Source: a virus
Direction: 5' to 3' (one strand)
IMG/VR virus record: IMGVR_UViG_3300027747_000206
Coordinates: 1 to 50,602 of that record
DNA length: 50,602 nucleotides
Each line of letters begins with the position of its first letter. The stretch's first letter is position 1. Positions 1 to 50,602 of the stretch are shown here, piece by piece. A model generated the notes under the pieces. The model made no database searches and was not told the origin of the DNA. It saw nothing but the letters and a program-made list of their open reading frames with translations. A program made the position numbers and the translations under genes.

Positions 1-580
1 TTGTTACGCCTGTTCCTGTGTCATCTAAAAACAAACAAGTTCCATTACCTACAGAAGTATGATAAACACCCCAATTAGATGTAGAACCAGCATATTTTTT
101 AATAATAATACAACCAGGAACAGAACCAAGATTATGTGATATTGTTCTGTTAGCCCCATCCCCCGTGTACGTCACAACATCAAAAAACTTAGTTTGTTTT
201 CTGAATGTCCATGAGACTTGTGTTGACCCTGTTGTATTACTAGAACCCCCGCCATCAGTTCCTAAAGTAAATCCAGTAGCGGTGTATCCCGTTACCGCAC
301 TAGCATCTGTTGTTTGTGCTGATGTGCGTGAAGGAGCTAAACCTTTACTTACGCCCCTTGCGCTATCTGTAATCCACGCAGAATAAGCATTGCTCCTAGA
401 TTTCAACCATAACATCCCACCGCTACCAGCTAGATCAATACCATTAGTAATTGTCTGTGCTGCACCTGTACCAGTGTAAAGGTAAGTGCTAAACACATCC
501 TCGATGTAATTAACAACCGCTGCAGCACCGCCACCATAAGCGTCTTGCGTTGAATTACCTGATGTTTCTTGTAATGGCAT
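1..580 (-). CDS. Tail fibre / receptor-binding protein, N-terminal part, runs off the left edge
   Basis: The frame is open from the ATG at 580 to base 1 (193 codons plus one base, no stop). It begins MPLQETSGNSTQDAYGGG and continues with Gly/Thr/Ser-rich beta-strand modules (a WLKSRSNAYSAWITDSARG stretch, then FFDVVTYTGDGANRTISHN with a following LGSVPGCIIIKK). The same FFD-V-YTG-GA-T-HNLG-VP module recurs in the partial gene at 49753-50602, so the two are probably the ends of one long fibre gene cut by the contig break. It starts two bases after the stop of the preceding fibre gene. Recognition is by module style and position; the receptor is unknown. Direct joining of the window ends leaves the two frames out of register, so sequence is missing between them. 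Confidence 0.7.
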   Translation of the reverse strand, partial: MPLQETSGNSTQDAYGGGAAAVVNYIEDVFSTYLYTGTGAAQTITNGIDLAGSGGMLWLKSRSNAYSAWITDSARGVSKGLAPSRTSAQTTDASAVTGYTATGFTLGTDGGGSSNTTGSTQVSWTFRKQTKFFDVVTYTGDGANRTISHNLGSVPGCIIIKKYAGSTSNWGVYHTSVGNGTCLFLDDTGTGVT

Positions 581-582
581 GA

Positions 583-1497
583 TTATTTGTACTGTGTTAA
601 TGAAGCTAAAACAGAATATGTTGCACTTGCAGTCTTGATAACGGCAAACCTATAAACATCAAATCCTGACGCATTACCCGCAGTAGGCGCACCACCAATC
701 CACTTAGGCGTGACTGATGTTCCATCTATTGTGACTGCGCTGTTGTAATAAGCCGTAGTGCTTTGAGTTGTGACTAAAGTAAACGTGACTGATTGGCCTG
801 TAGTCAATGCCGTATTTAATGACGTTCCGCTAGAAAACGCAATATTAAGCGTCCAGTTGTTCGCTGCATTAGATGTGTAATACTGAACTGATCCGCTTTG
901 AACATAGTAATTAGTTGTTGAAGATGGGGCAGAAGCTACCACATTGACAGTTTCAGCAGAGTCGAGCAACACCGTACCAAATATGCTTGACGTACCGTTA
1001 AATGTTTGTGTGCCCGTCCAAGTATTGTTGGCGGATAAAGAAACGCCAGCAGTAGGAGCTACCCAAGAAGCTGTAGTTCCATTCGATGTCAGAATGTATG
1101 TGTTAGCACCTATTGCCAATCTTGTTGCGCTATTAGTTCCATTACCAAGAATCAAATCACCTGTTGTGGTGATAGGAGACAAAGCATTAAAAGCCGCAGA
1201 TGCTGTTGTCTGTCCTGTGCCACCATTTGCAATAGCTAATGTTCCAGCAAGCGTTACTGCTCCAGTTGTTGCTGTGTTAGGGGTTAAACCAGTTGTTCCT
1301 GCACTAAATGATGAAACATTTATGTTGCCTGCTTTTGATGCAATAGTTTGTACAACTCCACCACTATCCTTATAGAACAATTTGCCATCAGCGTAGTTAA
1401 TTGCTAACTCACCCGATGCTAAATTAGCCGCTAAAGGTACATTTGTGGTCGTGCCACTGTTGTACGTTATGATTGGTGTATAGCCTGACTGTGCCAT
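583..1497 (-). CDS. Tail fibre-like structural protein (304 aa)
   Basis: The N-terminus has an ASGELAINYADGKLFYKDSGG segment of the kind found at the start of many phage fibre subunits. It is followed by Thr/Ser/Gly-rich repeats including NGGTGQTT (about residue 92) and a beta-rich C-terminal domain containing NYYVQSGSVQYYTSNAANNW. No enzyme motif is visible. The ATG overlaps the stop of the upstream fibre gene (TAATG), so the two are probably translationally coupled. Composition and neighbours support a virion surface role; the exact fibre position (proximal or distal) is not determined. Confidence 0.7.
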   Translation of the reverse strand: MAQSGYTPIITYNSGTTTNVPLAANLASGELAINYADGKLFYKDSGGVVQTIASKAGNINVSSFSAGTTGLTPNTATTGAVTLAGTLAIANGGTGQTTASAAFNALSPITTTGDLILGNGTNSATRLAIGANTYILTSNGTTASWVAPTAGVSLSANNTWTGTQTFNGTSSIFGTVLLDSAETVNVVASAPSSTTNYYVQSGSVQYYTSNAANNWTLNIAFSSGTSLNTALTTGQSVTFTLVTTQSTTAYYNSAVTIDGTSVTPKWIGGAPTAGNASGFDVYRFAVIKTASATYSVLASLTQYK

Positions 1498-3371
1498 TAG
1501 AATGTTCCTCCGTTGATGCCTGCTGTGAGCGCATTATTTGTGTAATTGTAAGTCAATAATGTGTTTGTTGTAAGAGGTTGATTACCTGTAGCAGATGCAC
1601 TAAATGTCAAGTAATTTGTTGCCCCAGTACCTGCAGACAATCCCACATTGGTTGCATTTGTTGCAGTTCCAGAAGTTGCAGAATTCAAGTTAGCCACCTG
1701 AGTCGTACTAGCTACCGTGAACGGTGCAGTACCAGTTGCCAAAGTGGATGTTATTACACCAGTTGCTGATACCGTTGTGAACGCTCCTGTATTTGCAGTT
1801 GTTGCGCCTACAGTGCCGTTGATGTTGATAGAGGCGGTTCCAGTAAGGTTTGTAACGGTTCCAGAGCTTGGTGTACCCAATGCCCCACCATTGACTACAA
1901 AAGCTCCTGTAGAGCCTGTATTCACGCCTAAAGCAGTAACAACACCAGTTCCAGTTGTTATGGTGCTTGGAGCAACACCTGCACCCCCTCCAATCATAAT
2001 GGCATTCGCAGTTAATACTGCGCTAGATGCCCATGTGCTTGCTGAACTGAAATAAACAATACCACCTGAAGTACCAGCGACTGTCAAAGCAGGGGTTGTG
2101 GTAGCCGTTGCCACCGATATTATTCCACCTGTAAACGATACTGAAGTAACCGTTCCTGAACTTGTGCTTATAGTTGCCCAAGTACCATCTCCACGCAAAT
2201 AAGTTGTGCTTGATGGCGTTCCTGTAACTGCACCTGACAAAGCGGTTACGCTTGAAATTAAAGTTCCACTTGTTGGTAATGTTACCGCAGTGTTAGCTGT
2301 AGCCGTAAAACTTTGCGTAAAAGCACCTGAATGGGTCAAGTTACCTGCTATAGTGATTGTGCTAGAACCATTATTAACTCCTGTTCCACCACTTGAACCA
2401 CCCAAAGTACCAGCCAAAGTAATGGCTCCAGTAGATGCAGTTGAAGGTGTTAACCCACTCAGTGATGTTTGAAACGTTGTTACCCCCCCAGCGCTTCCAT
2501 TCGCAGCTAAAGTAATCCTACCTTGAGCATCAACAGTGATGTTTGCATTGGTATAAGCACCAGCCGTTACAGCAGTATTGGCTAAAGAAATAGTACCTAT
2601 AGATGTGATTGGGCCACCAGTTAAACCAGTTCCAGTTGCAATAGAAGTTACGCCAGAACCTGTTACTATTGCGCCCCAAGCTCCATTAGCATAACCCTCA
2701 AAGGTACCTGTTGAGGTGTTATACCTTAAAGTACCATTAGAGCCTGATCTTTGAGCAGTTGTGCCTGCAGGGATAGTCAATCCTGAAGTACCTGTTAAAA
2801 CAGGGTTGTCAGCAATTGCAATTGTTGGAGCACCACCAGAGGCATTACCATTGGTAATAGTAATTGAATTGGCAGTACCTGTAATGGTTGTTTGACTAAC
2901 AACAGTCCCACTTACAGTTAACAGTCCTGTGCCTGAAACTGAGGCAAAATTAGCCATAATCCCTGACAAACTAATTGTAGGGTCACCACTAATACCACTG
3001 CCATTAGATATAGAAAGCCCTGAGCCAGATACAGCAACTGATCTGTTAATCAATGTGGTACTGCCTGTCTTAACTTGGAAACCTGTTCCAGAGGTCACCA
3101 AGGCCAAAGGAGCACCAACCAAGTTAATAGCAAAAGTAGAGCCTGCACCACCATCTACAGTGGTCATTCCTGCACCTGTGGTGATGTATCTAGATGAACC
3201 CAAAGCACCTGTAGCTTGAGTCATCAAGAAGGGGTAAGTAGACAGGTTAGAAGTAGCTTGGATAGCTCCTGTGGTTGTCTGTACAGTTACCCCATTTTGA
3301 ACGACTGGAACTGCCTCAGTGCCTGTTAGAGCACTTGCTGTTGGTAATTGCGTGATGGTTACATTTGCCAT
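1497..3371 (-). CDS. Tail fibre protein (624 aa), repeat-rich
   Basis: The N-terminus (MANVTITQLPTASALTGTEA, then VPVVQNGVTVQTT) matches a conserved opening of phage fibre proteins that precedes a long low-complexity shaft. The shaft is dominated by Gly, Thr, Ser and Ala with repeated TGTGLTGG/SSGGTG-like units. A TYLRGDGTWATI sequence, common in fibre shafts, lies near residue 390. The protein ends NALTAGINGGTF; a similar NGIQAGTF ends the 408-aa protein at 41411-42637. It lies two bases after the Zn-ribbon protein gene and overlaps the next fibre gene by TAATG. The trimeric fibre role is inferred from composition and context. Confidence 0.75.
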   Translation of the reverse strand: MANVTITQLPTASALTGTEAVPVVQNGVTVQTTTGAIQATSNLSTYPFLMTQATGALGSSRYITTGAGMTTVDGGAGSTFAINLVGAPLALVTSGTGFQVKTGSTTLINRSVAVSGSGLSISNGSGISGDPTISLSGIMANFASVSGTGLLTVSGTVVSQTTITGTANSITITNGNASGGAPTIAIADNPVLTGTSGLTIPAGTTAQRSGSNGTLRYNTSTGTFEGYANGAWGAIVTGSGVTSIATGTGLTGGPITSIGTISLANTAVTAGAYTNANITVDAQGRITLAANGSAGGVTTFQTSLSGLTPSTASTGAITLAGTLGGSSGGTGVNNGSSTITIAGNLTHSGAFTQSFTATANTAVTLPTSGTLISSVTALSGAVTGTPSSTTYLRGDGTWATISTSSGTVTSVSFTGGIISVATATTTPALTVAGTSGGIVYFSSASTWASSAVLTANAIMIGGGAGVAPSTITTGTGVVTALGVNTGSTGAFVVNGGALGTPSSGTVTNLTGTASININGTVGATTANTGAFTTVSATGVITSTLATGTAPFTVASTTQVANLNSATSGTATNATNVGLSAGTGATNYLTFSASATGNQPLTTNTLLTYNYTNNALTAGINGGTF

Positions 3372-3372
3372 G

Positions 3373-3720
3373 TCATTGTCCTGCTGATGGACTCAAAGTG
3401 TCCAAGTTACCATTTTGTTGTGGGGTCTGAGTATTTTGTTCTGGAGACAAGTCATACTGGGTAGTTCCTGTGGTCTCAATTGCATCTGGAACAACTGCAA
3501 TACTATCATCTGGACGAGGAAAGCGTATGGTTATTCTCTCTGTAGGGCGTGCGGCTAACCTGTAGGGATCCATATTATCTGCACAGCCTTGGTCACACAC
3601 ACGAAGTCCGGGAAAGTTTGGGTCGCTCCTCATCACCGAATGAGCACGCTTCATCTTGCACCTGTCGCAAATTGCAATAGATAATGTTGCGTTGCCAAGA
3701 GTGTCTAAGAAGATTCCCAT
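3373..3720 (-). CDS. Zinc-ribbon phage protein (115 aa)
   Basis: The N-terminal half opens MGIFLDTLGNATLSIAICDR and carries a four-cysteine pattern (CDRCKMKR about residue 18, VCDQGC about residue 42) typical of a small zinc ribbon. A DPYRLAARP motif follows, with a Pro/Gln-rich C-terminus without obvious structure. I recognise this as a conserved protein of phage structural modules, but no function is established. The start codon overlaps the stop of the upstream homing endonuclease gene (TAATG), and the gene sits directly before the fibre genes, consistent with a virion or assembly role. Confidence 0.6.
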   Translation of the reverse strand: MGIFLDTLGNATLSIAICDRCKMKRAHSVMRSDPNFPGLRVCDQGCADNMDPYRLAARPTERITIRFPRPDDSIAVVPDAIETTGTTQYDLSPEQNTQTPQQNGNLDTLSPSAGQ

Positions 3721-4235
3721 TACACAGTTCTCCCTTGCGCTAGTAATGTAGCCCTACGAGATGCAACACGCTTGGCGATCTGCTCAGGCGTTTGTTTGCG
3801 ACCCTTGCCTGCTTTGCCACCAAGACTGCCAAAGTTTTCTGGCATAGGCTTAGATTTGCCAACAAGCCAAGGTGTGGGTCTTGGTACGCCTTTTAATGGG
3901 CTAACGTAGTCTACCCCTCTAGGTTTGGTAACAGGAGGTTTTGTGCCACCTACATTGATGTTCCAACCAATACTCTCAGAAGGACGCAACTTGCTCTCAA
4001 TGTCGTAACAGTAATCTTCATCTGCAATTAAAACAACTTGCTTGACCAAGTTATCCCAACCATACTTATTGACAGCATTGACTAATATTGGGTTATCGTG
4101 CTTGCCTTGCTTGAATGCCCAATGATGCCCATACTTCCAACGATTCTCAGCATTTTTGGACACACCAATATACCCCTCTGAAAACATATCAGAGTGATGA
4201 GGTGCTTTGATCCAATATACTGAGGTAGTAGTCAT
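3720..4235 (-). CDS. GIY-YIG homing endonuclease (free-standing)
   Basis: The GIY half is SVYWIK (residues 5-10) and the YIG half is GYIGVSKN (21-28). The expected catalytic Arg follows (R32 in NRW), then a metal-binding Glu (E80 in YDIESKL) and the closing Asn (WNINVGG, N94). The C-terminus (residues about 135-165, GKAGKGRKQTPEQIAKRVAS) resembles a NUMOD3-type DNA-binding motif found in phage homing endonucleases. The gene lies between the tail adaptor and Zn-ribbon genes, in a structural operon where such intruders are common. It probably cuts phage DNA lacking the insertion and so mobilises itself. There is no sign of an intron around it. Confidence 0.85.
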   Translation of the reverse strand: MTTTSVYWIKAPHHSDMFSEGYIGVSKNAENRWKYGHHWAFKQGKHDNPILVNAVNKYGWDNLVKQVVLIADEDYCYDIESKLRPSESIGWNINVGGTKPPVTKPRGVDYVSPLKGVPRPTPWLVGKSKPMPENFGSLGGKAGKGRKQTPEQIAKRVASRRATLLAQGRTV

Positions 4236-4246
4236 AGTAATACTTT

Positions 4247-5320
4247 TTACCTCGTATAAACTGAAATGTTTGGGCTGAAGTACTCAGGGCTTTTATCCCT
4301 CTCTTCTTGCTCAACATCGTAGAGGAATTTATCAGCCATTTTTTCTAAATAAGGTATGCGTGTTGGGTCAATTGTTGGCAATTCCAAACTCATCCTATGG
4401 GCTAACATAAAAATAACTGCTTCATACCATCTCTGAGGTATAGCTAATTGACCAGAAAGTGATCCAACATCTTGAATATAGGCTGAATACCATACAGTCA
4501 TCTGTACAAAATAGGTATTTGGCACAGGCCATAGAGCCAAAGTAGGATATGGAATGTTTCTCTCAAAGTAAAATTGAAATGGCTGATTAGCAGTAAAGTT
4601 TTTATTAGGTAAATTGGTGTAATCGTCCCTATTTAGCCTAGACATCGTGATTTCACGACTGTTGTTGCCAAAATAAAGCTCACGAAGAGCTAAGGTAGTC
4701 CCTCCAGTGGCTTGCATACGGTAGTAAGCTACGTTGGCCCCGGGGTCTATGTCTTGCCACACCCACTGCAAATCAGTCACAGCGACATTAGTACCAGTGT
4801 ATAGCGTAGTCCATGTTGTTCCATCACTTGAACTCTGTAGCGTATAGTTCCAAGTTGCACTACCACCACCAGAAATGTAAGGCATGAAACCAATAGAGCC
4901 AATATATTGTGGGTCATTAGTTCCATAGACTACTGTAAAGTTACCATTTGCTGAAGATTGCTGTGCATAAGTGTCTACATTGCCATCATAGATGTTTGCA
5001 ACTGAACCACCTGCACTAGAGGTGTAGTTTCCATTAGGTCTAGCCATTGTTCTGTAGAGAACATTCAATACATCATTTGCCCCTGCAGGCAAGTTGTACA
5101 TATATTGATTGGCATTTAATCCAAGGACTAACTTAGTAACAGCAAAGTACTGAATACCTCTGTTCATCATGTTGGACAGAAGAAAGTACAGGTTCTCTCG
5201 TGCGGCTATCTGCTGTTCAGACGTAATCTCCTCAGCTAACTTCCCACACCTACGCACAGCGTGATCAATAACTGTCTGTACGCTGACAACTGTTTGACCT
5301 GTTGTACCTGAGTATGCCAT
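4247..5320 (-). CDS. Head-tail adaptor (P22 gp4 / tail tubular A-like) with an inserted F5/8C-like domain
   Basis: The helical N-terminus (residues 10-90: VIDHAVRRCGKLAEEITSEQ, then ARENLYFLLSNMMNRG) and the C-terminus (SAYIQDVGSLSGQLAIPQRW, then EAVIFMLAHRMSLELP) match the adaptor that docks under the portal in podoviruses. Residues about 96-217 interrupt this fold with IYDGNVDT, QSSSDGTTWTTLY and YYRMQATGGTTLALRELYF, the signature strands of a discoidin / F5/8 type C carbohydrate-binding domain. The ring would seal the portal channel, and the inserted domain could decorate the tail collar and touch surface glycans. The family call is from sequence pattern; the insertion is visible directly. 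Confidence 0.7.
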   Translation of the reverse strand: MAYSGTTGQTVVSVQTVIDHAVRRCGKLAEEITSEQQIAARENLYFLLSNMMNRGIQYFAVTKLVLGLNANQYMYNLPAGANDVLNVLYRTMARPNGNYTSSAGGSVANIYDGNVDTYAQQSSANGNFTVVYGTNDPQYIGSIGFMPYISGGGSATWNYTLQSSSDGTTWTTLYTGTNVAVTDLQWVWQDIDPGANVAYYRMQATGGTTLALRELYFGNNSREITMSRLNRDDYTNLPNKNFTANQPFQFYFERNIPYPTLALWPVPNTYFVQMTVWYSAYIQDVGSLSGQLAIPQRWYEAVIFMLAHRMSLELPTIDPTRIPYLEKMADKFLYDVEQEERDKSPEYFSPNISVYTR

Positions 5321-5329
5321 TTGTTTTCC

Positions 5330-5581
5330 TTACCAACCAGAACAGTTCCAACGCTTGAGTGATGCTTTTGCTCTTGGAGCATCTCCCTTTGCGTGAGCAA
5401 CTACCCCTGACATCCTTGCACAAAACGAATCTTTCCTAGCACCACCCTGAGGTTGTGGAGCTTTTAAATGGCTTCCAGTCTCTCTGTTGTACTTAGCCCT
5501 ACCTTTGGCTGTTAAACCTGCTCCCTTGCTTACAGGAAGTTTCTCGCCACGACCTATTGCTAATGAAGGATTCTTTGCCAT
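5330..5581 (-). CDS. DUF6321-like small basic phage protein
   Basis: The preferred start is the ATG at 5581 (MAKNPSLAIGRGEKLPVSKG), which overlaps the stop of the upstream gene (TAATG). An in-frame start lies nine bases further upstream. The body contains LKAPQPQGGARKDSFCARM and ends SLKRWNCSGW. This SFCARM...KRWNC arrangement is the hallmark I recall for the DUF6321 family of phage proteins. It is basic and Cys-containing, with no known activity. It sits in a cluster of small proteins between capsid-associated and adaptor genes. Confidence 0.65.
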   Translation of the reverse strand: MAKNPSLAIGRGEKLPVSKGAGLTAKGRAKYNRETGSHLKAPQPQGGARKDSFCARMSGVVAHAKGDAPRAKASLKRWNCSGW

Positions 5582-5880
5582 TACCAACAAGGGCAGACTT
5601 TTCCACCCCCCTTATGTTTTGCAGTTTTAGCTGATTGCTTAAAAGCATCTGCAGTTGGAGCACCTTTAGATCCTGTTTTACGCATATGTTCACCAGAACC
5701 ATGGGCTATACGTTCTTGTTTTGCATGAATATTGGCATAAAGTCCACCTTTGGCAAACTTCTTACCCTCATCAGCCTTAACAAATTCTTTGCCTACCTTT
5801 TGTGGTACGCCACCATATCCACCCTTGGTGTGGGCAGATATTTCCATCAGTTTATGTTGAGCAGGTGATTTGCTTGGCAT
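5581..5880 (-). CDS. Conserved basic virion-module protein (99 aa)
   Basis: This is a highly basic protein beginning MPSKSPAQHKLMEISAHTKG. It has a conserved-looking central block (LYANIHAKQERIAHGSGEHM, then RKTGSKGAPTADAF) and ends in KHKGGGKVCPCW. I recognise the RIA-GSGE-MRK-GS-GAPT pattern as widespread in phages with this gene order, but without assigned function. KGG motifs (TKGGYGG, AKGGLY, HKGGGKV) echo those in other virion genes of this genome. The gene is followed directly by the DUF6321-like gene. Confidence 0.6.
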   Translation of the reverse strand: MPSKSPAQHKLMEISAHTKGGYGGVPQKVGKEFVKADEGKKFAKGGLYANIHAKQERIAHGSGEHMRKTGSKGAPTADAFKQSAKTAKHKGGGKVCPCW

Positions 5881-5882
5881 GA

Positions 5883-6302
5883 TTAGCCCATAGGATTGAC
5901 GTAATGTTTTTGCATTTCAAGAATGACTGTATACGAATCTCCTGCACCACCATCTAAAGTAGTAAAAGAAATAGATCCAGTTTTTCCTGATCCTGAATTG
6001 TTTGTTAATCCACCAAAACTTGAATAATCTTGCGTGTACGCATTATTTTGTGGAATAGTCTCAATGACTACAGGTGCTGTTGCAACCCAATTCATCTGAA
6101 CCTCAAGTCCATGCGTTAATGCAGTTACTTTAAGAATGCTTACAGCATCACAAGCACCACCTGCATTAGATGCAGTTAAATTTGCAGGGTTAACTTTTAC
6201 AACAGCAGACTCATTTTCGGTCGCAGTCATTGTTGCATAAAATTTCATAATAGCGATTCTCTCGCCATCAAATATTGTTTGCGATGTGGCTGTAATTGCC
6301 AT
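5883..6302 (-). CDS. Conserved structural protein (139 aa)
   Basis: The start was chosen at ATG 6302 (MAITATSQTIFDGERIAIMK) because GGAG lies 7-10 bases upstream on the minus strand; the longer frame to 6368 adds an unlikely leader overlapping the preceding gene. The protein is beta-rich with low charge, ends LEMQKHYVNPMG, and lacks catalytic motifs. It resembles small head or tail decoration proteins by composition only. It lies between the KKGG-rich protein and the small basic genes. Confidence 0.6.
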   Translation of the reverse strand: MAITATSQTIFDGERIAIMKFYATMTATENESAVVKVNPANLTASNAGGACDAVSILKVTALTHGLEVQMNWVATAPVVIETIPQNNAYTQDYSSFGGLTNNSGSGKTGSISFTTLDGGAGDSYTVILEMQKHYVNPMG

Positions 6303-6345
6303 AATTATCTCCAATGAAGAGTGGGAGCCTAAGCCCCCACCTTGC

Positions 6346-7572
6346 TTAACACTTAATACTACCACCACGCTTTTTAGCAGGTGTTACAGTTACCGATTCT
6401 TTACTCTTGGTAACACTGCCTGCAGGCTTGGCTTCATTCATACCCATCAGATTTTTAGCTCCTTGGTATATCTTTGAAGGAATACTTCTAATGTACTTAG
6501 CAGTATCCATATCTTCGTTGTATACACCTTGGAGTGTCTTGTCAAAAGCACCTTTAGATAAGTCATTTACTGGAGGCTTTGAAACAGCACTGCCTTCTTC
6601 ACCACTAAACTTCATGACCTTACCACCCTTTTTAAAGGTGCCAGATAATTGGTTTATGTGAACTGGCTTAGATGCAGGCTTTTGTCCTTGTGGCATTGCC
6701 ACGGCATGACCAGTGCGATTAACACTGCCCCCCGTGGCGAAGTGCTTTTTTAATGCACCACCTTTCTTGTAACCACCACCATTTGACTCTTTAACAGCAC
6801 CAGTTGTTGTATTGGTCACGCCCTTAGGAGTTCCAACAACATTGTCAACAGCGTACTTGTTTACGTTACCACTTATGGCATATTTGGCTTTTCCACCCTT
6901 TTTAAAACCACCTGCGTTGGACATTCTTACGCCACCAGTACCATTAGCATTGTCAGGCTTGGCTTGATGAACCAAAGTTGTGTCGTAATCACCAGAAGAA
7001 GTCTCTGAGTTAATAGATCCACCCTTCTTGTAACCACCTCCATTGCCTTTCTTAACAGAACCAGTGCCATGAGCACTGTCTTTCTTGGAAGTATCCATTT
7101 TAGTTTTTTCGTAAGGCTTTAAATTGCCTTTCATGGTAGTTTTGGTTTCATCAGCATCAATCATCTCACCTGATGCTTGTCCACCTGACTTGAGACCCTT
7201 ATGAGCTTTACTAGCCTTCATGGATTCATGGTGCTTGAGTTCTTTCTCAATCTTGCCCATTTCTTTCATTTCAGCTTTGTGCTCTTTTGGTGACTCCATT
7301 TCTCCACCTTTTTTCATCACAGGTGTAGGCATAGCAGTAGGCATGGCTGTCATAGCCCTACGTCTTATAGCCATTGGAGGCTTTTTAGGAGCCATAGCCA
7401 TCATAGCAGGAGGCATTCCACGAGCCATCATTGGCCCTGCCATACCACCATCCATCATCTTGTGACCATGCTCAGACTTTTTCTTCATGGAAACATGACC
7501 ACCTTTTTTGAGCTTCAGTTCAACTGAAGGCTCAGTGGTCTCCATCTTCACCATTGGTTTAAATTGTCCCAT
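6346..7572 (-). CDS. Lys/Gly/Met-rich virion-module protein with KKGG repeats (408 aa)
   Basis: This is a strongly basic, low-complexity protein. KKGG or KRGG occurs seven times (LKKGGHV, MKKGGEM, YKKGGSI, FKKGGKAK, YKKGGALK, FKKGGKVM and KKRGGSIKC at the C-terminus). Three imperfect repeats share G-x-V-(K/R)-x-x-N-(G/A)-G-G-(Y/F)-KKGG (GSVKKGNGGGYKKGG, GGVRMSNAGGFKKGG, GAVKESNGGGYKKGG). Residues 40-80 are Met/Pro/Ala-rich (MAGPMMARGMPPAMMAM). No enzyme domain is visible. Charge suggests binding to DNA or to acidic capsid surfaces; this is inference. It sits between a structural gene and a small beta-rich protein gene in the head operon. Confidence 0.65.
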   Translation of the reverse strand: MGQFKPMVKMETTEPSVELKLKKGGHVSMKKKSEHGHKMMDGGMAGPMMARGMPPAMMAMAPKKPPMAIRRRAMTAMPTAMPTPVMKKGGEMESPKEHKAEMKEMGKIEKELKHHESMKASKAHKGLKSGGQASGEMIDADETKTTMKGNLKPYEKTKMDTSKKDSAHGTGSVKKGNGGGYKKGGSINSETSSGDYDTTLVHQAKPDNANGTGGVRMSNAGGFKKGGKAKYAISGNVNKYAVDNVVGTPKGVTNTTTGAVKESNGGGYKKGGALKKHFATGGSVNRTGHAVAMPQGQKPASKPVHINQLSGTFKKGGKVMKFSGEEGSAVSKPPVNDLSKGAFDKTLQGVYNEDMDTAKYIRSIPSKIYQGAKNLMGMNEAKPAGSVTKSKESVTVTPAKKRGGSIKC

Positions 7573-7584
7573 TTTGGCCTCCTA

Positions 7585-8559
7585 TTAGGATACTAAGTTT
7601 TGGTTGACACCAAGAGCACCAACACGAGTAGCGTTAGGGCCAACTGCAATACCTGGGCACAATATACCCATCACTGTGCGAACAATACCGTTTGATGCAG
7701 TCGCTGGTACATAAGTCCCACGAACATCACCAGTACCTGTGGTTGCTGTAGCAGTGTCTGCTGCAACAAAAGTGCCTGCGTCTTGCGCCAATGTGTTGTT
7801 TGACTTAACGCTTGCAATGTATGCTACGTTAAACACACGAACTGGCAAACCAAGCACATCACTTGTACCGACTACAACAGCAGTTGCAGAACCTGATATT
7901 GTGATACCAGAGATTTGGAAGAACGCTTTCAAACCAGTGACAGCAGTTGCTGCGGTTACTACAGTGATCAATTCACTCATAGGTTGACCATAATAGTCAT
8001 AACCAGTGACGGTGAATGCACGAGCAGTTGTTGAAGAATTTACTTTGACAGCACGAGGTAAATCTAACTGCAATACAGTTGTACCGTCTTGGCGTACAAC
8101 AGATTTAACTGAAGTGCCTGCTGTTAGTGTGACCGCTTGACCAGCGGTTGTTGTTGTCTGCGACGCAGCAATGTTGTTAGTCACTGCTGCTTGAGGCGCC
8201 ACATCCCAAACATAGATACGACCCAATGGGCCAATACCTAAATCCATTGGAGATGGATCATCAAATGCAATGTTGCCATGAGCAATCATTGTGGTGCTTG
8301 ATGCAGTTACTGATTGGTTAATGGTATAGGTACCAGTACCACCAGTTCCTGTGCCAAAAGCAGTAATGTATGTACCGTCGGTCACGCTAGTACCGTCAAC
8401 ATACATACCAATGACAATTGGTGCGCCTTGCAACAATGCAGTCACGGTCAATGTCGTAGTAGACATTGAGCCAGTAAATGTGGTTGTGTAGGGGCGAATA
8501 CCCGTACCCATGTAAGTTTGGGCAGGGCCTAAGAATAGATCATCTGAAAATTGAGGCAT
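7585..8559 (-). CDS. Virion structural protein (324 aa), probable head-associated
   Basis: The protein starts [20 protein letters not shown]. It contains a Gly/Thr/Ser-rich beta domain (residues 30-95) and a second half rich in Val/Ala/Thr ([20 protein letters not shown]). No catalytic motif is present. It is encoded immediately after the major capsid gene and separated from it by an intrinsic terminator. AAGGAG precedes the ATG at good spacing. Position and composition suggest a capsid-associated or fibre-like protein; a more precise role cannot be supported. Confidence 0.6.
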
Positions 8560-8592
8560 TTTGTCTTCTCCTTGAAAAGCTTGACAAGTTAA

Positions 8593-8625
8593 TAAAAAAA
8601 TAGGGAGAGGTTTGACCCCCTCCCT
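8593..8625 (-). terminator. Intrinsic terminator after the major capsid gene
   Basis: Read on the minus strand, a GC-rich hairpin (AGGGAG...CTCCCT with extra internal G-C pairs) is followed by ATTTTTTT. It begins about nine bases after the capsid stop codon. It should reduce read-through into the downstream structural genes and so boost the capsid protein relative to them. Confidence 0.85.
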
Positions 8626-8633
8626 TTCTAGGC

Positions 8634-9548
8634 TTAAACGCCTGCTGTACCGTAAAGGGCACGAGGATCGGTAAAGCCGGGGATATAACGCTCGGTGGCT
8701 TTATATCTCATGCTGTCCGTTTCGAAGTCACCTTCCATTGTCTTCTCCAAACGTCTACGCATTAAGAGCTTCATGCCCTCAGGAGCGTCAGTCTGTACCC
8801 ACCATGCAGTGGCAGAAGTCAATCTGGAGATAACTGCGGCACCCTCGTCAAGCAAGCCAATAGACTTAATAGGATTCAAGTCATTGTTTGCTGTACCAGT
8901 ACGCAACACAGATTTCAACAGTACTTCAGCTTGGAAGATATTGCCGGGGGCCACTACAAGTTGTCGTGGAACCAAACGAATCTTCTTACCATTGTTGTCC
9001 ACAGCTTGGCGAATCTGAATCAACATCTGTTCAAGAGATGTCTGAGACAAATTAGCTGATGTAGCCAATTGGTTGCTGAACGATCCACTCACGATTGGGT
9101 GAGCAGTGTTGATCAACGATACGCCATCACCACCAACATAAGAACTATTGAATGCTCTGTTCAAAATATTTGCACAGAGAGTTTCTTTAGTCTCAATCAA
9201 TGACTGAGCGAGATGTCGAGCATACACTTGACCGATACGAATATGGTCACCGTCTTCAACCAACACTTTGGTCAATGCGAAGGCGAGGCCATACACATTG
9301 TATACATAGCGTTGGAGGAAGAGTACACCACCTTGCTGATAGGACACTGGTGTTCCATCAGGCAGTTGGGGTGCGGCTCCAAATCCATAAAGGACTGGCT
9401 CTTCGTGGTAGTTTCTAGGAATGCCCTCTTGTTCACGGAAAACACGAGACCATTCATCTTCTCGGAGGTCATAAACGCCATCAAAGCACTCATTCAAAAT
9501 GGGTTCAACGATGGATCTAAAGTCCGTACTTCGCATTGGTGCGGCCAT
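8634..9548 (-). CDS. Major capsid protein (304 aa, HK97-like fold expected)
   Basis: Features seen are [20 protein letters not shown] near the N-terminus, a long helical region ([20 protein letters not shown] around residue 115), [20 protein letters not shown] around residue 190, and [20 protein letters not shown] at the C-terminus. The LVP-LVVAP strand followed by helices is typical of HK97-fold coat proteins of this size. The gene follows scaffold and accessory head genes and is followed by a strong terminator, as expected for an abundantly made coat protein. There is no sign of a fused protease or long cleavable delta domain. Confidence 0.8.
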
Positions 9549-9561
9549 GGTTCAGTCCTCC

Positions 9562-10143
9562 TTATGCTACTGAAGTGAAGTTACCAAAGAATTGTGAATA
9601 AGCATTCACTACTCTAAGCACTACATATGAATCACCCCATGCATTATCTGGATAGGGGGCTATATCAACAACTCTCATATCACCTTGTGATCCACTACCA
9701 ATTGCTGTCGATACACCTAAGGTGCAAGCAGACAAGCCAGTAGTAGTAGAACCTGCAGTTGTATTGGAGAAGTTGTACTCAATACCAATAGAGGTTTGAG
9801 CGATGGTTGCATCTGACTGAATTTCATAAACGATATTGTTATCGTTGTAGAAATAGGCCACACATGAACCTGTGAGGAAAGTAGTACTGGCAGGCCAATA
9901 GTTACTTACACGCCTACGACCAGTAGAATCAGTCCACTCGACACCTGCGAAAGCCCCAGACCATGCGGCTCCTGCTGATGCGACTACGATGACACCTGCT
10001 GATGCACTGTATTTTACTGGCTGACCCTTCAAGATATTTGAAGAATAACCAGACGTAATTCCATTGGCTAACGCCTGAGCACGATCCAGACCAGAGGGGT
10101 GGAACGCAGGACGTAAACCAAATGGAGCGTTAGTTGATGACAT
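9562..10143 (-). CDS. Head decoration / structural protein (193 aa)
   Basis: The protein starts MSSTNAPFGLRPAFHPSGLD, an opening common in small beta-rich proteins encoded just before the capsid gene in related phages. It is rich in Ser, Thr, Gly and Ala with alternating beta-strand patterning, and ends VVNAYSQFFGNFTSVA. It lacks a signal peptide and catalytic residues. Its position between the scaffold cluster and the capsid gene suggests a capsid cement or decoration protein; that role is inferred. Confidence 0.65.
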   Translation of the reverse strand: MSSTNAPFGLRPAFHPSGLDRAQALANGITSGYSSNILKGQPVKYSASAGVIVVASAGAAWSGAFAGVEWTDSTGRRRVSNYWPASTTFLTGSCVAYFYNDNNIVYEIQSDATIAQTSIGIEYNFSNTTAGSTTTGLSACTLGVSTAIGSGSQGDMRVVDIAPYPDNAWGDSYVVLRVVNAYSQFFGNFTSVA

Positions 10144-10165
10144 AATAACTCCTTGTTAAAAATCC

Positions 10166-10708
10166 TCACCCATGAAATATGGGATCGGGAACATTTTTTC
10201 GGCTTAACTGCTTTAGACCATCGCCTTCAATGTCAGTAAGACTTCTGCCTGAACTGTCTGTTCCTTGAAGTTGCTCAACTTGGACTCTGATCTTCTCAGC
10301 CTCCTCATTGGGTGCCTCATGGTGCATCTGTAACATCACGTCTTGATAAATGTCCATAGGAAGTTTATACAAGATCATTTCATTACAGGCAATAAAACCA
10401 ATGTGCTCTCCTGCTTTGACTTTGTAATTCTCAAAATGAGGCATCTCGTCTGCTTTCACAGGGATATAACCTAATCTCATACGCTTATCAATGCTATCGT
10501 AGCTGTTGGTAGTTGACAGCCAACACAGATGCCACCCCGGCATCTCAGGTACTTTGGGTAAAGCACTCTGTGTCCATTCCTCACTCCACATCTTGCGACG
10601 CTCTTGTGCGCTCATGAACTTCTCTTCTGGAGGTAATCTAGTGGTATCCTGACTAGCACGACTTTCACGACCACCTGCAGTTAAAGATTTTTTTAAACGT
10701 GATTCCAT
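10166..10708 (-). CDS. Conserved head-module protein (180 aa), function unknown
   Basis: The protein is charged. It has RLPPEEKFMSAQERRKMWSE, a central WHLCWLSTTNSYDSIDKRMR segment and an acidic to mixed C-terminus. I recognise the WHLCWLSTTN block as recurring in proteins encoded next to phage scaffolds, but no function is known. The gene follows the scaffold and precedes the decoration/capsid genes. No domain with a defined activity is visible. Confidence 0.6.
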   Translation of the reverse strand: MESRLKKSLTAGGRESRASQDTTRLPPEEKFMSAQERRKMWSEEWTQSALPKVPEMPGWHLCWLSTTNSYDSIDKRMRLGYIPVKADEMPHFENYKVKAGEHIGFIACNEMILYKLPMDIYQDVMLQMHHEAPNEEAEKIRVQVEQLQGTDSSGRSLTDIEGDGLKQLSRKNVPDPIFHG

Positions 10709-10724
10709 TTGTTTGATTCCTTAG

Positions 10725-11666
10725 TTAAGTGTTATTTCTAGCTTCTTGGGCATATCGCTTGATCATCTTGGCTCTCTTCTGAGGATCATCCCAGAAACCT
10801 GCATCTTTCATCGCTCGAACCTGTTCGGGTCTTAGCGTGATTTGAGTTCGGTTAGAAGAACCATAAACAGTCTCACGTCCAGTGCCAGTCTGCACACTCC
10901 TTGGTCTCTTAACAAACGGTTTACCGTCCATATCGTCATTGTATCTAGGGTTGATACGCTTTGACAAGCGATTATCTAACTCATCCCAATATTCGGAATC
11001 AGAAGGATTCCAACCCTCTTTGACGAGGTCTTCGTCAATTACTTTGGCGATTCTTGAATCGGTATCAGTCCCATTGGGGTTGTACCAAGAATTCCTCTCC
11101 ATCCAGTCAGATGCGTGCTTCTGAACCTTTGGATCAGGAATATTGTTAGTTTGACGTGGTCTGACCTGAGCATCTTTAAAGCCTTTTAAGTCTCTAATAG
11201 CTGTCCTAGTCTCGTCCCACATCTCTTGTGCTTTGTTAAAAGCATCACCATCACTTACTTGCATGGCCTCAGACATCTTCATCTTGGCATACTGCAATCT
11301 AAGCTCTTGGTCTTCAATAGCCTTGTCTATACGAGCTAAGTCTGCACTGTGGGTTTTGTGCTCCACAACTGCTAGACGCCCCATAAGAGCCTCGTTTTGT
11401 CTTCTAAGAAGGTTCAGTTGGGCTTCCTTCTCGCTAGAAGTGGCTTTGGCTATCTCTTTCTTGTACCTACGCTTTGCTCGTCTAGCATCACGAATGGCTT
11501 GGGTGTCATCTGGATGGTCTTCTCCACCATCATCAGGAACTGAACCACCCTCAGCCTTTTGTTCTTCTTCCTCAGGCATTAAATCCTCAGGAAGATCGAC
11601 CAATGCTGAACCATCAACCTTTTCTTTTACGTTAATGTCTAACTTTTCTGTTGTTTCTGTGCTCAT
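10725..11666 (-). CDS. Probable scaffolding protein (313 aa)
   Basis: The N-terminus is very acidic (ALVDLPEDLMPEEEEQKAEG). A long charged coiled coil follows (residues about 60-165: RRAKRRYKKEIAKATSSEKE, then LLRRQNEALMGRLAVVEHK). The C-terminus is basic (DPQKRAKMIKRYAQEARNNT), as in P22-type scaffolds whose basic tail contacts the coat protein. It is placed between portal/GroES-like genes and the capsid gene, the usual scaffold position. Overlap with the upstream gene is four bases (ATGA type), so coupled translation is likely. Confidence 0.7.
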   Translation of the reverse strand: MSTETTEKLDINVKEKVDGSALVDLPEDLMPEEEEQKAEGGSVPDDGGEDHPDDTQAIRDARRAKRRYKKEIAKATSSEKEAQLNLLRRQNEALMGRLAVVEHKTHSADLARIDKAIEDQELRLQYAKMKMSEAMQVSDGDAFNKAQEMWDETRTAIRDLKGFKDAQVRPRQTNNIPDPKVQKHASDWMERNSWYNPNGTDTDSRIAKVIDEDLVKEGWNPSDSEYWDELDNRLSKRINPRYNDDMDGKPFVKRPRSVQTGTGRETVYGSSNRTQITLRPEQVRAMKDAGFWDDPQKRAKMIKRYAQEARNNT

Positions 11667-12094
11667 ATGAACGCCCTCATTGCTAGTGGATCACAAGTGA
11701 CTTTGGCTATGACTTCGTGGTCGTTTAGGATCATGAACAAGGCTTTATCCTCGTCTTTTTCACCCTCAACTTCAACTTCCCACCTGTCACCACCCCATTT
11801 TGGGACACGGATGTAGTCTCCAACCTCACACCATGAGCCTTCAGGCCAACCTTGCATAGTGTCTCGGTTTTTGAATGCTAGAGGGCCAATCTCAATGACC
11901 TTAGCTACCATGTTTTGCCACTTTTCAGTCTCTTTGGTCTCTGAAACCAAAATGATCCCTGCACTAGTCGTTCTCGTCTTAGTTCTTCTGAGTTGAACTA
12001 AGATTCTTCCACCTAATGGCTTCGCTCCCGGATCTACAACTGGAAAGGCCCAATTTATCTCAGCTTCGCTAGAAGCTACGGTGCTATCGCTCAT
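11663..12094 (-). CDS. GroES-like co-chaperonin domain protein (143 aa)
   Basis: The core PLGGRILVQLRRTKTRTTSA, then GIILVSETKETEKWQNMVAK and VIEIGPLAF, has the order of a GroES beta barrel: an entry strand, a TxxGI mobile-loop region and a K/V-IxIG strand. GDYIRVPKWGGDRWEVEVEG supplies the G-D-x-V strand. The length is longer than host GroES (about 97 aa). It is encoded between portal and scaffold genes, so it probably assists folding of the coat protein by the host GroEL, or is a GroES-fold virion protein. Which of the two cannot be decided here. Confidence 0.65.
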   Translation of the reverse strand: MSDSTVASSEAEINWAFPVVDPGAKPLGGRILVQLRRTKTRTTSAGIILVSETKETEKWQNMVAKVIEIGPLAFKNRDTMQGWPEGSWCEVGDYIRVPKWGGDRWEVEVEGEKDEDKALFMILNDHEVIAKVTCDPLAMRAFI

Positions 12095-12278
12095 TCTCTT
12101 TTTCCTCTTCTTGATCTAACAAGTTGTTAATGGCATCCAAAACTTCTTGGTGCCCCAAATAAATACCCACCATACGTTGGTACGCTTCCCATGTAGAAGC
12201 ATTTCCTGCTCCAAGAGAAAAAGCTATTTCAGCTTGGCGTGCCTTAGTAACGCTGATGACTTGAGTTATAGAGATCAT
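12084..12278 (-). CDS. Small conserved head-module protein (64 aa)
   Basis: The protein begins MISITQVISVTKARQAEIAF, contains GNASTWEAYQRMVGIYLGHQ and ends in an acidic DQEEEKENER tail. It is helical, without membrane segments. The pattern STWEAYQR-VG-Y-G is familiar from small proteins near phage portals, but I know of no function. Its ATG follows the stop of the upstream gene directly (TAAATG), and it overlaps the GroES-like gene by 11 bases. Confidence 0.6.
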   Translation of the reverse strand: MISITQVISVTKARQAEIAFSLGAGNASTWEAYQRMVGIYLGHQEVLDAINNLLDQEEEKENER

Positions 12279-12431
12279 TTATTTTTTCTTTGCTTGTGCT
12301 AGTCCTCCTTGTGGTTTAGTTGGCTTTGTATCGCCTTTGCCCTTTAAAGATGTGCCATCAAGCTTTTCGCCCATAGCGATACGCTTGTGTTGACGAACTA
12401 ATTCGCCTTTTTGCTCTGCATCACTAGACAT
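12279..12431 (-). CDS. Small basic protein (50 aa) downstream of portal
   Basis: A short frame begins MSSDAEQKGELVRQHKRIAM and ends in a Lys/Pro/Gly-rich tail (KGDTKPTKPQGGLAQAKKK). A near-perfect AGGAGG ribosome site lies 5-10 bases before the ATG, inside the last codons of the portal gene, which argues that it is expressed. It overlaps the portal stop by eight bases and abuts the next start (TAAATG). Function is unknown; the basic tail may bind nucleic acid or an acidic protein partner. Confidence 0.6.
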   Translation of the reverse strand: MSSDAEQKGELVRQHKRIAMGEKLDGTSLKGKGDTKPTKPQGGLAQAKKK

Positions 12432-14982
12432 TTTGTCCTCCTAGAAAGTTCTGAGCTTGGTTTTCAAGTCCCAGTGCAGTTTTCACCTGCTCGTGTTGCA
12501 ATTTGCCCCCTTCATGGGTCAATTTTGCAGATTCAATACGCTCTTTGGTGCGGTTATCTTCAGTATTTATAGCTAAATCCATCTGTTTTTCAGCCATAAA
12601 CTTGTCAGCATCAGCTTTTAGCTTGGCTTGTTCCAATTGTTGGCTATTAACTAGCTTGGCTTGAGCCATTTGAGCGTCAACTTGGTCTTTTTGTGCCCTA
12701 CGCTGTGTCTCAGCCATAGAAGTTTGCACCAAAGCCTGAGCGTCAGCGTCCATTGGGGGCTGTGCTTGCTGTTTTAATTGCTGAATTTGTTGCATCATCT
12801 GTTGGAAAATGGGCATAACGTGGGCAAATGTCTGCTCAGAGTCTTGTTGGACGTGCTGAGAGGCCAATGCATACAGTTTGTCAGCCTTGGGAGTAATCTC
12901 AGGGTTGTCGTAGTCAATCATCTTGCCCCTCATGGCCTTCTCAACATACTCATTCATCCTAGATTGATACCACATACCAAAGTGTTGTTGTATATGAGTG
13001 ACCATAGGTTGTATCAAAGAAGGCATGATCAATGGGTTTGCACCACCAAACACTGGATTTTGATAGAAATCTAAGTGACTTTGTATGTGAGCAAGGTGAT
13101 CTTGGGTGTCATATGCTTTAGCAGGCTGACCAGTCATCATCAAGACATTCTCTTGTGAGCTATCAATCATGTCCTCTACAGGCTCCATGATCATTAACTC
13201 ATTGATCTGAGGTATCTTCATCTGCTTCAAAAATCGCTCAAGCACTGCCTTTTGGTTAAAAGCTTGTGGGTACTGAGCCATGATGGACATCACAGCCTGA
13301 GTCTGAGCCATTCTCTGGGTTTCAGAGAAAATATGTGGATCAGAGACTGGTATAACATCAGTGTTTCGCTTGAAGTCTTCCCTATGGATGTCCAAGTCAA
13401 CGACCATCTCACCACGTCTTTGGTCATCTAGATACCATCTATTCAGCCTACCCAAAACTTTCAAGACACGAGCTTGTGACTCGTGCAATCGGGCATGGAT
13501 GGCTGAGTAGACGTGAGCACCTTGTTCGATAAGGGCTTGGGCTGTTCCTACAGGCATATTGTTGCCTGCTTCTGCAATCTTCTCTTCTGAGGTGGACACC
13601 ACCCCTTTAGCCGCATTTGTGAGCCAACCCAACAACTCCATCAGCACTGGGCTAGGAGGATTAAAAGGCATGGGCATGGCTATCTTGCGTACATCGTCAA
13701 CGCCCGGGGCACCCTCAATCTCAGCCACCTGAGTGACCTCAACTTGTTGGGTTTGACCAGACATCCTCGCACCCTTGATCTTCAACATTGTTGCTGAATT
13801 GTTGATATGTGCAGAGTCTAGGAGAGCACGAAGCGATCCTGTGAGAGCCGCAGACAGTCCCCCAATGAGATGAGGCAATCCAATCGCATAAGCTCCACGC
13901 CAAGGTATGAACTTGAACTCTATAAGCCAATCCAACTTGGTCATGGTCTCATCGCCCTCTTCCCAATTCCGATAGAGGCCAACGCACTTCATGTCTAACT
14001 CATCAATCATCATGATGTAAGGAGCAGTCTCGCCCTTAGTGCGTCTGTCTTCATCCATCTCTAGCCATGTATAGATGTGGAATACGTTCCTGACTCCATC
14101 GTCATTGTCTTGAAATTTCTTACCTTCGATCTTGGCGTTTGCTTTTTCAGCGTAGCTCATCTCAGGCTCTGCAGACGCTCTGATCATACTGATGTCTCTG
14201 TAGAGACCTGAGTCCACCCTTCGTTGGAACTCCCAAGAGGTAATGGTATTGACCTCAGTCACCCTTTGGGCAGTGTAGAAGTTGCCTGAGGCATAGGGTA
14301 GGTAGATGTTATCTATGGGCACAAACTCTGTACAGGGACGTTTTTTGCCTTCGTCATACCACATTTTGAGGTACTGTGAGCCACCAAGAGGAAGTTGGGT
14401 CAGTAACTGCTCTTGTTCGTCCCTGAACTCTTCGATTTGCTCTGTTAACTGCCAGTTCATGTAGTCACGTTTACGCTCTGCTACTTCAACTTTCTTCTTG
14501 TCAACATCACCAATAATCTTTGTTCTAGTTGGGCCATCAGGTGGGAACATCTCCTTGATGGCTCTGGAGGCAAAGTCTACGCAAGCCTCAGCCATGATGG
14601 GATGGACTACCTTGGAAGCTCCGAGGAAGTTAGCCCCTCCGGGGGCATCCTTACCCAACCCTGTTCTCTTCAATCCTTCTTCGTACTGTTTGTCTCGCTC
14701 CTCACGACTCTGCTTGTCGTTCTCTACGAGGTCTACATAACGCATAGCAATACGGTTTAGCTCATAGGGATCAAACTCCTCAGCCAAGTTTTGGTAGAAG
14801 TCCTCGTCCTCCTCAGGGCCTTGGTAGTCATCAGTCGTGATAATTGCAGAGCCATCAGGCAGTTCCTCGATGTCCATCTCTTCCTCAGGTAGGTCAACAG
14901 TGACGCTACCATCCTCTGCAGGCTCAGACACGCCATCGACAAAGCGTTGGTAGTCTTGTTCAATAGGCATTTCAGTAGCCAT
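12424..14982 (-). CDS. Portal protein (P22-type, 852 aa)
   Basis: After an acidic N-terminal extension (residues 1-75) comes a long portal-type core with NRIAMRYVDLVENDKQSREE, GANFLGASKVVHPIMAEACV, KMWYDEGKKRPCTEFVPIDN and PWRGAYAIGLPHLIGGLSAA. The C-terminal third is Gln/Met-rich and helical (residues about 730-840, MMQQIQQLKQQAQPPMDADA), as in the barrel of long P22-type portals. It forms the dodecameric DNA channel at the capsid vertex, binding terminase during packaging and the gp4-like adaptor afterwards. Length, gene order after TerL and the core motifs agree. Confidence 0.85.
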   Translation of the reverse strand: MATEMPIEQDYQRFVDGVSEPAEDGSVTVDLPEEEMDIEELPDGSAIITTDDYQGPEEDEDFYQNLAEEFDPYELNRIAMRYVDLVENDKQSREERDKQYEEGLKRTGLGKDAPGGANFLGASKVVHPIMAEACVDFASRAIKEMFPPDGPTRTKIIGDVDKKKVEVAERKRDYMNWQLTEQIEEFRDEQEQLLTQLPLGGSQYLKMWYDEGKKRPCTEFVPIDNIYLPYASGNFYTAQRVTEVNTITSWEFQRRVDSGLYRDISMIRASAEPEMSYAEKANAKIEGKKFQDNDDGVRNVFHIYTWLEMDEDRRTKGETAPYIMMIDELDMKCVGLYRNWEEGDETMTKLDWLIEFKFIPWRGAYAIGLPHLIGGLSAALTGSLRALLDSAHINNSATMLKIKGARMSGQTQQVEVTQVAEIEGAPGVDDVRKIAMPMPFNPPSPVLMELLGWLTNAAKGVVSTSEEKIAEAGNNMPVGTAQALIEQGAHVYSAIHARLHESQARVLKVLGRLNRWYLDDQRRGEMVVDLDIHREDFKRNTDVIPVSDPHIFSETQRMAQTQAVMSIMAQYPQAFNQKAVLERFLKQMKIPQINELMIMEPVEDMIDSSQENVLMMTGQPAKAYDTQDHLAHIQSHLDFYQNPVFGGANPLIMPSLIQPMVTHIQQHFGMWYQSRMNEYVEKAMRGKMIDYDNPEITPKADKLYALASQHVQQDSEQTFAHVMPIFQQMMQQIQQLKQQAQPPMDADAQALVQTSMAETQRRAQKDQVDAQMAQAKLVNSQQLEQAKLKADADKFMAEKQMDLAINTEDNRTKERIESAKLTHEGGKLQHEQVKTALGLENQAQNFLGGQNV

Positions 14983-14984
14983 AA

Positions 14985-17072
14985 TTATTTCCTTTTAATC
15001 CATGTATCTGGTGTCATATGGTGCTTTGCAACAAAGTCATCGTGTAGCTTTTGTGGTGGTATTTTGTGTTCTTTAGATATGTGTGCCATTAACTTGTCTA
15101 TTGAGTGATAGTCTGTCTTAGGTAAGGCAGGCAGATTGGTCTCTAAGCTAAGGACTGCACCACCTTTAGCTAACTTCCTGTCTGCCAGTTCCATAAACAT
15201 GGTGTCAGGGTTACTACTGATAGACACACTTCCACCACGTTTCATTTCAGGCTCAGGCTGTGCTTCTCTAATTGCTTCTGCACCTAAGATTGGCAAAGGC
15301 AAATGGCCTCCATAATAAAGCTCACGCCAATCACTTTTTTTCATTACTGGAGAATTAGCTTGTGTGTATCCTGCATTCTTATGTGCTTGCAATGCATCAG
15401 CCATTTCAGACCATGATTGCCTTGGAAGCTTTCTAAAGTCTGGGTGGGCAAACTCATGGGGTTCAATACGCCCACGATACATATCCCATTTACGCCATTG
15501 CTCAGGAAACAACTCTAATATTGGATTTTGACCTCTTGACTGATCAACATAATCAACTACTTTGCTGTAGAAAGGATTGAAATCTTGAAATGTTTTAGGC
15601 TCATAAGCAAGTTTTTCTGGTGTTGCAACACTAGGAATATCATTGAGTTCACCACTCTTCAATCTATACATTCTTCCCATTTGTGTGCCACCAATTACGT
15701 TTATGGCGGCATCTTCTACTTTATTAGGATCTGCTTCTAATATTGCTTTTGTAGTAGGTTTAGTACCCAAAAGTGCTGACATTCTTCCCCTAAATGCCTC
15801 ACCCACATCTGGATCATCCAACATTTGTTTATATGAGTTTCTGATCATATGCAAGTCAACAGCAGAAGTGTTGGCCTTTTCGAGGTCTAACCATGGTGTA
15901 CCTAAAGATGCAGTCTTTGGCCCAAGACCCGGCACCTGATTCATAACCCTTGTGGTCACATCCCTCATAGTCTCATTAGGCTGAAGCTTAAACATTTCAG
16001 GTTTATCTAATATTAACTTAGCCAATACTGCCTGATTACCTAAATCTGCTGTACCTGAAACACCCATACCACCACGACCTGCGGCTCCAGTGCCCAATTG
16101 CAAATCAGCAGTCTTAGATAAGTTTGGCTCTCCAACACGACCTGCTAAAGCCTTTAGCTCATCCATGTTCACAAGTCTAGCTCTTTGTGCTAAGAACTCG
16201 TTGGGAGTCAATGGAGCATTTGGAGACAATAGAGCAAAGTTCAGCCTATTGAACATATCCACTTCATCTGGATTTTCAATCTTATGCGTCCTAATGAACT
16301 TCTTCATCAATTGATCATGCACATCTTTGGGCAAAGAATTTGGATCAATATTCATTGCCTTGATCTTGAACATATCAGGTATGGTAAAAGTGCCCTCAAG
16401 ACCGCCGGGAATCTTCACCTCTCTGCCCGTAGTCAAGTCAGATATACCAAGTGGCACATCAGGGCTGACACTCATATTGACACCATGCTTGGCACCCCAT
16501 TCAGCCCATTCTTTCTCAGAGGCTTTAGGGCCGGGGGTTCTTGCAGGCTCTGCCCTATATCTATTTCTATTTGCCAATGCTTCTTCTACTGAGCTAACAG
16601 GTATTTGCTCCAATCCCTTGGCCTTAAAAACAGGGTTTGTCATCATAGAACGAGCAATGTCTTCTTCTTTACCTGTAAGCTTGGCAACTTCTTTCATCGA
16701 TCTAGGAATGCCACCACTCTCTTGAATTTGCTCAAAAGCCTTTTGATAAGCATCAAATTCCGAGGGACGGAGACCTAATGACTTTGCTGTTTTAGGCTTA
16801 ATCACACCTGCATTCATGTCCATCATGGAATTGGTCGCTTTGTCAGCCAATTCATTGAATGCTTGTCTATTTGTGATTTTGAGTGGATTGCGTGAATCAC
16901 CAAAAGCTTGGTTATGCAAGTCTGCAATTTGCTTTTGATTGTCAATGAGTTGACCAGAAGCTTGTTGCACCACTCCAGATGGATTAGACAAAAGGTCTTT
17001 GAGTTGGCGTTTAGCCCTATCGCCAAAGGAATAAATAGCGGGCAAGACACCGCTTAGTAGTGCATCAGCCAT
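14985..17072 (-). CDS. Large virion-module protein between TerL and portal (695 aa)
   Basis: No enzyme family is recognised. The N-terminus is helical (SFGDRAKRQLKDLLSNPSGV). The middle contains a Gly-rich stretch (LGTGAAGRGGMGVSGTADLG, about residue 330). The C-terminus holds two GG motifs (KRGGSVSIS and AKGGAVLS around residues 620-650) and a helical end (IDKLMAHISKEHKIPPQKLH). KRGGSV with a following NPDTM-MEL-D-KLAKGG looks like a conserved module shared with other phages of this gene order. Its place between terminase and portal is unusual for P22-like phages. It is probably a virion or head-assembly component; the function is not known. Confidence 0.6.
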   Translation of the reverse strand: MADALLSGVLPAIYSFGDRAKRQLKDLLSNPSGVVQQASGQLIDNQKQIADLHNQAFGDSRNPLKITNRQAFNELADKATNSMMDMNAGVIKPKTAKSLGLRPSEFDAYQKAFEQIQESGGIPRSMKEVAKLTGKEEDIARSMMTNPVFKAKGLEQIPVSSVEEALANRNRYRAEPARTPGPKASEKEWAEWGAKHGVNMSVSPDVPLGISDLTTGREVKIPGGLEGTFTIPDMFKIKAMNIDPNSLPKDVHDQLMKKFIRTHKIENPDEVDMFNRLNFALLSPNAPLTPNEFLAQRARLVNMDELKALAGRVGEPNLSKTADLQLGTGAAGRGGMGVSGTADLGNQAVLAKLILDKPEMFKLQPNETMRDVTTRVMNQVPGLGPKTASLGTPWLDLEKANTSAVDLHMIRNSYKQMLDDPDVGEAFRGRMSALLGTKPTTKAILEADPNKVEDAAINVIGGTQMGRMYRLKSGELNDIPSVATPEKLAYEPKTFQDFNPFYSKVVDYVDQSRGQNPILELFPEQWRKWDMYRGRIEPHEFAHPDFRKLPRQSWSEMADALQAHKNAGYTQANSPVMKKSDWRELYYGGHLPLPILGAEAIREAQPEPEMKRGGSVSISSNPDTMFMELADRKLAKGGAVLSLETNLPALPKTDYHSIDKLMAHISKEHKIPPQKLHDDFVAKHHMTPDTWIKRK

Positions 17073-17131
17073 TCTGACCTCGTAGGGTGGGAATACACCT
17101 ATTATGACTAGGGTTTGGGTTTTGGTCTACC

Positions 17132-18568
17132 TTACTGTGCATAGGGGTTGCCTTTGGACTTAGCCATTCCTGAGTCCACATAATCGTCTTCATCGTAGTC
17201 ATCTGGCCTTGGCCCATCAACATCTAACCATCCAGTGTCCCTTAGGAACCTCAAAGCTTGGGTCATGGCATCTACATAATCATCGTGAGCAGACTCAGGG
17301 AAGGCGCAGACTTGGCTGACCATGCCTTCTGCCCAGTCTTTGACAAAGCCCTTGTTCTTACCACTCTCAGGTATCCAGACTCGACCATGAACTATGACAG
17401 GGCTGACCACATTGAGCCTTTGGACTTTGTCGATGCGACCCGGGTTATAAGCCCGAACAGGCAAATGTGCTCTCTGAAGGTCTTGGATCAACTGAATGCC
17501 TGCTGACTTGTCCTCCACTAGTATCAAGTCCACCCTCTTCTTGTCCTTACCCTCGCCAAACACCACCTCGAACTCTTCTTTGACCTTGGGGCGTAGATCA
17601 GGGTACTGGAGTCTATCTTGCCAACAGTCGATCACCATGGCACTCATTGGGCCATCAGTGGGTTTAAAGACTCCAAGGGTTATACAAGCAGTGGCATCGT
17701 TCTGAGTCTTCTCTGAGGTTGCACAGTCGTAGCTTTGGACAATGTACTCAAACTTAGGGAAAGCTTTACCAGAAGGCCAAAGCTTGAACATAGACCTCTT
17801 AATGATGCCAGTGTCCTCAGGATCTAGGATTTCAGCATAAATCTCTTGTTTTCCTAATTTGGTGCCTTCGTATTGGAGGATCTGCTTTCTGAATGAGGGT
17901 GCTAAGTTAGCTAGGTTAGTGTAGGTCGAGGCTGTGGTCACCACCACATCATCCCCATCCCTACCTACCAAGTCCACGATCAAGTCCTTTGGTCTAGGCG
18001 TAGTGGTGCAGATTATCCTTGTCTTGGCGCCTAGGCGTACTGCAAACTGGATTTGATCCCAAGCGTCTGTGATGTAGTCCCATGCGGCTAACTCATCGCA
18101 CCAAGCACCATGCCACTGGCCTCCCCTGAAACGCTCAGGCTCTGAGGCAGGGATACCCTTCAGTAAGGAGCCATTGGTCAGGTAAAGCTCGTGAAAGCTC
18201 TTGTTGTAGTCTTTGATCAATTCTTGGGGGATAACATTCAGGAGTCCAGAGTCCCCCTCAAACATGGTTCCCCTCACGTCACTAGAGGTAGGGCCTGCAC
18301 ATAGCCACCTAGAGTTAGGAGTCTCCCATGCCCACCTTCCAATTGTTTCTGACGCTGTTCTGGTCTTCCCTGCCCCCCTACCTGCTAATAGGAGCCAAAT
18401 GTTCCACCAATCCCCTGAAGGGACAATCTGATGGTCATGGGCGTTGGCTAACCAACTCATGTGCCATTTGAAGGCTGTAAGCTCCTCTAGGGATAAATGA
18501 TTTAGGTTTGCCTGAAGTTCTGGGTTCTCTAAGTATTCTTGAATGTCATCCAGAATGTCAGTCTGCAT
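17132..18568 (-). CDS. terL: Terminase large subunit
   Basis: The ATPase part has Walker A AGRGAGKT (residues 62-69), Walker B WCDE (156-159) and a coupling CTTTPRP motif (188-194). The RNase H-like nuclease shows D281 in YDCATSEK, E352/D353 in VEDKSAG and the final acidic cluster DDYVDA (429-434). All key residues are present at 478 aa, a normal length. It powers DNA packaging through the portal and cuts the concatemer. It starts inside the end of the upstream small-terminase candidate (11-base overlap). Confidence 0.95.
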   Translation of the reverse strand: MQTDILDDIQEYLENPELQANLNHLSLEELTAFKWHMSWLANAHDHQIVPSGDWWNIWLLLAGRGAGKTRTASETIGRWAWETPNSRWLCAGPTSSDVRGTMFEGDSGLLNVIPQELIKDYNKSFHELYLTNGSLLKGIPASEPERFRGGQWHGAWCDELAAWDYITDAWDQIQFAVRLGAKTRIICTTTPRPKDLIVDLVGRDGDDVVVTTASTYTNLANLAPSFRKQILQYEGTKLGKQEIYAEILDPEDTGIIKRSMFKLWPSGKAFPKFEYIVQSYDCATSEKTQNDATACITLGVFKPTDGPMSAMVIDCWQDRLQYPDLRPKVKEEFEVVFGEGKDKKRVDLILVEDKSAGIQLIQDLQRAHLPVRAYNPGRIDKVQRLNVVSPVIVHGRVWIPESGKNKGFVKDWAEGMVSQVCAFPESAHDDYVDAMTQALRFLRDTGWLDVDGPRPDDYDEDDYVDSGMAKSKGNPYAQ

Positions 18569-18905
18569 TTTTCAACTGACGCTTGAGTTCGATGTTCTTA
18601 ACCAAGTCAGCCACCACTTCCTTGGCTTTGACATCTATCGTCATATGACCATCCACTTGACCAGTGTGATCTAAACGAGCTAGTTTGGGAATGTGATACT
18701 CCACTACGCTCTGGAAGAGTTCAAAGGCTTTGGCAGGATTGGGCTTGATCTCATACTCTGGGTCTCCATCAGCTACCTTGTCGAGCCACTCAGTGAGCCT
18801 ATGAGCGTTTCCATCCACAAATGAAGCTATGGCCTGCCTAGCCTCTTGCGTAGCCTTGTTGGGCGTTCCTACCTGTCTACCACCTGTTTTCTGACCTACT
18901 GTCAT
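18558..18905 (-). CDS. terS: Probable terminase small subunit (115 aa)
   Basis: The protein begins MTVGQKTGGRQVGTPNKATQ, an opening of the GR-x-GTPNK type common in proteins directly upstream of phage TerL. It is followed by a helical region (EARQAIASFVDGNAHRLTEW) and VEYHIPKLARLDHTGQVDGH. Size, position and the overlap with TerL support a DNA-recognition subunit. The recognised pac site is not visible. The call is inferred from context and a remembered family pattern. Confidence 0.65.
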   Translation of the reverse strand: MTVGQKTGGRQVGTPNKATQEARQAIASFVDGNAHRLTEWLDKVADGDPEYEIKPNPAKAFELFQSVVEYHIPKLARLDHTGQVDGHMTIDVKAKEVVADLVKNIELKRQLKNAD

Positions 18906-19020
18906 GACATTACCTCTAAGTTAATCTACTTCAGATAAATTAGTGGATGCTAACAATAATATTGGGTCATTGTTGCATTCCCTATCTAAAGTCTTATGCA
19001 GTATGTAGTTTAAATGATTA

Positions 19021-19302
19021 TTATCCTTGTAGCAATCTCTTTTGTAATGATTTATTGGTCTCTTTGAGTTCTTCGAGCTTTGTACTTGTTTCTGAGAGTT
19101 TGTTTTCGAGGAACTGAAGTCTTGCTTGGGCGTACTGTACCCAATTCATCCACTCTAAATCGCTGACCTCTTCTGTTTTTGGAGTTTTTGGTACTGGTGC
19201 CTTAGTAGTCTTTGCGTCAACTACAATTTGAGTTGGAACCATTATTTTGGATTTTTTTATTAAAGGAGTCTTAATTGATTCAATAGTCGATGTTTTTGTC
19301 AT
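19021..19302 (-). CDS. Small coiled-coil protein (93 aa)
   Basis: The N-terminus is basic (IESIKTPLIKKSKIM). The C-terminal half (residues 55-92, LQFLENKLSETSTKLEELKE) is a clear coiled coil. GGAG lies upstream of the ATG. It is the last small gene before the terminase pair. No family is recognised and no function is proposed. The 115 bases to the next gene (18906-19020) show no convincing promoter or terminator. Confidence 0.55.
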   Translation of the reverse strand: MTKTSTIESIKTPLIKKSKIMVPTQIVVDAKTTKAPVPKTPKTEEVSDLEWMNWVQYAQARLQFLENKLSETSTKLEELKETNKSLQKRLLQG

Positions 19303-19335
19303 CTTTAGTTCTCCAAATTATACCACAAATGTTAT

Positions 19336-19617
19336 TTACTGTCTCTGAGAAGGTATGCGATTTCTTATGGCCTCTACAGCATTCTTGAGGGCTGTGCATA
19401 CCTCACCTTCATCTTCTAAGTCTGCCAAGCTTTGAACCCTCTCTGCACAAGCCTCACGCTCAATCATTACTGCTGTCTTTGAAGTATCAATAGCTACTGC
19501 CATGATCTCTGCCATCTTTTGGCTTAACTTTTCGTTAAACTCGTGCTCAGTGAATAACTGCTGACCAGTCCCTTTAGCTAAAAACTGCCTTTGGAAGTCG
19601 CTCATTGGTTTGCTCAT
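19336..19617 (-). CDS. Small hypothetical protein (93 aa)
   Basis: This is a mostly helical acidic-to-neutral protein (MSDFQRQFLAKGTGQQLFTE; MIEREACAERVQSLADLEDE) ending in RNRIPSQRQ. A downstream in-frame Met (residue 5, MSDFQRQF) is an alternative start. The EREACAERVQ stretch is seen in many small phage accessory proteins without known role. No membrane segment or catalytic motif is present. Confidence 0.5.
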   Translation of the reverse strand: MSKPMSDFQRQFLAKGTGQQLFTEHEFNEKLSQKMAEIMAVAIDTSKTAVMIEREACAERVQSLADLEDEGEVCTALKNAVEAIRNRIPSQRQ

Positions 19618-19647
19618 TTGCCATCCCTTAATCTTTTGTTAATTGTA

Positions 19648-19890
19648 TCATGTGTTCTTATCCTTGAGTCTAAGTTCTACTATTTCAATCAGTTTAATTG
19701 CATTAGATGTTTTAAATTTTTTCATCATTTCAATTTTGTCTTCTGCATCAAGACCAGTAAACTTTTTCTTAGGATTAAAATATATGTTTAAGTTGTGGCT
19801 TATTAATTTACCATTTTTTAATAAGTTAACTATGTCTGTAATTGTTAAAATCAACTCATCTGGTGTATTTAGATTGTTCTTATAGTTCAT
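19648..19890 (-). CDS. Small hypothetical protein (80 aa)
   Basis: A Lys/Ile/Asn-rich helical protein (MNYKNNLNTPDELILTITDI; FKTSNAIKLIEIVELRLKDK). It starts by a four-base overlap with the preceding gene, a sign of translational coupling. A competing open frame on the plus strand covers the same bases, but operon structure and the coupled start favour the minus strand. The stretch is clearly more AT-rich than the structural genes. Function unknown. Confidence 0.5.
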   Translation of the reverse strand: MNYKNNLNTPDELILTITDIVNLLKNGKLISHNLNIYFNPKKKFTGLDAEDKIEMMKKFKTSNAIKLIEIVELRLKDKNT

Positions 19891-20438
19891 GTGTTTTTCT
19901 CCTTTAGTTTGGCTTCAATGGCGTGATGAAAAGCTACATGATGTGGCACTGCGCCATACACTTGTTCTTGTATTTCATCTCTTTCTTGGGGTGTTAGTCC
20001 TACCCATGTGCGTTGTGGTGGGATGGTGTACAGTTTTGTGCCAATTGGCAATGCAGGTTCATGCCACCAAGAATGTGTTACATTTGCCCCCGATTCAGAT
20101 ATGACTGTTGCCACAGGCTTATCTTTTGTTTCTGTTTGTGCAATAAACTTTTCAGCACACGCAACGCAATATAGGGCATAGCCACCACCAACACCACATT
20201 CAGCACACGATACAGGTTCATCTTTTGTTTCTAGTTGTTCTTTATAGGTAGATTTAGATGCCATGTTTTGCACATCAATAGCAAGACGCAGTGCAGTAAT
20301 GGCTTGATTAATAAAGTGTTCGGGACGGCTTTTTACTTGCTCATGCGAATATGGGTCAAGACAAGTCGCCACACTTCTTTCCAACGCCTTCAATGCAAGG
20401 CGTAATGCTTCGTCTTTAGTCATAATACCCATCTTCAT
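19887..20438 (-). CDS. Phage accessory protein with two CxxC pairs (183 aa)
   Basis: The likely start is the Met at 20423 (MTKDEALRLALKALERSVAT), the usual opening of a common phage accessory family; two further Met codons lie upstream in frame. The middle has a zinc-ribbon-like pair, CAEC (about residue 78) and CVAC (about 92). The C-terminal part (WWHEPALPIGTKLYTIPPQR followed by TWVGLTPQE) resembles a segment seen in many mosaic phage proteins of unknown role. It overlaps both neighbours. Confidence 0.55.
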   Translation of the reverse strand: MKMGIMTKDEALRLALKALERSVATCLDPYSHEQVKSRPEHFINQAITALRLAIDVQNMASKSTYKEQLETKDEPVSCAECGVGGGYALYCVACAEKFIAQTETKDKPVATVISESGANVTHSWWHEPALPIGTKLYTIPPQRTWVGLTPQERDEIQEQVYGAVPHHVAFHHAIEAKLKEKNT

Positions 20439-20856
20439 CTAGAAAAGTTATTGCTAACTCTTTCTCAGACTCTTTGATAGGCTCAATACCATGCTCAAGC
20501 TCTATTGCTCTCGCAAACTTCCTCCAGTCCATCTCATGCCTGTATAAGGCATGGACTCTCTCCTCGGAAAGTGGCTCTTTCTGTAACCTTGTGATGAGTT
20601 CGTTCTTTTGTCTAAGTTCTATGTCGTAGTAATAAAGAATCTCACGCATAGACTCAATCTCTTCTTTCATAGATTGTTTTGTTGTTTTTGGCTCGTCCAC
20701 AGGCGTGTACTCCTCTTTAGCAATTGCAATTGCATCTTTCAGGGCAGAAATTATTCCATAACGAACAATAAAGTTAGTTCCTTCTTGATCAATGTAAAGG
20801 TCTGCATTACAGCTTCCATCATCATTGTTTGTAAGTCTTTTTAGTTCAATTTTCAT
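20416..20856 (-). CDS. Hypothetical phage protein (146 aa)
   Basis: The N-terminal part (MKIELKRLTNNDDGSCNADL) looks like a small beta domain. The rest is a coiled coil (residues 60-100) followed by an acidic end (LAITFLDEDGYYD). Proteins with such a modular N-terminus are frequent in accessory regions of freshwater and proteobacterial phages. No function is known. It overlaps the next gene by 23 bases. Confidence 0.5.
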   Translation of the reverse strand: MKIELKRLTNNDDGSCNADLYIDQEGTNFIVRYGIISALKDAIAIAKEEYTPVDEPKTTKQSMKEEIESMREILYYYDIELRQKNELITRLQKEPLSEERVHALYRHEMDWRKFARAIELEHGIEPIKESEKELAITFLDEDGYYD

Positions 20857-20868
20857 GATTTACATCCT

Positions 20869-21063
20869 CTATTTGGAATCATTTTTTCTTTCATTATGAT
20901 TCTTTAATAAGTTGTTTATTTGACCCTCGCTGTACCACCCTGATTCAATGAACAGCTTGTCAACATCATACACATCTTTCTCTAATCTATTATTAATGTG
21001 TCTTTTACGCCACCCTAAAAGGTGTCTGTCAAGCATTTCAAATTCTTTGTCTGTTGTTTTCAT
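20869..21063 (-). CDS. Small hypothetical protein (64 aa)
   Basis: The start was set at ATG 21063 (MKTTDKEFEMLDRHLLGWRK) because GAGGAG lies upstream and the ATG overlaps the stop of the small membrane-protein gene (ATGA). An upstream in-frame extension is open but reads through that gene in another frame. The protein is charged and helical, ending NNLLKNHNERKNDSK. No family is recognised. Confidence 0.5.
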   Translation of the reverse strand: MKTTDKEFEMLDRHLLGWRKRHINNRLEKDVYDVDKLFIESGWYSEGQINNLLKNHNERKNDSK

Positions 21064-21176
21064 TTGTTCATCTCCTCGTACATTAACCAAAAAATTATGG
21101 CTGACATTGTAAAAACGCCCATGACCCCTGCCAGGATGAGCACCCATGAAATAATGTTGTAAAAGCTGTTAATCAT
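21060..21176 (-). CDS. Small single-pass membrane protein (38 aa)
   Basis: A short frame beginning MINSFYNIISWVLILAGVMG and ending FWLMYEEMNK. About residues 8-34 are hydrophobic enough for one membrane helix. It overlaps the previous stop by eight bases and the next ATG by ATGA, fitting the tight operon. Small early membrane peptides of this kind are common in phages; a function cannot be assigned. Confidence 0.55.
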   Translation of the reverse strand: MINSFYNIISWVLILAGVMGVFTMSAIIFWLMYEEMNK

Positions 21177-21270
21177 TTTTTTTAGTCAAAACTTTTTGCA
21201 AGGCCAACAACAATTGTTTTGCCTCGTCACGAGTAAACATCATCTCGTCAATCTCCTGTTTATTCATCAT
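21169..21270 (-). CDS. Small peptide related to the 62-aa gene at 21457 (33 aa)
   Basis: The frame begins at tandem ATGs (21270/21267) preceded by GAGGAG. Its end, FTRDEAKQLLLALQKVLTKK, closely resembles FTRDEAEQLLAGLQAILAKE at the end of the 62-aa protein two genes upstream, so the two are paralogues or one is a truncated duplicate. It is helical and amphipathic, without known function. Confidence 0.5.
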   Translation of the reverse strand: MMNKQEIDEMMFTRDEAKQLLLALQKVLTKKND

Positions 21271-21460
21271 CAAACTCCTCTGGATACTCGTCGGTGTTGG
21301 CTCGGTCTTCGTCGGTCTCGATGGGGGTGTGCAGTGCCTCGTACTCACGCTTAACTTGCCGACGGCGCTCGTCCTCCGCCAACTGCTCTGGTGTGATGGC
21401 CTTGAACTGCTTGAGCAATTCGGCCTCAACTTCGTTAAACAAGTTGTTCATGTCGTTCAT
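21260..21460 (-). CDS. Small acidic protein (66 aa)
   Basis: The protein (MNDMNNLFNEVEAELLKQFK ... DRANTDEYPEEFDDE) is helical with an acidic end. It overlaps the upstream gene by four bases (ATGA). Local GC content is higher than in neighbours (CGTCGGTCTCGATGGGGGTG on the plus strand), suggesting a different recent origin. No family is recognised. Confidence 0.5.
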   Translation of the reverse strand: MNDMNNLFNEVEAELLKQFKAITPEQLAEDERRRQVKREYEALHTPIETDEDRANTDEYPEEFDDE

Positions 21461-21645
21461 GCTGTCACCTCTTTTGCCAAGATGGCTTGTAGGCCAGCCA
21501 ACAACTGCTCTGCCTCGTCACGAGTAAATTGAGTGCTAAAAGTAGCATTATGAGCTTGAAGACCAAGCCATACGTTTTCACCAAACTCATCAATAGATAC
21601 TCTTACGCCATCTTCGTTGTGGATAATTGTGTTTAAGTCTTTCAT
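21457..21645 (-). CDS. Small hypothetical protein (62 aa)
   Basis: The protein begins MKDLNTIIHNEDGVRVSIDE, has a beta-like middle (ENVWLGLQAHNATFSTQF) and ends in the TRDEAEQLLAGLQAILAKE helix shared with the small peptide at 21169-21270. AAGGAAC precedes the ATG. A very stable GCCCC-TTCG-GGGGC hairpin lies between this gene and the previous one. Function unknown. Confidence 0.5.
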   Translation of the reverse strand: MKDLNTIIHNEDGVRVSIDEFGENVWLGLQAHNATFSTQFTRDEAEQLLAGLQAILAKEVTA

Positions 21646-21660
21646 AATTGTTCCTTTGTA

Positions 21661-21674
21661 GCCCCCGAAGGGGC
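21661..21674 (-). other. UUCG-capped RNA hairpin between early genes
   Basis: On the minus strand a perfect five-pair stem GCCCC/GGGGC is closed by a TTCG tetraloop, an exceptionally stable RNA fold. No T-run follows on either strand, so it is not an intrinsic terminator. It may stabilise or delimit mRNA segments in the early operon. Confidence 0.6.
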
Positions 21675-21681
21675 AGTTGAT

Positions 21682-21951
21682 TTAACTATATTTTTTGATG
21701 AATGCTTGGAGTTTGCGTACTTCAGCCTTAGCCCACTTTTGCTGAGATTCGCCATTTTCTCCACGCAAGTCTTCTGCATTCCAGTGTGACTCATTTGGAT
21801 CGGTGAATAATCCTAAAACATATTTGGCCTCATGCAATATTTCTGCATCGGTGTAGTCTTCAATTTGCTTTTTGTCATCAGTAGAGATGTTGTCCAATGA
21901 GTAAGCCAACTCACTGATTGCCATTGCTGATTTGATGATTGCTCTTGTCAT
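21682..21951 (-). CDS. Hypothetical protein (89 aa)
   Basis: A helical protein (MTRAIIKSAMAISELAYSLD ... KWAKAEVRKLQAFIKKYS) containing DNESHWNAED-like polar segments. No domain is recognised. AGGAAA precedes the ATG, and the stop is followed by the UUCG hairpin. Confidence 0.5.
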   Translation of the reverse strand: MTRAIIKSAMAISELAYSLDNISTDDKKQIEDYTDAEILHEAKYVLGLFTDPNESHWNAEDLRGENGESQQKWAKAEVRKLQAFIKKYS

Positions 21952-21961
21952 GGTATTTCCT

Positions 21962-22255
21962 TTAACGTGAAGTTACTTTGACTGAGAACACTGCTGTGAC
22001 CTTGGTGTTGTCAATGATCACCTCGTCAGGAATGTTGTAAATTTCTGCAATTGCTTTCCAGTCTGTGGTCTTGCGATTGGACTCAATGTATGTGGCTTTG
22101 AACAGAGCACCTTCAACTACCTTAGCACCACCCATGGATGCTTTATCTTTGATGCTGTCTTTGATTGCATCTGCTTGTGCTGTGAGTTCTGCAATGCGAG
22201 CGAGTAATTCGCCAAGTGTGTCTACTGGGGAGAGGGTGAGGTCGTTTGCGTTCAT
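21962..22255 (-). CDS. Hypothetical protein (97 aa)
   Basis: The N-terminal half is a coiled coil (LGELLARIAELTAQADAIKD). The second half (VEGALFKATYIESNRKTTDW, then a Lys/Ile/Val-rich beta stretch) matches a layout I have seen in phage proteins next to recombination genes, but no activity is established. AAGGAAA lies before the ATG. The 75 bases to the HNH gene hold no other frame. Confidence 0.5.
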   Translation of the reverse strand: MNANDLTLSPVDTLGELLARIAELTAQADAIKDSIKDKASMGGAKVVEGALFKATYIESNRKTTDWKAIAEIYNIPDEVIIDNTKVTAVFSVKVTSR

Positions 22256-22330
22256 GTTAATTTCCTTTTCAAATAAAACTGGACATCCAGTGATACGAAT
22301 CTTAACAGAAAGTTAATGCTTGTCAAACAC

Positions 22331-22612
22331 CTATTTTAATTCCCCACCTTGCAGTAGGGTTATTACCCTTTTTACAGTGATGTTTAGGGCATCCATCATC
22401 TCCATCTTCTTGATAGCCCACATCCTTTTTTGCCCATGCCACCCCATAGTTGGCCCTTGGTGGCAGTCCCAACAGAGAGCCACGACTGTGTACTGGCACG
22501 ACTGCTTAACATGGTGTGCAGAGCTAGGGGGAGGGGCATCACAGACTGAACAGGGAAGTTCCTTGACCAGTCCGATGTAAGCCCTCTCCTTGGCTGACAG
22601 GTTGTTGTTCAT
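22331..22612 (-). CDS. HNH-like / Ref-type zinc nuclease candidate (93 aa)
   Basis: Two metal knuckles are visible: CSVC (C21, C24) and CWDCH (C47, C50, H51), with SAHH (H33, H34) between them and WHG (H59) after. This layout, C-x2-C ... HH ... C-x2-CH ... G-HG, is that of small phage HNH or Ref-like proteins that nick or cut DNA during recombination or packaging. The final helix includes MDALNITVKRVITLL. Start overlap with the GNAT-like gene is four bases. Nuclease activity is inferred from the motifs. Confidence 0.65.
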   Translation of the reverse strand: MNNNLSAKERAYIGLVKELPCSVCDAPPPSSAHHVKQSCQYTVVALCWDCHQGPTMGWHGQKRMWAIKKMEMMDALNITVKRVITLLQGGELK

Positions 22613-23157
22613 GCTAGTGCCAATAAAAAATCTGAGGGATCATATCTGTAAACATTTATAGGTCTTTTGCTTGTTTGCTTCCAAGTATTTTTGTGGCTAA
22701 TTCCAAACCTAGAAGCAATTTTTATCCATCCCATAGCATTCCAAAACAAATTGGATTCCAAATCATCAGCACAACCTGCACTAAAAGCAAATGTACCTTG
22801 CGTTTTACCATAATCAACAACAACATCTAATAGCTTTCTGCCACGCAAAAATTTTCTAGCGTCTGTTTGTAAACAAATTTGAGCTATTTTTCCTTTTTTA
22901 CTAATAGCATTAGGAATTCCAAAACTTGCCAAACAAAAGCCTACTAAATCACCATTACATTCGATAACAAACATTTTGTCGTTGCAAACATTACTCCATC
23001 TATCACCTGTTTTAATACCTGTAATTGCTGATTCGTAAGCCATTTTTGGAATAAAACCTAAACTGTGACTTTCTTTTTTGGACAAAGAAATAACATAAGG
23101 CAAATCAATAAGTGTTGCTCTACGAACAACTCCCAAATCATCACTTATATTTTCCAT
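22609..23157 (-). CDS. GNAT-like N-acetyltransferase (182 aa)
   Basis: The order of elements fits a GNAT fold: VVRRATLIDLPYVISLSKKE (beta1-alpha1), FVIECNGDLVGFCLASFG (beta2-beta4), KIAQICLQTDARKFLRGRKL (beta4 and the acetyl-CoA-binding R/Q-x-x-G-like loop) and a following helix. The acetyl-CoA loop (RKFLRGRKL) is a weak match, so activity is uncertain. Substrate unknown. It is coupled to the HNH gene in the early operon, where acetyltransferases may modify host or phage proteins. Confidence 0.55.
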   Translation of the reverse strand: MENISDDLGVVRRATLIDLPYVISLSKKESHSLGFIPKMAYESAITGIKTGDRWSNVCNDKMFVIECNGDLVGFCLASFGIPNAISKKGKIAQICLQTDARKFLRGRKLLDVVVDYGKTQGTFAFSAGCADDLESNLFWNAMGWIKIASRFGISHKNTWKQTSKRPINVYRYDPSDFLLALA

Positions 23158-23158
23158 A

Positions 23159-23500
23159 TTACACCGTAGCCTTGTCTACTGCTCGGTTACTGGCCTCTTG
23201 ACTACGCCAGACCTCTACACGAGCTTGTGCGGCAATCAATTGCCACCTCAGCGTTTCTTCTTCCTGATAAGCCTCTTTAATGGCTCCTAGGTGAGCTTTG
23301 TAGCGTGGGTGGCTATATGCGTACCTCTCTTGTGCGTTGACAGCCTCCATGCCCTTTTCTAGAGCCTCTACCATAAGCTCTGCCTTGATTGTCTTCCTAA
23401 GCTCATCAGCATAAACTCTCTCTGACTTAGCAATTCCAAAAACAGCACCATTCTTATAAATAAAATCTATTGAATCGTGTGGATCGATAGTTCTAGACAT
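23159..23500 (-). CDS. Conserved phage protein (113 aa), function unknown
   Basis: The C-terminal half shows a pattern I recognise from many proteobacterial phages: SHPRYKAHLGAIKEAYQEEE, then LRWQLIAAQARVEVWRSQEA and SNR. It is helical and charged. The N-terminus (MSRTIDPHDSIDFIYKNGAV) is less typical. The gene overlaps its upstream neighbour by eight bases and lies beside the resolvase gene, suggesting a DNA-transaction setting. No biochemical role is known to me. Confidence 0.6.
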   Translation of the reverse strand: MSRTIDPHDSIDFIYKNGAVFGIAKSERVYADELRKTIKAELMVEALEKGMEAVNAQERYAYSHPRYKAHLGAIKEAYQEEETLRWQLIAAQARVEVWRSQEASNRAVDKATV

Positions 23501-23885
23501 TTGCTACTCTCCCATCTCTGTAAAAAAGTTGATTACCTCGTCTGCTTGCCCATTTAAAGTGGTCATCTGCATGGGGTCTAACAGCTTCAACTTCTTTGTG
23601 TGTGTACGTTGTCCATACAACTTTTTCTTTTCTCTGAAGTTTTTTCTTAACAAATCTACCCATGTTGTCTAAACGAGAAATGCCAACAGGAGTTATTTTA
23701 TAAACTGTGTCAACCCTTGAGATCATTCGGTCGTTAACCAATGGTTGAATAATGTGTAAATCAAAAATATTTGTTGATTCTTTAAAGTCTATGGACTTCC
23801 TAAGTGTTAAAGAATCCATCGCAAGATTTTCCAATTTGCATAGCGCTTGATGGATTTTGCTTCCAATTGTGTATTTACTTATCAT
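23493..23885 (-). CDS. Hypothetical protein (130 aa), possible winged helix
   Basis: Residues 10-75 (HQALCKLENLAMDSLTLRKS ... VYKITPVGISRLDNMGRF) have the alternation of helices and an ITPVGISRL strand seen in winged-helix DNA-binding domains. The basic segment FVKKKLQRKEK and a C-terminal HADDHFKWASRRGN follow. The assignment is tentative. It overlaps the resolvase gene by 11 bases. Confidence 0.5.
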   Translation of the reverse strand: MISKYTIGSKIHQALCKLENLAMDSLTLRKSIDFKESTNIFDLHIIQPLVNDRMISRVDTVYKITPVGISRLDNMGRFVKKKLQRKEKVVWTTYTHKEVEAVRPHADDHFKWASRRGNQLFYRDGRVANV

Positions 23886-24336
23886 TTTTTCTCCTAAAAA
23901 ATTCTGATATTAATAAAGCCTCTGCACGTCCATTGTGTTTTTTGAGGGTTAAAGGTGCGTTAGGAAACAAGTTTCTAGCCATTTCTAAACTTTCATCTTT
24001 GCTAGAACTCAATTTAAGCAATTTTTTCCAAACTTGAGGGGTGACCATCAACACCTCTGTTTTAAAGCGTCTGGCGAGGCTACAGGCACCTCCAAATGCC
24101 ATTCCAAACTTAAAGGTAGAACTCAATCCTTGTTTTGGCATTGAGTGGACTTTTTCTAAGACCACGACAATGTCTTGACCATCACGAGCTTGAGCCATCT
24201 CATCCCAAATCTTTTCGGTATCTAAGACTCCATTCTCATCGTGGTGCATATCTCCACAAGACCAGTACTTTCCATGGAGATCAATCATCCCCCAAGCACC
24301 TGAGAGTCCTGCGTCAATTCCCACAATTAGCTTCAT
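23875..24336 (-). CDS. RuvC-like Holliday-junction resolvase (RNase H fold)
   Basis: The RuvC-type pattern is visible: GIDAGLSGAWG (D8), VVVLEKVHSMP (E61) and the closing HNGRAEALLI (H134-E139). The last motif usually reads D-G-R-A-E/D; here N135 replaces the common Asp, with E139 retained, so metal binding may be altered. A length of 153 aa is typical. It would resolve branched recombination or replication intermediates before packaging. It overlaps the end of the upstream frameshifted pair and is followed by the possible winged-helix gene. Confidence 0.75.
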   Translation of the reverse strand: MKLIVGIDAGLSGAWGMIDLHGKYWSCGDMHHDENGVLDTEKIWDEMAQARDGQDIVVVLEKVHSMPKQGLSSTFKFGMAFGGACSLARRFKTEVLMVTPQVWKKLLKLSSSKDESLEMARNLFPNAPLTLKKHNGRAEALLISEFFRRKNDK

Positions 24337-24541
24337 CCCTTAACTCCTTGAGCCTTTGAGCTACTGCTTTGCCCAAACCCACCCACATTCCAGTCTCGTC
24401 TTGTTCCAGTTCCTTGACTCTCAGTCTCGCATGGTCGATAGATCCCTGATTCATGGCCATTTTTGCATAATGTTCTGTCACACAGATCACCTGTAAGTTC
24501 GAGGGCTTTGTCAATGAGGAAGGGTGGTGCATTGTGTCCAT
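24314..24541 (-). CDS. C-terminal half of a probable frameshifted gene (or overlapping 75-aa gene)
   Basis: From about residue 22 on, this frame reads like normal protein (TEHYAKMAMNQGSIDHARLR, then MWVGLGKAVAQRLKELRDEA). Its first 21 residues (MDTMHHPSSLTKPSNLQVIC) look like a shadow of the other frame. The natural reading is MNYYQAQ...LTGDL in the frame from 24584 switching by +1 (or -2) near the TGTGTG stretch at about 24477-24486 into this frame. It ends by overlapping the resolvase start. It may be an indel, an assembly error or a real overlapping gene. Confidence 0.45.
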   Translation of the reverse strand: MDTMHHPSSLTKPSNLQVICVTEHYAKMAMNQGSIDHARLRVKELEQDETGMWVGLGKAVAQRLKELRDEANCGN

Positions 24542-24584
24542 GACGTATTTGGTCTAAAAGATCTTGGGCTTGATAGTAATTCAA
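24333..24584 (-). CDS. N-terminal half of a probable frameshifted gene (83-aa frame)
   Basis: The N-terminus (MNYYQAQDLLDQIRHGHNAP, then LIDKALELTGDL) looks conserved (LD-R-G-p-I-AL-TGDL). After that the frame degenerates into Gly/Ser/Thr-rich sequence (GTGTRRDWNVGGFGQSSSSK) typical of out-of-frame reading. The ATG overlaps the stop of the upstream Zn-knuckle gene by four bases, so initiation here is credible. The likely continuation is the frame at 24314-24541. Function unknown. Confidence 0.5.
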   Translation of the reverse strand: MNYYQAQDLLDQIRHGHNAPPFLIDKALELTGDLCDRTLCKNGHESGIYRPCETESQGTGTRRDWNVGGFGQSSSSKAQGVKG

Positions 24585-24793
24585 AATGGGTCTCCATTCA
24601 GTGGTTCGTAATAATTTGAAATAGACTTTGGCTGAGGTGTAGCAAGTTTTTGAGCATTAAGTCTAGAAGTTATAACACCCCACTCGGAAGGGTCACCCCA
24701 CTGGTGGGCAGAACATAGGGGTTTACCCATTTTGACAGTCCAAAAGTTGGGGCAACCATTGGCAGAACACATCAAATGATTGTCTTCGTACAT
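24581..24793 (-). CDS. Small zinc-knuckle protein (70 aa)
   Basis: A treble-clef-like metal site is visible: MCSANGC (C9, C14) followed by PLCSAHQW (C27, H30). The rest is unstructured with a Pro/Asn-rich tail. Such short Cys/His proteins are frequent next to phage replication genes. Start overlap with the helicase-loader candidate is one base. Function unknown. Confidence 0.55.
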   Translation of the reverse strand: MYEDNHLMCSANGCPNFWTVKMGKPLCSAHQWGDPSEWGVITSRLNAQKLATPQPKSISNYYEPLNGDPF

Positions 24794-25185
24794 CAGAATC
24801 TCCCTCTAAACATTTTTTTTAGTTCTTTCATCTTTTCAAGACCTTCAGACTTGGCTTTTTCCTGTTCTTCTTGATTAAAAATCTTGGGCTTGTACTCAAT
24901 CAAGGTTTGTGTTGGTGGCAAAGATGGGCCTAAGTTGCACAAATCCCTAAACTTGATTGCAGAGGGAGGAAACTCAGGATGCAAGTGTTTCAAGGCAAAA
25001 TCCATTGAGGGCTTAAAAGTTAAAAATTTGCCAATCAATTCCATCCAAATCTTTCTGACCATTTGAGGCTCAGAAGTTTCAAAGTGTCTGTCAAAAGAGC
25101 TTCCATATACAGCACTCATGTAAGTGAAAATGTAGTCAAGACCCTCATCCTGAGAGCAAGAATCAAGTTCCGAGTAATGTGACAT
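24793..25185 (-). CDS. Lambda P-like helicase loader candidate (130 aa)
   Basis: It carries a YGSSFDRHF motif after a helical N-terminus, then KIWMELIGKFLTFKPSMDFA and the block PEFPPSAIKFRDLC. This order (YG-x-F/W ... W-x-x-x-L ... PPS-x-x-F-x-x-LC) is what I recall for lambda P-type proteins that deliver host DnaB to the origin, although this protein is shorter than lambda P. It lies directly downstream of the DUF1376 replication gene with the iterons (23-base overlap), matching an O-P gene pair. Sequence similarity is weak, so the role is an inference. Confidence 0.55.
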   Translation of the reverse strand: MSHYSELDSCSQDEGLDYIFTYMSAVYGSSFDRHFETSEPQMVRKIWMELIGKFLTFKPSMDFALKHLHPEFPPSAIKFRDLCNLGPSLPPTQTLIEYKPKIFNQEEQEKAKSEGLEKMKELKKMFRGRF

Positions 25186-25924
25186 TTTTTTCTCCTATAA
25201 GTCCACGAGTTAAACCAGATAGAACTTTTTTACTAGCTTGTGCCCTTTTAGACAATCCAGAGTCTTGCTCCTGAAGGTTCTTTTCGTACCAAGCAGTCTT
25301 GAAAGATGCCCAGTTTGACAGACAACAATATTGAACTCCTTGTTGGTCAGACAAGTTGCATTTTCGGAACTCGTTTTGTATTTGCTCCCAAGAAGTTTCG
25401 GTCATCGGAAGTTTTTTGGATTTCCGTATTTGTAACCAATCAGACCAAACTTGGTTATCCACATTTGGTGGACAAGCAACGCTAGTTGCTTTCTCTCTAT
25501 CTGGTTTATGGTTTATGGTTATTGGTTTATGGTTATTGGTTGGTTGAACGTCCGTTGAACGCTCGTTAAACGTCTGTTGAACATCAGTAGTACGTTTGTT
25601 GGCTCTCTGTTGAGCAGATGCTCGACCTGCCCTAGATGCTTGCTCCTTTTTGCCATGATATTCCTCAATTTCCTTATCAGCACGATGGTTAATATACCCA
25701 TCTTCTGTAGACACAAAAAACTCTTCGAGTATTGAAAGCACTTCTTGCTCGTGTTCACGCAAGCCTATCTGACGAGCAATTTCTCGCTGTTTGATGGGTT
25801 CCTCGTGAAGATAATAATGATCCAAAAGCCTGCGATAAGCAAGATCTTCTATTGGGGTCAAATGGTGCGTGTGTGACTTATAGTCACCTATGTGAAAATT
25901 AAAATAATGCATACCTGCTTTCAT
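25163..25924 (-). CDS. DUF1376 (YdaU-like) phage replication protein, O-like, 253 aa
   Basis: The N-terminus HYFNFHIGDYKSHTHHLTPI, then EDLAYRRLLDHYYLHEEPI is the DUF1376/YdaU signature; the usual start would be Met5 (25912), four codons inside. A winged-helix-like domain (residues about 5-95) is followed by a Thr/Asn/Gln-rich linker with an 11-residue repeat (TTDVQQTFNER / STDVQPTNN) encoded by the iterons. A C-terminal helical domain (VWSDWLQIRKSKKLPMTETS) resembles the end of O-type initiators. It would bind the origin and recruit the downstream P-like loader. The DUF1376 call is firm; the initiator role is inferred. Confidence 0.75.
   Translation of the reverse strand: MKAGMHYFNFHIGDYKSHTHHLTPIEDLAYRRLLDHYYLHEEPIKQREIARQIGLREHEQEVLSILEEFFVSTEDGYINHRADKEIEEYHGKKEQASRAGRASAQQRANKRTTDVQQTFNERSTDVQPTNNHKPITINHKPDREKATSVACPPNVDNQVWSDWLQIRKSKKLPMTETSWEQIQNEFRKCNLSDQQGVQYCCLSNWASFKTAWYEKNLQEQDSGLSKRAQASKKVLSGLTRGLIGEKNVTLLGT
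25455..25619. other. Candidate replication origin: DnaA box, 7-bp repeats and 11-bp iterons
   Basis: Three elements lie in a row inside the DUF1376 gene. A consensus DnaA box TTATCCACA is at 25455-25463. Five AT-rich 7-bp direct repeats (GGTTTAT or GGTTATT) are at 25503-25537. Four good 11-bp iterons (GTTGAACGTCC, GTTGAACGCTC, GTTAAACGTCT, GTTGAACATCA) are at 25543-25586, with three more degenerate units to 25619. Location inside the initiator gene matches lambda, whose iterons lie within O. The elements are direct observations; origin function is inferred. Confidence 0.6.
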
Positions 25925-26008
25925 CGGTCGCTTTCACTGAAAGAAACAATGGAAGGACGGTGAAAGAATCGTCTTTTCGGGAGCTACCCTATCCATGTTT
26001 TCAATATC

Positions 26009-26212
26009 TTACATTAAAAAAATGTCTGGTCTCAAATCTTTTTTAGTGACTAACCCTATGGTTGCCTCTTCAATCTTTTTTGCAAGTTTAGGGCTTGGTT
26101 GCTTACGCCCATGAATAATTAAACTCAACCAAGTTGCAGTGATGCCTAAATACTTTGACATTTCACTGATGGCTCCTTTAGGTTCTTCTTTGAAATATTC
26201 TTTTAAATTCAT
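26009..26212 (-). CDS. Cro/YdaS-like transcriptional regulator (67 aa)
   Basis: A helix-turn-helix is clear: GAISEMSKYLGITATWLSLI (scaffold helix, turn, recognition helix) followed by HGRKQPSPKLAKKIEEATIG and VTKKDLRPDIF, a tail typical of Cro/YdaS-family regulators. The start was placed at ATG 26212 (MNLKEYFKEEPKGA), with AAGGA upstream; the longer frame extends into the structured leader. It is the first gene of the minus early operon and faces the plus operon across divergent promoters, the usual place of a Cro-type switch regulator. The operator is suggested below. Confidence 0.75.
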   Translation of the reverse strand: MNLKEYFKEEPKGAISEMSKYLGITATWLSLIIHGRKQPSPKLAKKIEEATIGLVTKKDLRPDIFLM

Positions 26213-26409
26213 TCTTTTATCCTTGTTAATTGTTGGCGCTCCCATAGAGCAGGGTAGGGGGAACAACACTCTTTAATATCTTCTCCCACGGAGCTAAACC
26301 GCTTCGCCAACACGGATGGGGACTGATCCGTCAAGATAGCATCACAAGTACGATTAACGGTTCGCCCTGATTTGCCCAATCCCCATGCGTGTTGGTTGTT
26401 GGCTCCCAT
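26209..26409 (-). CDS. Possible leader ORF (66 aa) coupled to the regulator gene
   Basis: An open frame begins MGANNQHAWGLGKSGRTVNR and ends ALWERQQLTRIKE. Its TGA overlaps the regulator ATG (ATGA), which would couple the two. It spans the fold-back elements, and no good ribosome site precedes its ATG, so the frame could be a by-product of the RNA structure. A related frame in the other repeat copy also encodes FSS-x-G ... P-x-PALWE. Either a real leader peptide or chance; kept with low confidence. Confidence 0.3.
   Translation of the reverse strand: MGANNQHAWGLGKSGRTVNRTCDAILTDQSPSVLAKRFSSVGEDIKECCSPYPALWERQQLTRIKE
26231..26312. repeat. Fold-back element, copy A (8-bp closing arms)
   Basis: TGTTGGCG at 26231-26238 pairs perfectly with CGCCAACA at 26305-26312. 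Inside, on the minus strand, GCTCC can pair with GGAGC near the other end, or with the nearby GGGAG. It shares internal blocks with copy B at 26397-26467. Confidence 0.7.
26311..26391. repeat. Fold-back element, central, 12-bp arms with one mismatch
   Basis: CACGGATGGGGA at 26311-26322 pairs with TCCCCATGCGTG at 26380-26391, 11 of 12 positions. On the minus strand the arms continue into GGGGATT/AGTCCCC-type pairing, superficially like a tRNA acceptor stem, but no T-loop or anticodon arm follows. It overlaps copy A by two bases and is separated from copy B by five. Confidence 0.7.
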
Positions 26410-26467
26410 AAAGCAGGGTTAGGTACACCTCTTTCGAGACCTTCGGAGCTAAACCAATTTACCAACA
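26397..26467. repeat. Fold-back element, copy B (6-bp arms, GAAA tetraloop inside)
   Basis: TGTTGG at 26397-26402 pairs with CCAACA at 26462-26467. On the minus strand the interior has GCTCC/GGAGC pairing and a CTC-GAAA-GAG hairpin with a GNRA-type loop. Shared blocks with copy A show common ancestry. The outer end coincides with the predicted minus-strand transcription start. Confidence 0.7.
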
Positions 26468-26472
26468 AACAG

Positions 26473-26501
26473 ATCATACCATAACTTATAGTTAAAAATA
26501 A
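26473..26501 (-). promoter_or_regulatory. Promoter for the minus early operon (extended -10)
   Basis: On the minus strand the extended -10 TGGTATGAT (TATGAT at 26478-26473) lies 17 bases from a weak -35 TTATTT (26501-26496). Predicted start is near 26466, at the edge of fold-back copy B. TATGAT matches the sigma70 consensus at five of six positions. Confidence 0.6.
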
Positions 26502-26505
26502 CCAT

Positions 26506-26525
26506 GTAATTGAATCAAGTATTAC
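26506..26525. promoter_or_regulatory. Inverted repeat between divergent promoters, candidate operator
   Basis: GTAAT (26506-26510) and ATTAC (26521-26525) form an inverted repeat with ten bases between the arms, placed between the -35 elements of the two divergent promoters. A dimeric Cro-like regulator bound here could control both. Short arms make this tentative. Confidence 0.4.
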
Positions 26526-26554
26526 TTAACTTTAAATTAAGATCATGCTAAGAT
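26526..26554 (+). promoter_or_regulatory. Promoter for the plus-strand recombination operon
   Basis: TTAACT (26526-26531), 17 bases, then TAAGAT (26549-26554) preceded by TGC, making an extended -10. The first gene of the plus operon starts 35 bases downstream. Agreement with sigma70 is moderate (4/6 and 4/6 plus TGn). Confidence 0.55.
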
Positions 26555-26588
26555 GTGTGTACTGCATAAGCAGGTTATTGGAGCACAC

Positions 26589-26807
26589 ATGGAAAAAGTA
26601 CCTTGTTATACAACTAAGTCAGGACTCAAGATTGGGTCTTACTATCAACTAAAACCTTGTCCTCTCAATAGAGATGAAGAGCGTATCCAAGCAATTTTAC
26701 TAGGCATAGAACACGACTGGTCACCAAGAAGGACTGGTTGGTTTAGCTTGTATTGCGTTGCAGTCATGATTTTTGTCACTGTCTTAATGTCATGGGAAAA
26801 AACATGA
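26589..26807 (+). CDS. Small membrane protein (72 aa), first gene of plus operon
   Basis: The start was chosen at ATG 26589 (MEKVPCYTTKSGLKIGSYYQ), which has GGAG six bases upstream; the frame is open further upstream but overlaps the promoter. A soluble N-terminal part is followed by one membrane helix (TGWFSLYCVAVMIFVTVLMS). The stop overlaps the next ATG (ATGA). No family is recognised. Confidence 0.6.
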   Translation: MEKVPCYTTKSGLKIGSYYQLKPCPLNRDEERIQAILLGIEHDWSPRRTGWFSLYCVAVMIFVTVLMSWEKT

Positions 26808-26902
26808 ACAAACACCAACTTGTAGAAAAAGTAAGCAGGGTTGTCTTTCTTTTGGCAATCATTGTTTTAACATTTGATTTTTTAATTTGGAGACCACATT
26901 GA
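26804..26902 (+). CDS. Small single-pass membrane peptide (32 aa)
   Basis: A short frame MNKHQLVEKVSRVVFLLAII, continuing VLTFDFLIWRPH, with one membrane helix across most of its length. It overlaps both neighbours by short stop/start overlaps, which supports translation. Function unknown; it follows another membrane protein gene, so the two may act together. Confidence 0.5.
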   Translation: MNKHQLVEKVSRVVFLLAIIVLTFDFLIWRPH

Positions 26903-27120
26903 AAGTACTATCAGTTTCATGGAATGCCAATTCAGACATTACCAAAATAAAGTTTACAGAAGAATTTTTAACAGTAGATTGGATTGTAAAAGCAGATGTT
27001 TTAAAAGACTTAGCTTACATCATTGAAAATCAATATCAATCAGTCCTTGACAACAGCGAACCAGTTAAATGGTCAAACAAGAAAACAGAAGAAATTTTAA
27101 GGAGTTGGAAGTATGAGTAA
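26899..27120 (+). CDS. Hypothetical protein (73 aa), TTG start
   Basis: The preferred start is TTG 26899 (MKVLSVSWNANSDITKIKFT), seven bases after GGAG and overlapping the previous stop (TTGA); an in-frame TTG at 26887 lies too close to the Shine-Dalgarno. The protein is a small alpha/beta domain ending NKKTEEILRSWKYE. No family is recognised. Confidence 0.5.
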   Translation: MKVLSVSWNANSDITKIKFTEEFLTVDWIVKADVLKDLAYIIENQYQSVLDNSEPVKWSNKKTEEILRSWKYE

Positions 27121-27277
27121 CAGAACTTTTTACGAAGATTTTAAAGAGATTTTTAACGAGCAAGACGACATCGAAGCAGACTTATGGGAGATAGAAGCAA
27201 GAGCCAAAAACTTACCACCAAAAGAACTTGAACAAGTAATCAAATTTTTAACACAACTTCAGAAAGATATATCATGA
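27113..27277 (+). CDS. Small acidic helical protein (54 aa)
   Basis: A frame MSNRTFYEDFKEIFNEQDDI continuing through EADLWEIEARAKNLPPKEL to KFLTQLQKDIS. GGAG lies 9-12 bases before the ATG, and its TGA overlaps the next ATG. It is acidic and helical with no known relatives that I recognise. Confidence 0.55.
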   Translation: MSNRTFYEDFKEIFNEQDDIEADLWEIEARAKNLPPKELEQVIKFLTQLQKDIS

Positions 27278-27906
27278 ATTTTTATGTAGAAAGCAATCAA
27301 GAACGTACCTTTAAAAACGTACCTGCAGGGTCACATTTGGCTCGTTGTTACAGAATTATTGACCTTGGCTCACAGAAGTCTGAGTACATGGGAGAGATCA
27401 AAGTCCAACGCAAGATTATGGTTGGTTGGGAACTCTTTGGAGAAGATGACGAGGGACTTCCCTTGATCACTGATGATGGCAAACCCATGGCTATCTTTAA
27501 GAACTATACCCTATCTTGGGCAGAGAATGCTACCCTCAGGAAAGACTTACAGTCTTGGAGGAACAAACCTTGGACAGACTCCGAAGCTAAACGCTTTGAC
27601 CTCAAGTCCATCCTCAATCAATACGGTATGCTCAATGTGATCCATAGGGACGTAAATGGAAAAGTGTATGCCAATGTATCTACCATCTCTCCTGTGCCAT
27701 CTATGATCAAACAGGCAGGGCTTCCTAAGCCTGTGAACGCCAATCAGATCTTTACACTAGCAGATCCTGATATGGTGCTATTTGAGACTTTTAGCAAGGG
27801 TCTAAAGGACAAGATTATGGGTAGCCCTGAGTGGGCAATGTATGCAGGAAAAGGAGTTGTTAAATCTTCTCCTTTGGCAGACATAGACGATGACTTGCCT
27901 TTTTAA
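27274..27906 (+). CDS. SSB-like single-stranded DNA-binding protein (210 aa)
   Basis: The N-terminal half has an OB-fold-like strand pattern (HLARCYRIIDLGSQKSEYMG, KVQRKIMVGWELFGEDDEGL). The protein ends ADIDDDLPF, an acidic tip with terminal Pro-Phe like that of bacterial SSB (DDDIPF), which recruits partner proteins. The middle (WRNKPWTDSEAKRFDLKSIL) matches a phage family I recall near recombination nucleases. It probably coats single-stranded DNA during replication or recombination. The nuclease gene two genes downstream supports this. The OB fold is not proven from sequence alone. Confidence 0.65.
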   Translation: MNFYVESNQERTFKNVPAGSHLARCYRIIDLGSQKSEYMGEIKVQRKIMVGWELFGEDDEGLPLITDDGKPMAIFKNYTLSWAENATLRKDLQSWRNKPWTDSEAKRFDLKSILNQYGMLNVIHRDVNGKVYANVSTISPVPSMIKQAGLPKPVNANQIFTLADPDMVLFETFSKGLKDKIMGSPEWAMYAGKGVVKSSPLADIDDDLPF

Positions 27907-27908
27907 TC

Positions 27909-28277
27909 ATGGATCATTTACTTCACATTATCAAAGAAAACAGACATTTGTTTTCAGATGAGTTTGTAGAGTGGATTCAAAAAAATGAACACGTTTGGAA
28001 CGCTTTTTGTAACGAAGCAATCAAAATTCACAATAAAGGTTTCAAACACTACTCAGCAAGAACAATACTTCATGTATTGAGACATCATTCAGCTATTAGC
28101 GAAAATGGAACGGAATGGAAAATTAGTGACCATTCTTCTCCTTATTTGGCAAGACTTTTTGACCTTTGTTATCCAGAAAAAGCTGGATTATGGTCTTTTA
28201 AACTTTGCAAAACAGCTAAAAAAGATGCCTACGTTAGAGAATACGGATCACTTTTTAAGGAACAACATGATAGTTAG
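27909..28277 (+). CDS. Conserved phage protein with a KHYSARTI motif (122 aa)
   Basis: The conserved core is VWNAFCNEAIKIHNKGFKHY, then SARTILHVLRHHSA, EWKISDHSSPYLARLFDLCY and PEKAGLW. I recognise this as a widespread conserved hypothetical protein of phages and proteobacterial prophages, usually near recombination or replication genes; its activity is not known. It lies between the SSB-like and nuclease genes and overlaps the latter by 11 bases. The invariant-looking His/Arg residues would suit a nucleic-acid role, but this is speculation. Confidence 0.6.
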   Translation: MDHLLHIIKENRHLFSDEFVEWIQKNEHVWNAFCNEAIKIHNKGFKHYSARTILHVLRHHSAISENGTEWKISDHSSPYLARLFDLCYPEKAGLWSFKLCKTAKKDAYVREYGSLFKEQHDS

Positions 28278-29022
28278 AGCATCAGAATCACAACATTGGT
28301 ATGACAGGGAGGGAAAGCCTGCCTATACCGTAATAGCAAAGAATGGCTCGCCTAGGGCTACCACCCTAAGAGATGCTAGAAAACTTAACTTAGTGCCCTC
28401 AGTGACTACAGTCTTGGCTGTAGCCTCACGCCCTGCACTGGAGGCTTGGAAGCTCAATCAAATGATGTTGGCTTGCATGACCATTACGAGAGGTCGTGAT
28501 GAGACTGAAAAAGACTTTATCGAGAGAATCGTAAAGGATTCTAAGGAACAGGCAAAGATGGCCTCAGAGCGTGGAACCACCATTCATGGAGCCTTAGAAA
28601 GCTTCTACGAAGGGATCATGCTTGCAGAGTTTATGGACTATCAGGCAGGGGTAGACAAGGCTGTCAGGGCGCATTTTGGGTCTCCTGAGTGGTCTACAGA
28701 AAAGTCTTTCTGCCATGAGGCAGGATTTGGAGGAAAGGTCGATCTCCACACCAAAGATGGTGACGGAATTGTAATTGACTTCAAAACAAAAGAGTTTGTC
28801 GATCCATCAAAAGTGGAGGCGTATGACGAGCAGTTACTCCAGTTGTCAGCCTACAGGCTAGGACTTGGATTACCTAAAGCTAGATGTGCAAATGTCTTTG
28901 TATCAGTCATTGATCAAGGGCTTTGCAAGATAGTGGAATGGTCAGAAGAAGATTTAAAGAGGGGTGAGCAAATGTTTCTCTCTTTATTGAACTATTGGCA
29001 ACTTAAAAATCAACACAAGTAA
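28267..29022 (+). CDS. PD-(D/E)XK exonuclease (RecB/Cas4-like, 251 aa)
   Basis: The start was set at ATG 28267 (MIVRASESQHWYDREGKPAY) because AAGGA lies upstream and the longer frame back to 28105 is a shadow of the preceding gene. The nuclease core is RGTTIHG (about 102-108), GGKVDLH (D159), VIDFKTK (D171, K173) and the QLSAYR motif (Q192, Y196), in the order of RecB-type PD-(D/E)XK enzymes. With the SSB-like protein it forms a probable recombination module; no RecT/Erf-type annealase is evident. Confidence 0.8.
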   Translation: MIVRASESQHWYDREGKPAYTVIAKNGSPRATTLRDARKLNLVPSVTTVLAVASRPALEAWKLNQMMLACMTITRGRDETEKDFIERIVKDSKEQAKMASERGTTIHGALESFYEGIMLAEFMDYQAGVDKAVRAHFGSPEWSTEKSFCHEAGFGGKVDLHTKDGDGIVIDFKTKEFVDPSKVEAYDEQLLQLSAYRLGLGLPKARCANVFVSVIDQGLCKIVEWSEEDLKRGEQMFLSLLNYWQLKNQHK

Positions 29023-29030
29023 GGATCAAA

Positions 29031-29369
29031 ATGGAAAAAAAAGTTGAATTGTATTTTACTGTCGCAGAAACAATGTACATAAAAAAAGCAATTGAAGAAA
29101 ACAATAAAGACATAATTGACTACATTGATGAATGCATCGAACTAACAAAATCTGAAATTGAATTCATAGAAACAGCAGAAGATAGACAGATAGAAAACCT
29201 TCGAGAGGCTAACAAAACTCTTTTAGAGACAATTGACATCTATAAACAAAGAGAATTAGAAATTCGAGATGTTGAGATAGATCAGTTTCAAGCAGATCTT
29301 AGAGATATGATTGCAAAACACAAACCACGCAAAGTAAGCAGACCAAAAGGAAGTAAAAATGCAAAATAA
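29031..29369 (+). CDS. Coiled-coil protein with AT-hook-like tail (112 aa)
   Basis: Residues 15-95 are a long acidic coiled coil (YIDECIELTKSEIEFIETAE, IDQFQADLRDMIAKHK). The C-terminus KPRKVSRPKGSKNAK is basic and contains RPKGS, close to an AT-hook core (RGRP-like). It may bind AT-rich DNA such as the candidate origin, but this is inference. It overlaps the next gene by 11 bases. Confidence 0.5.
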   Translation: MEKKVELYFTVAETMYIKKAIEENNKDIIDYIDECIELTKSEIEFIETAEDRQIENLREANKTLLETIDIYKQRELEIRDVEIDQFQADLRDMIAKHKPRKVSRPKGSKNAK

Positions 29370-29589
29370 ATATGTAAGTGAAGAAGACATCAAACAAGTC
29401 TTTTTTCAATCAAAAATGGACAATGTAGAAGGTTACGACTTTGACGAGTTGTTGGATTTTGCAGACAAAGTGATCATGTTTGCGTCTTTTAACATTGCCA
29501 GAGTTGAGAGGGATATGTGTATTGGCTTTGTTAAGACTCTTAATGTTGAAGTAGCTCAAGCTCTTAAAGACAAAAGGGGTAACCTTTGA
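29359..29589 (+). CDS. Hypothetical protein (76 aa)
   Basis: A helical protein starting MQNKYVSEEDIKQVFFQSKM and containing DELLDFADKVIMFASFNIAR. The pattern of a helix followed by C-x-x-FVKTLN is typical of small phage helical proteins of unknown function. Its TGA overlaps the TTG start of the next gene. Confidence 0.5.
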   Translation: MQNKYVSEEDIKQVFFQSKMDNVEGYDFDELLDFADKVIMFASFNIARVERDMCIGFVKTLNVEVAQALKDKRGNL

Positions 29590-29801
29590 CTCCAAAAGAG
29601 TTTGTTGTGGAGCTAATAGGGGAGGAATGGGAAGGAACACTTCCAAGCCTACTGGTACACATTCAAAGGTCTTTGGAGGATGCTCATAGGTATAGGACGG
29701 TTAGAGACTTTGCAAAGAAATTAACTTTTAATGAGCATCCTAGAGAAAGGTCAGAGTTTGATGCATTTGACGATCTTGTAGATGCTCAAGGAAATGGATA
29801 A
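29586..29801 (+). CDS. Hypothetical protein (71 aa), TTG start
   Basis: The frame starts with TTG 29586 overlapping the previous stop (TTGA), with AGGGG upstream. The protein (MTPKEFVVELIGEEWEGTLP ... EFDAFDDLVDAQGNG) is acidic and mixed alpha/beta, without known relatives. It is the last gene of the plus operon; a terminator hairpin follows immediately but its T-run suits the opposite strand. Confidence 0.5.
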   Translation: MTPKEFVVELIGEEWEGTLPSLLVHIQRSLEDAHRYRTVRDFAKKLTFNEHPRERSEFDAFDDLVDAQGNG

Positions 29802-29824
29802 AAAAAGGGGGGCACACGCCCCCC
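29800..29824 (-). terminator. Intrinsic terminator ending the minus late operon
   Basis: A perfect seven-pair stem GGGGGGC/GCCCCCC with an ACAC loop (29807-29824) is followed on the minus strand by seven T (opposite the A-run at 29800-29806). It lies about 30 bases after the stop of the 588-aa gene. On the plus strand no T-run follows, so it favours the leftward late transcript. Confidence 0.85.
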
Positions 29825-29855
29825 AAAGTTCCTTTGCAATGGCAACTACAAGGAA

Positions 29856-31622
29856 TTATCTAGAAGGGACATTGATTGTCCCTAAGTCTGTTAAATCAGG
29901 CTGTGCATTGCTCATACCAGTTAAGGCAGACAATCCACTAGATGCATAAGGTTGGGCATTCTTAACAAATTGTGGCCTTGGTGAAGTAACTACATTAGAT
30001 AATAGTTTTCTAGAAACTGGATTGTACATAGAACCAGTTAATGCCAAAGGCATACCCAATCCTGCAACTGTGTTACTTAGCCCCTCTACAGCAGTTCCTC
30101 CCACAAGCTTACCCATACCTTGCCCAGTCATTAAACGCTGTGCTGTAAAGCTATCAGGCAATGTTGGGCCAAGTACATTCTTAATGTTTTCTGCTTGTGG
30201 CTCCATCAGGCCAGTTCTGGTGGCTTGTTGGGCGTTTGTGCCCATCTTGTGGGTAGAGGAGGCAAACTGAGATGGAGTAAATACGCTTCCTTCTGCCCCC
30301 AACTTTCTAGCAGAATCTTCTATTCTTAAATACCTTTTGAAGAACTCGTGGATGCCTTTAAGTTCTTTGGCATGAGCAGGGTTGACATTAGCTAATTCAT
30401 CCCTCAAACCCTCTTGAAATGCCCTTACAGCTTTACCAAGCCTTCTATTTTGTGCGTCACTACCACTCATTAAGTCTTTAGCTAATGTGCCTAAATCACT
30501 CTCAGCATCCCTGAATTGTTGGCCTGTTAATTTGTAATTTCCTTGAAGCAAAGGCGTATAAAAATTGTCTTTAATAATAGAAGCAAATTCTTCTTTTTTA
30601 TCAGGATGTAAACCCCTCAAAGCATTTACTTCAACACTTGCTAAATTAGACAGGGTATTTGGTTTAGGCGTAAAGTCAATCTTATTGGCTATGTTAGTGT
30701 AAGAGTTGTTAACCTTGTTATTTAAGAAAGACATCATCTCTGTGCCTGCCTCAATACCTTTTGGCAACTGTTCGCCAATGTGCTTTAAGGCTTCGTTAGC
30801 AACAGCTTTGTTCATGCTCTTGTTGACGCTCTCAAGCTCGTTACGAATCAGCATACCTGATATGGGCATACTGGTAGCAAGCTTCTCGGTATTTTGAAGA
30901 GCTTTGCCAATGAAGGGGATCTGCCCTGCGAGTTGCCCCGGGGTAAACTCCTTGATCCCCATATCAATCAACTTCTGCATCTCAGGCGTAACCTTGGGAT
31001 TCATCAACATCTGCGTACCCTTACCTACAAGGGCACCTCCTGCAGTCGAGGCCAATGTAGCAGGAACTTTCTCTTCTAAGAACTCACCATAACTATCTGT
31101 AGGTTTTGTAGGTGTTAAAAGACCAGAAGTCAATCCACCAATGCCAGATTTGAATAACTCTGACTTACCTAAAGCACTTGGTATCTTGCCTGCCATTTGA
31201 TAAGCTTTCATGGCTAAAGGGCCAACCATAGCACCCTCACCCATCAAAGAACCTGCTGTAGATACTGCAGGATAGGATATATCAGATGCGTGTTGTCTAA
31301 GCCTTTGCACTATGTCAGCAGGAGCCTGTACATTGGCAAATTGAGCAAGTGCGGCAGGGGCAGACATCAATCCTGCAAGAGCAGACTCAGCCACAGCTTG
31401 AGGCATATTGGCAGAACGCTCAGTGTCTTGCAATTGCCTACGACCAGTCATCTGTGGGAAGACACCAGTGGCGGCTCCTCCACTTGTGTCAGTGGGAGCT
31501 TTTTGTGCCATGTATTGCTCACGAGCAACATTCTCTATTTGCTCAGGCGTAGCACCCTCAGGGCCTTGTATCGTTAAGATAGAACCATCAGGAGTTTGTA
31601 CTTTGTAGATTGCATCAGCCAT
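29856..31622 (-). CDS. Internal virion / ejection protein candidate (588 aa)
   Basis: The N-terminus IYKVQTPDGSILTIQGPEGA, then TPEQIENVAREQYMAQ is a short conserved domain (PDG-x-GPEGAT-EQ) seen at the start of several podovirus internal proteins. The remainder is Ala/Gly-rich and helical (ALAGLMSAPAALAQFANVQA; NALRGLHPDKKEEFASIIKD) with no catalytic motif. The gene is last in the late operon and follows two other internal-type proteins. Function as DNA-ejection or pilot protein is inferred from gene order in P22/T7-like phages. Confidence 0.6.
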   Translation of the reverse strand: MADAIYKVQTPDGSILTIQGPEGATPEQIENVAREQYMAQKAPTDTSGGAATGVFPQMTGRRQLQDTERSANMPQAVAESALAGLMSAPAALAQFANVQAPADIVQRLRQHASDISYPAVSTAGSLMGEGAMVGPLAMKAYQMAGKIPSALGKSELFKSGIGGLTSGLLTPTKPTDSYGEFLEEKVPATLASTAGGALVGKGTQMLMNPKVTPEMQKLIDMGIKEFTPGQLAGQIPFIGKALQNTEKLATSMPISGMLIRNELESVNKSMNKAVANEALKHIGEQLPKGIEAGTEMMSFLNNKVNNSYTNIANKIDFTPKPNTLSNLASVEVNALRGLHPDKKEEFASIIKDNFYTPLLQGNYKLTGQQFRDAESDLGTLAKDLMSGSDAQNRRLGKAVRAFQEGLRDELANVNPAHAKELKGIHEFFKRYLRIEDSARKLGAEGSVFTPSQFASSTHKMGTNAQQATRTGLMEPQAENIKNVLGPTLPDSFTAQRLMTGQGMGKLVGGTAVEGLSNTVAGLGMPLALTGSMYNPVSRKLLSNVVTSPRPQFVKNAQPYASSGLSALTGMSNAQPDLTDLGTINVPSR

Positions 31623-33295
31623 TATTTAGCCTTTTCAACACCAATGATTTTGAATCCACCTATTTGGGGCATAGGAGATGGTGTAGGAGTTTGAGAAGAA
31701 GTTGATGAACCTTTTAATAATTCATCTGGCTCAAGGAAAACTGGCTTTTCACCCCTACTCTGTCTATTGATATTTTCAATACCATTTCTTACATAACGAT
31801 CAATCATGTTTAGAGATGCATCAAAAGCTTTTTTGGATCCTTGTGGATCAAGAGTAGTTATTAAGTTGGTAATCTTAGAACCTTCAGCATTAGACAAAGC
31901 TCCAAAACCTTTCATGCTTTGAATGTTTGCAATAAAACTTGCAGATTTTAAACTTTCAAGTTGATTTGCAAAGTCTCTAGCTTCCAATGTAGGAATTTTA
32001 GACAAAACACCACCAAGAACAGGGAACGTACCAGTAGAACGGCCGGGGTGATTTCTCAAACTTTCAGCCTTGAAAGCTAAATCTTTCAAAGGCGTTTCTT
32101 GTGCTCTAAGTTTTTCCAGTCTATCGGTTTCTTTCAAATCTTTCTTTTCTTTAGCTTCTTCAATCTTTCTATCAATTTCAGATTGTTTCAATTGATTTGC
32201 AAAAGCGTGTTGTGATTGAGCTATAGCCTGATTGGTCGTTGCGATCATCATGGCGTTAGCCATTTGAGCGTTTCTGTCCAAGTGCTGTTGCATTTGTTGG
32301 TTGAGTTCGGTGGCTTTCTTAGCCGCAGTCTCTGGATCCATGGATGGTGCAAGCTTGGAGTAATGGTCAATCAAACCCTTATATCCCTCACCTTGTTTGC
32401 CTAGCATTTCAGCAGTCAACTTCAAGGTGTCAAATGGGTTGGACGTATCCCCCATTTCACCTATCATTCCACTTGCTCTCATTTTTTTGATAGCATCTGC
32501 AAGTTTTTCAGAAGCACCTAATGGATCTCCAGTTAGCTTGACATACTCACCAAACTTAGCAGGGTTGATCTTGAACTTGGCTTCTACAGTGCCATCAGGC
32601 TTAATATATTGTGTGGTTGTAATCAATTGATTACCAACTGTTGACAATGCTTCTTGTTTTTGTTCTGCAATCAATTGTTGCAAGAACTTTGGATCTTTAG
32701 TAATAGAGGCTAGTTTCATAGCCATCTCTGGACTCATCCTCAGACCTTTGGGAGTCTGCTGATACAAGTTGCCCATAGTTTCTTCAATGTCTTTTTCACG
32801 CTGACGCTCAGATCCTTGACGAGCTAACGCCATCCTAGCTTGTAGATTAGTTACATTTTCTCTAGCTTCTTGATCTTGAGATTTTCCAACTTCTTCAGCT
32901 ACGTTACCTAAAGATTCAAAAAAACTACCTGTCTTAGTTGGTCTAAAGAAGCCTCTAGATAAAGCCAAACCCATGTTGCTAAAGGGTTGTTTTTGCTCTA
33001 AAGACTTAGACAGTAATTGTTCAGCTTCATCATATATTTGATCATACTTGTTCTTGTATGGCTCGGTTGTTTTCGTAGCCAATGGAGCCAATGGAGTTTC
33101 TACACTTGCTCCACGAGCTTGTTCTTGAACAGGAGGTGCAGGAGGAGTCAAAGGTGCATACTGACCTGATTGAGCAGGAGGTTGTCCCATAGGAGGAGCA
33201 CCAGTAACTTGACTCATAATCTCATTTGTAGATAGATAAGTTCTTCTTGGGTCTCCACCACCAATAACGCTAGGATTTAAAGTTGGTAATGCCAT
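31622..33295 (-). CDS. Internal virion protein candidate, coiled coil (557 aa)
   Basis: The protein is Gln/Ala-rich and mainly helical. There is a disordered Pro-rich segment (residues about 30-60, GAPPMGQPPAQSGQYAPLTP) followed by long coiled coils (residues 65-215, and 330-400: SQHAFANQLKQSEIDRKIEE). The C-terminus is Pro/Ser-rich. No enzyme motif is found. One base is shared with the next gene. It resembles podovirus ejection proteins by composition; assignment is by context. Confidence 0.55.
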   Translation of the reverse strand: MALPTLNPSVIGGGDPRRTYLSTNEIMSQVTGAPPMGQPPAQSGQYAPLTPPAPPVQEQARGASVETPLAPLATKTTEPYKNKYDQIYDEAEQLLSKSLEQKQPFSNMGLALSRGFFRPTKTGSFFESLGNVAEEVGKSQDQEARENVTNLQARMALARQGSERQREKDIEETMGNLYQQTPKGLRMSPEMAMKLASITKDPKFLQQLIAEQKQEALSTVGNQLITTTQYIKPDGTVEAKFKINPAKFGEYVKLTGDPLGASEKLADAIKKMRASGMIGEMGDTSNPFDTLKLTAEMLGKQGEGYKGLIDHYSKLAPSMDPETAAKKATELNQQMQQHLDRNAQMANAMMIATTNQAIAQSQHAFANQLKQSEIDRKIEEAKEKKDLKETDRLEKLRAQETPLKDLAFKAESLRNHPGRSTGTFPVLGGVLSKIPTLEARDFANQLESLKSASFIANIQSMKGFGALSNAEGSKITNLITTLDPQGSKKAFDASLNMIDRYVRNGIENINRQSRGEKPVFLEPDELLKGSSTSSQTPTPSPMPQIGGFKIIGVEKAK

Positions 33296-33304
33296 ATTTA
33301 GTCC

Positions 33305-34414
33305 TTAGTCGATCATGCCGGGATTGTTGGGTTTACCAAAATCACCCCAAGATGCTTCAATTTCAGCATTAGTTGGAGAATTGGCATTACTAAATGTGTT
33401 AGAAGTACTTGATCCACCACTGATTGTTCCATCAGAGTTTAAAGTCAAACCACCACCTAAATCAGCACTACCATCAGAGTTAAACTTGAATAGACCACCA
33501 CTGCCAGAGCCACTAAACAAGCTTTTTATGCCACTTACAGCGCTATTGTTACCACCTGCGAATAATGAAGCTAGTCCTGCTATTTGACCTAATGGAGAAG
33601 CCCCATAACTAGATGCAGGGCCAGAGTAGGTTTGAGTCGTTGCTGTAGGTACTGTATAACCCCTAAGAAGTCCTGCCACATTAGTAGCAGTATTCAAAGG
33701 TGCATTGATCAGTGCTTGGTTTTGGGCCTGTGATTGTGCTCCTAAGCTTGCTCCTGCGTTTAATCCCTGAACTGTTGCGCTCTCAAGCCCTGTTCCTAAT
33801 TGACCTTGTACATTAGCTATTTGGCCTTGGTTCTGTTGTTGTTGGAGGGCTTGTGTTACAGCATCTTTGTAGGCTTGAGACATATTGGCAGACTCCTGAG
33901 CACCCAAACCTTGTTGAATGCCTCCAAGGGTCTGCCCAGTAGCATTCATAAGCCTCTGTGAACCTGTACTACCTGAAGATACTCCCATGGCCTGTAAAGC
34001 AGGTAAGATGCTTTGATTAATATTTTGTGCAGTATTTGTCTCTAAATTTCTGTTAACTGCATTAGTGTAAGGGTTCAAAAAGTTATTGATCTGACTAGAA
34101 CCTATGTTTTGAGATGCATTCTGTGCTGTTTGTGCTCCTGCATTTAGTGGATTCAAACCTGCTAGTAATAAATTTTGAGTATTTGCTTGACCTTCGGGAG
34201 TGCCATAAATGTTATTTTGCAACTGAGACAATGGTGCAACATAGGGAGCACCTGCATTTAAATTGCCTTCAAGAGTTTGATTAGGATTTAAAGCACTAGT
34301 TCCTGCAGTACCCAAATTACTCAAAAATCCCAAATACTGGGCAGGAGCTATGGTCTGCGAGGTTTGTGTAGTATTGACATTGGGTGGTGCAATACCTGAA
34401 AATATGTCTGCCAT
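33305..34414 (-). CDS. Internal virion / DNA-transfer-like protein (369 aa)
   Basis: Ala/Asn/Gln/Gly-rich, with FLNPYTNAVNRNLETNTAQN (about residue 110), a motif of the F-NPY-x-V type common in ejection proteins, followed by helical Gln-rich segments (QALQQQQNQGQIANVQGQLG). The C-terminal third is Gly/Ser/Asp-rich. It is probably one of three ejected proteins that form the DNA conduit. It overlaps the large virion protein by a single base. Confidence 0.6.
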   Translation of the reverse strand: MADIFSGIAPPNVNTTQTSQTIAPAQYLGFLSNLGTAGTSALNPNQTLEGNLNAGAPYVAPLSQLQNNIYGTPEGQANTQNLLLAGLNPLNAGAQTAQNASQNIGSSQINNFLNPYTNAVNRNLETNTAQNINQSILPALQAMGVSSGSTGSQRLMNATGQTLGGIQQGLGAQESANMSQAYKDAVTQALQQQQNQGQIANVQGQLGTGLESATVQGLNAGASLGAQSQAQNQALINAPLNTATNVAGLLRGYTVPTATTQTYSGPASSYGASPLGQIAGLASLFAGGNNSAVSGIKSLFSGSGSGGLFKFNSDGSADLGGGLTLNSDGTISGGSSTSNTFSNANSPTNAEIEASWGDFGKPNNPGMID

Positions 34415-37400
34415 TACTTTTTCCTACCTTTCAGATAGTCTAGAGGGGATTTTAATGCATTTGGTGGCAAATCGCTAGGGTGAGCTTTTCTAGCCCTAGC
34501 CCTAATGGAATGCATCATTTCGTACAGTTTGTCAGTCCCTGCCTTGGTAGAGCCATTTCCTAAGGCTGAGACCACGTCTGCAGGGAATACAAACTCTCCA
34601 TCAGCCAACATAGCAGGAATATCGTCAGAAGTACCATCGCCTTCTCCTGCTACATGGGCACCTTGCCTAAAGTCGTGTCTATTGTTAACAACAGGCAACG
34701 CTCCACCAGAAAGATGGGCTAAAGGTTTTACATGACCACCAGTTTTATAAGTTTGACCTGTCATATCTTTTAAAGATAAAACATCTTCTACAGACTGAGG
34801 CTCTTGACCATACCTATAGTAACCAGAGTCTTGAGGAGCACTTCTTTGTTGAAGAATGCTTGCTAATCGTGGATCAATCATAGATTTCTCGCTTTGCTGT
34901 GATTCTCTAGCCAAGGCTTCTAGTTTAGCCAATGGATCTTGAAATGCTTTCTTTGTCATGTAAGTCTTGAGTAAGGACTCAACGATTGGATTGGGAATGT
35001 GCCCCGGCCCACCCTGAGGAATGTATGGGGAAACTGTACTTGGCTGTGTTTTTGTTGTTGTAGGAGTAGGTGTCGGAGTAGGTGTTGGAGTAGGGCTAGG
35101 AGTAGGCGTAGGCTTTACTGGAGGCTTTGGAGGCTCAGATGGAGGCTTAGGTGGCTCCACAGGAGGCTTGGGTGGTTCTACTGGAGGTTTAGGAGGCTCT
35201 ACTGGGGGTTTAGGAGGTTCTACTGGGGGCTTGGGAGGTTCTACAGGAGGTTTGGGAGGCGTGACCACTACTGTAGGTGGATCAATAATTTCACCAGTCT
35301 TTAAGTCTATAACAGTAGTTGTCGTTGTATTGGTAACAGGATCTACAACAATTTCAGTTTTAGTGTTTGTTGTTGGATCAGTAATTGTTTTTGTTTGTTC
35401 GTTTGTCTGATTGTTTATTACTGTTTTTTCAACAATATTTGTTTTTGTATCAGTTTTAGTCTCTGTTTTAGTATCAGGATTGGTTACGACTTCAGTTTTA
35501 GTGTTTGTTGTTGGATCAGTAATTGTTTTTGTTTGTTCGTTTGTCTGATTGTTTATTACTGTTTTTTCAACAATATTTGTTTTTGTATCAGTTTTAGTTT
35601 CTGTTTTGGTATCAGGATTGGTTACGACTTCAGTCTTGGTATTTGTTTTAGGGTCATTAACAACTTCTGTTTTAGTGTTTGTTTTAGGATCTACAACAGT
35701 CTTGGTCTCAACTTTGGTATTTGGGTTGGTAACTGTTTGAGTTTGAACTTGTGTATTAGGATCAGTTGTAACTTCAGTTTGTACTTTGGTTTCAGGATCA
35801 ATCTGAGTTTCAGTTTTTACTTGTGTCTCAGGATCAACATGAGTCTCGGTGGCTATATCAGGGTTAAAAGATGGAGCTAAAGCCAAAGACCCAATTGTGG
35901 GGGCTTGATTTGTTGTTTGAACAGTAGGAGTAATGTTTACAACATTTTGGCTAGTGTCGTTGGCTGACATACCACCATTGACTTTAGAAACATTGCCTAC
36001 ATTGGTAATCGTTGGAGCAGTAACAGGTGTATTGGTTTGATCGTTTGTGGCTACATAGTTAGAACCACCCTGACCTATTGCATTAGCACCACCCACCATG
36101 GCATGAGCACCACCTACGGTCAAAATAGTTTGTACAGCAGTGTCTTTAACAGCTTTTAAATAATCTTCTAAGCTTGCATCTTGGTGTAACCCAATACCCT
36201 TAATCTTATCTACACCAAATTGCATGGCAGTCGTAACTTGTTCTGCTAATTGTTCATTGGCTTGAATACCAACAAAGCTTTTTACAGCATTGATCATGTC
36301 TGCAGTTGAGGCAGTAGCAGGTAGGCTTTTCAGAAGCTTGCTCATCCCCGGCACTCCTATCGCCTCCCCTATCATCTCTGCTGAAGACATTAACGTAGTG
36401 CGAATAGCGTTCTGAGTGTTATCTAAACCTGCTTTAGCACCCTCCACCCATGAATTATTGGCAACAATAGCACCCATGGTAGGGACTGCGGCCAAGGGGC
36501 CTCCCACCATTGCAGAGCCAACAGACTCAATGGTGGATGCAATAGCTCCTGCTACATTCTTTTCTTGACCAACAAGCTTGTTCATACCTGTTGATGCAGA
36601 ATTAGCTAAAAGGTCTTGTACTTTGTTCAATCCACTAGTATCAAATCCTAAAGTACTGCCTAATAATTGAGCACCTCTAACACCTAAACCTGCAATATCA
36701 GAACCTGCTTGACTAAATCCTGCCTTAATTACATTCAAAGGATTGGTCTGATCAGATTCTTTTAAGGTATCACCTGTATTAATGTTATATATTGCTTGAC
36801 CAGTCAATGGGTCTGTAGTATTGCCTAAATTCTTAATTAACTCTTTATTAGCTTGGTCACTAGCATTTAAAACAGCTTGATTGGTATCAAATCCAGAATA
36901 TCTAACTGAACGAGGGTCAAGGCTACTTATGCCTGCTTTAGGGCCTGTGTTAGTGTCCCATTCACTAATCATGCCTGCTTTAGGGCCTGCATTGGTATCC
37001 CACTCACTAACTGGTTTAGTTGCCTTTGGAGTTACTTTTGTAACTGTAGGAGTTGTAGCAGATAAAACATCTTTTTCTGTTGGGCTAGGAGGGCTTATTG
37101 TATAAGTGTCTCCATTCCATGTAAATTGATGGTAACCTGCATTGTCAGCAACTTTAGATGCATCATCAAGAGTTTTGCTTTTAGTTGCATCAAATACTTG
37201 ACTGCTAAGAATATCTTTTGTTATTGCATCATTAACTACATTTTCTGTTGGGCTTGTAGGATTGGATGTATAAGTTTTTCCACCAAATGTAAATTTGTTA
37301 TATCCTGCATCATCTGCCATTTTTTGTGCAGACATTACATCAGAAGCTTCCGATGCATCAAATGTATTTTGCTGATTAATTGTGTTATTAATAGCAGAGT

Positions 37401-38661
37401 TCTGTAAACTATTAAAATCTGATATTGACCCAGTATATTTTGCGTTTGTACTTTTATCTATTGCATCTTGTTCAGCTTGTGTGTCTTTAAAATCTTGAAC
37501 TGTTGCTTTGGCTGATGCTACTGCTATATTAATAGCAAGTTGTGATGGTTTTTGTCCAGTTAAAACGCCTGCAATAGCATTGTTAACCATTGCTTGTTGA
37601 GCTTTGGTTAAATCGTTATATCCTTCAACTTGACTAGCAACAGCAGGAATTGCAGAGCTAATACCTCCACTTACCAAAGCCTTTAATGGATCAGCCTTGC
37701 CACCACTACCTATTTCAGAAGAAGTTAAACTTTGTACAGCACCACCAAGAATATTGCTTCCTGTTGCTCCAGAAACAAAGTCACCTGCCATGGGAGCTAA
37801 TGTTTGAGCCGCACTCCCAAGTACAAATGCTTTTCCAATATCCAGAACATTCCCACCATTGATCGCAGTGCTACCTGCACTGATGTATGGAATTAACTCA
37901 GGATTACCAGTGACCGTTGCAAAAATAGCAGGTAATGGGCCTAAGTCTTTTAAAACACCTTTTGCCCATGATCCAGAGTTTCCTGGACTATAAACAACTT
38001 GTGTTGATGGATCAGAAACAGGTTGTACATTTCCAGTTTTAGGGTCAACATAAACAAATGTGTTCATGTTTCCACCAGTTGAGCTTGAAGGTATTTGATA
38101 TATGTTATTGCCAAGATTTATTACATAATCTGTTATCAAATTTCCATTTGCATCTCTCAATCCAAATTGGTTTACAAGAAAACCTTCACCATCATCAACA
38201 AGAGCATTTTTTATTGTTGCTTTACCTGTTTGAATGGTGTCATAAGTATTTTTAAAAATATCACTTGAGTCTTGCCATATTGAATCTGCTGTCGTAGGTG
38301 CTTTATTGCTTGTGTCAGAAAAAAGGTTTAGTGGAGATGGGTTAGTAGATAAATCTCCTTCTGCCACTTGTTGCAATGCACCAGAAACATTGGATTGATC
38401 TAATGCACCACTTTGCAATCCATTCAGCACTTGAGATGGGCTAGTGTAAACTGGTGAACTCAAAGGTGCAGTTGTAGTATTGGTGACCCTGTTGTATTCA
38501 TCTTGAATTGCTTTTTGATCAACACCTGTTGCATTAGCTACATCAGCTACAGATACGCCAAACTGATCCATTGCGGCGGCAATGTCAGCATTAGTCCCAC
38601 CTTGATCTTGTAGACCTTTGATGTAATCAGCTATCTGTTGTGATGAATATTGTTCTGCCAT
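34414..38661 (-). CDS. Very large virion protein (1415 aa) with repeat stalk and C-terminal GEFV domain
   Basis: Residues 1-950 are Ala/Gly/Asn-rich, with putative hydrophobic segments (for example GPLAAVPTMGAIVANN). Residues about 950-1120 form a Thr/Glu/Lys stalk of 12-residue repeats (T-E-V-V-x-D-P-x-T-x-x-K), including two near-identical 46-residue units. About 1130-1200 is a PPKPPVE polyproline run. The C-terminus carries KTGGHVKPL and GEGDGTSDDIPAMLADGEF (from residue 1339), then VFPADVVSALGNGS, a motif I recall at the end of phage virion proteins. It may span membrane or tail; precise role unknown. Confidence 0.6.
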   Translation of the reverse strand: MAEQYSSQQIADYIKGLQDQGGTNADIAAAMDQFGVSVADVANATGVDQKAIQDEYNRVTNTTTAPLSSPVYTSPSQVLNGLQSGALDQSNVSGALQQVAEGDLSTNPSPLNLFSDTSNKAPTTADSIWQDSSDIFKNTYDTIQTGKATIKNALVDDGEGFLVNQFGLRDANGNLITDYVINLGNNIYQIPSSSTGGNMNTFVYVDPKTGNVQPVSDPSTQVVYSPGNSGSWAKGVLKDLGPLPAIFATVTGNPELIPYISAGSTAINGGNVLDIGKAFVLGSAAQTLAPMAGDFVSGATGSNILGGAVQSLTSSEIGSGGKADPLKALVSGGISSAIPAVASQVEGYNDLTKAQQAMVNNAIAGVLTGQKPSQLAINIAVASAKATVQDFKDTQAEQDAIDKSTNAKYTGSISDFNSLQNSAINNTINQQNTFDASEASDVMSAQKMADDAGYNKFTFGGKTYTSNPTSPTENVVNDAITKDILSSQVFDATKSKTLDDASKVADNAGYHQFTWNGDTYTISPPSPTEKDVLSATTPTVTKVTPKATKPVSEWDTNAGPKAGMISEWDTNTGPKAGISSLDPRSVRYSGFDTNQAVLNASDQANKELIKNLGNTTDPLTGQAIYNINTGDTLKESDQTNPLNVIKAGFSQAGSDIAGLGVRGAQLLGSTLGFDTSGLNKVQDLLANSASTGMNKLVGQEKNVAGAIASTIESVGSAMVGGPLAAVPTMGAIVANNSWVEGAKAGLDNTQNAIRTTLMSSAEMIGEAIGVPGMSKLLKSLPATASTADMINAVKSFVGIQANEQLAEQVTTAMQFGVDKIKGIGLHQDASLEDYLKAVKDTAVQTILTVGGAHAMVGGANAIGQGGSNYVATNDQTNTPVTAPTITNVGNVSKVNGGMSANDTSQNVVNITPTVQTTNQAPTIGSLALAPSFNPDIATETHVDPETQVKTETQIDPETKVQTEVTTDPNTQVQTQTVTNPNTKVETKTVVDPKTNTKTEVVNDPKTNTKTEVVTNPDTKTETKTDTKTNIVEKTVINNQTNEQTKTITDPTTNTKTEVVTNPDTKTETKTDTKTNIVEKTVINNQTNEQTKTITDPTTNTKTEIVVDPVTNTTTTTVIDLKTGEIIDPPTVVVTPPKPPVEPPKPPVEPPKPPVEPPKPPVEPPKPPVEPPKPPSEPPKPPVKPTPTPSPTPTPTPTPTPTTTKTQPSTVSPYIPQGGPGHIPNPIVESLLKTYMTKKAFQDPLAKLEALARESQQSEKSMIDPRLASILQQRSAPQDSGYYRYGQEPQSVEDVLSLKDMTGQTYKTGGHVKPLAHLSGGALPVVNNRHDFRQGAHVAGEGDGTSDDIPAMLADGEFVFPADVVSALGNGSTKAGTDKLYEMMHSIRARARKAHPSDLPPNALKSPLDYLKGRKK
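35361..35636. repeat. Two tandem 138-bp repeats in the large virion gene
   Basis: A 138-bp unit occurs twice in direct tandem (35361-35498 and 35499-35636) with few differences, encoding a 46-residue Thr/Lys/Glu-rich segment. The near-identity indicates a recent duplication within the stalk; related 12-residue repeats flank it. Confidence 0.85.
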
Positions 38662-38925
38662 TTATGTTCTCGGTTGATAAGCGTTAATTACTTGTTGTAC
38701 CCACTCATCCCAATTATCAAACTCATAAGGCGAAGGAATAGCCTCGTTGTTAAACAAGTCAATTGCTTTCATTCCTAAAGCCCATGATTGCCAATCTGTT
38801 TGGTCATCAGGTATTTCTAACTGATTACTAGCAAATGCCTCACACATCAAGGATGCCCAAGATTGGAAGTCATGATACCTAGGATCGTAAATTAGGGCTT
38901 GAACATTTAAAGCATTAGTAGCCAT
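38662..38925 (-). CDS. Small hypothetical protein (87 aa)
   Basis: An acidic Trp-rich protein (MATNALNVQALIYDPRYHDF; DNWDEWVQQVINAYQPRT) with a repeated F/Y-x-x-W pattern (DFQSWA, DWQSWA, NWDEWV) about 28 to 40 residues apart, suggesting three small related helices. It is encoded between the tail nozzle-like protein and the large virion protein; the ATG abuts the previous stop. No family recognised. Confidence 0.55.
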   Translation of the reverse strand: MATNALNVQALIYDPRYHDFQSWASLMCEAFASNQLEIPDDQTDWQSWALGMKAIDLFNNEAIPSPYEFDNWDEWVQQVINAYQPRT

Positions 38926-41411
38926 TAATAACCTCTTACATCGCCAATATCTGCACCCACAATTACCTTACCAAGTTGGTAATTGCCACCTGAGACATTG
39001 GAGACAAATCTAAGTCTTAGCTCTCTTCGTTGTTCTTTTAAGTCTATCTTGTTCGTGTTTTGATCAAAGGTGTATGGCCCAGACACATAGTCAGTAGACT
39101 GAGCAAAAGGTCTACCTGTGATGTACAAGTCCATGGTGCCTGAAAGAATGAAGTCAGGCTCTAGCCTCTCTATCCTTAACCAATTGTTTTGGCCTATAGG
39201 TTGAGGTTGCGAAGGGCCTCCTCCCACCCATCCTAAGTCACTGGTCTCAAAGAAAGAATAAATGGCTGTAGCATTGCCACCCTTAACAGCATCTGTTCCA
39301 ATCTCATGTTGATAAAGAGAAACAAATTGCATGGTGGTGGTAATGGTCATTTGGAAGCCAGAACCTGTTGTACCTATGTACCCTGTACCTGAGCCTGTAG
39401 AGGCACTTAATACATCACCCACTGAGTAACCATAACCATGGCTAGTTATGTAGACTGTAGTTACAGCACCACCAGTGACAATCACAATAGCCTGAGCACC
39501 TGTTCCAGTGCCTCCAGTAAGGTTTACAGCAACATAAGTACCATTGGTATAGGCTGAACCACCATTGGTGATAGAAAACCCATTAACGCCTCCTGAGAGG
39601 TTTACGTTCCAATCAGCATTGATAGGATAGTGGAAGACCTGAGAGAAGTACCCTGCTGACCTTTGTGAACCCACAGCTATGCCTGCATCGTACCAACACT
39701 TCTCACGCACATTAAAGATAATGGCATCATTACACTCTGTAGAGTCACCTTTGGGATAAAACCACCATATTTCTCCATAACGAGTAACTTTGGTGGCATA
39801 AACTTTTTGCCTTTGAGCATAATTTAAATTATCAAAGAAGTAGTTCTGATTCATGGTGTTTTCAATCTCTTTGACCACACCGTTATAAAGCATAAATCGA
39901 TCTACACCACACCAATAAAAGACACCATCGTACTCAATTACAGACTGAGAAGAAAGAATTGATGACTGACTTGTAATCAAGTCATATCTCCAATAAAAAG
40001 ATACTGCAGTACCACCTACAGTCACCGTAGTAGGCGTATAAGAAACACGAATAACGCTATCCAAACTCCAGAACAGTCCTGATGGAGCATTAGATCCACC
40101 ACGAACTGGCAAACCTTGGACAATCTTACCTGTAGCTACGTTTGTAGCATTAGAAGTAGCAGAAACCCAGTCGTTAGCATTACCTGCACCAGAGTTCTGT
40201 ATCAACCCATCGTTTCCATAAATAAAGATATATGGATGAAGAGTAACTATTCCACCAGATATAGCTAAGTTATTATCAAAAGTTAATGTAGCAGAAGTAT
40301 TTAGAGTAAAAGTTAATCCAGTCGTTGTACCTGCTGTGGTTGTGACTCCAGTTCCACCATAAGAACTAGATAGAGTAAATGTTGTTGTTCCATTGGTTAC
40401 AGTTATGTAATAGGTTCCTGCAGTAATACCTGTTGAGGTACCTGTATTGGTTCCAGTCACATAGACTGACTGACCAACTTTAAGTGTAGTTGCAGTACAA
40501 GAGCACTGACCTGCTGTGCCAGTGACTGCCACGATTGCCAAAGAAGCACCTGTGGAGGCTGTAGCAGGTAAAGACAAGGTTATGGTGTTAGCAATAATGC
40601 TAACCACTGTGGTTCCTGTTTGAATGCCTGTGCCAGTGACAGTTTGGCCTGATCCAATAATGAATGAATTGGTAAATGGATAATCAATAACAGCAGTTGT
40701 ACTTCCATTGGTTGTATTCACATTTTGAGTAAATACACCCATCTTTGACATCGAGAAGTTTGTATAGGTCAGAGTCACAGTACCAGAGGCAGTAGCATTC
40801 TTGGTCAAAGTAACTGTCAACCCTAATACAGAAGCTACAAAGGTATTTGATGGAATACCTGTTCCTGTAACAGCTAAACCAACAACAACTAGTGAATTTG
40901 GTGCAGAAAGAACAACACTAGCACTACCACTAGTAGTGGTACTAAAAAGAGTAAAGTATCCATTGATTGGGCCTACTAAAGGAGATGTATCTACCGTACT
41001 GTCAATTTCTGCAAGATTTTGACCTGCATGGGCAAGAAGTAAGTTATTACCTGAGCCAGAAACATCAAAGAAAGTATCAAACTGCCAAAGATTATTATTA
41101 TTGGGAGTGAAACCATACAAAAGAAAGTCCGATATACCAGTTCCAATGCCCACATTGTTAATGGGTAAGACTTGTAAACCATTGTTGTATCCAGAAAAGA
41201 TTTGGGTAAAACCGTTTTGTGGATTGACATAAATACCTCTAGATGGCCCTGCTAAAAAAGCAGTAATCTCTTTATAACCTAGTATCTTTCTAGGTCTGCC
41301 ACGCTGAAACCTCACCCACTGACCATCAGTGTAGAAGTTTCTGTCAAAGACAGTACCATCACGCTGTACGCCTGCTACAGTGTCTAGGGCAAATACTTTT
41401 TTCATTGTCAT
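38925..41411 (-). CDS. Tail nozzle / DNA-stabilization protein candidate (P22 gp10- or tail-tubular-B-like, 828 aa)
   Basis: The protein begins VFALDTVAGVQRDGTVFDRN, then FYTDGQWVRFQRGRPRKILG, the R-DGTxFD ... Y-dGQWVRFrrGrPrKi opening of proteins that replace tail-tubular-B in these phages. The middle is a long Gly/Thr-rich beta region (residues 140-440); the later part has WRYDLITSQ, YWCGVDRFMLYNG and IWWFYPKGDSTECNDAIIFN, consistent with a beta-propeller. It would extend the tail below the adaptor. The gene order adaptor, fibre-like, nozzle supports this. Confidence 0.65.
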   Translation of the reverse strand: MTMKKVFALDTVAGVQRDGTVFDRNFYTDGQWVRFQRGRPRKILGYKEITAFLAGPSRGIYVNPQNGFTQIFSGYNNGLQVLPINNVGIGTGISDFLLYGFTPNNNNLWQFDTFFDVSGSGNNLLLAHAGQNLAEIDSTVDTSPLVGPINGYFTLFSTTTSGSASVVLSAPNSLVVVGLAVTGTGIPSNTFVASVLGLTVTLTKNATASGTVTLTYTNFSMSKMGVFTQNVNTTNGSTTAVIDYPFTNSFIIGSGQTVTGTGIQTGTTVVSIIANTITLSLPATASTGASLAIVAVTGTAGQCSCTATTLKVGQSVYVTGTNTGTSTGITAGTYYITVTNGTTTFTLSSSYGGTGVTTTAGTTTGLTFTLNTSATLTFDNNLAISGGIVTLHPYIFIYGNDGLIQNSGAGNANDWVSATSNATNVATGKIVQGLPVRGGSNAPSGLFWSLDSVIRVSYTPTTVTVGGTAVSFYWRYDLITSQSSILSSQSVIEYDGVFYWCGVDRFMLYNGVVKEIENTMNQNYFFDNLNYAQRQKVYATKVTRYGEIWWFYPKGDSTECNDAIIFNVREKCWYDAGIAVGSQRSAGYFSQVFHYPINADWNVNLSGGVNGFSITNGGSAYTNGTYVAVNLTGGTGTGAQAIVIVTGGAVTTVYITSHGYGYSVGDVLSASTGSGTGYIGTTGSGFQMTITTTMQFVSLYQHEIGTDAVKGGNATAIYSFFETSDLGWVGGGPSQPQPIGQNNWLRIERLEPDFILSGTMDLYITGRPFAQSTDYVSGPYTFDQNTNKIDLKEQRRELRLRFVSNVSGGNYQLGKVIVGADIGDVRGY

Positions 41412-42637
41412 TAGAATGTCCCTGCCTGTATTCCATTGGCTGTCAGCAGAAATTTATTTACCCCCTGAATAGAGATACCAAACTGCCCTGTAGCAGGTCT
41501 CCATATACCAGTGTTATTTTCATTTGCAAAGTTAATGGCAGGAGTACCAACAGTACCATCAATAATACTTAATGAAGTAGCTCCAACTTGCACTGTATTG
41601 GCATTAAAAAAGTTAGTTCCATCACAAATAACAGTTACTTGAGAGCCTGCAGGAACAGTGTAAGTATTTCCATACCCAGTGGTAATCCTAAGATTAAAAC
41701 CATTGTTTGAAGCTTGATTACTAATAACATATAAGTTCACCACAGGAGGGAACACAATAGTTACATCTGCAGTCATAGTTCCTACATACTCTTGAATCAC
41801 ACTTTGAGCTTGTGACGTTGTAAGAGTATAGGTTCCTGCAACAACAGGAAAAACCAAAGCAGTAAACACAAAGACATTGCTTGTTCCATAACCCACAGAC
41901 ATATACTGTGTTCCATCGCACACAATAAATGAGGACTCGTTAGGAGCATATGTCTTAGTTGTTAATGTATCAAAAGTGTTTGCACCACTACAAGCAATAG
42001 AAAGCGTTCCAGTTCCATTGTTTTTAAACAAACAAAACCAATTGTTTCCTAAGCTAGAAGCTAAAGGAAGAGTTACTGTGCCTGCTCCACCACTCCATAC
42101 CTTTGTTTGTGCCCTATCACTAGCCAAGAAAGTGTATCCATTGGTAATGGATTGAGCAGGATGCGTCTGATTTAAAGTAGTAGATTGAGATTGGAGGCCA
42201 TACCCTGCCAACGCTGACGCATCAGGGCTAGAAGTACCTGTCCCTAGGGTAATAGATACCCAAGTGCCTTGAGTGTCTGGATTAGCTGTTAGGTAGACAT
42301 ACTTAGCTTGACCACTAGTAAGTGTAGTAATCGTATTTAAGCCTTGATAATCTTTGATCGTAATGGTAGAAGCACCAAGATTACGAATAAAGGCATCTGT
42401 ACCCACAGAGGTCTGATTGGCAGGGGGCATATAGAGACTGTACGCACCTGTAGGGGTGACATCCATAATCCGAGCCGCATACGGTACCGAGGCGTTAGAA
42501 CTCACAGGCCACTGTAATTGCGTGTTAGCAGTCAACGACAGCGACAAATAAGATACGTCTGTAGGTTGAATTACATCACCAGTAAAGGGTGAGGTAAAGC
42601 TACCTGCTGATCCAGTAAAGGGTGTGCTAAAAGGCAT
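41411..42637 (-). CDS. Tail fibre / spike-like structural protein (408 aa)
   Basis: Ser/Thr/Gly-rich beta protein. The C-terminal domain has NFANENNTGIWRPATGQFGI and ends GIQAGTF, a terminus of the type found in fibre proteins, similar to INGGTF of the fibre at 1497-3371. The N-terminal part (LTANTQLQWPVSSNASVPYA) may be the anchoring domain. No catalytic motif. It is encoded between adaptor and nozzle-like genes, overlapping both by single bases. Confidence 0.6.
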   Translation of the reverse strand: MPFSTPFTGSAGSFTSPFTGDVIQPTDVSYLSLSLTANTQLQWPVSSNASVPYAARIMDVTPTGAYSLYMPPANQTSVGTDAFIRNLGASTITIKDYQGLNTITTLTSGQAKYVYLTANPDTQGTWVSITLGTGTSSPDASALAGYGLQSQSTTLNQTHPAQSITNGYTFLASDRAQTKVWSGGAGTVTLPLASSLGNNWFCLFKNNGTGTLSIACSGANTFDTLTTKTYAPNESSFIVCDGTQYMSVGYGTSNVFVFTALVFPVVAGTYTLTTSQAQSVIQEYVGTMTADVTIVFPPVVNLYVISNQASNNGFNLRITTGYGNTYTVPAGSQVTVICDGTNFFNANTVQVGATSLSIIDGTVGTPAINFANENNTGIWRPATGQFGISIQGVNKFLLTANGIQAGTF

Positions 42638-43275
42638 TATGCATCCACAGCGATTGCCTGACGATCAGCAATACGCAACTTGTCCTCGTTGGTAAGGGTC
42701 TGCATGATCAGGTCATATTGAGCTTTCCACATAGGCACTCTATCGTCATTCTTCAGATAAGGCATGGCCTGTAACAAAGAACCATAAAGTATGGCTTGTG
42801 GTGCGTAAATGGTAAACCAATTGGTTTGATTGGTTGAACTCAATGGTTGATTCCTCTGATAGTACAGAACCTCAAAAGAATAAGCAGAGTCAGGCGTAGG
42901 GGCTACAAACCAATGAGTGTAGTCATAGTCACAGTAGTAAAGAGGTGCTCCAGTGCCTGTTGTAGCATTGGGTGTGTACTCTTTAAGATACTCGTACTTT
43001 CTGAGTAAGATAGGTTGTGAGGAACCACTAACTGTGACGTTCATAGATACAGTTTTGTGCCAATCAGTTGGTTTAGCTACTATGGCTGTATTGGCTACAA
43101 AAGCACTTTCAGATACGTTTAAATTACCTAAAAACTTGATTTGGGAAGCAATTACTTGCTCTGCCAACATGATGAAAGTAGGTATGTAAGATATTGTTTG
43201 AGCGTCAGTACGCTCTAGATAGACTTGGATATTGTCTACTAAAGAGTCATATGTCATAACAACTGGTGCAGTCAT
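42637..43275 (-). CDS. Phage adaptor / head-tail connector protein (212 aa)
   Basis: Helical N-terminus MTYDSLVDNIQVYLERTDAQ, then TISYIPTFIMLAEQVIASQI, a middle beta region with YYCDYDYTHWFVAPTPDSAY, and FEVLYYQRNQPL, followed by a helical YAPQAILYGSLLQAMPYLKN. This is the pattern of phage adaptor proteins. It differs from the adaptor at 4247-5320, so two gp4-like proteins may act at different tail rings. A truncated duplicate of its N-terminus lies directly upstream. Confidence 0.65.
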   Translation of the reverse strand: MTAPVVMTYDSLVDNIQVYLERTDAQTISYIPTFIMLAEQVIASQIKFLGNLNVSESAFVANTAIVAKPTDWHKTVSMNVTVSGSSQPILLRKYEYLKEYTPNATTGTGAPLYYCDYDYTHWFVAPTPDSAYSFEVLYYQRNQPLSSTNQTNWFTIYAPQAILYGSLLQAMPYLKNDDRVPMWKAQYDLIMQTLTNEDKLRIADRQAIAVDA

Positions 43276-43403
43276 AATAACGCTCCCTTAATTGTGATGG
43301 CAGTAGGAATAAAGTTTACTACAGCAGGGTCTGATCGTTCTAAGTATTGCAATACCAGAGCAGTCAAACTATCGTAAGTTAAAACATAGGAAGGCGTAGT
43401 CAT
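43272..43403 (-). pseudogene. Truncated duplicate of the adaptor N-terminus (43 aa)
   Basis: A short frame MTTPSYVLTYDSLTALVLQY, then LERSDPAVVNFIPTAITIKG, closely follows the start of the adjacent 212-aa adaptor (M-T-x-P ... TYDSL ... YLER-D ... IPT). It stops at residue 43 with an ATGA overlap into the adaptor start. It is probably the remnant of a tandem duplication, retained as a leader that couples translation of the adaptor. It could still make a small peptide. Confidence 0.6.
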
Positions 43404-43434
43404 TCATTGCCCTTTATAGCCATTGCATTCGTTG

Positions 43435-43463
43435 ATTTTATCCTCTGTTATAGAGGGAAGCAA
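43435..43463 (-). promoter_or_regulatory. Candidate minus-strand promoter with palindrome in the spacer
   Basis: On the minus strand TTGCTT (43463-43458), 17 bases, TAAAAT (43440-43435). Between them CCTCT-ATAAC-AGAGG is a 5-bp inverted repeat, a position suited to a repressor. It would drive the adaptor/nozzle/ejection genes. Agreement with the -35 consensus is weak. Confidence 0.4.
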
Positions 43464-43502
43464 GGACAATATATTTTTTTTACGCCTAGTTTTATGCTTG
43501 AT

Positions 43503-43530
43503 TTGTCACAAAAATTGACCAAAATATAAT
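43503..43530 (+). promoter_or_regulatory. Sigma70-like promoter of the acidic gene
   Basis: TTGTCA (43503-43508), 16 bases, then a perfect TATAAT (43525-43530). A Shine-Dalgarno AGGAG (43545-43549) and ATG 43556 follow at ideal spacing. It is the clearest promoter in the window. Confidence 0.75.
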
Positions 43531-43555
43531 TTTTAACCAATCCTAGGAGCTTTCC

Positions 43556-43807
43556 ATGCAATACGAATTAACCGTTGAAGACTTTTCCCTTGACCTCGAA
43601 ATTGAGATGAAATCATCAGATTTTGACTTACTTTCTGACATCCAGAATGCAATCGCTGAAATCGTTGAAATCTACAAAGATGAATCTTATCTAGAGATTG
43701 AAGAAGACGAAGAAGATGAGGAGGAAGAAGACGAGGAAGAAGAAGACGAGGAAGAAGAGGAAGATGTAATTGGCAGTCAAGGCACAACCATTATCATCAA
43801 TAGATAA
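43556..43807 (+). CDS. Highly acidic small protein (83 aa), moron-like, opposite strand to late genes
   Basis: The N-terminal half (MQYELTVEDFSLDLEIEMKS, then SDFDLLSDIQNAIAEIVEIY) looks like a small folded domain. Residues about 49-71 are an almost pure Glu/Asp run, and the end is GSQGTTIIINR. It has its own strong promoter, AGGAG site and a bidirectional terminator, and lies against the direction of the surrounding late genes. That arrangement is typical of morons. The acidic run suggests DNA mimicry or binding of a basic host protein, but this is untested. The minus-strand frame over the same bases is an artefact. Confidence 0.75.
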   Translation: MQYELTVEDFSLDLEIEMKSSDFDLLSDIQNAIAEIVEIYKDESYLEIEEDEEDEEEEDEEEEDEEEEEDVIGSQGTTIIINR

Positions 43808-43832
43808 AAAAGGGGCTTTATGCCCTTTTTTT
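43806..43832. terminator. Bidirectional intrinsic terminator
   Basis: GGGC-TTTAT-GCCC with A-run on the left (43806-43811) and T-run on the right (43826-43832). It therefore serves both the plus-strand acidic gene and the leftward phosphoesterase operon, which converge here. Confidence 0.8.
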
Positions 43833-43844
43833 GTGTACACAAAT

Positions 43845-44798
43845 TTAGACTTTGATCACTTTGCCCCTGAATTCAACGTGTTTGGCATCTACTACGTTGA
43901 CTACTTCAGGCCACAACATATGCCCTCGATGGAATGTCAGCACTACAAAACCTGATCTCCAGTTTGTAGGGGAGTTTTCTAGATAATTCTCAAATTGTGG
44001 CCCAGTTGGGTCAGCAAGAGTCCCTGTATCAACCCCAAAGCGAGTTCCATTGTAATCATTGAATGGAGTTACCTTTAGGCTATGTAAGTGCCCTGTGACC
44101 ATAGAAACGCCTGCATTTACAGTGTTATTATGAGTTGCATGAATTCCACCTTTCCACCTGTGTTTTACAATAACGCTGTCAGTTATCCAAGTGCTCCAAC
44201 AAGGCTCCCATAAAGGGAAGTGATCTTTAAGGGAAAACCCTTTAACAAATTCATATTGAGGAGCATTACTAGCTAATCTGTTTTCAAATCTAGCGTCATG
44301 GTTACCTAAAGGCCATATTAACTTAACTTTGTGATTGACCTTCTTGGCCTCGTCTTCTATCTCTCCAAGGGCTATTTCACAGGCTTTAAGCTCTTGAATA
44401 ATGCTTGGGGTACTATCCCATCCAATTCTTGGAAAACGGCTTATAGAGGCTCCATCAAAGGCATCCCCATTGTTGATAACAGCCTTTAATCCTTCAACAT
44501 TTTGAATAGCCCAAATTAACCCTTTATATGCAGTTGTCTTGATGCTAGGCCAGAAATGAGCATCTGAAAATACAATAACTGTGCCATTTTCTATACCTAG
44601 GTTTACCCTTAGTGGTTTAGGTGCAATCATATCCCTTACCTCCAATGTATCCATGTTTTCTTTGTAATAAGCCTCTAACCTATTTCTTCTACTTTGTATC
44701 CCTCTGACAGAAAGACCAAGGTTTTTAGCCATAATTGTGGGATTTTTGTTAAACATCTCAAAGAGAGTTATAAATTCCATGTCGCTGTAAAACTTCAT
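43845..44798 (-). CDS. Calcineurin-like metallophosphoesterase (317 aa)
   Basis: All metal motifs are present: FSDAHFW (D79, H81), GDAFDG (111-116), PLGNHDARFENR (GNHD 165-168), VKHRWKGG and TGHLHSL near the C-terminus. The first 60 residues form a helix-turn-helix-like domain (TIMAKNLGLSVRGIQSRRNR). The start was set at ATG 44798 because GGAG lies upstream and the ATG overlaps the GNAT stop (ATGA). Substrate unknown: nucleic acid, cyclic nucleotide or protein phosphate. It is cotranscribed with the GNAT gene and bounded by terminators. Confidence 0.8.
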   Translation of the reverse strand: MKFYSDMEFITLFEMFNKNPTIMAKNLGLSVRGIQSRRNRLEAYYKENMDTLEVRDMIAPKPLRVNLGIENGTVIVFSDAHFWPSIKTTAYKGLIWAIQNVEGLKAVINNGDAFDGASISRFPRIGWDSTPSIIQELKACEIALGEIEDEAKKVNHKVKLIWPLGNHDARFENRLASNAPQYEFVKGFSLKDHFPLWEPCWSTWITDSVIVKHRWKGGIHATHNNTVNAGVSMVTGHLHSLKVTPFNDYNGTRFGVDTGTLADPTGPQFENYLENSPTNWRSGFVVLTFHRGHMLWPEVVNVVDAKHVEFRGKVIKV

Positions 44799-45208
44799 AA
44801 ATGCTTTCTCCAATAGAGAGTTAGTTTCCCACCCCAAGGTAAGGTAGGTTCAAACAGTTTATAACCACATGAAATCAATGAGTTTGCAGATGGAAAGTTG
44901 TCTGTAGTGTCTGTGATTAACCAATTCCATCCCAAGGAGCGTGCTTTACGTTCTCTTGCTTTAATAAGCTTCTTTTGTATACCTTTCCCCCTAAACGATC
45001 TAATAACTCCAGAGCGACATAAATAACCACAATCGCCCCAACGAGTACTAGGTACAAGCCCACAGAAAGCAATACAAACATCTCCATCAAAAGCCCCCCA
45101 CCAATAGCCTTTAGATACATCGTATATCTCGTCTTGGGGAAGGCATTGCTTTTGCATCTTATTTAAAAGATGTTCATGAACAATGTTATCCAAGAGCTTG
45201 ATTTTCAT
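44795..45208 (-). CDS. GNAT family N-acetyltransferase (137 aa)
   Basis: The start was set at ATG 45208 (MKIKLLDNIVHEHLLNKMQK); the longer open frame upstream runs through a terminator. The acetyl-CoA site is RSFRGKGIQKKLIKARERKA (R-x-x-G-x-G/K pattern) preceded by the beta4 strand GYLCRSGVI. The tail has TDTTDNFPSANSLISCGYKL, typical of GNAT beta5-alpha4. Substrate unknown. It is coupled to the phosphoesterase and separated from the lysis cassette by a terminator, so the pair behaves as a cargo unit. Confidence 0.75.
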   Translation of the reverse strand: MKIKLLDNIVHEHLLNKMQKQCLPQDEIYDVSKGYWWGAFDGDVCIAFCGLVPSTRWGDCGYLCRSGVIRSFRGKGIQKKLIKARERKARSLGWNWLITDTTDNFPSANSLISCGYKLFEPTLPWGGKLTLYWRKHL

Positions 45209-45244
45209 GAACATATTGTCGTAAAAGTATGTGACACATTTACG

Positions 45245-45269
45245 AAAAAAAAGGGAGTATTTAACTCCC
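45245..45269 (-). terminator. Intrinsic terminator after the endolysin gene
   Basis: On the minus strand GGGAGT-TAAAT-ACTCCC is followed by eight T. It starts six bases after the M15 endolysin stop and should end the lysis transcript before the GNAT/phosphoesterase unit. Confidence 0.85.
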
Positions 45270-45275
45270 TTTGTA

Positions 45276-45707
45276 TTAACTATAAACTCTTGTGCCTTGT
45301 TTATCAATTATCAATGCTTGTCTTCTAGGTTTCCCATTTGGTTCATTTGGAATGCTTATATGCGTCCATCTATCAAATTCTCTGATGATTTGATCAAATG
45401 GTATGTCTGATGCAATTATGGCTTTAACTACATCATTTGGTGTCAAAGTAGGCACACGAAAATCGCAAGCGCAACCCACACGATGCTGAGAACGATCAGA
45501 GCTTCCCACCGAGTCATTAACTTGTTTTGACCTAAACGCTGAGTTAACCATAATTGGCTTGTTGCCAAGTAATCCTTTGACTTGCTCAAGAAGCTCTGCC
45601 AGACGTTTAAGATTGTTTTTTTCAAGGTCATTAGGTTCATTATTAAACTCCCTGTGGTCAGTTACTGTTAATTCTTCAAGAGAAAAATGGGGTGTAAGTT
45701 GTGTCAT
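45276..45707 (-). CDS. Endolysin, M15-family D-alanyl peptidase
   Basis: The zinc site is visible: SQHRVGCACDF (H75, D82) and WTHIS (H116), with VNSAFRSKQVN upstream, the order of Peptidase_M15 enzymes (VanY/endolysin type). At 143 aa it is a single catalytic domain without a wall-binding domain, typical for Gram-negative hosts. It cleaves peptidoglycan cross-links after the holin-like protein opens the membrane. It is encoded last in the lysis cassette, overlaps the holin-like gene by four bases and is followed by a terminator. Confidence 0.85.
   Translation of the reverse strand: MTQLTPHFSLEELTVTDHREFNNEPNDLEKNNLKRLAELLEQVKGLLGNKPIMVNSAFRSKQVNDSVGSSDRSQHRVGCACDFRVPTLTPNDVVKAIIASDIPFDQIIREFDRWTHISIPNEPNGKPRRQALIIDKQGTRVYS
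45279..45307 (-). promoter_or_regulatory. Candidate minus-strand promoter inside the end of the endolysin gene
   Basis: On the minus strand TTGATA (45307-45302), 17 bases, TATAGT (45284-45279): five of six matches in both boxes. It would start near 45272, directly ahead of the terminator hairpin, so transcripts for the GNAT gene would have to pass the terminator. Function uncertain. Confidence 0.4.
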
Positions 45708-45943
45708 GGTGTAGGACTTGATTTGTGAAGCAAGTCATCTTTGGCTTGTGAACCACTAGATGAACCAAAATAATAAGATAGTACTAACATCAAAGCACCA
45801 TCTAAAGTGCCCAGTACCCTTGCAACCAATTCTCTCATGGATGCGTCAATTACATGGTTGAGTAAGAAAAATTGAACTAACACCCATGCAACCACCACCA
45901 AGACTGAGAGTATTGGGGGGATGAAGATTAAAAACTCTTTCAT
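45704..45943 (-). CDS. Holin-like membrane protein (79 aa)
   Basis: Two membrane segments are predicted by eye: residues 4-30 (FLIFIPPILSVLVVVAWVLV) and about 42-62 (VLGTLDGALMLVLSYYFG), followed by a polar tail SSSGSQAKDDLLHKSSPTP. LSYYFGSSSGSQAKDDLL is of the kind seen in small holins with a YxFGSS-GS-xKD end. It overlaps both the endolysin gene and the lipoprotein gene by four bases. Holin activity is inferred from topology and context. Confidence 0.65.
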   Translation of the reverse strand: MKEFLIFIPPILSVLVVVAWVLVQFFLLNHVIDASMRELVARVLGTLDGALMLVLSYYFGSSSGSQAKDDLLHKSSPTP

Positions 45944-46689
45944 TTCTGAATAAGTCCGTTTGTGATGACTACAGGTGCAATCGTGAGTTTATTAACTGCG
46001 TTGTTCAAAGCATTTAAATCTGAGGTAATCAAAGAATTGTATGCTGTTGCTTGATTGGTCAAAGCAGTCGATATGTTGGTTGCGTTGCTTGTTGCCATGC
46101 TAGACAAAGCTGTGTTGGCGTTGTTAGCCATACTTGTCAGGGCGGTATTGGAGCTATTGCCCATGCTTGTTAGAGCTGTATTGGAGCTGTTGCCCATGTT
46201 AAACAGAGCTGTTGTTGCGTTACTCGCCACACTTGTAATTGCTGAATTACCATTTGAGGACATACTTGCTTGGTTGTTAGACCCTGTGTTGGCAATGCTT
46301 GCAAACGTAGAGTTTGTGCTCAAAGCAGTAGTCGTGGCGTTGTTAGACTGGGTTGTGGCTACCTTGGCGTTGGCGTAAATACCAAAACCTTGAACAGCAG
46401 AAGGAATCAGCAAAGAAGCCCATTTAAGAGCATCATCTCCTGAGCTTCTAGGAGCCTCTAGGCGTTGTTCTTGGGGGGCATTCATACCCATTTGCATCGA
46501 CATAACCGCCGCAACCGAGGCTGTAGGGTCACCTTTTTTAACAATCTCAGCCAATACAGCGTACCTAGCTTTTTCAGATTCAGCTTTGTAGCGAGCTATT
46601 GCCACCTGAGTTTCTGAGTATTTTGTGTAGTCAGTAGAGGCGCACCCTACCAAAGCTAAAACAATTAACGGTGTGGTTAGTTTAATCAT
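45940..46689 (-). CDS. Lipoprotein with Ser/Asn/Thr-rich repeats (249 aa)
   Basis: The N-terminus MIKLTTPLIVLALVGCASTD has a lipobox (LVGC, C16), so a lipidated periplasmic protein is expected. After a helical region (YSETQVAIARYKAESEKARY) comes a hydrophobic ALKWASLLIPSAVQGFG, then a stretch of imperfect 11-residue repeats (MGNSSNTALTS, MANNANTALSS). It lies between the spanin and holin-like genes. It may participate in lysis or be displayed from the membrane; function is unknown. Confidence 0.65.
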   Translation of the reverse strand: MIKLTTPLIVLALVGCASTDYTKYSETQVAIARYKAESEKARYAVLAEIVKKGDPTASVAAVMSMQMGMNAPQEQRLEAPRSSGDDALKWASLLIPSAVQGFGIYANAKVATTQSNNATTTALSTNSTFASIANTGSNNQASMSSNGNSAITSVASNATTALFNMGNSSNTALTSMGNSSNTALTSMANNANTALSSMATSNATNISTALTNQATAYNSLITSDLNALNNAVNKLTIAPVVITNGLIQK

Positions 46690-47164
46690 CTATCTTCTCC
46701 TTGAGAGTTTCTCTTACTTGGTTGTAGGTGGATATGCAAGCGTTGAGTGCGAGGATGGCCTTGTCACCGTCTGCTGTGATGTTGATAAGATCTTGAGAAG
46801 TCTTTGGGTCAAGATCGGCTCTTGCATTTGAATCTCCGCTGGCAGTTCTGGTGGAGTCGGCGGTACATACACTATTGGAGGCGAAGGGGACTGACAAGCG
46901 CAAAGCCCCAGACTGCACGTCAGCAGTAAGCTTGAAAATCTTAGTCTGTGCTTCATCATTTGCCTTCCTCAATTCATTTGTGGTTGTAGTTACTTTGGCG
47001 TTTAGCTCGGTTTCTTTGGCACGAGCTTCTTGATTAGCTCTTGCAACCTTTGCCACAGCCTCGTCATAACATTCTTTATATCCTGCGTGGTGACCATAAA
47101 AATATGCTCCTGTGATCGTAAGTATTACACTCAGTAGTACCCACGGGTTGAATAAACTAAACAT
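46682..47164 (-). CDS. Rz: Rz-like inner-membrane spanin (160 aa)
   Basis: An N-terminal anchor (FNPWVLLSVILTITGAYFYG) is followed by a charged periplasmic coiled coil (residues about 35-85: AVAKVARANQEARAKETELN) and a C-terminal region with two Cys. The Rz1-like lipoprotein frame lies entirely inside it in the +1 frame. The ATG overlaps the stop of the -1 frameshift product upstream (TAATG). With Rz1 it would fuse inner and outer membranes in the last step of lysis. Confidence 0.8.
   Translation of the reverse strand: MFSLFNPWVLLSVILTITGAYFYGHHAGYKECYDEAVAKVARANQEARAKETELNAKVTTTTNELRKANDEAQTKIFKLTADVQSGALRLSVPFASNSVCTADSTRTASGDSNARADLDPKTSQDLINITADGDKAILALNACISTYNQVRETLKEKIDD
46714..46956 (-). 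CDS. Rz1: Rz1-like outer-membrane spanin lipoprotein, embedded in Rz
   Basis: Embedded in the +1 frame within Rz. Signal peptide MKHRLRFSSLLLTCSLGL ends in a lipobox LCAC (lipidated Cys at C21 counted from this Met), followed by a Pro-rich SPSPPIVYVPPTPPELP segment, the classic Rz1 composition. The start was set at the second Met of the tandem pair. Nested Rz/Rz1 genes are known for phages of Gram-negative bacteria. Confidence 0.8.
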   Translation of the reverse strand: MKHRLRFSSLLLTCSLGLCACQSPSPPIVYVPPTPPELPAEIQMQEPILTQRLLKILSTSQQTVTRPSSHSTLAYPPTTK

Positions 47165-47325
47165 TACTTTGAATCCAAATGATACTTAGACTTTTGATAC
47201 TCGTTGTGAACATAGTACATCAACCCAACAAACTCAAGCACCAAAATCAAAATTGCAGCGCAAACGGTTGCCCGTACTTGGTACTTTTCAATAAGAAGTC
47301 TACGTCTGTACGCAGCTTCTGCCAC
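47164..47325 (-). CDS. Membrane-anchor segment read by -1 frameshift (or from a GTG start)
   Basis: In the -1 frame relative to the 157-aa gene, codons from the slippery site run through a coiled-coil-like AVAEAAYRRRLLIEKYQ into a membrane helix (VCAAILILVLEFVGLMYYV) and end HNEYQKSKYHLDSK, stopping with TAATG at the Rz start. A GTG at 47325 could start a separate 53-aa peptide, but it has no good ribosome site. The frame joins the upstream coiled coil smoothly, which favours frameshifting or an indel. Confidence 0.5.
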   Translation of the reverse strand: MAEAAYRRRLLIEKYQVRATVCAAILILVLEFVGLMYYVHNEYQKSKYHLDSK

Positions 47326-47720
47326 GGCTTTTTTTGCTCACGCTCAACTTTCTCACGTTCTTTTTGCACCACTACCCGCATATCAGCAAACTTAGACCAA
47401 AGTCCTGGCATCCCTACCTGATAGATAATCATCTCTCTTAAATCAGTTTCCATCTGTTGCATCTGCTCTTGACGCAATACCCTGTTCATGGCTTCTTCAT
47501 TGATGGAAATATTTTTGGGTAAAGGAACTTTTTGAGCCTCCTTCTCAGCAACCTTGAACTCTTCGTTGTGCGTGAAGAACTTACCCAAATGCTGACTGAT
47601 GTCGGTGACTATCCCTGATAAATCTTTACCATCTTCTTTGAACTCGTTATAAAGCTCCACGCATTCTTTGATTCCTGCGTGTGCCGCCTTACAAGCCGCA
47701 AAAATGGTGATTGGATCCAT
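47247..47720 (-). CDS. Lysis-region coiled-coil protein (157 aa zero-frame; 185 aa with -1 frameshift)
   Basis: The helical N-terminus MDPITIFAACKAAHAGIKEC and middle (NRVLRQEQMQQMETDLREMI, then IYQVGMPGLWSKFADMRVVV) fit a family I recall in marine and freshwater phages, whose members end in a membrane helix. Here the zero frame ends without one (PWQKLRTDVDFLLKSTKYGQ), while the -1 frame after A AAA AAG supplies the helix. The 185-aa product would be tethered to the membrane. Function unknown; its place before Rz suggests lysis or membrane interaction. Confidence 0.6.
   Translation of the reverse strand: MDPITIFAACKAAHAGIKECVELYNEFKEDGKDLSGIVTDISQHLGKFFTHNEEFKVAEKEAQKVPLPKNISINEEAMNRVLRQEQMQQMETDLREMIIYQVGMPGLWSKFADMRVVVQKEREKVEREQKKPWQKLRTDVDFLLKSTKYGQPFALQF
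47328..47334 (-). promoter_or_regulatory. A AAA AAG slippery heptamer, candidate -1 frameshift site
   Basis: In the zero frame the codons read CAA AAA AAG, giving the canonical bacterial -1 slippery heptamer A AAA AAG within a run of seven A (47335-47329). Slippage enters the frame encoding the membrane helix. A homopolymer indel in the assembly would produce the same picture. Confidence 0.5.
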
Positions 47721-47723
47721 TTG

Positions 47724-49097
47724 TTAATTTTTTAATCCCGCCAACATTCTTTTGTTATATTGTGTATACAGAGAATTGGGATCGTCGTGATCGATGGTGT
47801 TAAAACCTATAATCCTATTGCTATTAGGATTTATTGTGTACTCTTTACCGCCTGAAATAATATGGACATATCCATTTTGATCATTATATTGATCTGTTAT
47901 TGGATTAATTTTTGATGAATAAACATCCCCTATAGCATTTGTGCTTTGTGATGCAGGTCTATAAACAGGAACTGGAATAGAACTAGAACTAGCTCTAGCT
48001 CTATCTGCAACAAATTTTAAATCTTCAGCAGTTGGTGCTATTGAGTTTGCATCACTAGCCAATAATAAAGATTGCATATAAGGTGTCCAATCTTTATATT
48101 GCCCTTTGTAAAGTTGGTTCATAATAGCCACAGAATTTTCTGGATTTGTAGCCTTTGCTATTCTTGCTAAATTATTAACATCTTTTGCAGATAAATTTGG
48201 ATATTGTGATATTTCTTTTAAAAGAGTTGGGTCAGTTATCCCAAACACTTTTTGTACATTTTGATATGAATCATATTGATTGATCAATGCTTGTTTATCA
48301 GCAACACTAGTTAATGCTTTGATTTGATCACCAATTGTTTTTGTTGGATCATAAGTGGTATTGGCAGAAGGTTGACTTGTAAAACCTTGTGCTTGTGCAA
48401 AACCTTGTGCTTGTTGGATTGCTTGTGGTTGTTGCATTGCCTGTGGTTGTTGCATTGCCTGTGGTTGTTGCATTGCAGACATACTTGCAAGTGGTGAAGG
48501 TGGTGTAACACTTGTAAGTATAGGTGTACCCTCTGATGTGTAAGGCCCTTGTGGGCCATATAACACATCATCACGCAACATATTTGTTGTATCCACCAAA
48601 GGAATTATTGGTGGAGGTGGTGTAACACTTGTAAGTATAGGTGTACCTTCTGATGTGAAAGGCCCTTGTGGGCCATATAACATATCATTATCAAAACCAC
48701 CTCTCATATCTCTTAAAGGACTTATTGGTGGAGGTGGTGTAACACTTGTAAGTATAGGTGTACCTTCTGATGTGTAAGGCCCTTGTGGGCGATACAACAT
48801 ATCATTATCTTGACCACCTCTCATATCTCTTAAAGGATTTATTGGTGGAGGAGTTGTTGGAAAACCAGTTGAACCTGTTTGACTTGAATCAGTGGGATAA
48901 CTTTGTATTGGAGGAGGATTTAAAAAATTAGTTAAACCTGTTTGACCTTGATTAAACAAATTTTTTATGTTTTGATTGGTTTGATAGGCTTCATTTTGAC
49001 TAGCCAATAATTGACGTTGAGCAGTTACATCATCGCCTGTTTGTCCTGCCAAAGCATTCCATTGTGCATTTAAAGTTGGATCTGAAGAAAAAGCCAT
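47724..49097 (-). CDS. Repeat-rich structural-type protein (457 aa)
   Basis: Begins MAFSSDPTLNAQWNALAGQT. Residues about 80-200 hold three 39-residue repeats (LRDMRGGQDNDMLY-PQGPYT, then SEGTPILTSVTPPPP), followed by QPQAMQQPQAM repeats and a C-terminal domain with DLKFVADRARASSSSIPVPV. No membrane segment or enzyme motif. It is the first gene downstream of the fibre/chaperone/XhlA genes. Repeats and Pro content suggest an extended virion protein; role unknown. Confidence 0.55.
   Translation of the reverse strand: MAFSSDPTLNAQWNALAGQTGDDVTAQRQLLASQNEAYQTNQNIKNLFNQGQTGLTNFLNPPPIQSYPTDSSQTGSTGFPTTPPPINPLRDMRGGQDNDMLYRPQGPYTSEGTPILTSVTPPPPISPLRDMRGGFDNDMLYGPQGPFTSEGTPILTSVTPPPPIIPLVDTTNMLRDDVLYGPQGPYTSEGTPILTSVTPPSPLASMSAMQQPQAMQQPQAMQQPQAIQQAQGFAQAQGFTSQPSANTTYDPTKTIGDQIKALTSVADKQALINQYDSYQNVQKVFGITDPTLLKEISQYPNLSAKDVNNLARIAKATNPENSVAIMNQLYKGQYKDWTPYMQSLLLASDANSIAPTAEDLKFVADRARASSSSIPVPVYRPASQSTNAIGDVYSSKINPITDQYNDQNGYVHIISGGKEYTINPNSNRIIGFNTIDHDDPNSLYTQYNKRMLAGLKN
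48502..48852. repeat. Three 117-bp tandem repeats in the 457-aa gene
   Basis: A 117-bp unit (39 codons) containing GGTGTAACACTTGTAAGTAT occurs three times in direct tandem, with sequence differences of only a few positions. An 18-bp CTGTGGTTGTTGCATTGC repeat lies just to the left (about 48424-48476). Confidence 0.8.
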
Positions 49098-49108
49098 AAT
49101 TTATCCTT

Positions 49109-49303
49109 TTACATTCCTAAAAATTTTTTGAAAAACTCACCTGCCACATTAGGCCCCAGAAGAACAAGCAACATCACTCCATAAAGCAAATACTCTATCT
49201 TTGCCATACGCTTTTCCCCCTCTTTGAGAGAGTTGGCTATTTGTTGGTATCTTTCTTCACAGACAGCAACGTGAACAGCTAAATCTTTGTCAGTATCATT
49301 CAT
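49109..49303 (-). CDS. XhlA-like small membrane protein (64 aa)
   Basis: A charged N-terminal coiled coil (EERYQQIANSLKEGEKRMAK) precedes one membrane helix (YLLYGVMLLVLLGPNVAGEF) and a short basic end FFKKFLGM. This matches the layout of hemolysin XhlA-type proteins associated with phage lysis. It overlaps the tail chaperone gene by four bases. The exact role (holin helper or membrane anchor) is not resolved. Confidence 0.6.
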   Translation of the reverse strand: MNDTDKDLAVHVAVCEERYQQIANSLKEGEKRMAKIEYLLYGVMLLVLLGPNVAGEFFKKFLGM

Positions 49304-49743
49304 GGTTCAGTAGGCCAAATCATGTCCCAAGGAAATCTTGTTTCTTTAGGTAAATCCCTGAGTGCTTGCCTGTATGTTGCCCATGTGGTCTTGTTTACTG
49401 GCGCATCTGCAACTTGTGTCCAATCCGTATCTTTAAGCTTTGTATCACGTTGTTCACGCACAGACTTTGCTTGTTGCTCATCTACTACCGTTTTTACAGA
49501 ATCTTCAAAATCAACAATTTTCCATTTGGTAAACCATTGACCATCTATTTGCTCTACGCCATCACGGGCAATCCCTTGATAACGAGTAAATGTTGGAGTA
49601 GGGCCTTCCAAGACTACGCTTGCACCTAGTGAGCTAAGAATCTCAGGCGTTGTGATGTCCCATGTTGGGCCACCGTTTGAAAGCGTATATGCACGAAACT
49701 CTGATTCGTACATTACTTGACCGTCTTGTGTTCTGATTTCCAT
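49300..49743 (-). CDS. Tail fibre assembly chaperone (147 aa)
   Basis: The C-terminal domain REQRDTKLKDTDWTQVADAP, then WATYRQALRDLPKETRFPWD and WPTEP is the signature of the phage tail assembly chaperone family (Phage_tail_APC): R-LK-TDW ... W-YRQALRD ... FPWD-WP. The N-terminus is a small beta domain. It immediately follows the fibre gene that runs off the right edge, as expected for a dedicated fibre-folding helper not found in virions. Confidence 0.8.
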   Translation of the reverse strand: MEIRTQDGQVMYESEFRAYTLSNGGPTWDITTPEILSSLGASVVLEGPTPTFTRYQGIARDGVEQIDGQWFTKWKIVDFEDSVKTVVDEQQAKSVREQRDTKLKDTDWTQVADAPVNKTTWATYRQALRDLPKETRFPWDMIWPTEP

Positions 49744-49752
49744 GATTTGTCC

Positions 49753-50602
49753 TTATGCTATTGCTAAGAAAATGTAAGTTGCTGAACTTGTATTGATTGC
49801 AGCCAATATTGCAGCATTTACAGTAAATCCACCTGTTGTGGTAGTGACTGAGCCAAGCGTTGCGGCCTCTGCTGCTGTGCTATTTAAAAACAAATAGGGG
49901 TCTGTTAATACCGTCATACCACGGGCGGTGTCGTAGACATACCAACCACCAGTTGAATCAGTGCGCTTGATTAACACAAACCTAGCTCCACCCGTAAAGC
50001 CACACGCTATGGCTTGAGTTGTGCCGTTACCTGTGTATGAACCAACTTTAGAAACACCAGCACAAGTAGCAAATAGGTAGGCAACATAGGTTGCGCCAGC
50101 AGAATTAACTGCGCCAGCAATTGATACGGTAAAGACACTTGATGTTGGTGTCGTGTTATTCCAAACAAATGCATTAGATGATGTAGCATCAGTTTTGTTT
50201 AAGTAAATTACATCTGTATTACCCAAAGGTGCGGCATAAACAGCCCATTGATTACCAGCCGCAGACCTACTCTTTACAATCATCAACTCAGGAACTACAC
50301 CAAGATTATGTGTAAACGTTGTATTGGCTCCCGTCCCTGTATAACAAACCTCATCAAAAAATGATGGCGCACGTCCAAAGTTCCAGTTAATATAAGAACT
50401 ACCTGATACATTAACATCATAGTTATCTGCATCAGACCCTAAAACATAACCTGTTTGATTTGCAAAACTAGTTAATGTGTAAACATCCGATACTTCAGCA
50501 CCTGTAGTATTTGAATATACTAAATTTGTTGCTCCACGCAACCTATCAAAAACTTTTGCGGCTTGCCATCCGGGCGTTCTGTCCATAATAAAAGTTGTAT
50601 CA
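49753..50602 (-). CDS. Tail fibre / receptor-binding protein, C-terminal part, enters from the right edge
   Basis: The frame is open to the right edge; the ATG at 50586 is internal because no stop precedes it. Modules include FFDEVCYTGTGANTTFTHNL, then GVVPELMIVKSRS, the VAYLFATCAGVSKVGSYTGN block and CGFTGGARFVLIKRTDSTGG, then WYVYDTARG. The sequence ends NTSSATYIFLAIA, a terminus typical of these repeat-domain fibres. It shares the FFD-V-YTG module with the partial gene at the left edge, so both are probably one gene. It is followed by the fibre chaperone. Confidence 0.7.
   Translation of the reverse strand, partial: DTTFIMDRTPGWQAAKVFDRLRGATNLVYSNTTGAEVSDVYTLTSFANQTGYVLGSDADNYDVNVSGSSYINWNFGRAPSFFDEVCYTGTGANTTFTHNLGVVPELMIVKSRSAAGNQWAVYAAPLGNTDVIYLNKTDATSSNAFVWNNTTPTSSVFTVSIAGAVNSAGATYVAYLFATCAGVSKVGSYTGNGTTQAIACGFTGGARFVLIKRTDSTGGWYVYDTARGMTVLTDPYLFLNSTAAEAATLGSVTTTTGGFTVNAAILAAINTSSATYIFLAIA

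Follow-up and report, generated by a model that had tools for sequence, protein, structure and literature searches.

We describe a gene in a 50,602-base IMG/VR virus record (the window, analysed over its whole length) that reads into a membrane anchor only if the ribosome changes frame. Sequence comparison leads us to hold with high confidence that conserved programmed -1 frameshifting would occur in this gene, and with good confidence that a dnaX-type explanation would account for the whole, including an anchored and a soluble product. In the proposed mechanism, ribosomes would pair with an internal Shine-Dalgarno (SD)-like sequence, GAGCGUGA, meet a hairpin and pause on the heptamer A AAA AAG. 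Some would slip back by one base and make a 185-aa protein in which the coiled coil leads on into a membrane helix at the C-terminus; the remaining ribosomes would terminate past a short unconserved tail, giving a soluble 157-aa form. The features are collected in Table 1, where all coordinates of the frameshift gene are on the minus strand.

Table 1. Features of the frameshift gene and its neighbours in the window.
Feature	Position	Strand	Remarks
Zero-frame ORF	47247..47720	(-)	157 aa; helical N-domain and coiled coil; without membrane helix
SD-like site GAGCGTGA	47338..47345	(-)	3 nt upstream of the heptamer; contains the TGA closing the -1 frame
Slippery heptamer A AAA AAG	47328..47334	(-)	Within the A7 run 47335-47329; codons CAA AAA AAG
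Predicted stimulatory hairpin	47294..47320	(-)	11 bp, one bulge; begins 7 nt after the heptamer
-1-frame extension	47164..47328	(-)	54 aa and stop; would give the 185-aa anchored product
Predicted transmembrane helix TVCAAILILVLEFVGLMYYV	47209..47268	(-)	RRR directly before; KD19 at least 1.99 in 72/72
Rz-like spanin gene	46682..47164	(-)	phrog_1327 E 2e-19, phrog_3198 E 5e-8; ATG overlaps the -1 stop
Rz1-like ORF	46714-46959		Inside the Rz-like gene
Short two-helix membrane protein, holin candidate	45704..45943	(-)	79 aa; 75% identity over 72 aa to L017 4546-5043
M15-family endolysin	45276..45707	(-)	PF08291 E 1e-16; phrog_894 endolysin E 3e-33
Coiled-coil and TM protein, XhlA-like by layout	49109..49303	(-)	64 aa; ORF and layout only

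Two reading frames and their predicted products

The A7 run at 47335..47329 places the in-frame heptamer at 47334..47328. A -1 slip there would yield a product reading EREQKK followed directly by AVAEAAYRRRLLIEKYQVRATVCAAILILVLEFVGLMYYVHNEYQKSKYHLDSK and a stop. The -1 frame ends with TAA 47166-47164, which shares bases with the Rz-like ORF's start codon, ATG (47164), in the sequence TAATG. Upstream of the junction this frame is shut by TGA 47340-47338, so that it could be entered solely at the heptamer or later, and the 3-codon gap between that stop and the junction was identical in all 72 distinct sequences compared. Across the same set, the -1 tails had a minimum KD19 of 1.99 (mean 2.27), and KD19 was below 1 in 70/72 of the zero-frame tails. 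An earlier note on this DNA had described a 157-aa zero frame without a membrane anchor, -1 slippage at A AAA AAG leading into a membrane helix, and a -1 frame ending at TAATG on the Rz start; these three observations were borne out. Because RRR precedes the helix, we infer that the protein would insert with its N-terminus in the cytoplasm.

The fused product matched phrog_32327 over residues 1-171 (E 2e-9), and the family was also matched by the DC31 relative, in which the gene is one continuous frame; the phrog_32327 entry has no function assigned and does not note a frameshift. The phrog_32327 / MDP layout (N-domain, coiled coil and C-terminal TM helix) was found in the fused product and is shared by the continuous relatives. 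The frameshift protein matched nothing in Pfam or NCBIfam and no named PHROG family. The structural model of the zero-frame protein was poor (pLDDT 52, with 20 homologues in the input), and that of the continuous relative was moderate (66.5), with one long C-terminal helix. Fold matches of the latter model were uncharacterised phage proteins only, and no convincing match was found among solved structures. A search of genome contigs with an alignment as query gave no relative, and hence no prophage or host.

Conservation of the junction and selection downstream of it

With the fused protein as query, a scan of IMG/VR gave at least 119 relatives, of which 80 were kept. Nearly all of those kept had two pieces in two frames, with the junction at codon 128-129 and A AAA AAG there; at one locus that the program did not parse (L044), the same sequence was read by eye. 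In each of the 72 distinct sequences the heptamer stood at the same codon and the run counted exactly seven A, and the 9-mer at the junction was CAAAAAAAG in 71/72 and GAAAAAAAG in the other. A second scan used the -1 tail alone as query and was designed to catch continuous versions of the tail. It found AAAAAAG exactly at the junction, with a closed frame upstream, at 152/152 evaluable loci (some contigs are counted twice in this number, having been fetched by both scans, and two further loci were cut by contig ends). No continuous-frame version of the tail was present among these 152 loci. An in-frame A AAA AAG is by itself not rare, occurring about 4 times in the ~16,000 ORF codons of the window; as judged by this comparison, its conservation in every distinct sequence, always with seven A and always at the junction, is beyond chance. 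At L016 and near-identical loci, a second in-frame A AAA AAG was observed at zero-frame codon 62 (KK before NPLP), which is probably a chance occurrence.

A7 runs are typical error sites, and the earlier note had named as the alternative a mutation, or an error of sequencing or assembly in the homopolymer. The two-frame layout with seven A recurs in 72 distinct sequences from many metagenomes, and it is also carried by four contigs (L001-L004) that are nearly identical and come from separate samples. Because this layout is shared so widely, sequencing or assembly error is excluded by the comparison as the explanation of the two frames, and with the tail-only scan having given no continuous-frame tail, an error or a frameshift mutation in a single genome has a negligible chance of being correct. 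The earlier note had also proposed comparing homologues for a continuous frame or a conserved heptamer; the heptamer was kept throughout the relatives that share this anchor, and continuous frames were seen only in distant branches.

To measure divergence by codon position, we used 37 representatives below 93% identity. From -90 to -61, divergence at zero-frame codon positions 1, 2 and 3 was 0.14, 0.05 and 0.49; from 0 to +29 it was 0.24, 0.56 and 0.32. At the heptamer, the peak of variability thus passes from the third to the second position of zero-frame codons, the latter being where the third position of -1-frame codons falls. This switch indicates that downstream it is the -1 frame that is selected, and that protein-level selection, as read from these alignments, acts on it after the heptamer. 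The zero-frame tails differ in length (26, 29, 35 or 41 codons) and sequence, and the -1 tail keeps its membrane helix and a motif, LMYxIHxDYxxSK.

A selected -1 frame could also be a separate small membrane protein initiated internally near GTG 47325, which is the second -1 codon in the window and has the SD-like site upstream. We consider this very improbable: the position of the GTG is CGT, ACT, CTT, ATT or similar in most relatives, the first 20 -1-frame codons contain no ATG, GTG or TTG in 28/72 distinct sequences, and internal initiation would leave the conservation of the heptamer needless.

Signals flanking the heptamer and known systems

The SD-like site was assessed by sequence and pairing energy. 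Located at -18 to -11, it is the best anti-SD partner in a 300-nt region, with a mean pairing energy of -7.9 kcal/mol vs a regional mean of -2.2. Among the 37 representatives, codon diversity was zero at four invariant residues between -18 and the heptamer (GAG, CGT, AAA and AAG); the 27 other invariant residues upstream had a mean codon diversity of 0.50, with none at zero. By this measure, the nucleotide-level constraint spans both the heptamer and the SD-like element.

This pattern also bears on transcriptional slippage, in which RNA polymerase would add one A within the run and produce the same fusion without ribosomal frameshifting. Runs of A can slip, and an mRNA with one A more would encode an identical protein (Q-K-K-A). 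We nonetheless regard transcriptional slippage as improbable, with the run being exactly seven in 72/72, transcriptional realignment being reported at runs of more than 7 A (PMC3711429), and the final G and the SD-like site being conserved when neither is needed by a slipping polymerase.

Ribosomal frameshifting would further be favoured by the predicted hairpin, which in the window has an energy of -12.3 kcal/mol (z -3.1). Stimulatory structures usually begin 5-8 nt downstream of the slippery site (PMC4066793). A hairpin was predicted in the same stretch in 37/37 representatives, at -9 to -15 kcal/mol, and folding of +2..+44 gave a mean MFE of -12.1 and a mean z of -1.7 vs synonymous resampling; control segments mostly had z near 0, but the one at -162 gave z -1.5. 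The 7 sequences of the window's own subclade have a hairpin in common, 7 nt after the heptamer, with 11 shared pairs and changes from G-U to G-C and A-U. These changes are one-sided, with no fully compensatory change in the 7 sequences, and RNAalifold returned no consensus hairpin from the pooled alignment of the 37 representatives, in which the pairs differ between subclades. Because of the differing pairing and the one-sided changes, support from sequence is less firm for the hairpin than for the heptamer and the SD-like site.

The predicted arrangement is like that of E. coli dnaX (tau/gamma), which has A AAA AAG, an SD-like element before it and a hairpin within a few nt after it (PMC3711429, PMC5009743), a signal that works at about 50% efficiency (PMC3711429). 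The gene and protein are unrelated, and the frameshift product, shorter in dnaX, would here be longer and carry a membrane anchor. Two products with a common N-terminus also arise by -1 slippage in the phage tail assembly chaperones G/GT (PMC5009743), which are another gene at another place in the genome, whereas the part added here would be a membrane helix. Similarly, phage coat and tail proteins can bear Ig-like domains at the C-terminus that are added by frameshift or in frame, depending on the phage (PMC5009743), but what these add is a domain on the virion surface and not a membrane anchor.

Relatives, lysis region and possible role

The membrane helix was found in the same continuous frame in 67/67 evaluable distant relatives near the Limnohabitans phage DC31 branch, and in nearly all relatives of the MW202462 branch. 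Most exceptions in the latter were due to an early end of the contig or ORF; another was L153. At L153 (3001-3760), the part encoding the membrane helix lies in the +1 frame, a single case that might reflect an error or else a second instance of gating. In the continuous-frame relatives, no shift is needed and the C-terminal sequence differs from that of the frameshift clade. Since the anchor of distant relatives lies in one continuous frame, this distribution suggests that frameshift gating is probably derived in one freshwater phage clade.

Within this clade, a 64-66-aa coiled-coil/TM protein often abuts the frameshift gene upstream. Downstream there is a 164-167-aa membrane protein (phrog_1544, a holin candidate by its place), or Rz, or a different membrane protein; an M15 endolysin or a lysozyme comes next. 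Several continuous-frame relatives occupy the same lysis-type setting; in Roseobacter phage CRP-9, the homologue lies beside terminase genes and not within an annotated lysis cassette. The counterpart by position of the XhlA-like protein in L241 had a weak match to phrog_1193 hemolysin (E 0.003). Some features of the window itself were observed in addition. A 457-aa ORF (47724-49097) sits between the XhlA-like and frameshift genes and is absent from relatives with a listed gene order; it contains a 117-bp tandem repeat (3.1 copies, 48492-48851) and an 18-bp repeat (48406-48476). Between Rz and the short holin candidate, a 249-aa protein (45940-46689, minus strand) has a lipoprotein-like start, LALVGCAS, and 33-bp repeats encoding a SNTALTSM motif, with no convincing family match. 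In relatives, the frameshift gene is followed by that of a 166-aa membrane protein; the 79-aa holin candidate corresponds to the C-terminal half only of this protein, the N-terminal half being missing here.

The most likely purpose of the frameshift would be to set the anchored/soluble ratio of a coiled-coil factor of the lysis region, with the soluble form acting as a partner or decoy of the anchored one. In phage lambda, the holin and antiholin S105/S107 are two forms of one lysis gene made in a set ratio from two start codons; here the two forms would instead arise through frameshifting, and its place next to lysis genes makes the protein at most a candidate holin or antiholin. The position of the gene suggests that the frameshift may tune lysis through the anchored-to-soluble ratio, which we put forward as a possibility rather than an expectation.

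Translation of the next lysis gene may also be tied to shifted ribosomes, since it is the -1 stop, not the zero-frame stop, that overlaps or abuts its start codon. This stop lies at -14 to +1 nt from the next ATG in 65/72 distinct sequences, with the zero-frame stop another 26-86 nt upstream of it. Frameshifting could accordingly be real and yet selected mainly as a means of translationally coupling the lysis gene that follows (holin-like or Rz; compare the MS2 lysis gene), and less for a ratio between two forms of the protein. We think this unlikely, with the tail being kept as a protein down to its helix and motif, and the same overlap of stop and start being present in several continuous-frame relatives. 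Many of the next genes also appear by eye to carry their own SD sites, so coupling may matter little. A broader reading, in which a freshwater clade evolved a -1 frameshift to gate the anchor of an otherwise always-anchored coiled-coil protein of the lysis region, and in which ratio and coupling together would time lysis, is offered more tentatively than that of the ratio by itself.

In the open-licence papers searched, we found no programmed frameshifting that decides the membrane anchor of a phage protein, and none for this gene family, papers on lysis-gene frameshifts included. Gene callers annotate the soluble half alone and so overlook a conserved anchor. The relatives provide a natural comparison, with the protein always anchored in them and here anchored only upon a ribosomal slip, and this comparison of clades makes the phage's need for both forms directly testable.
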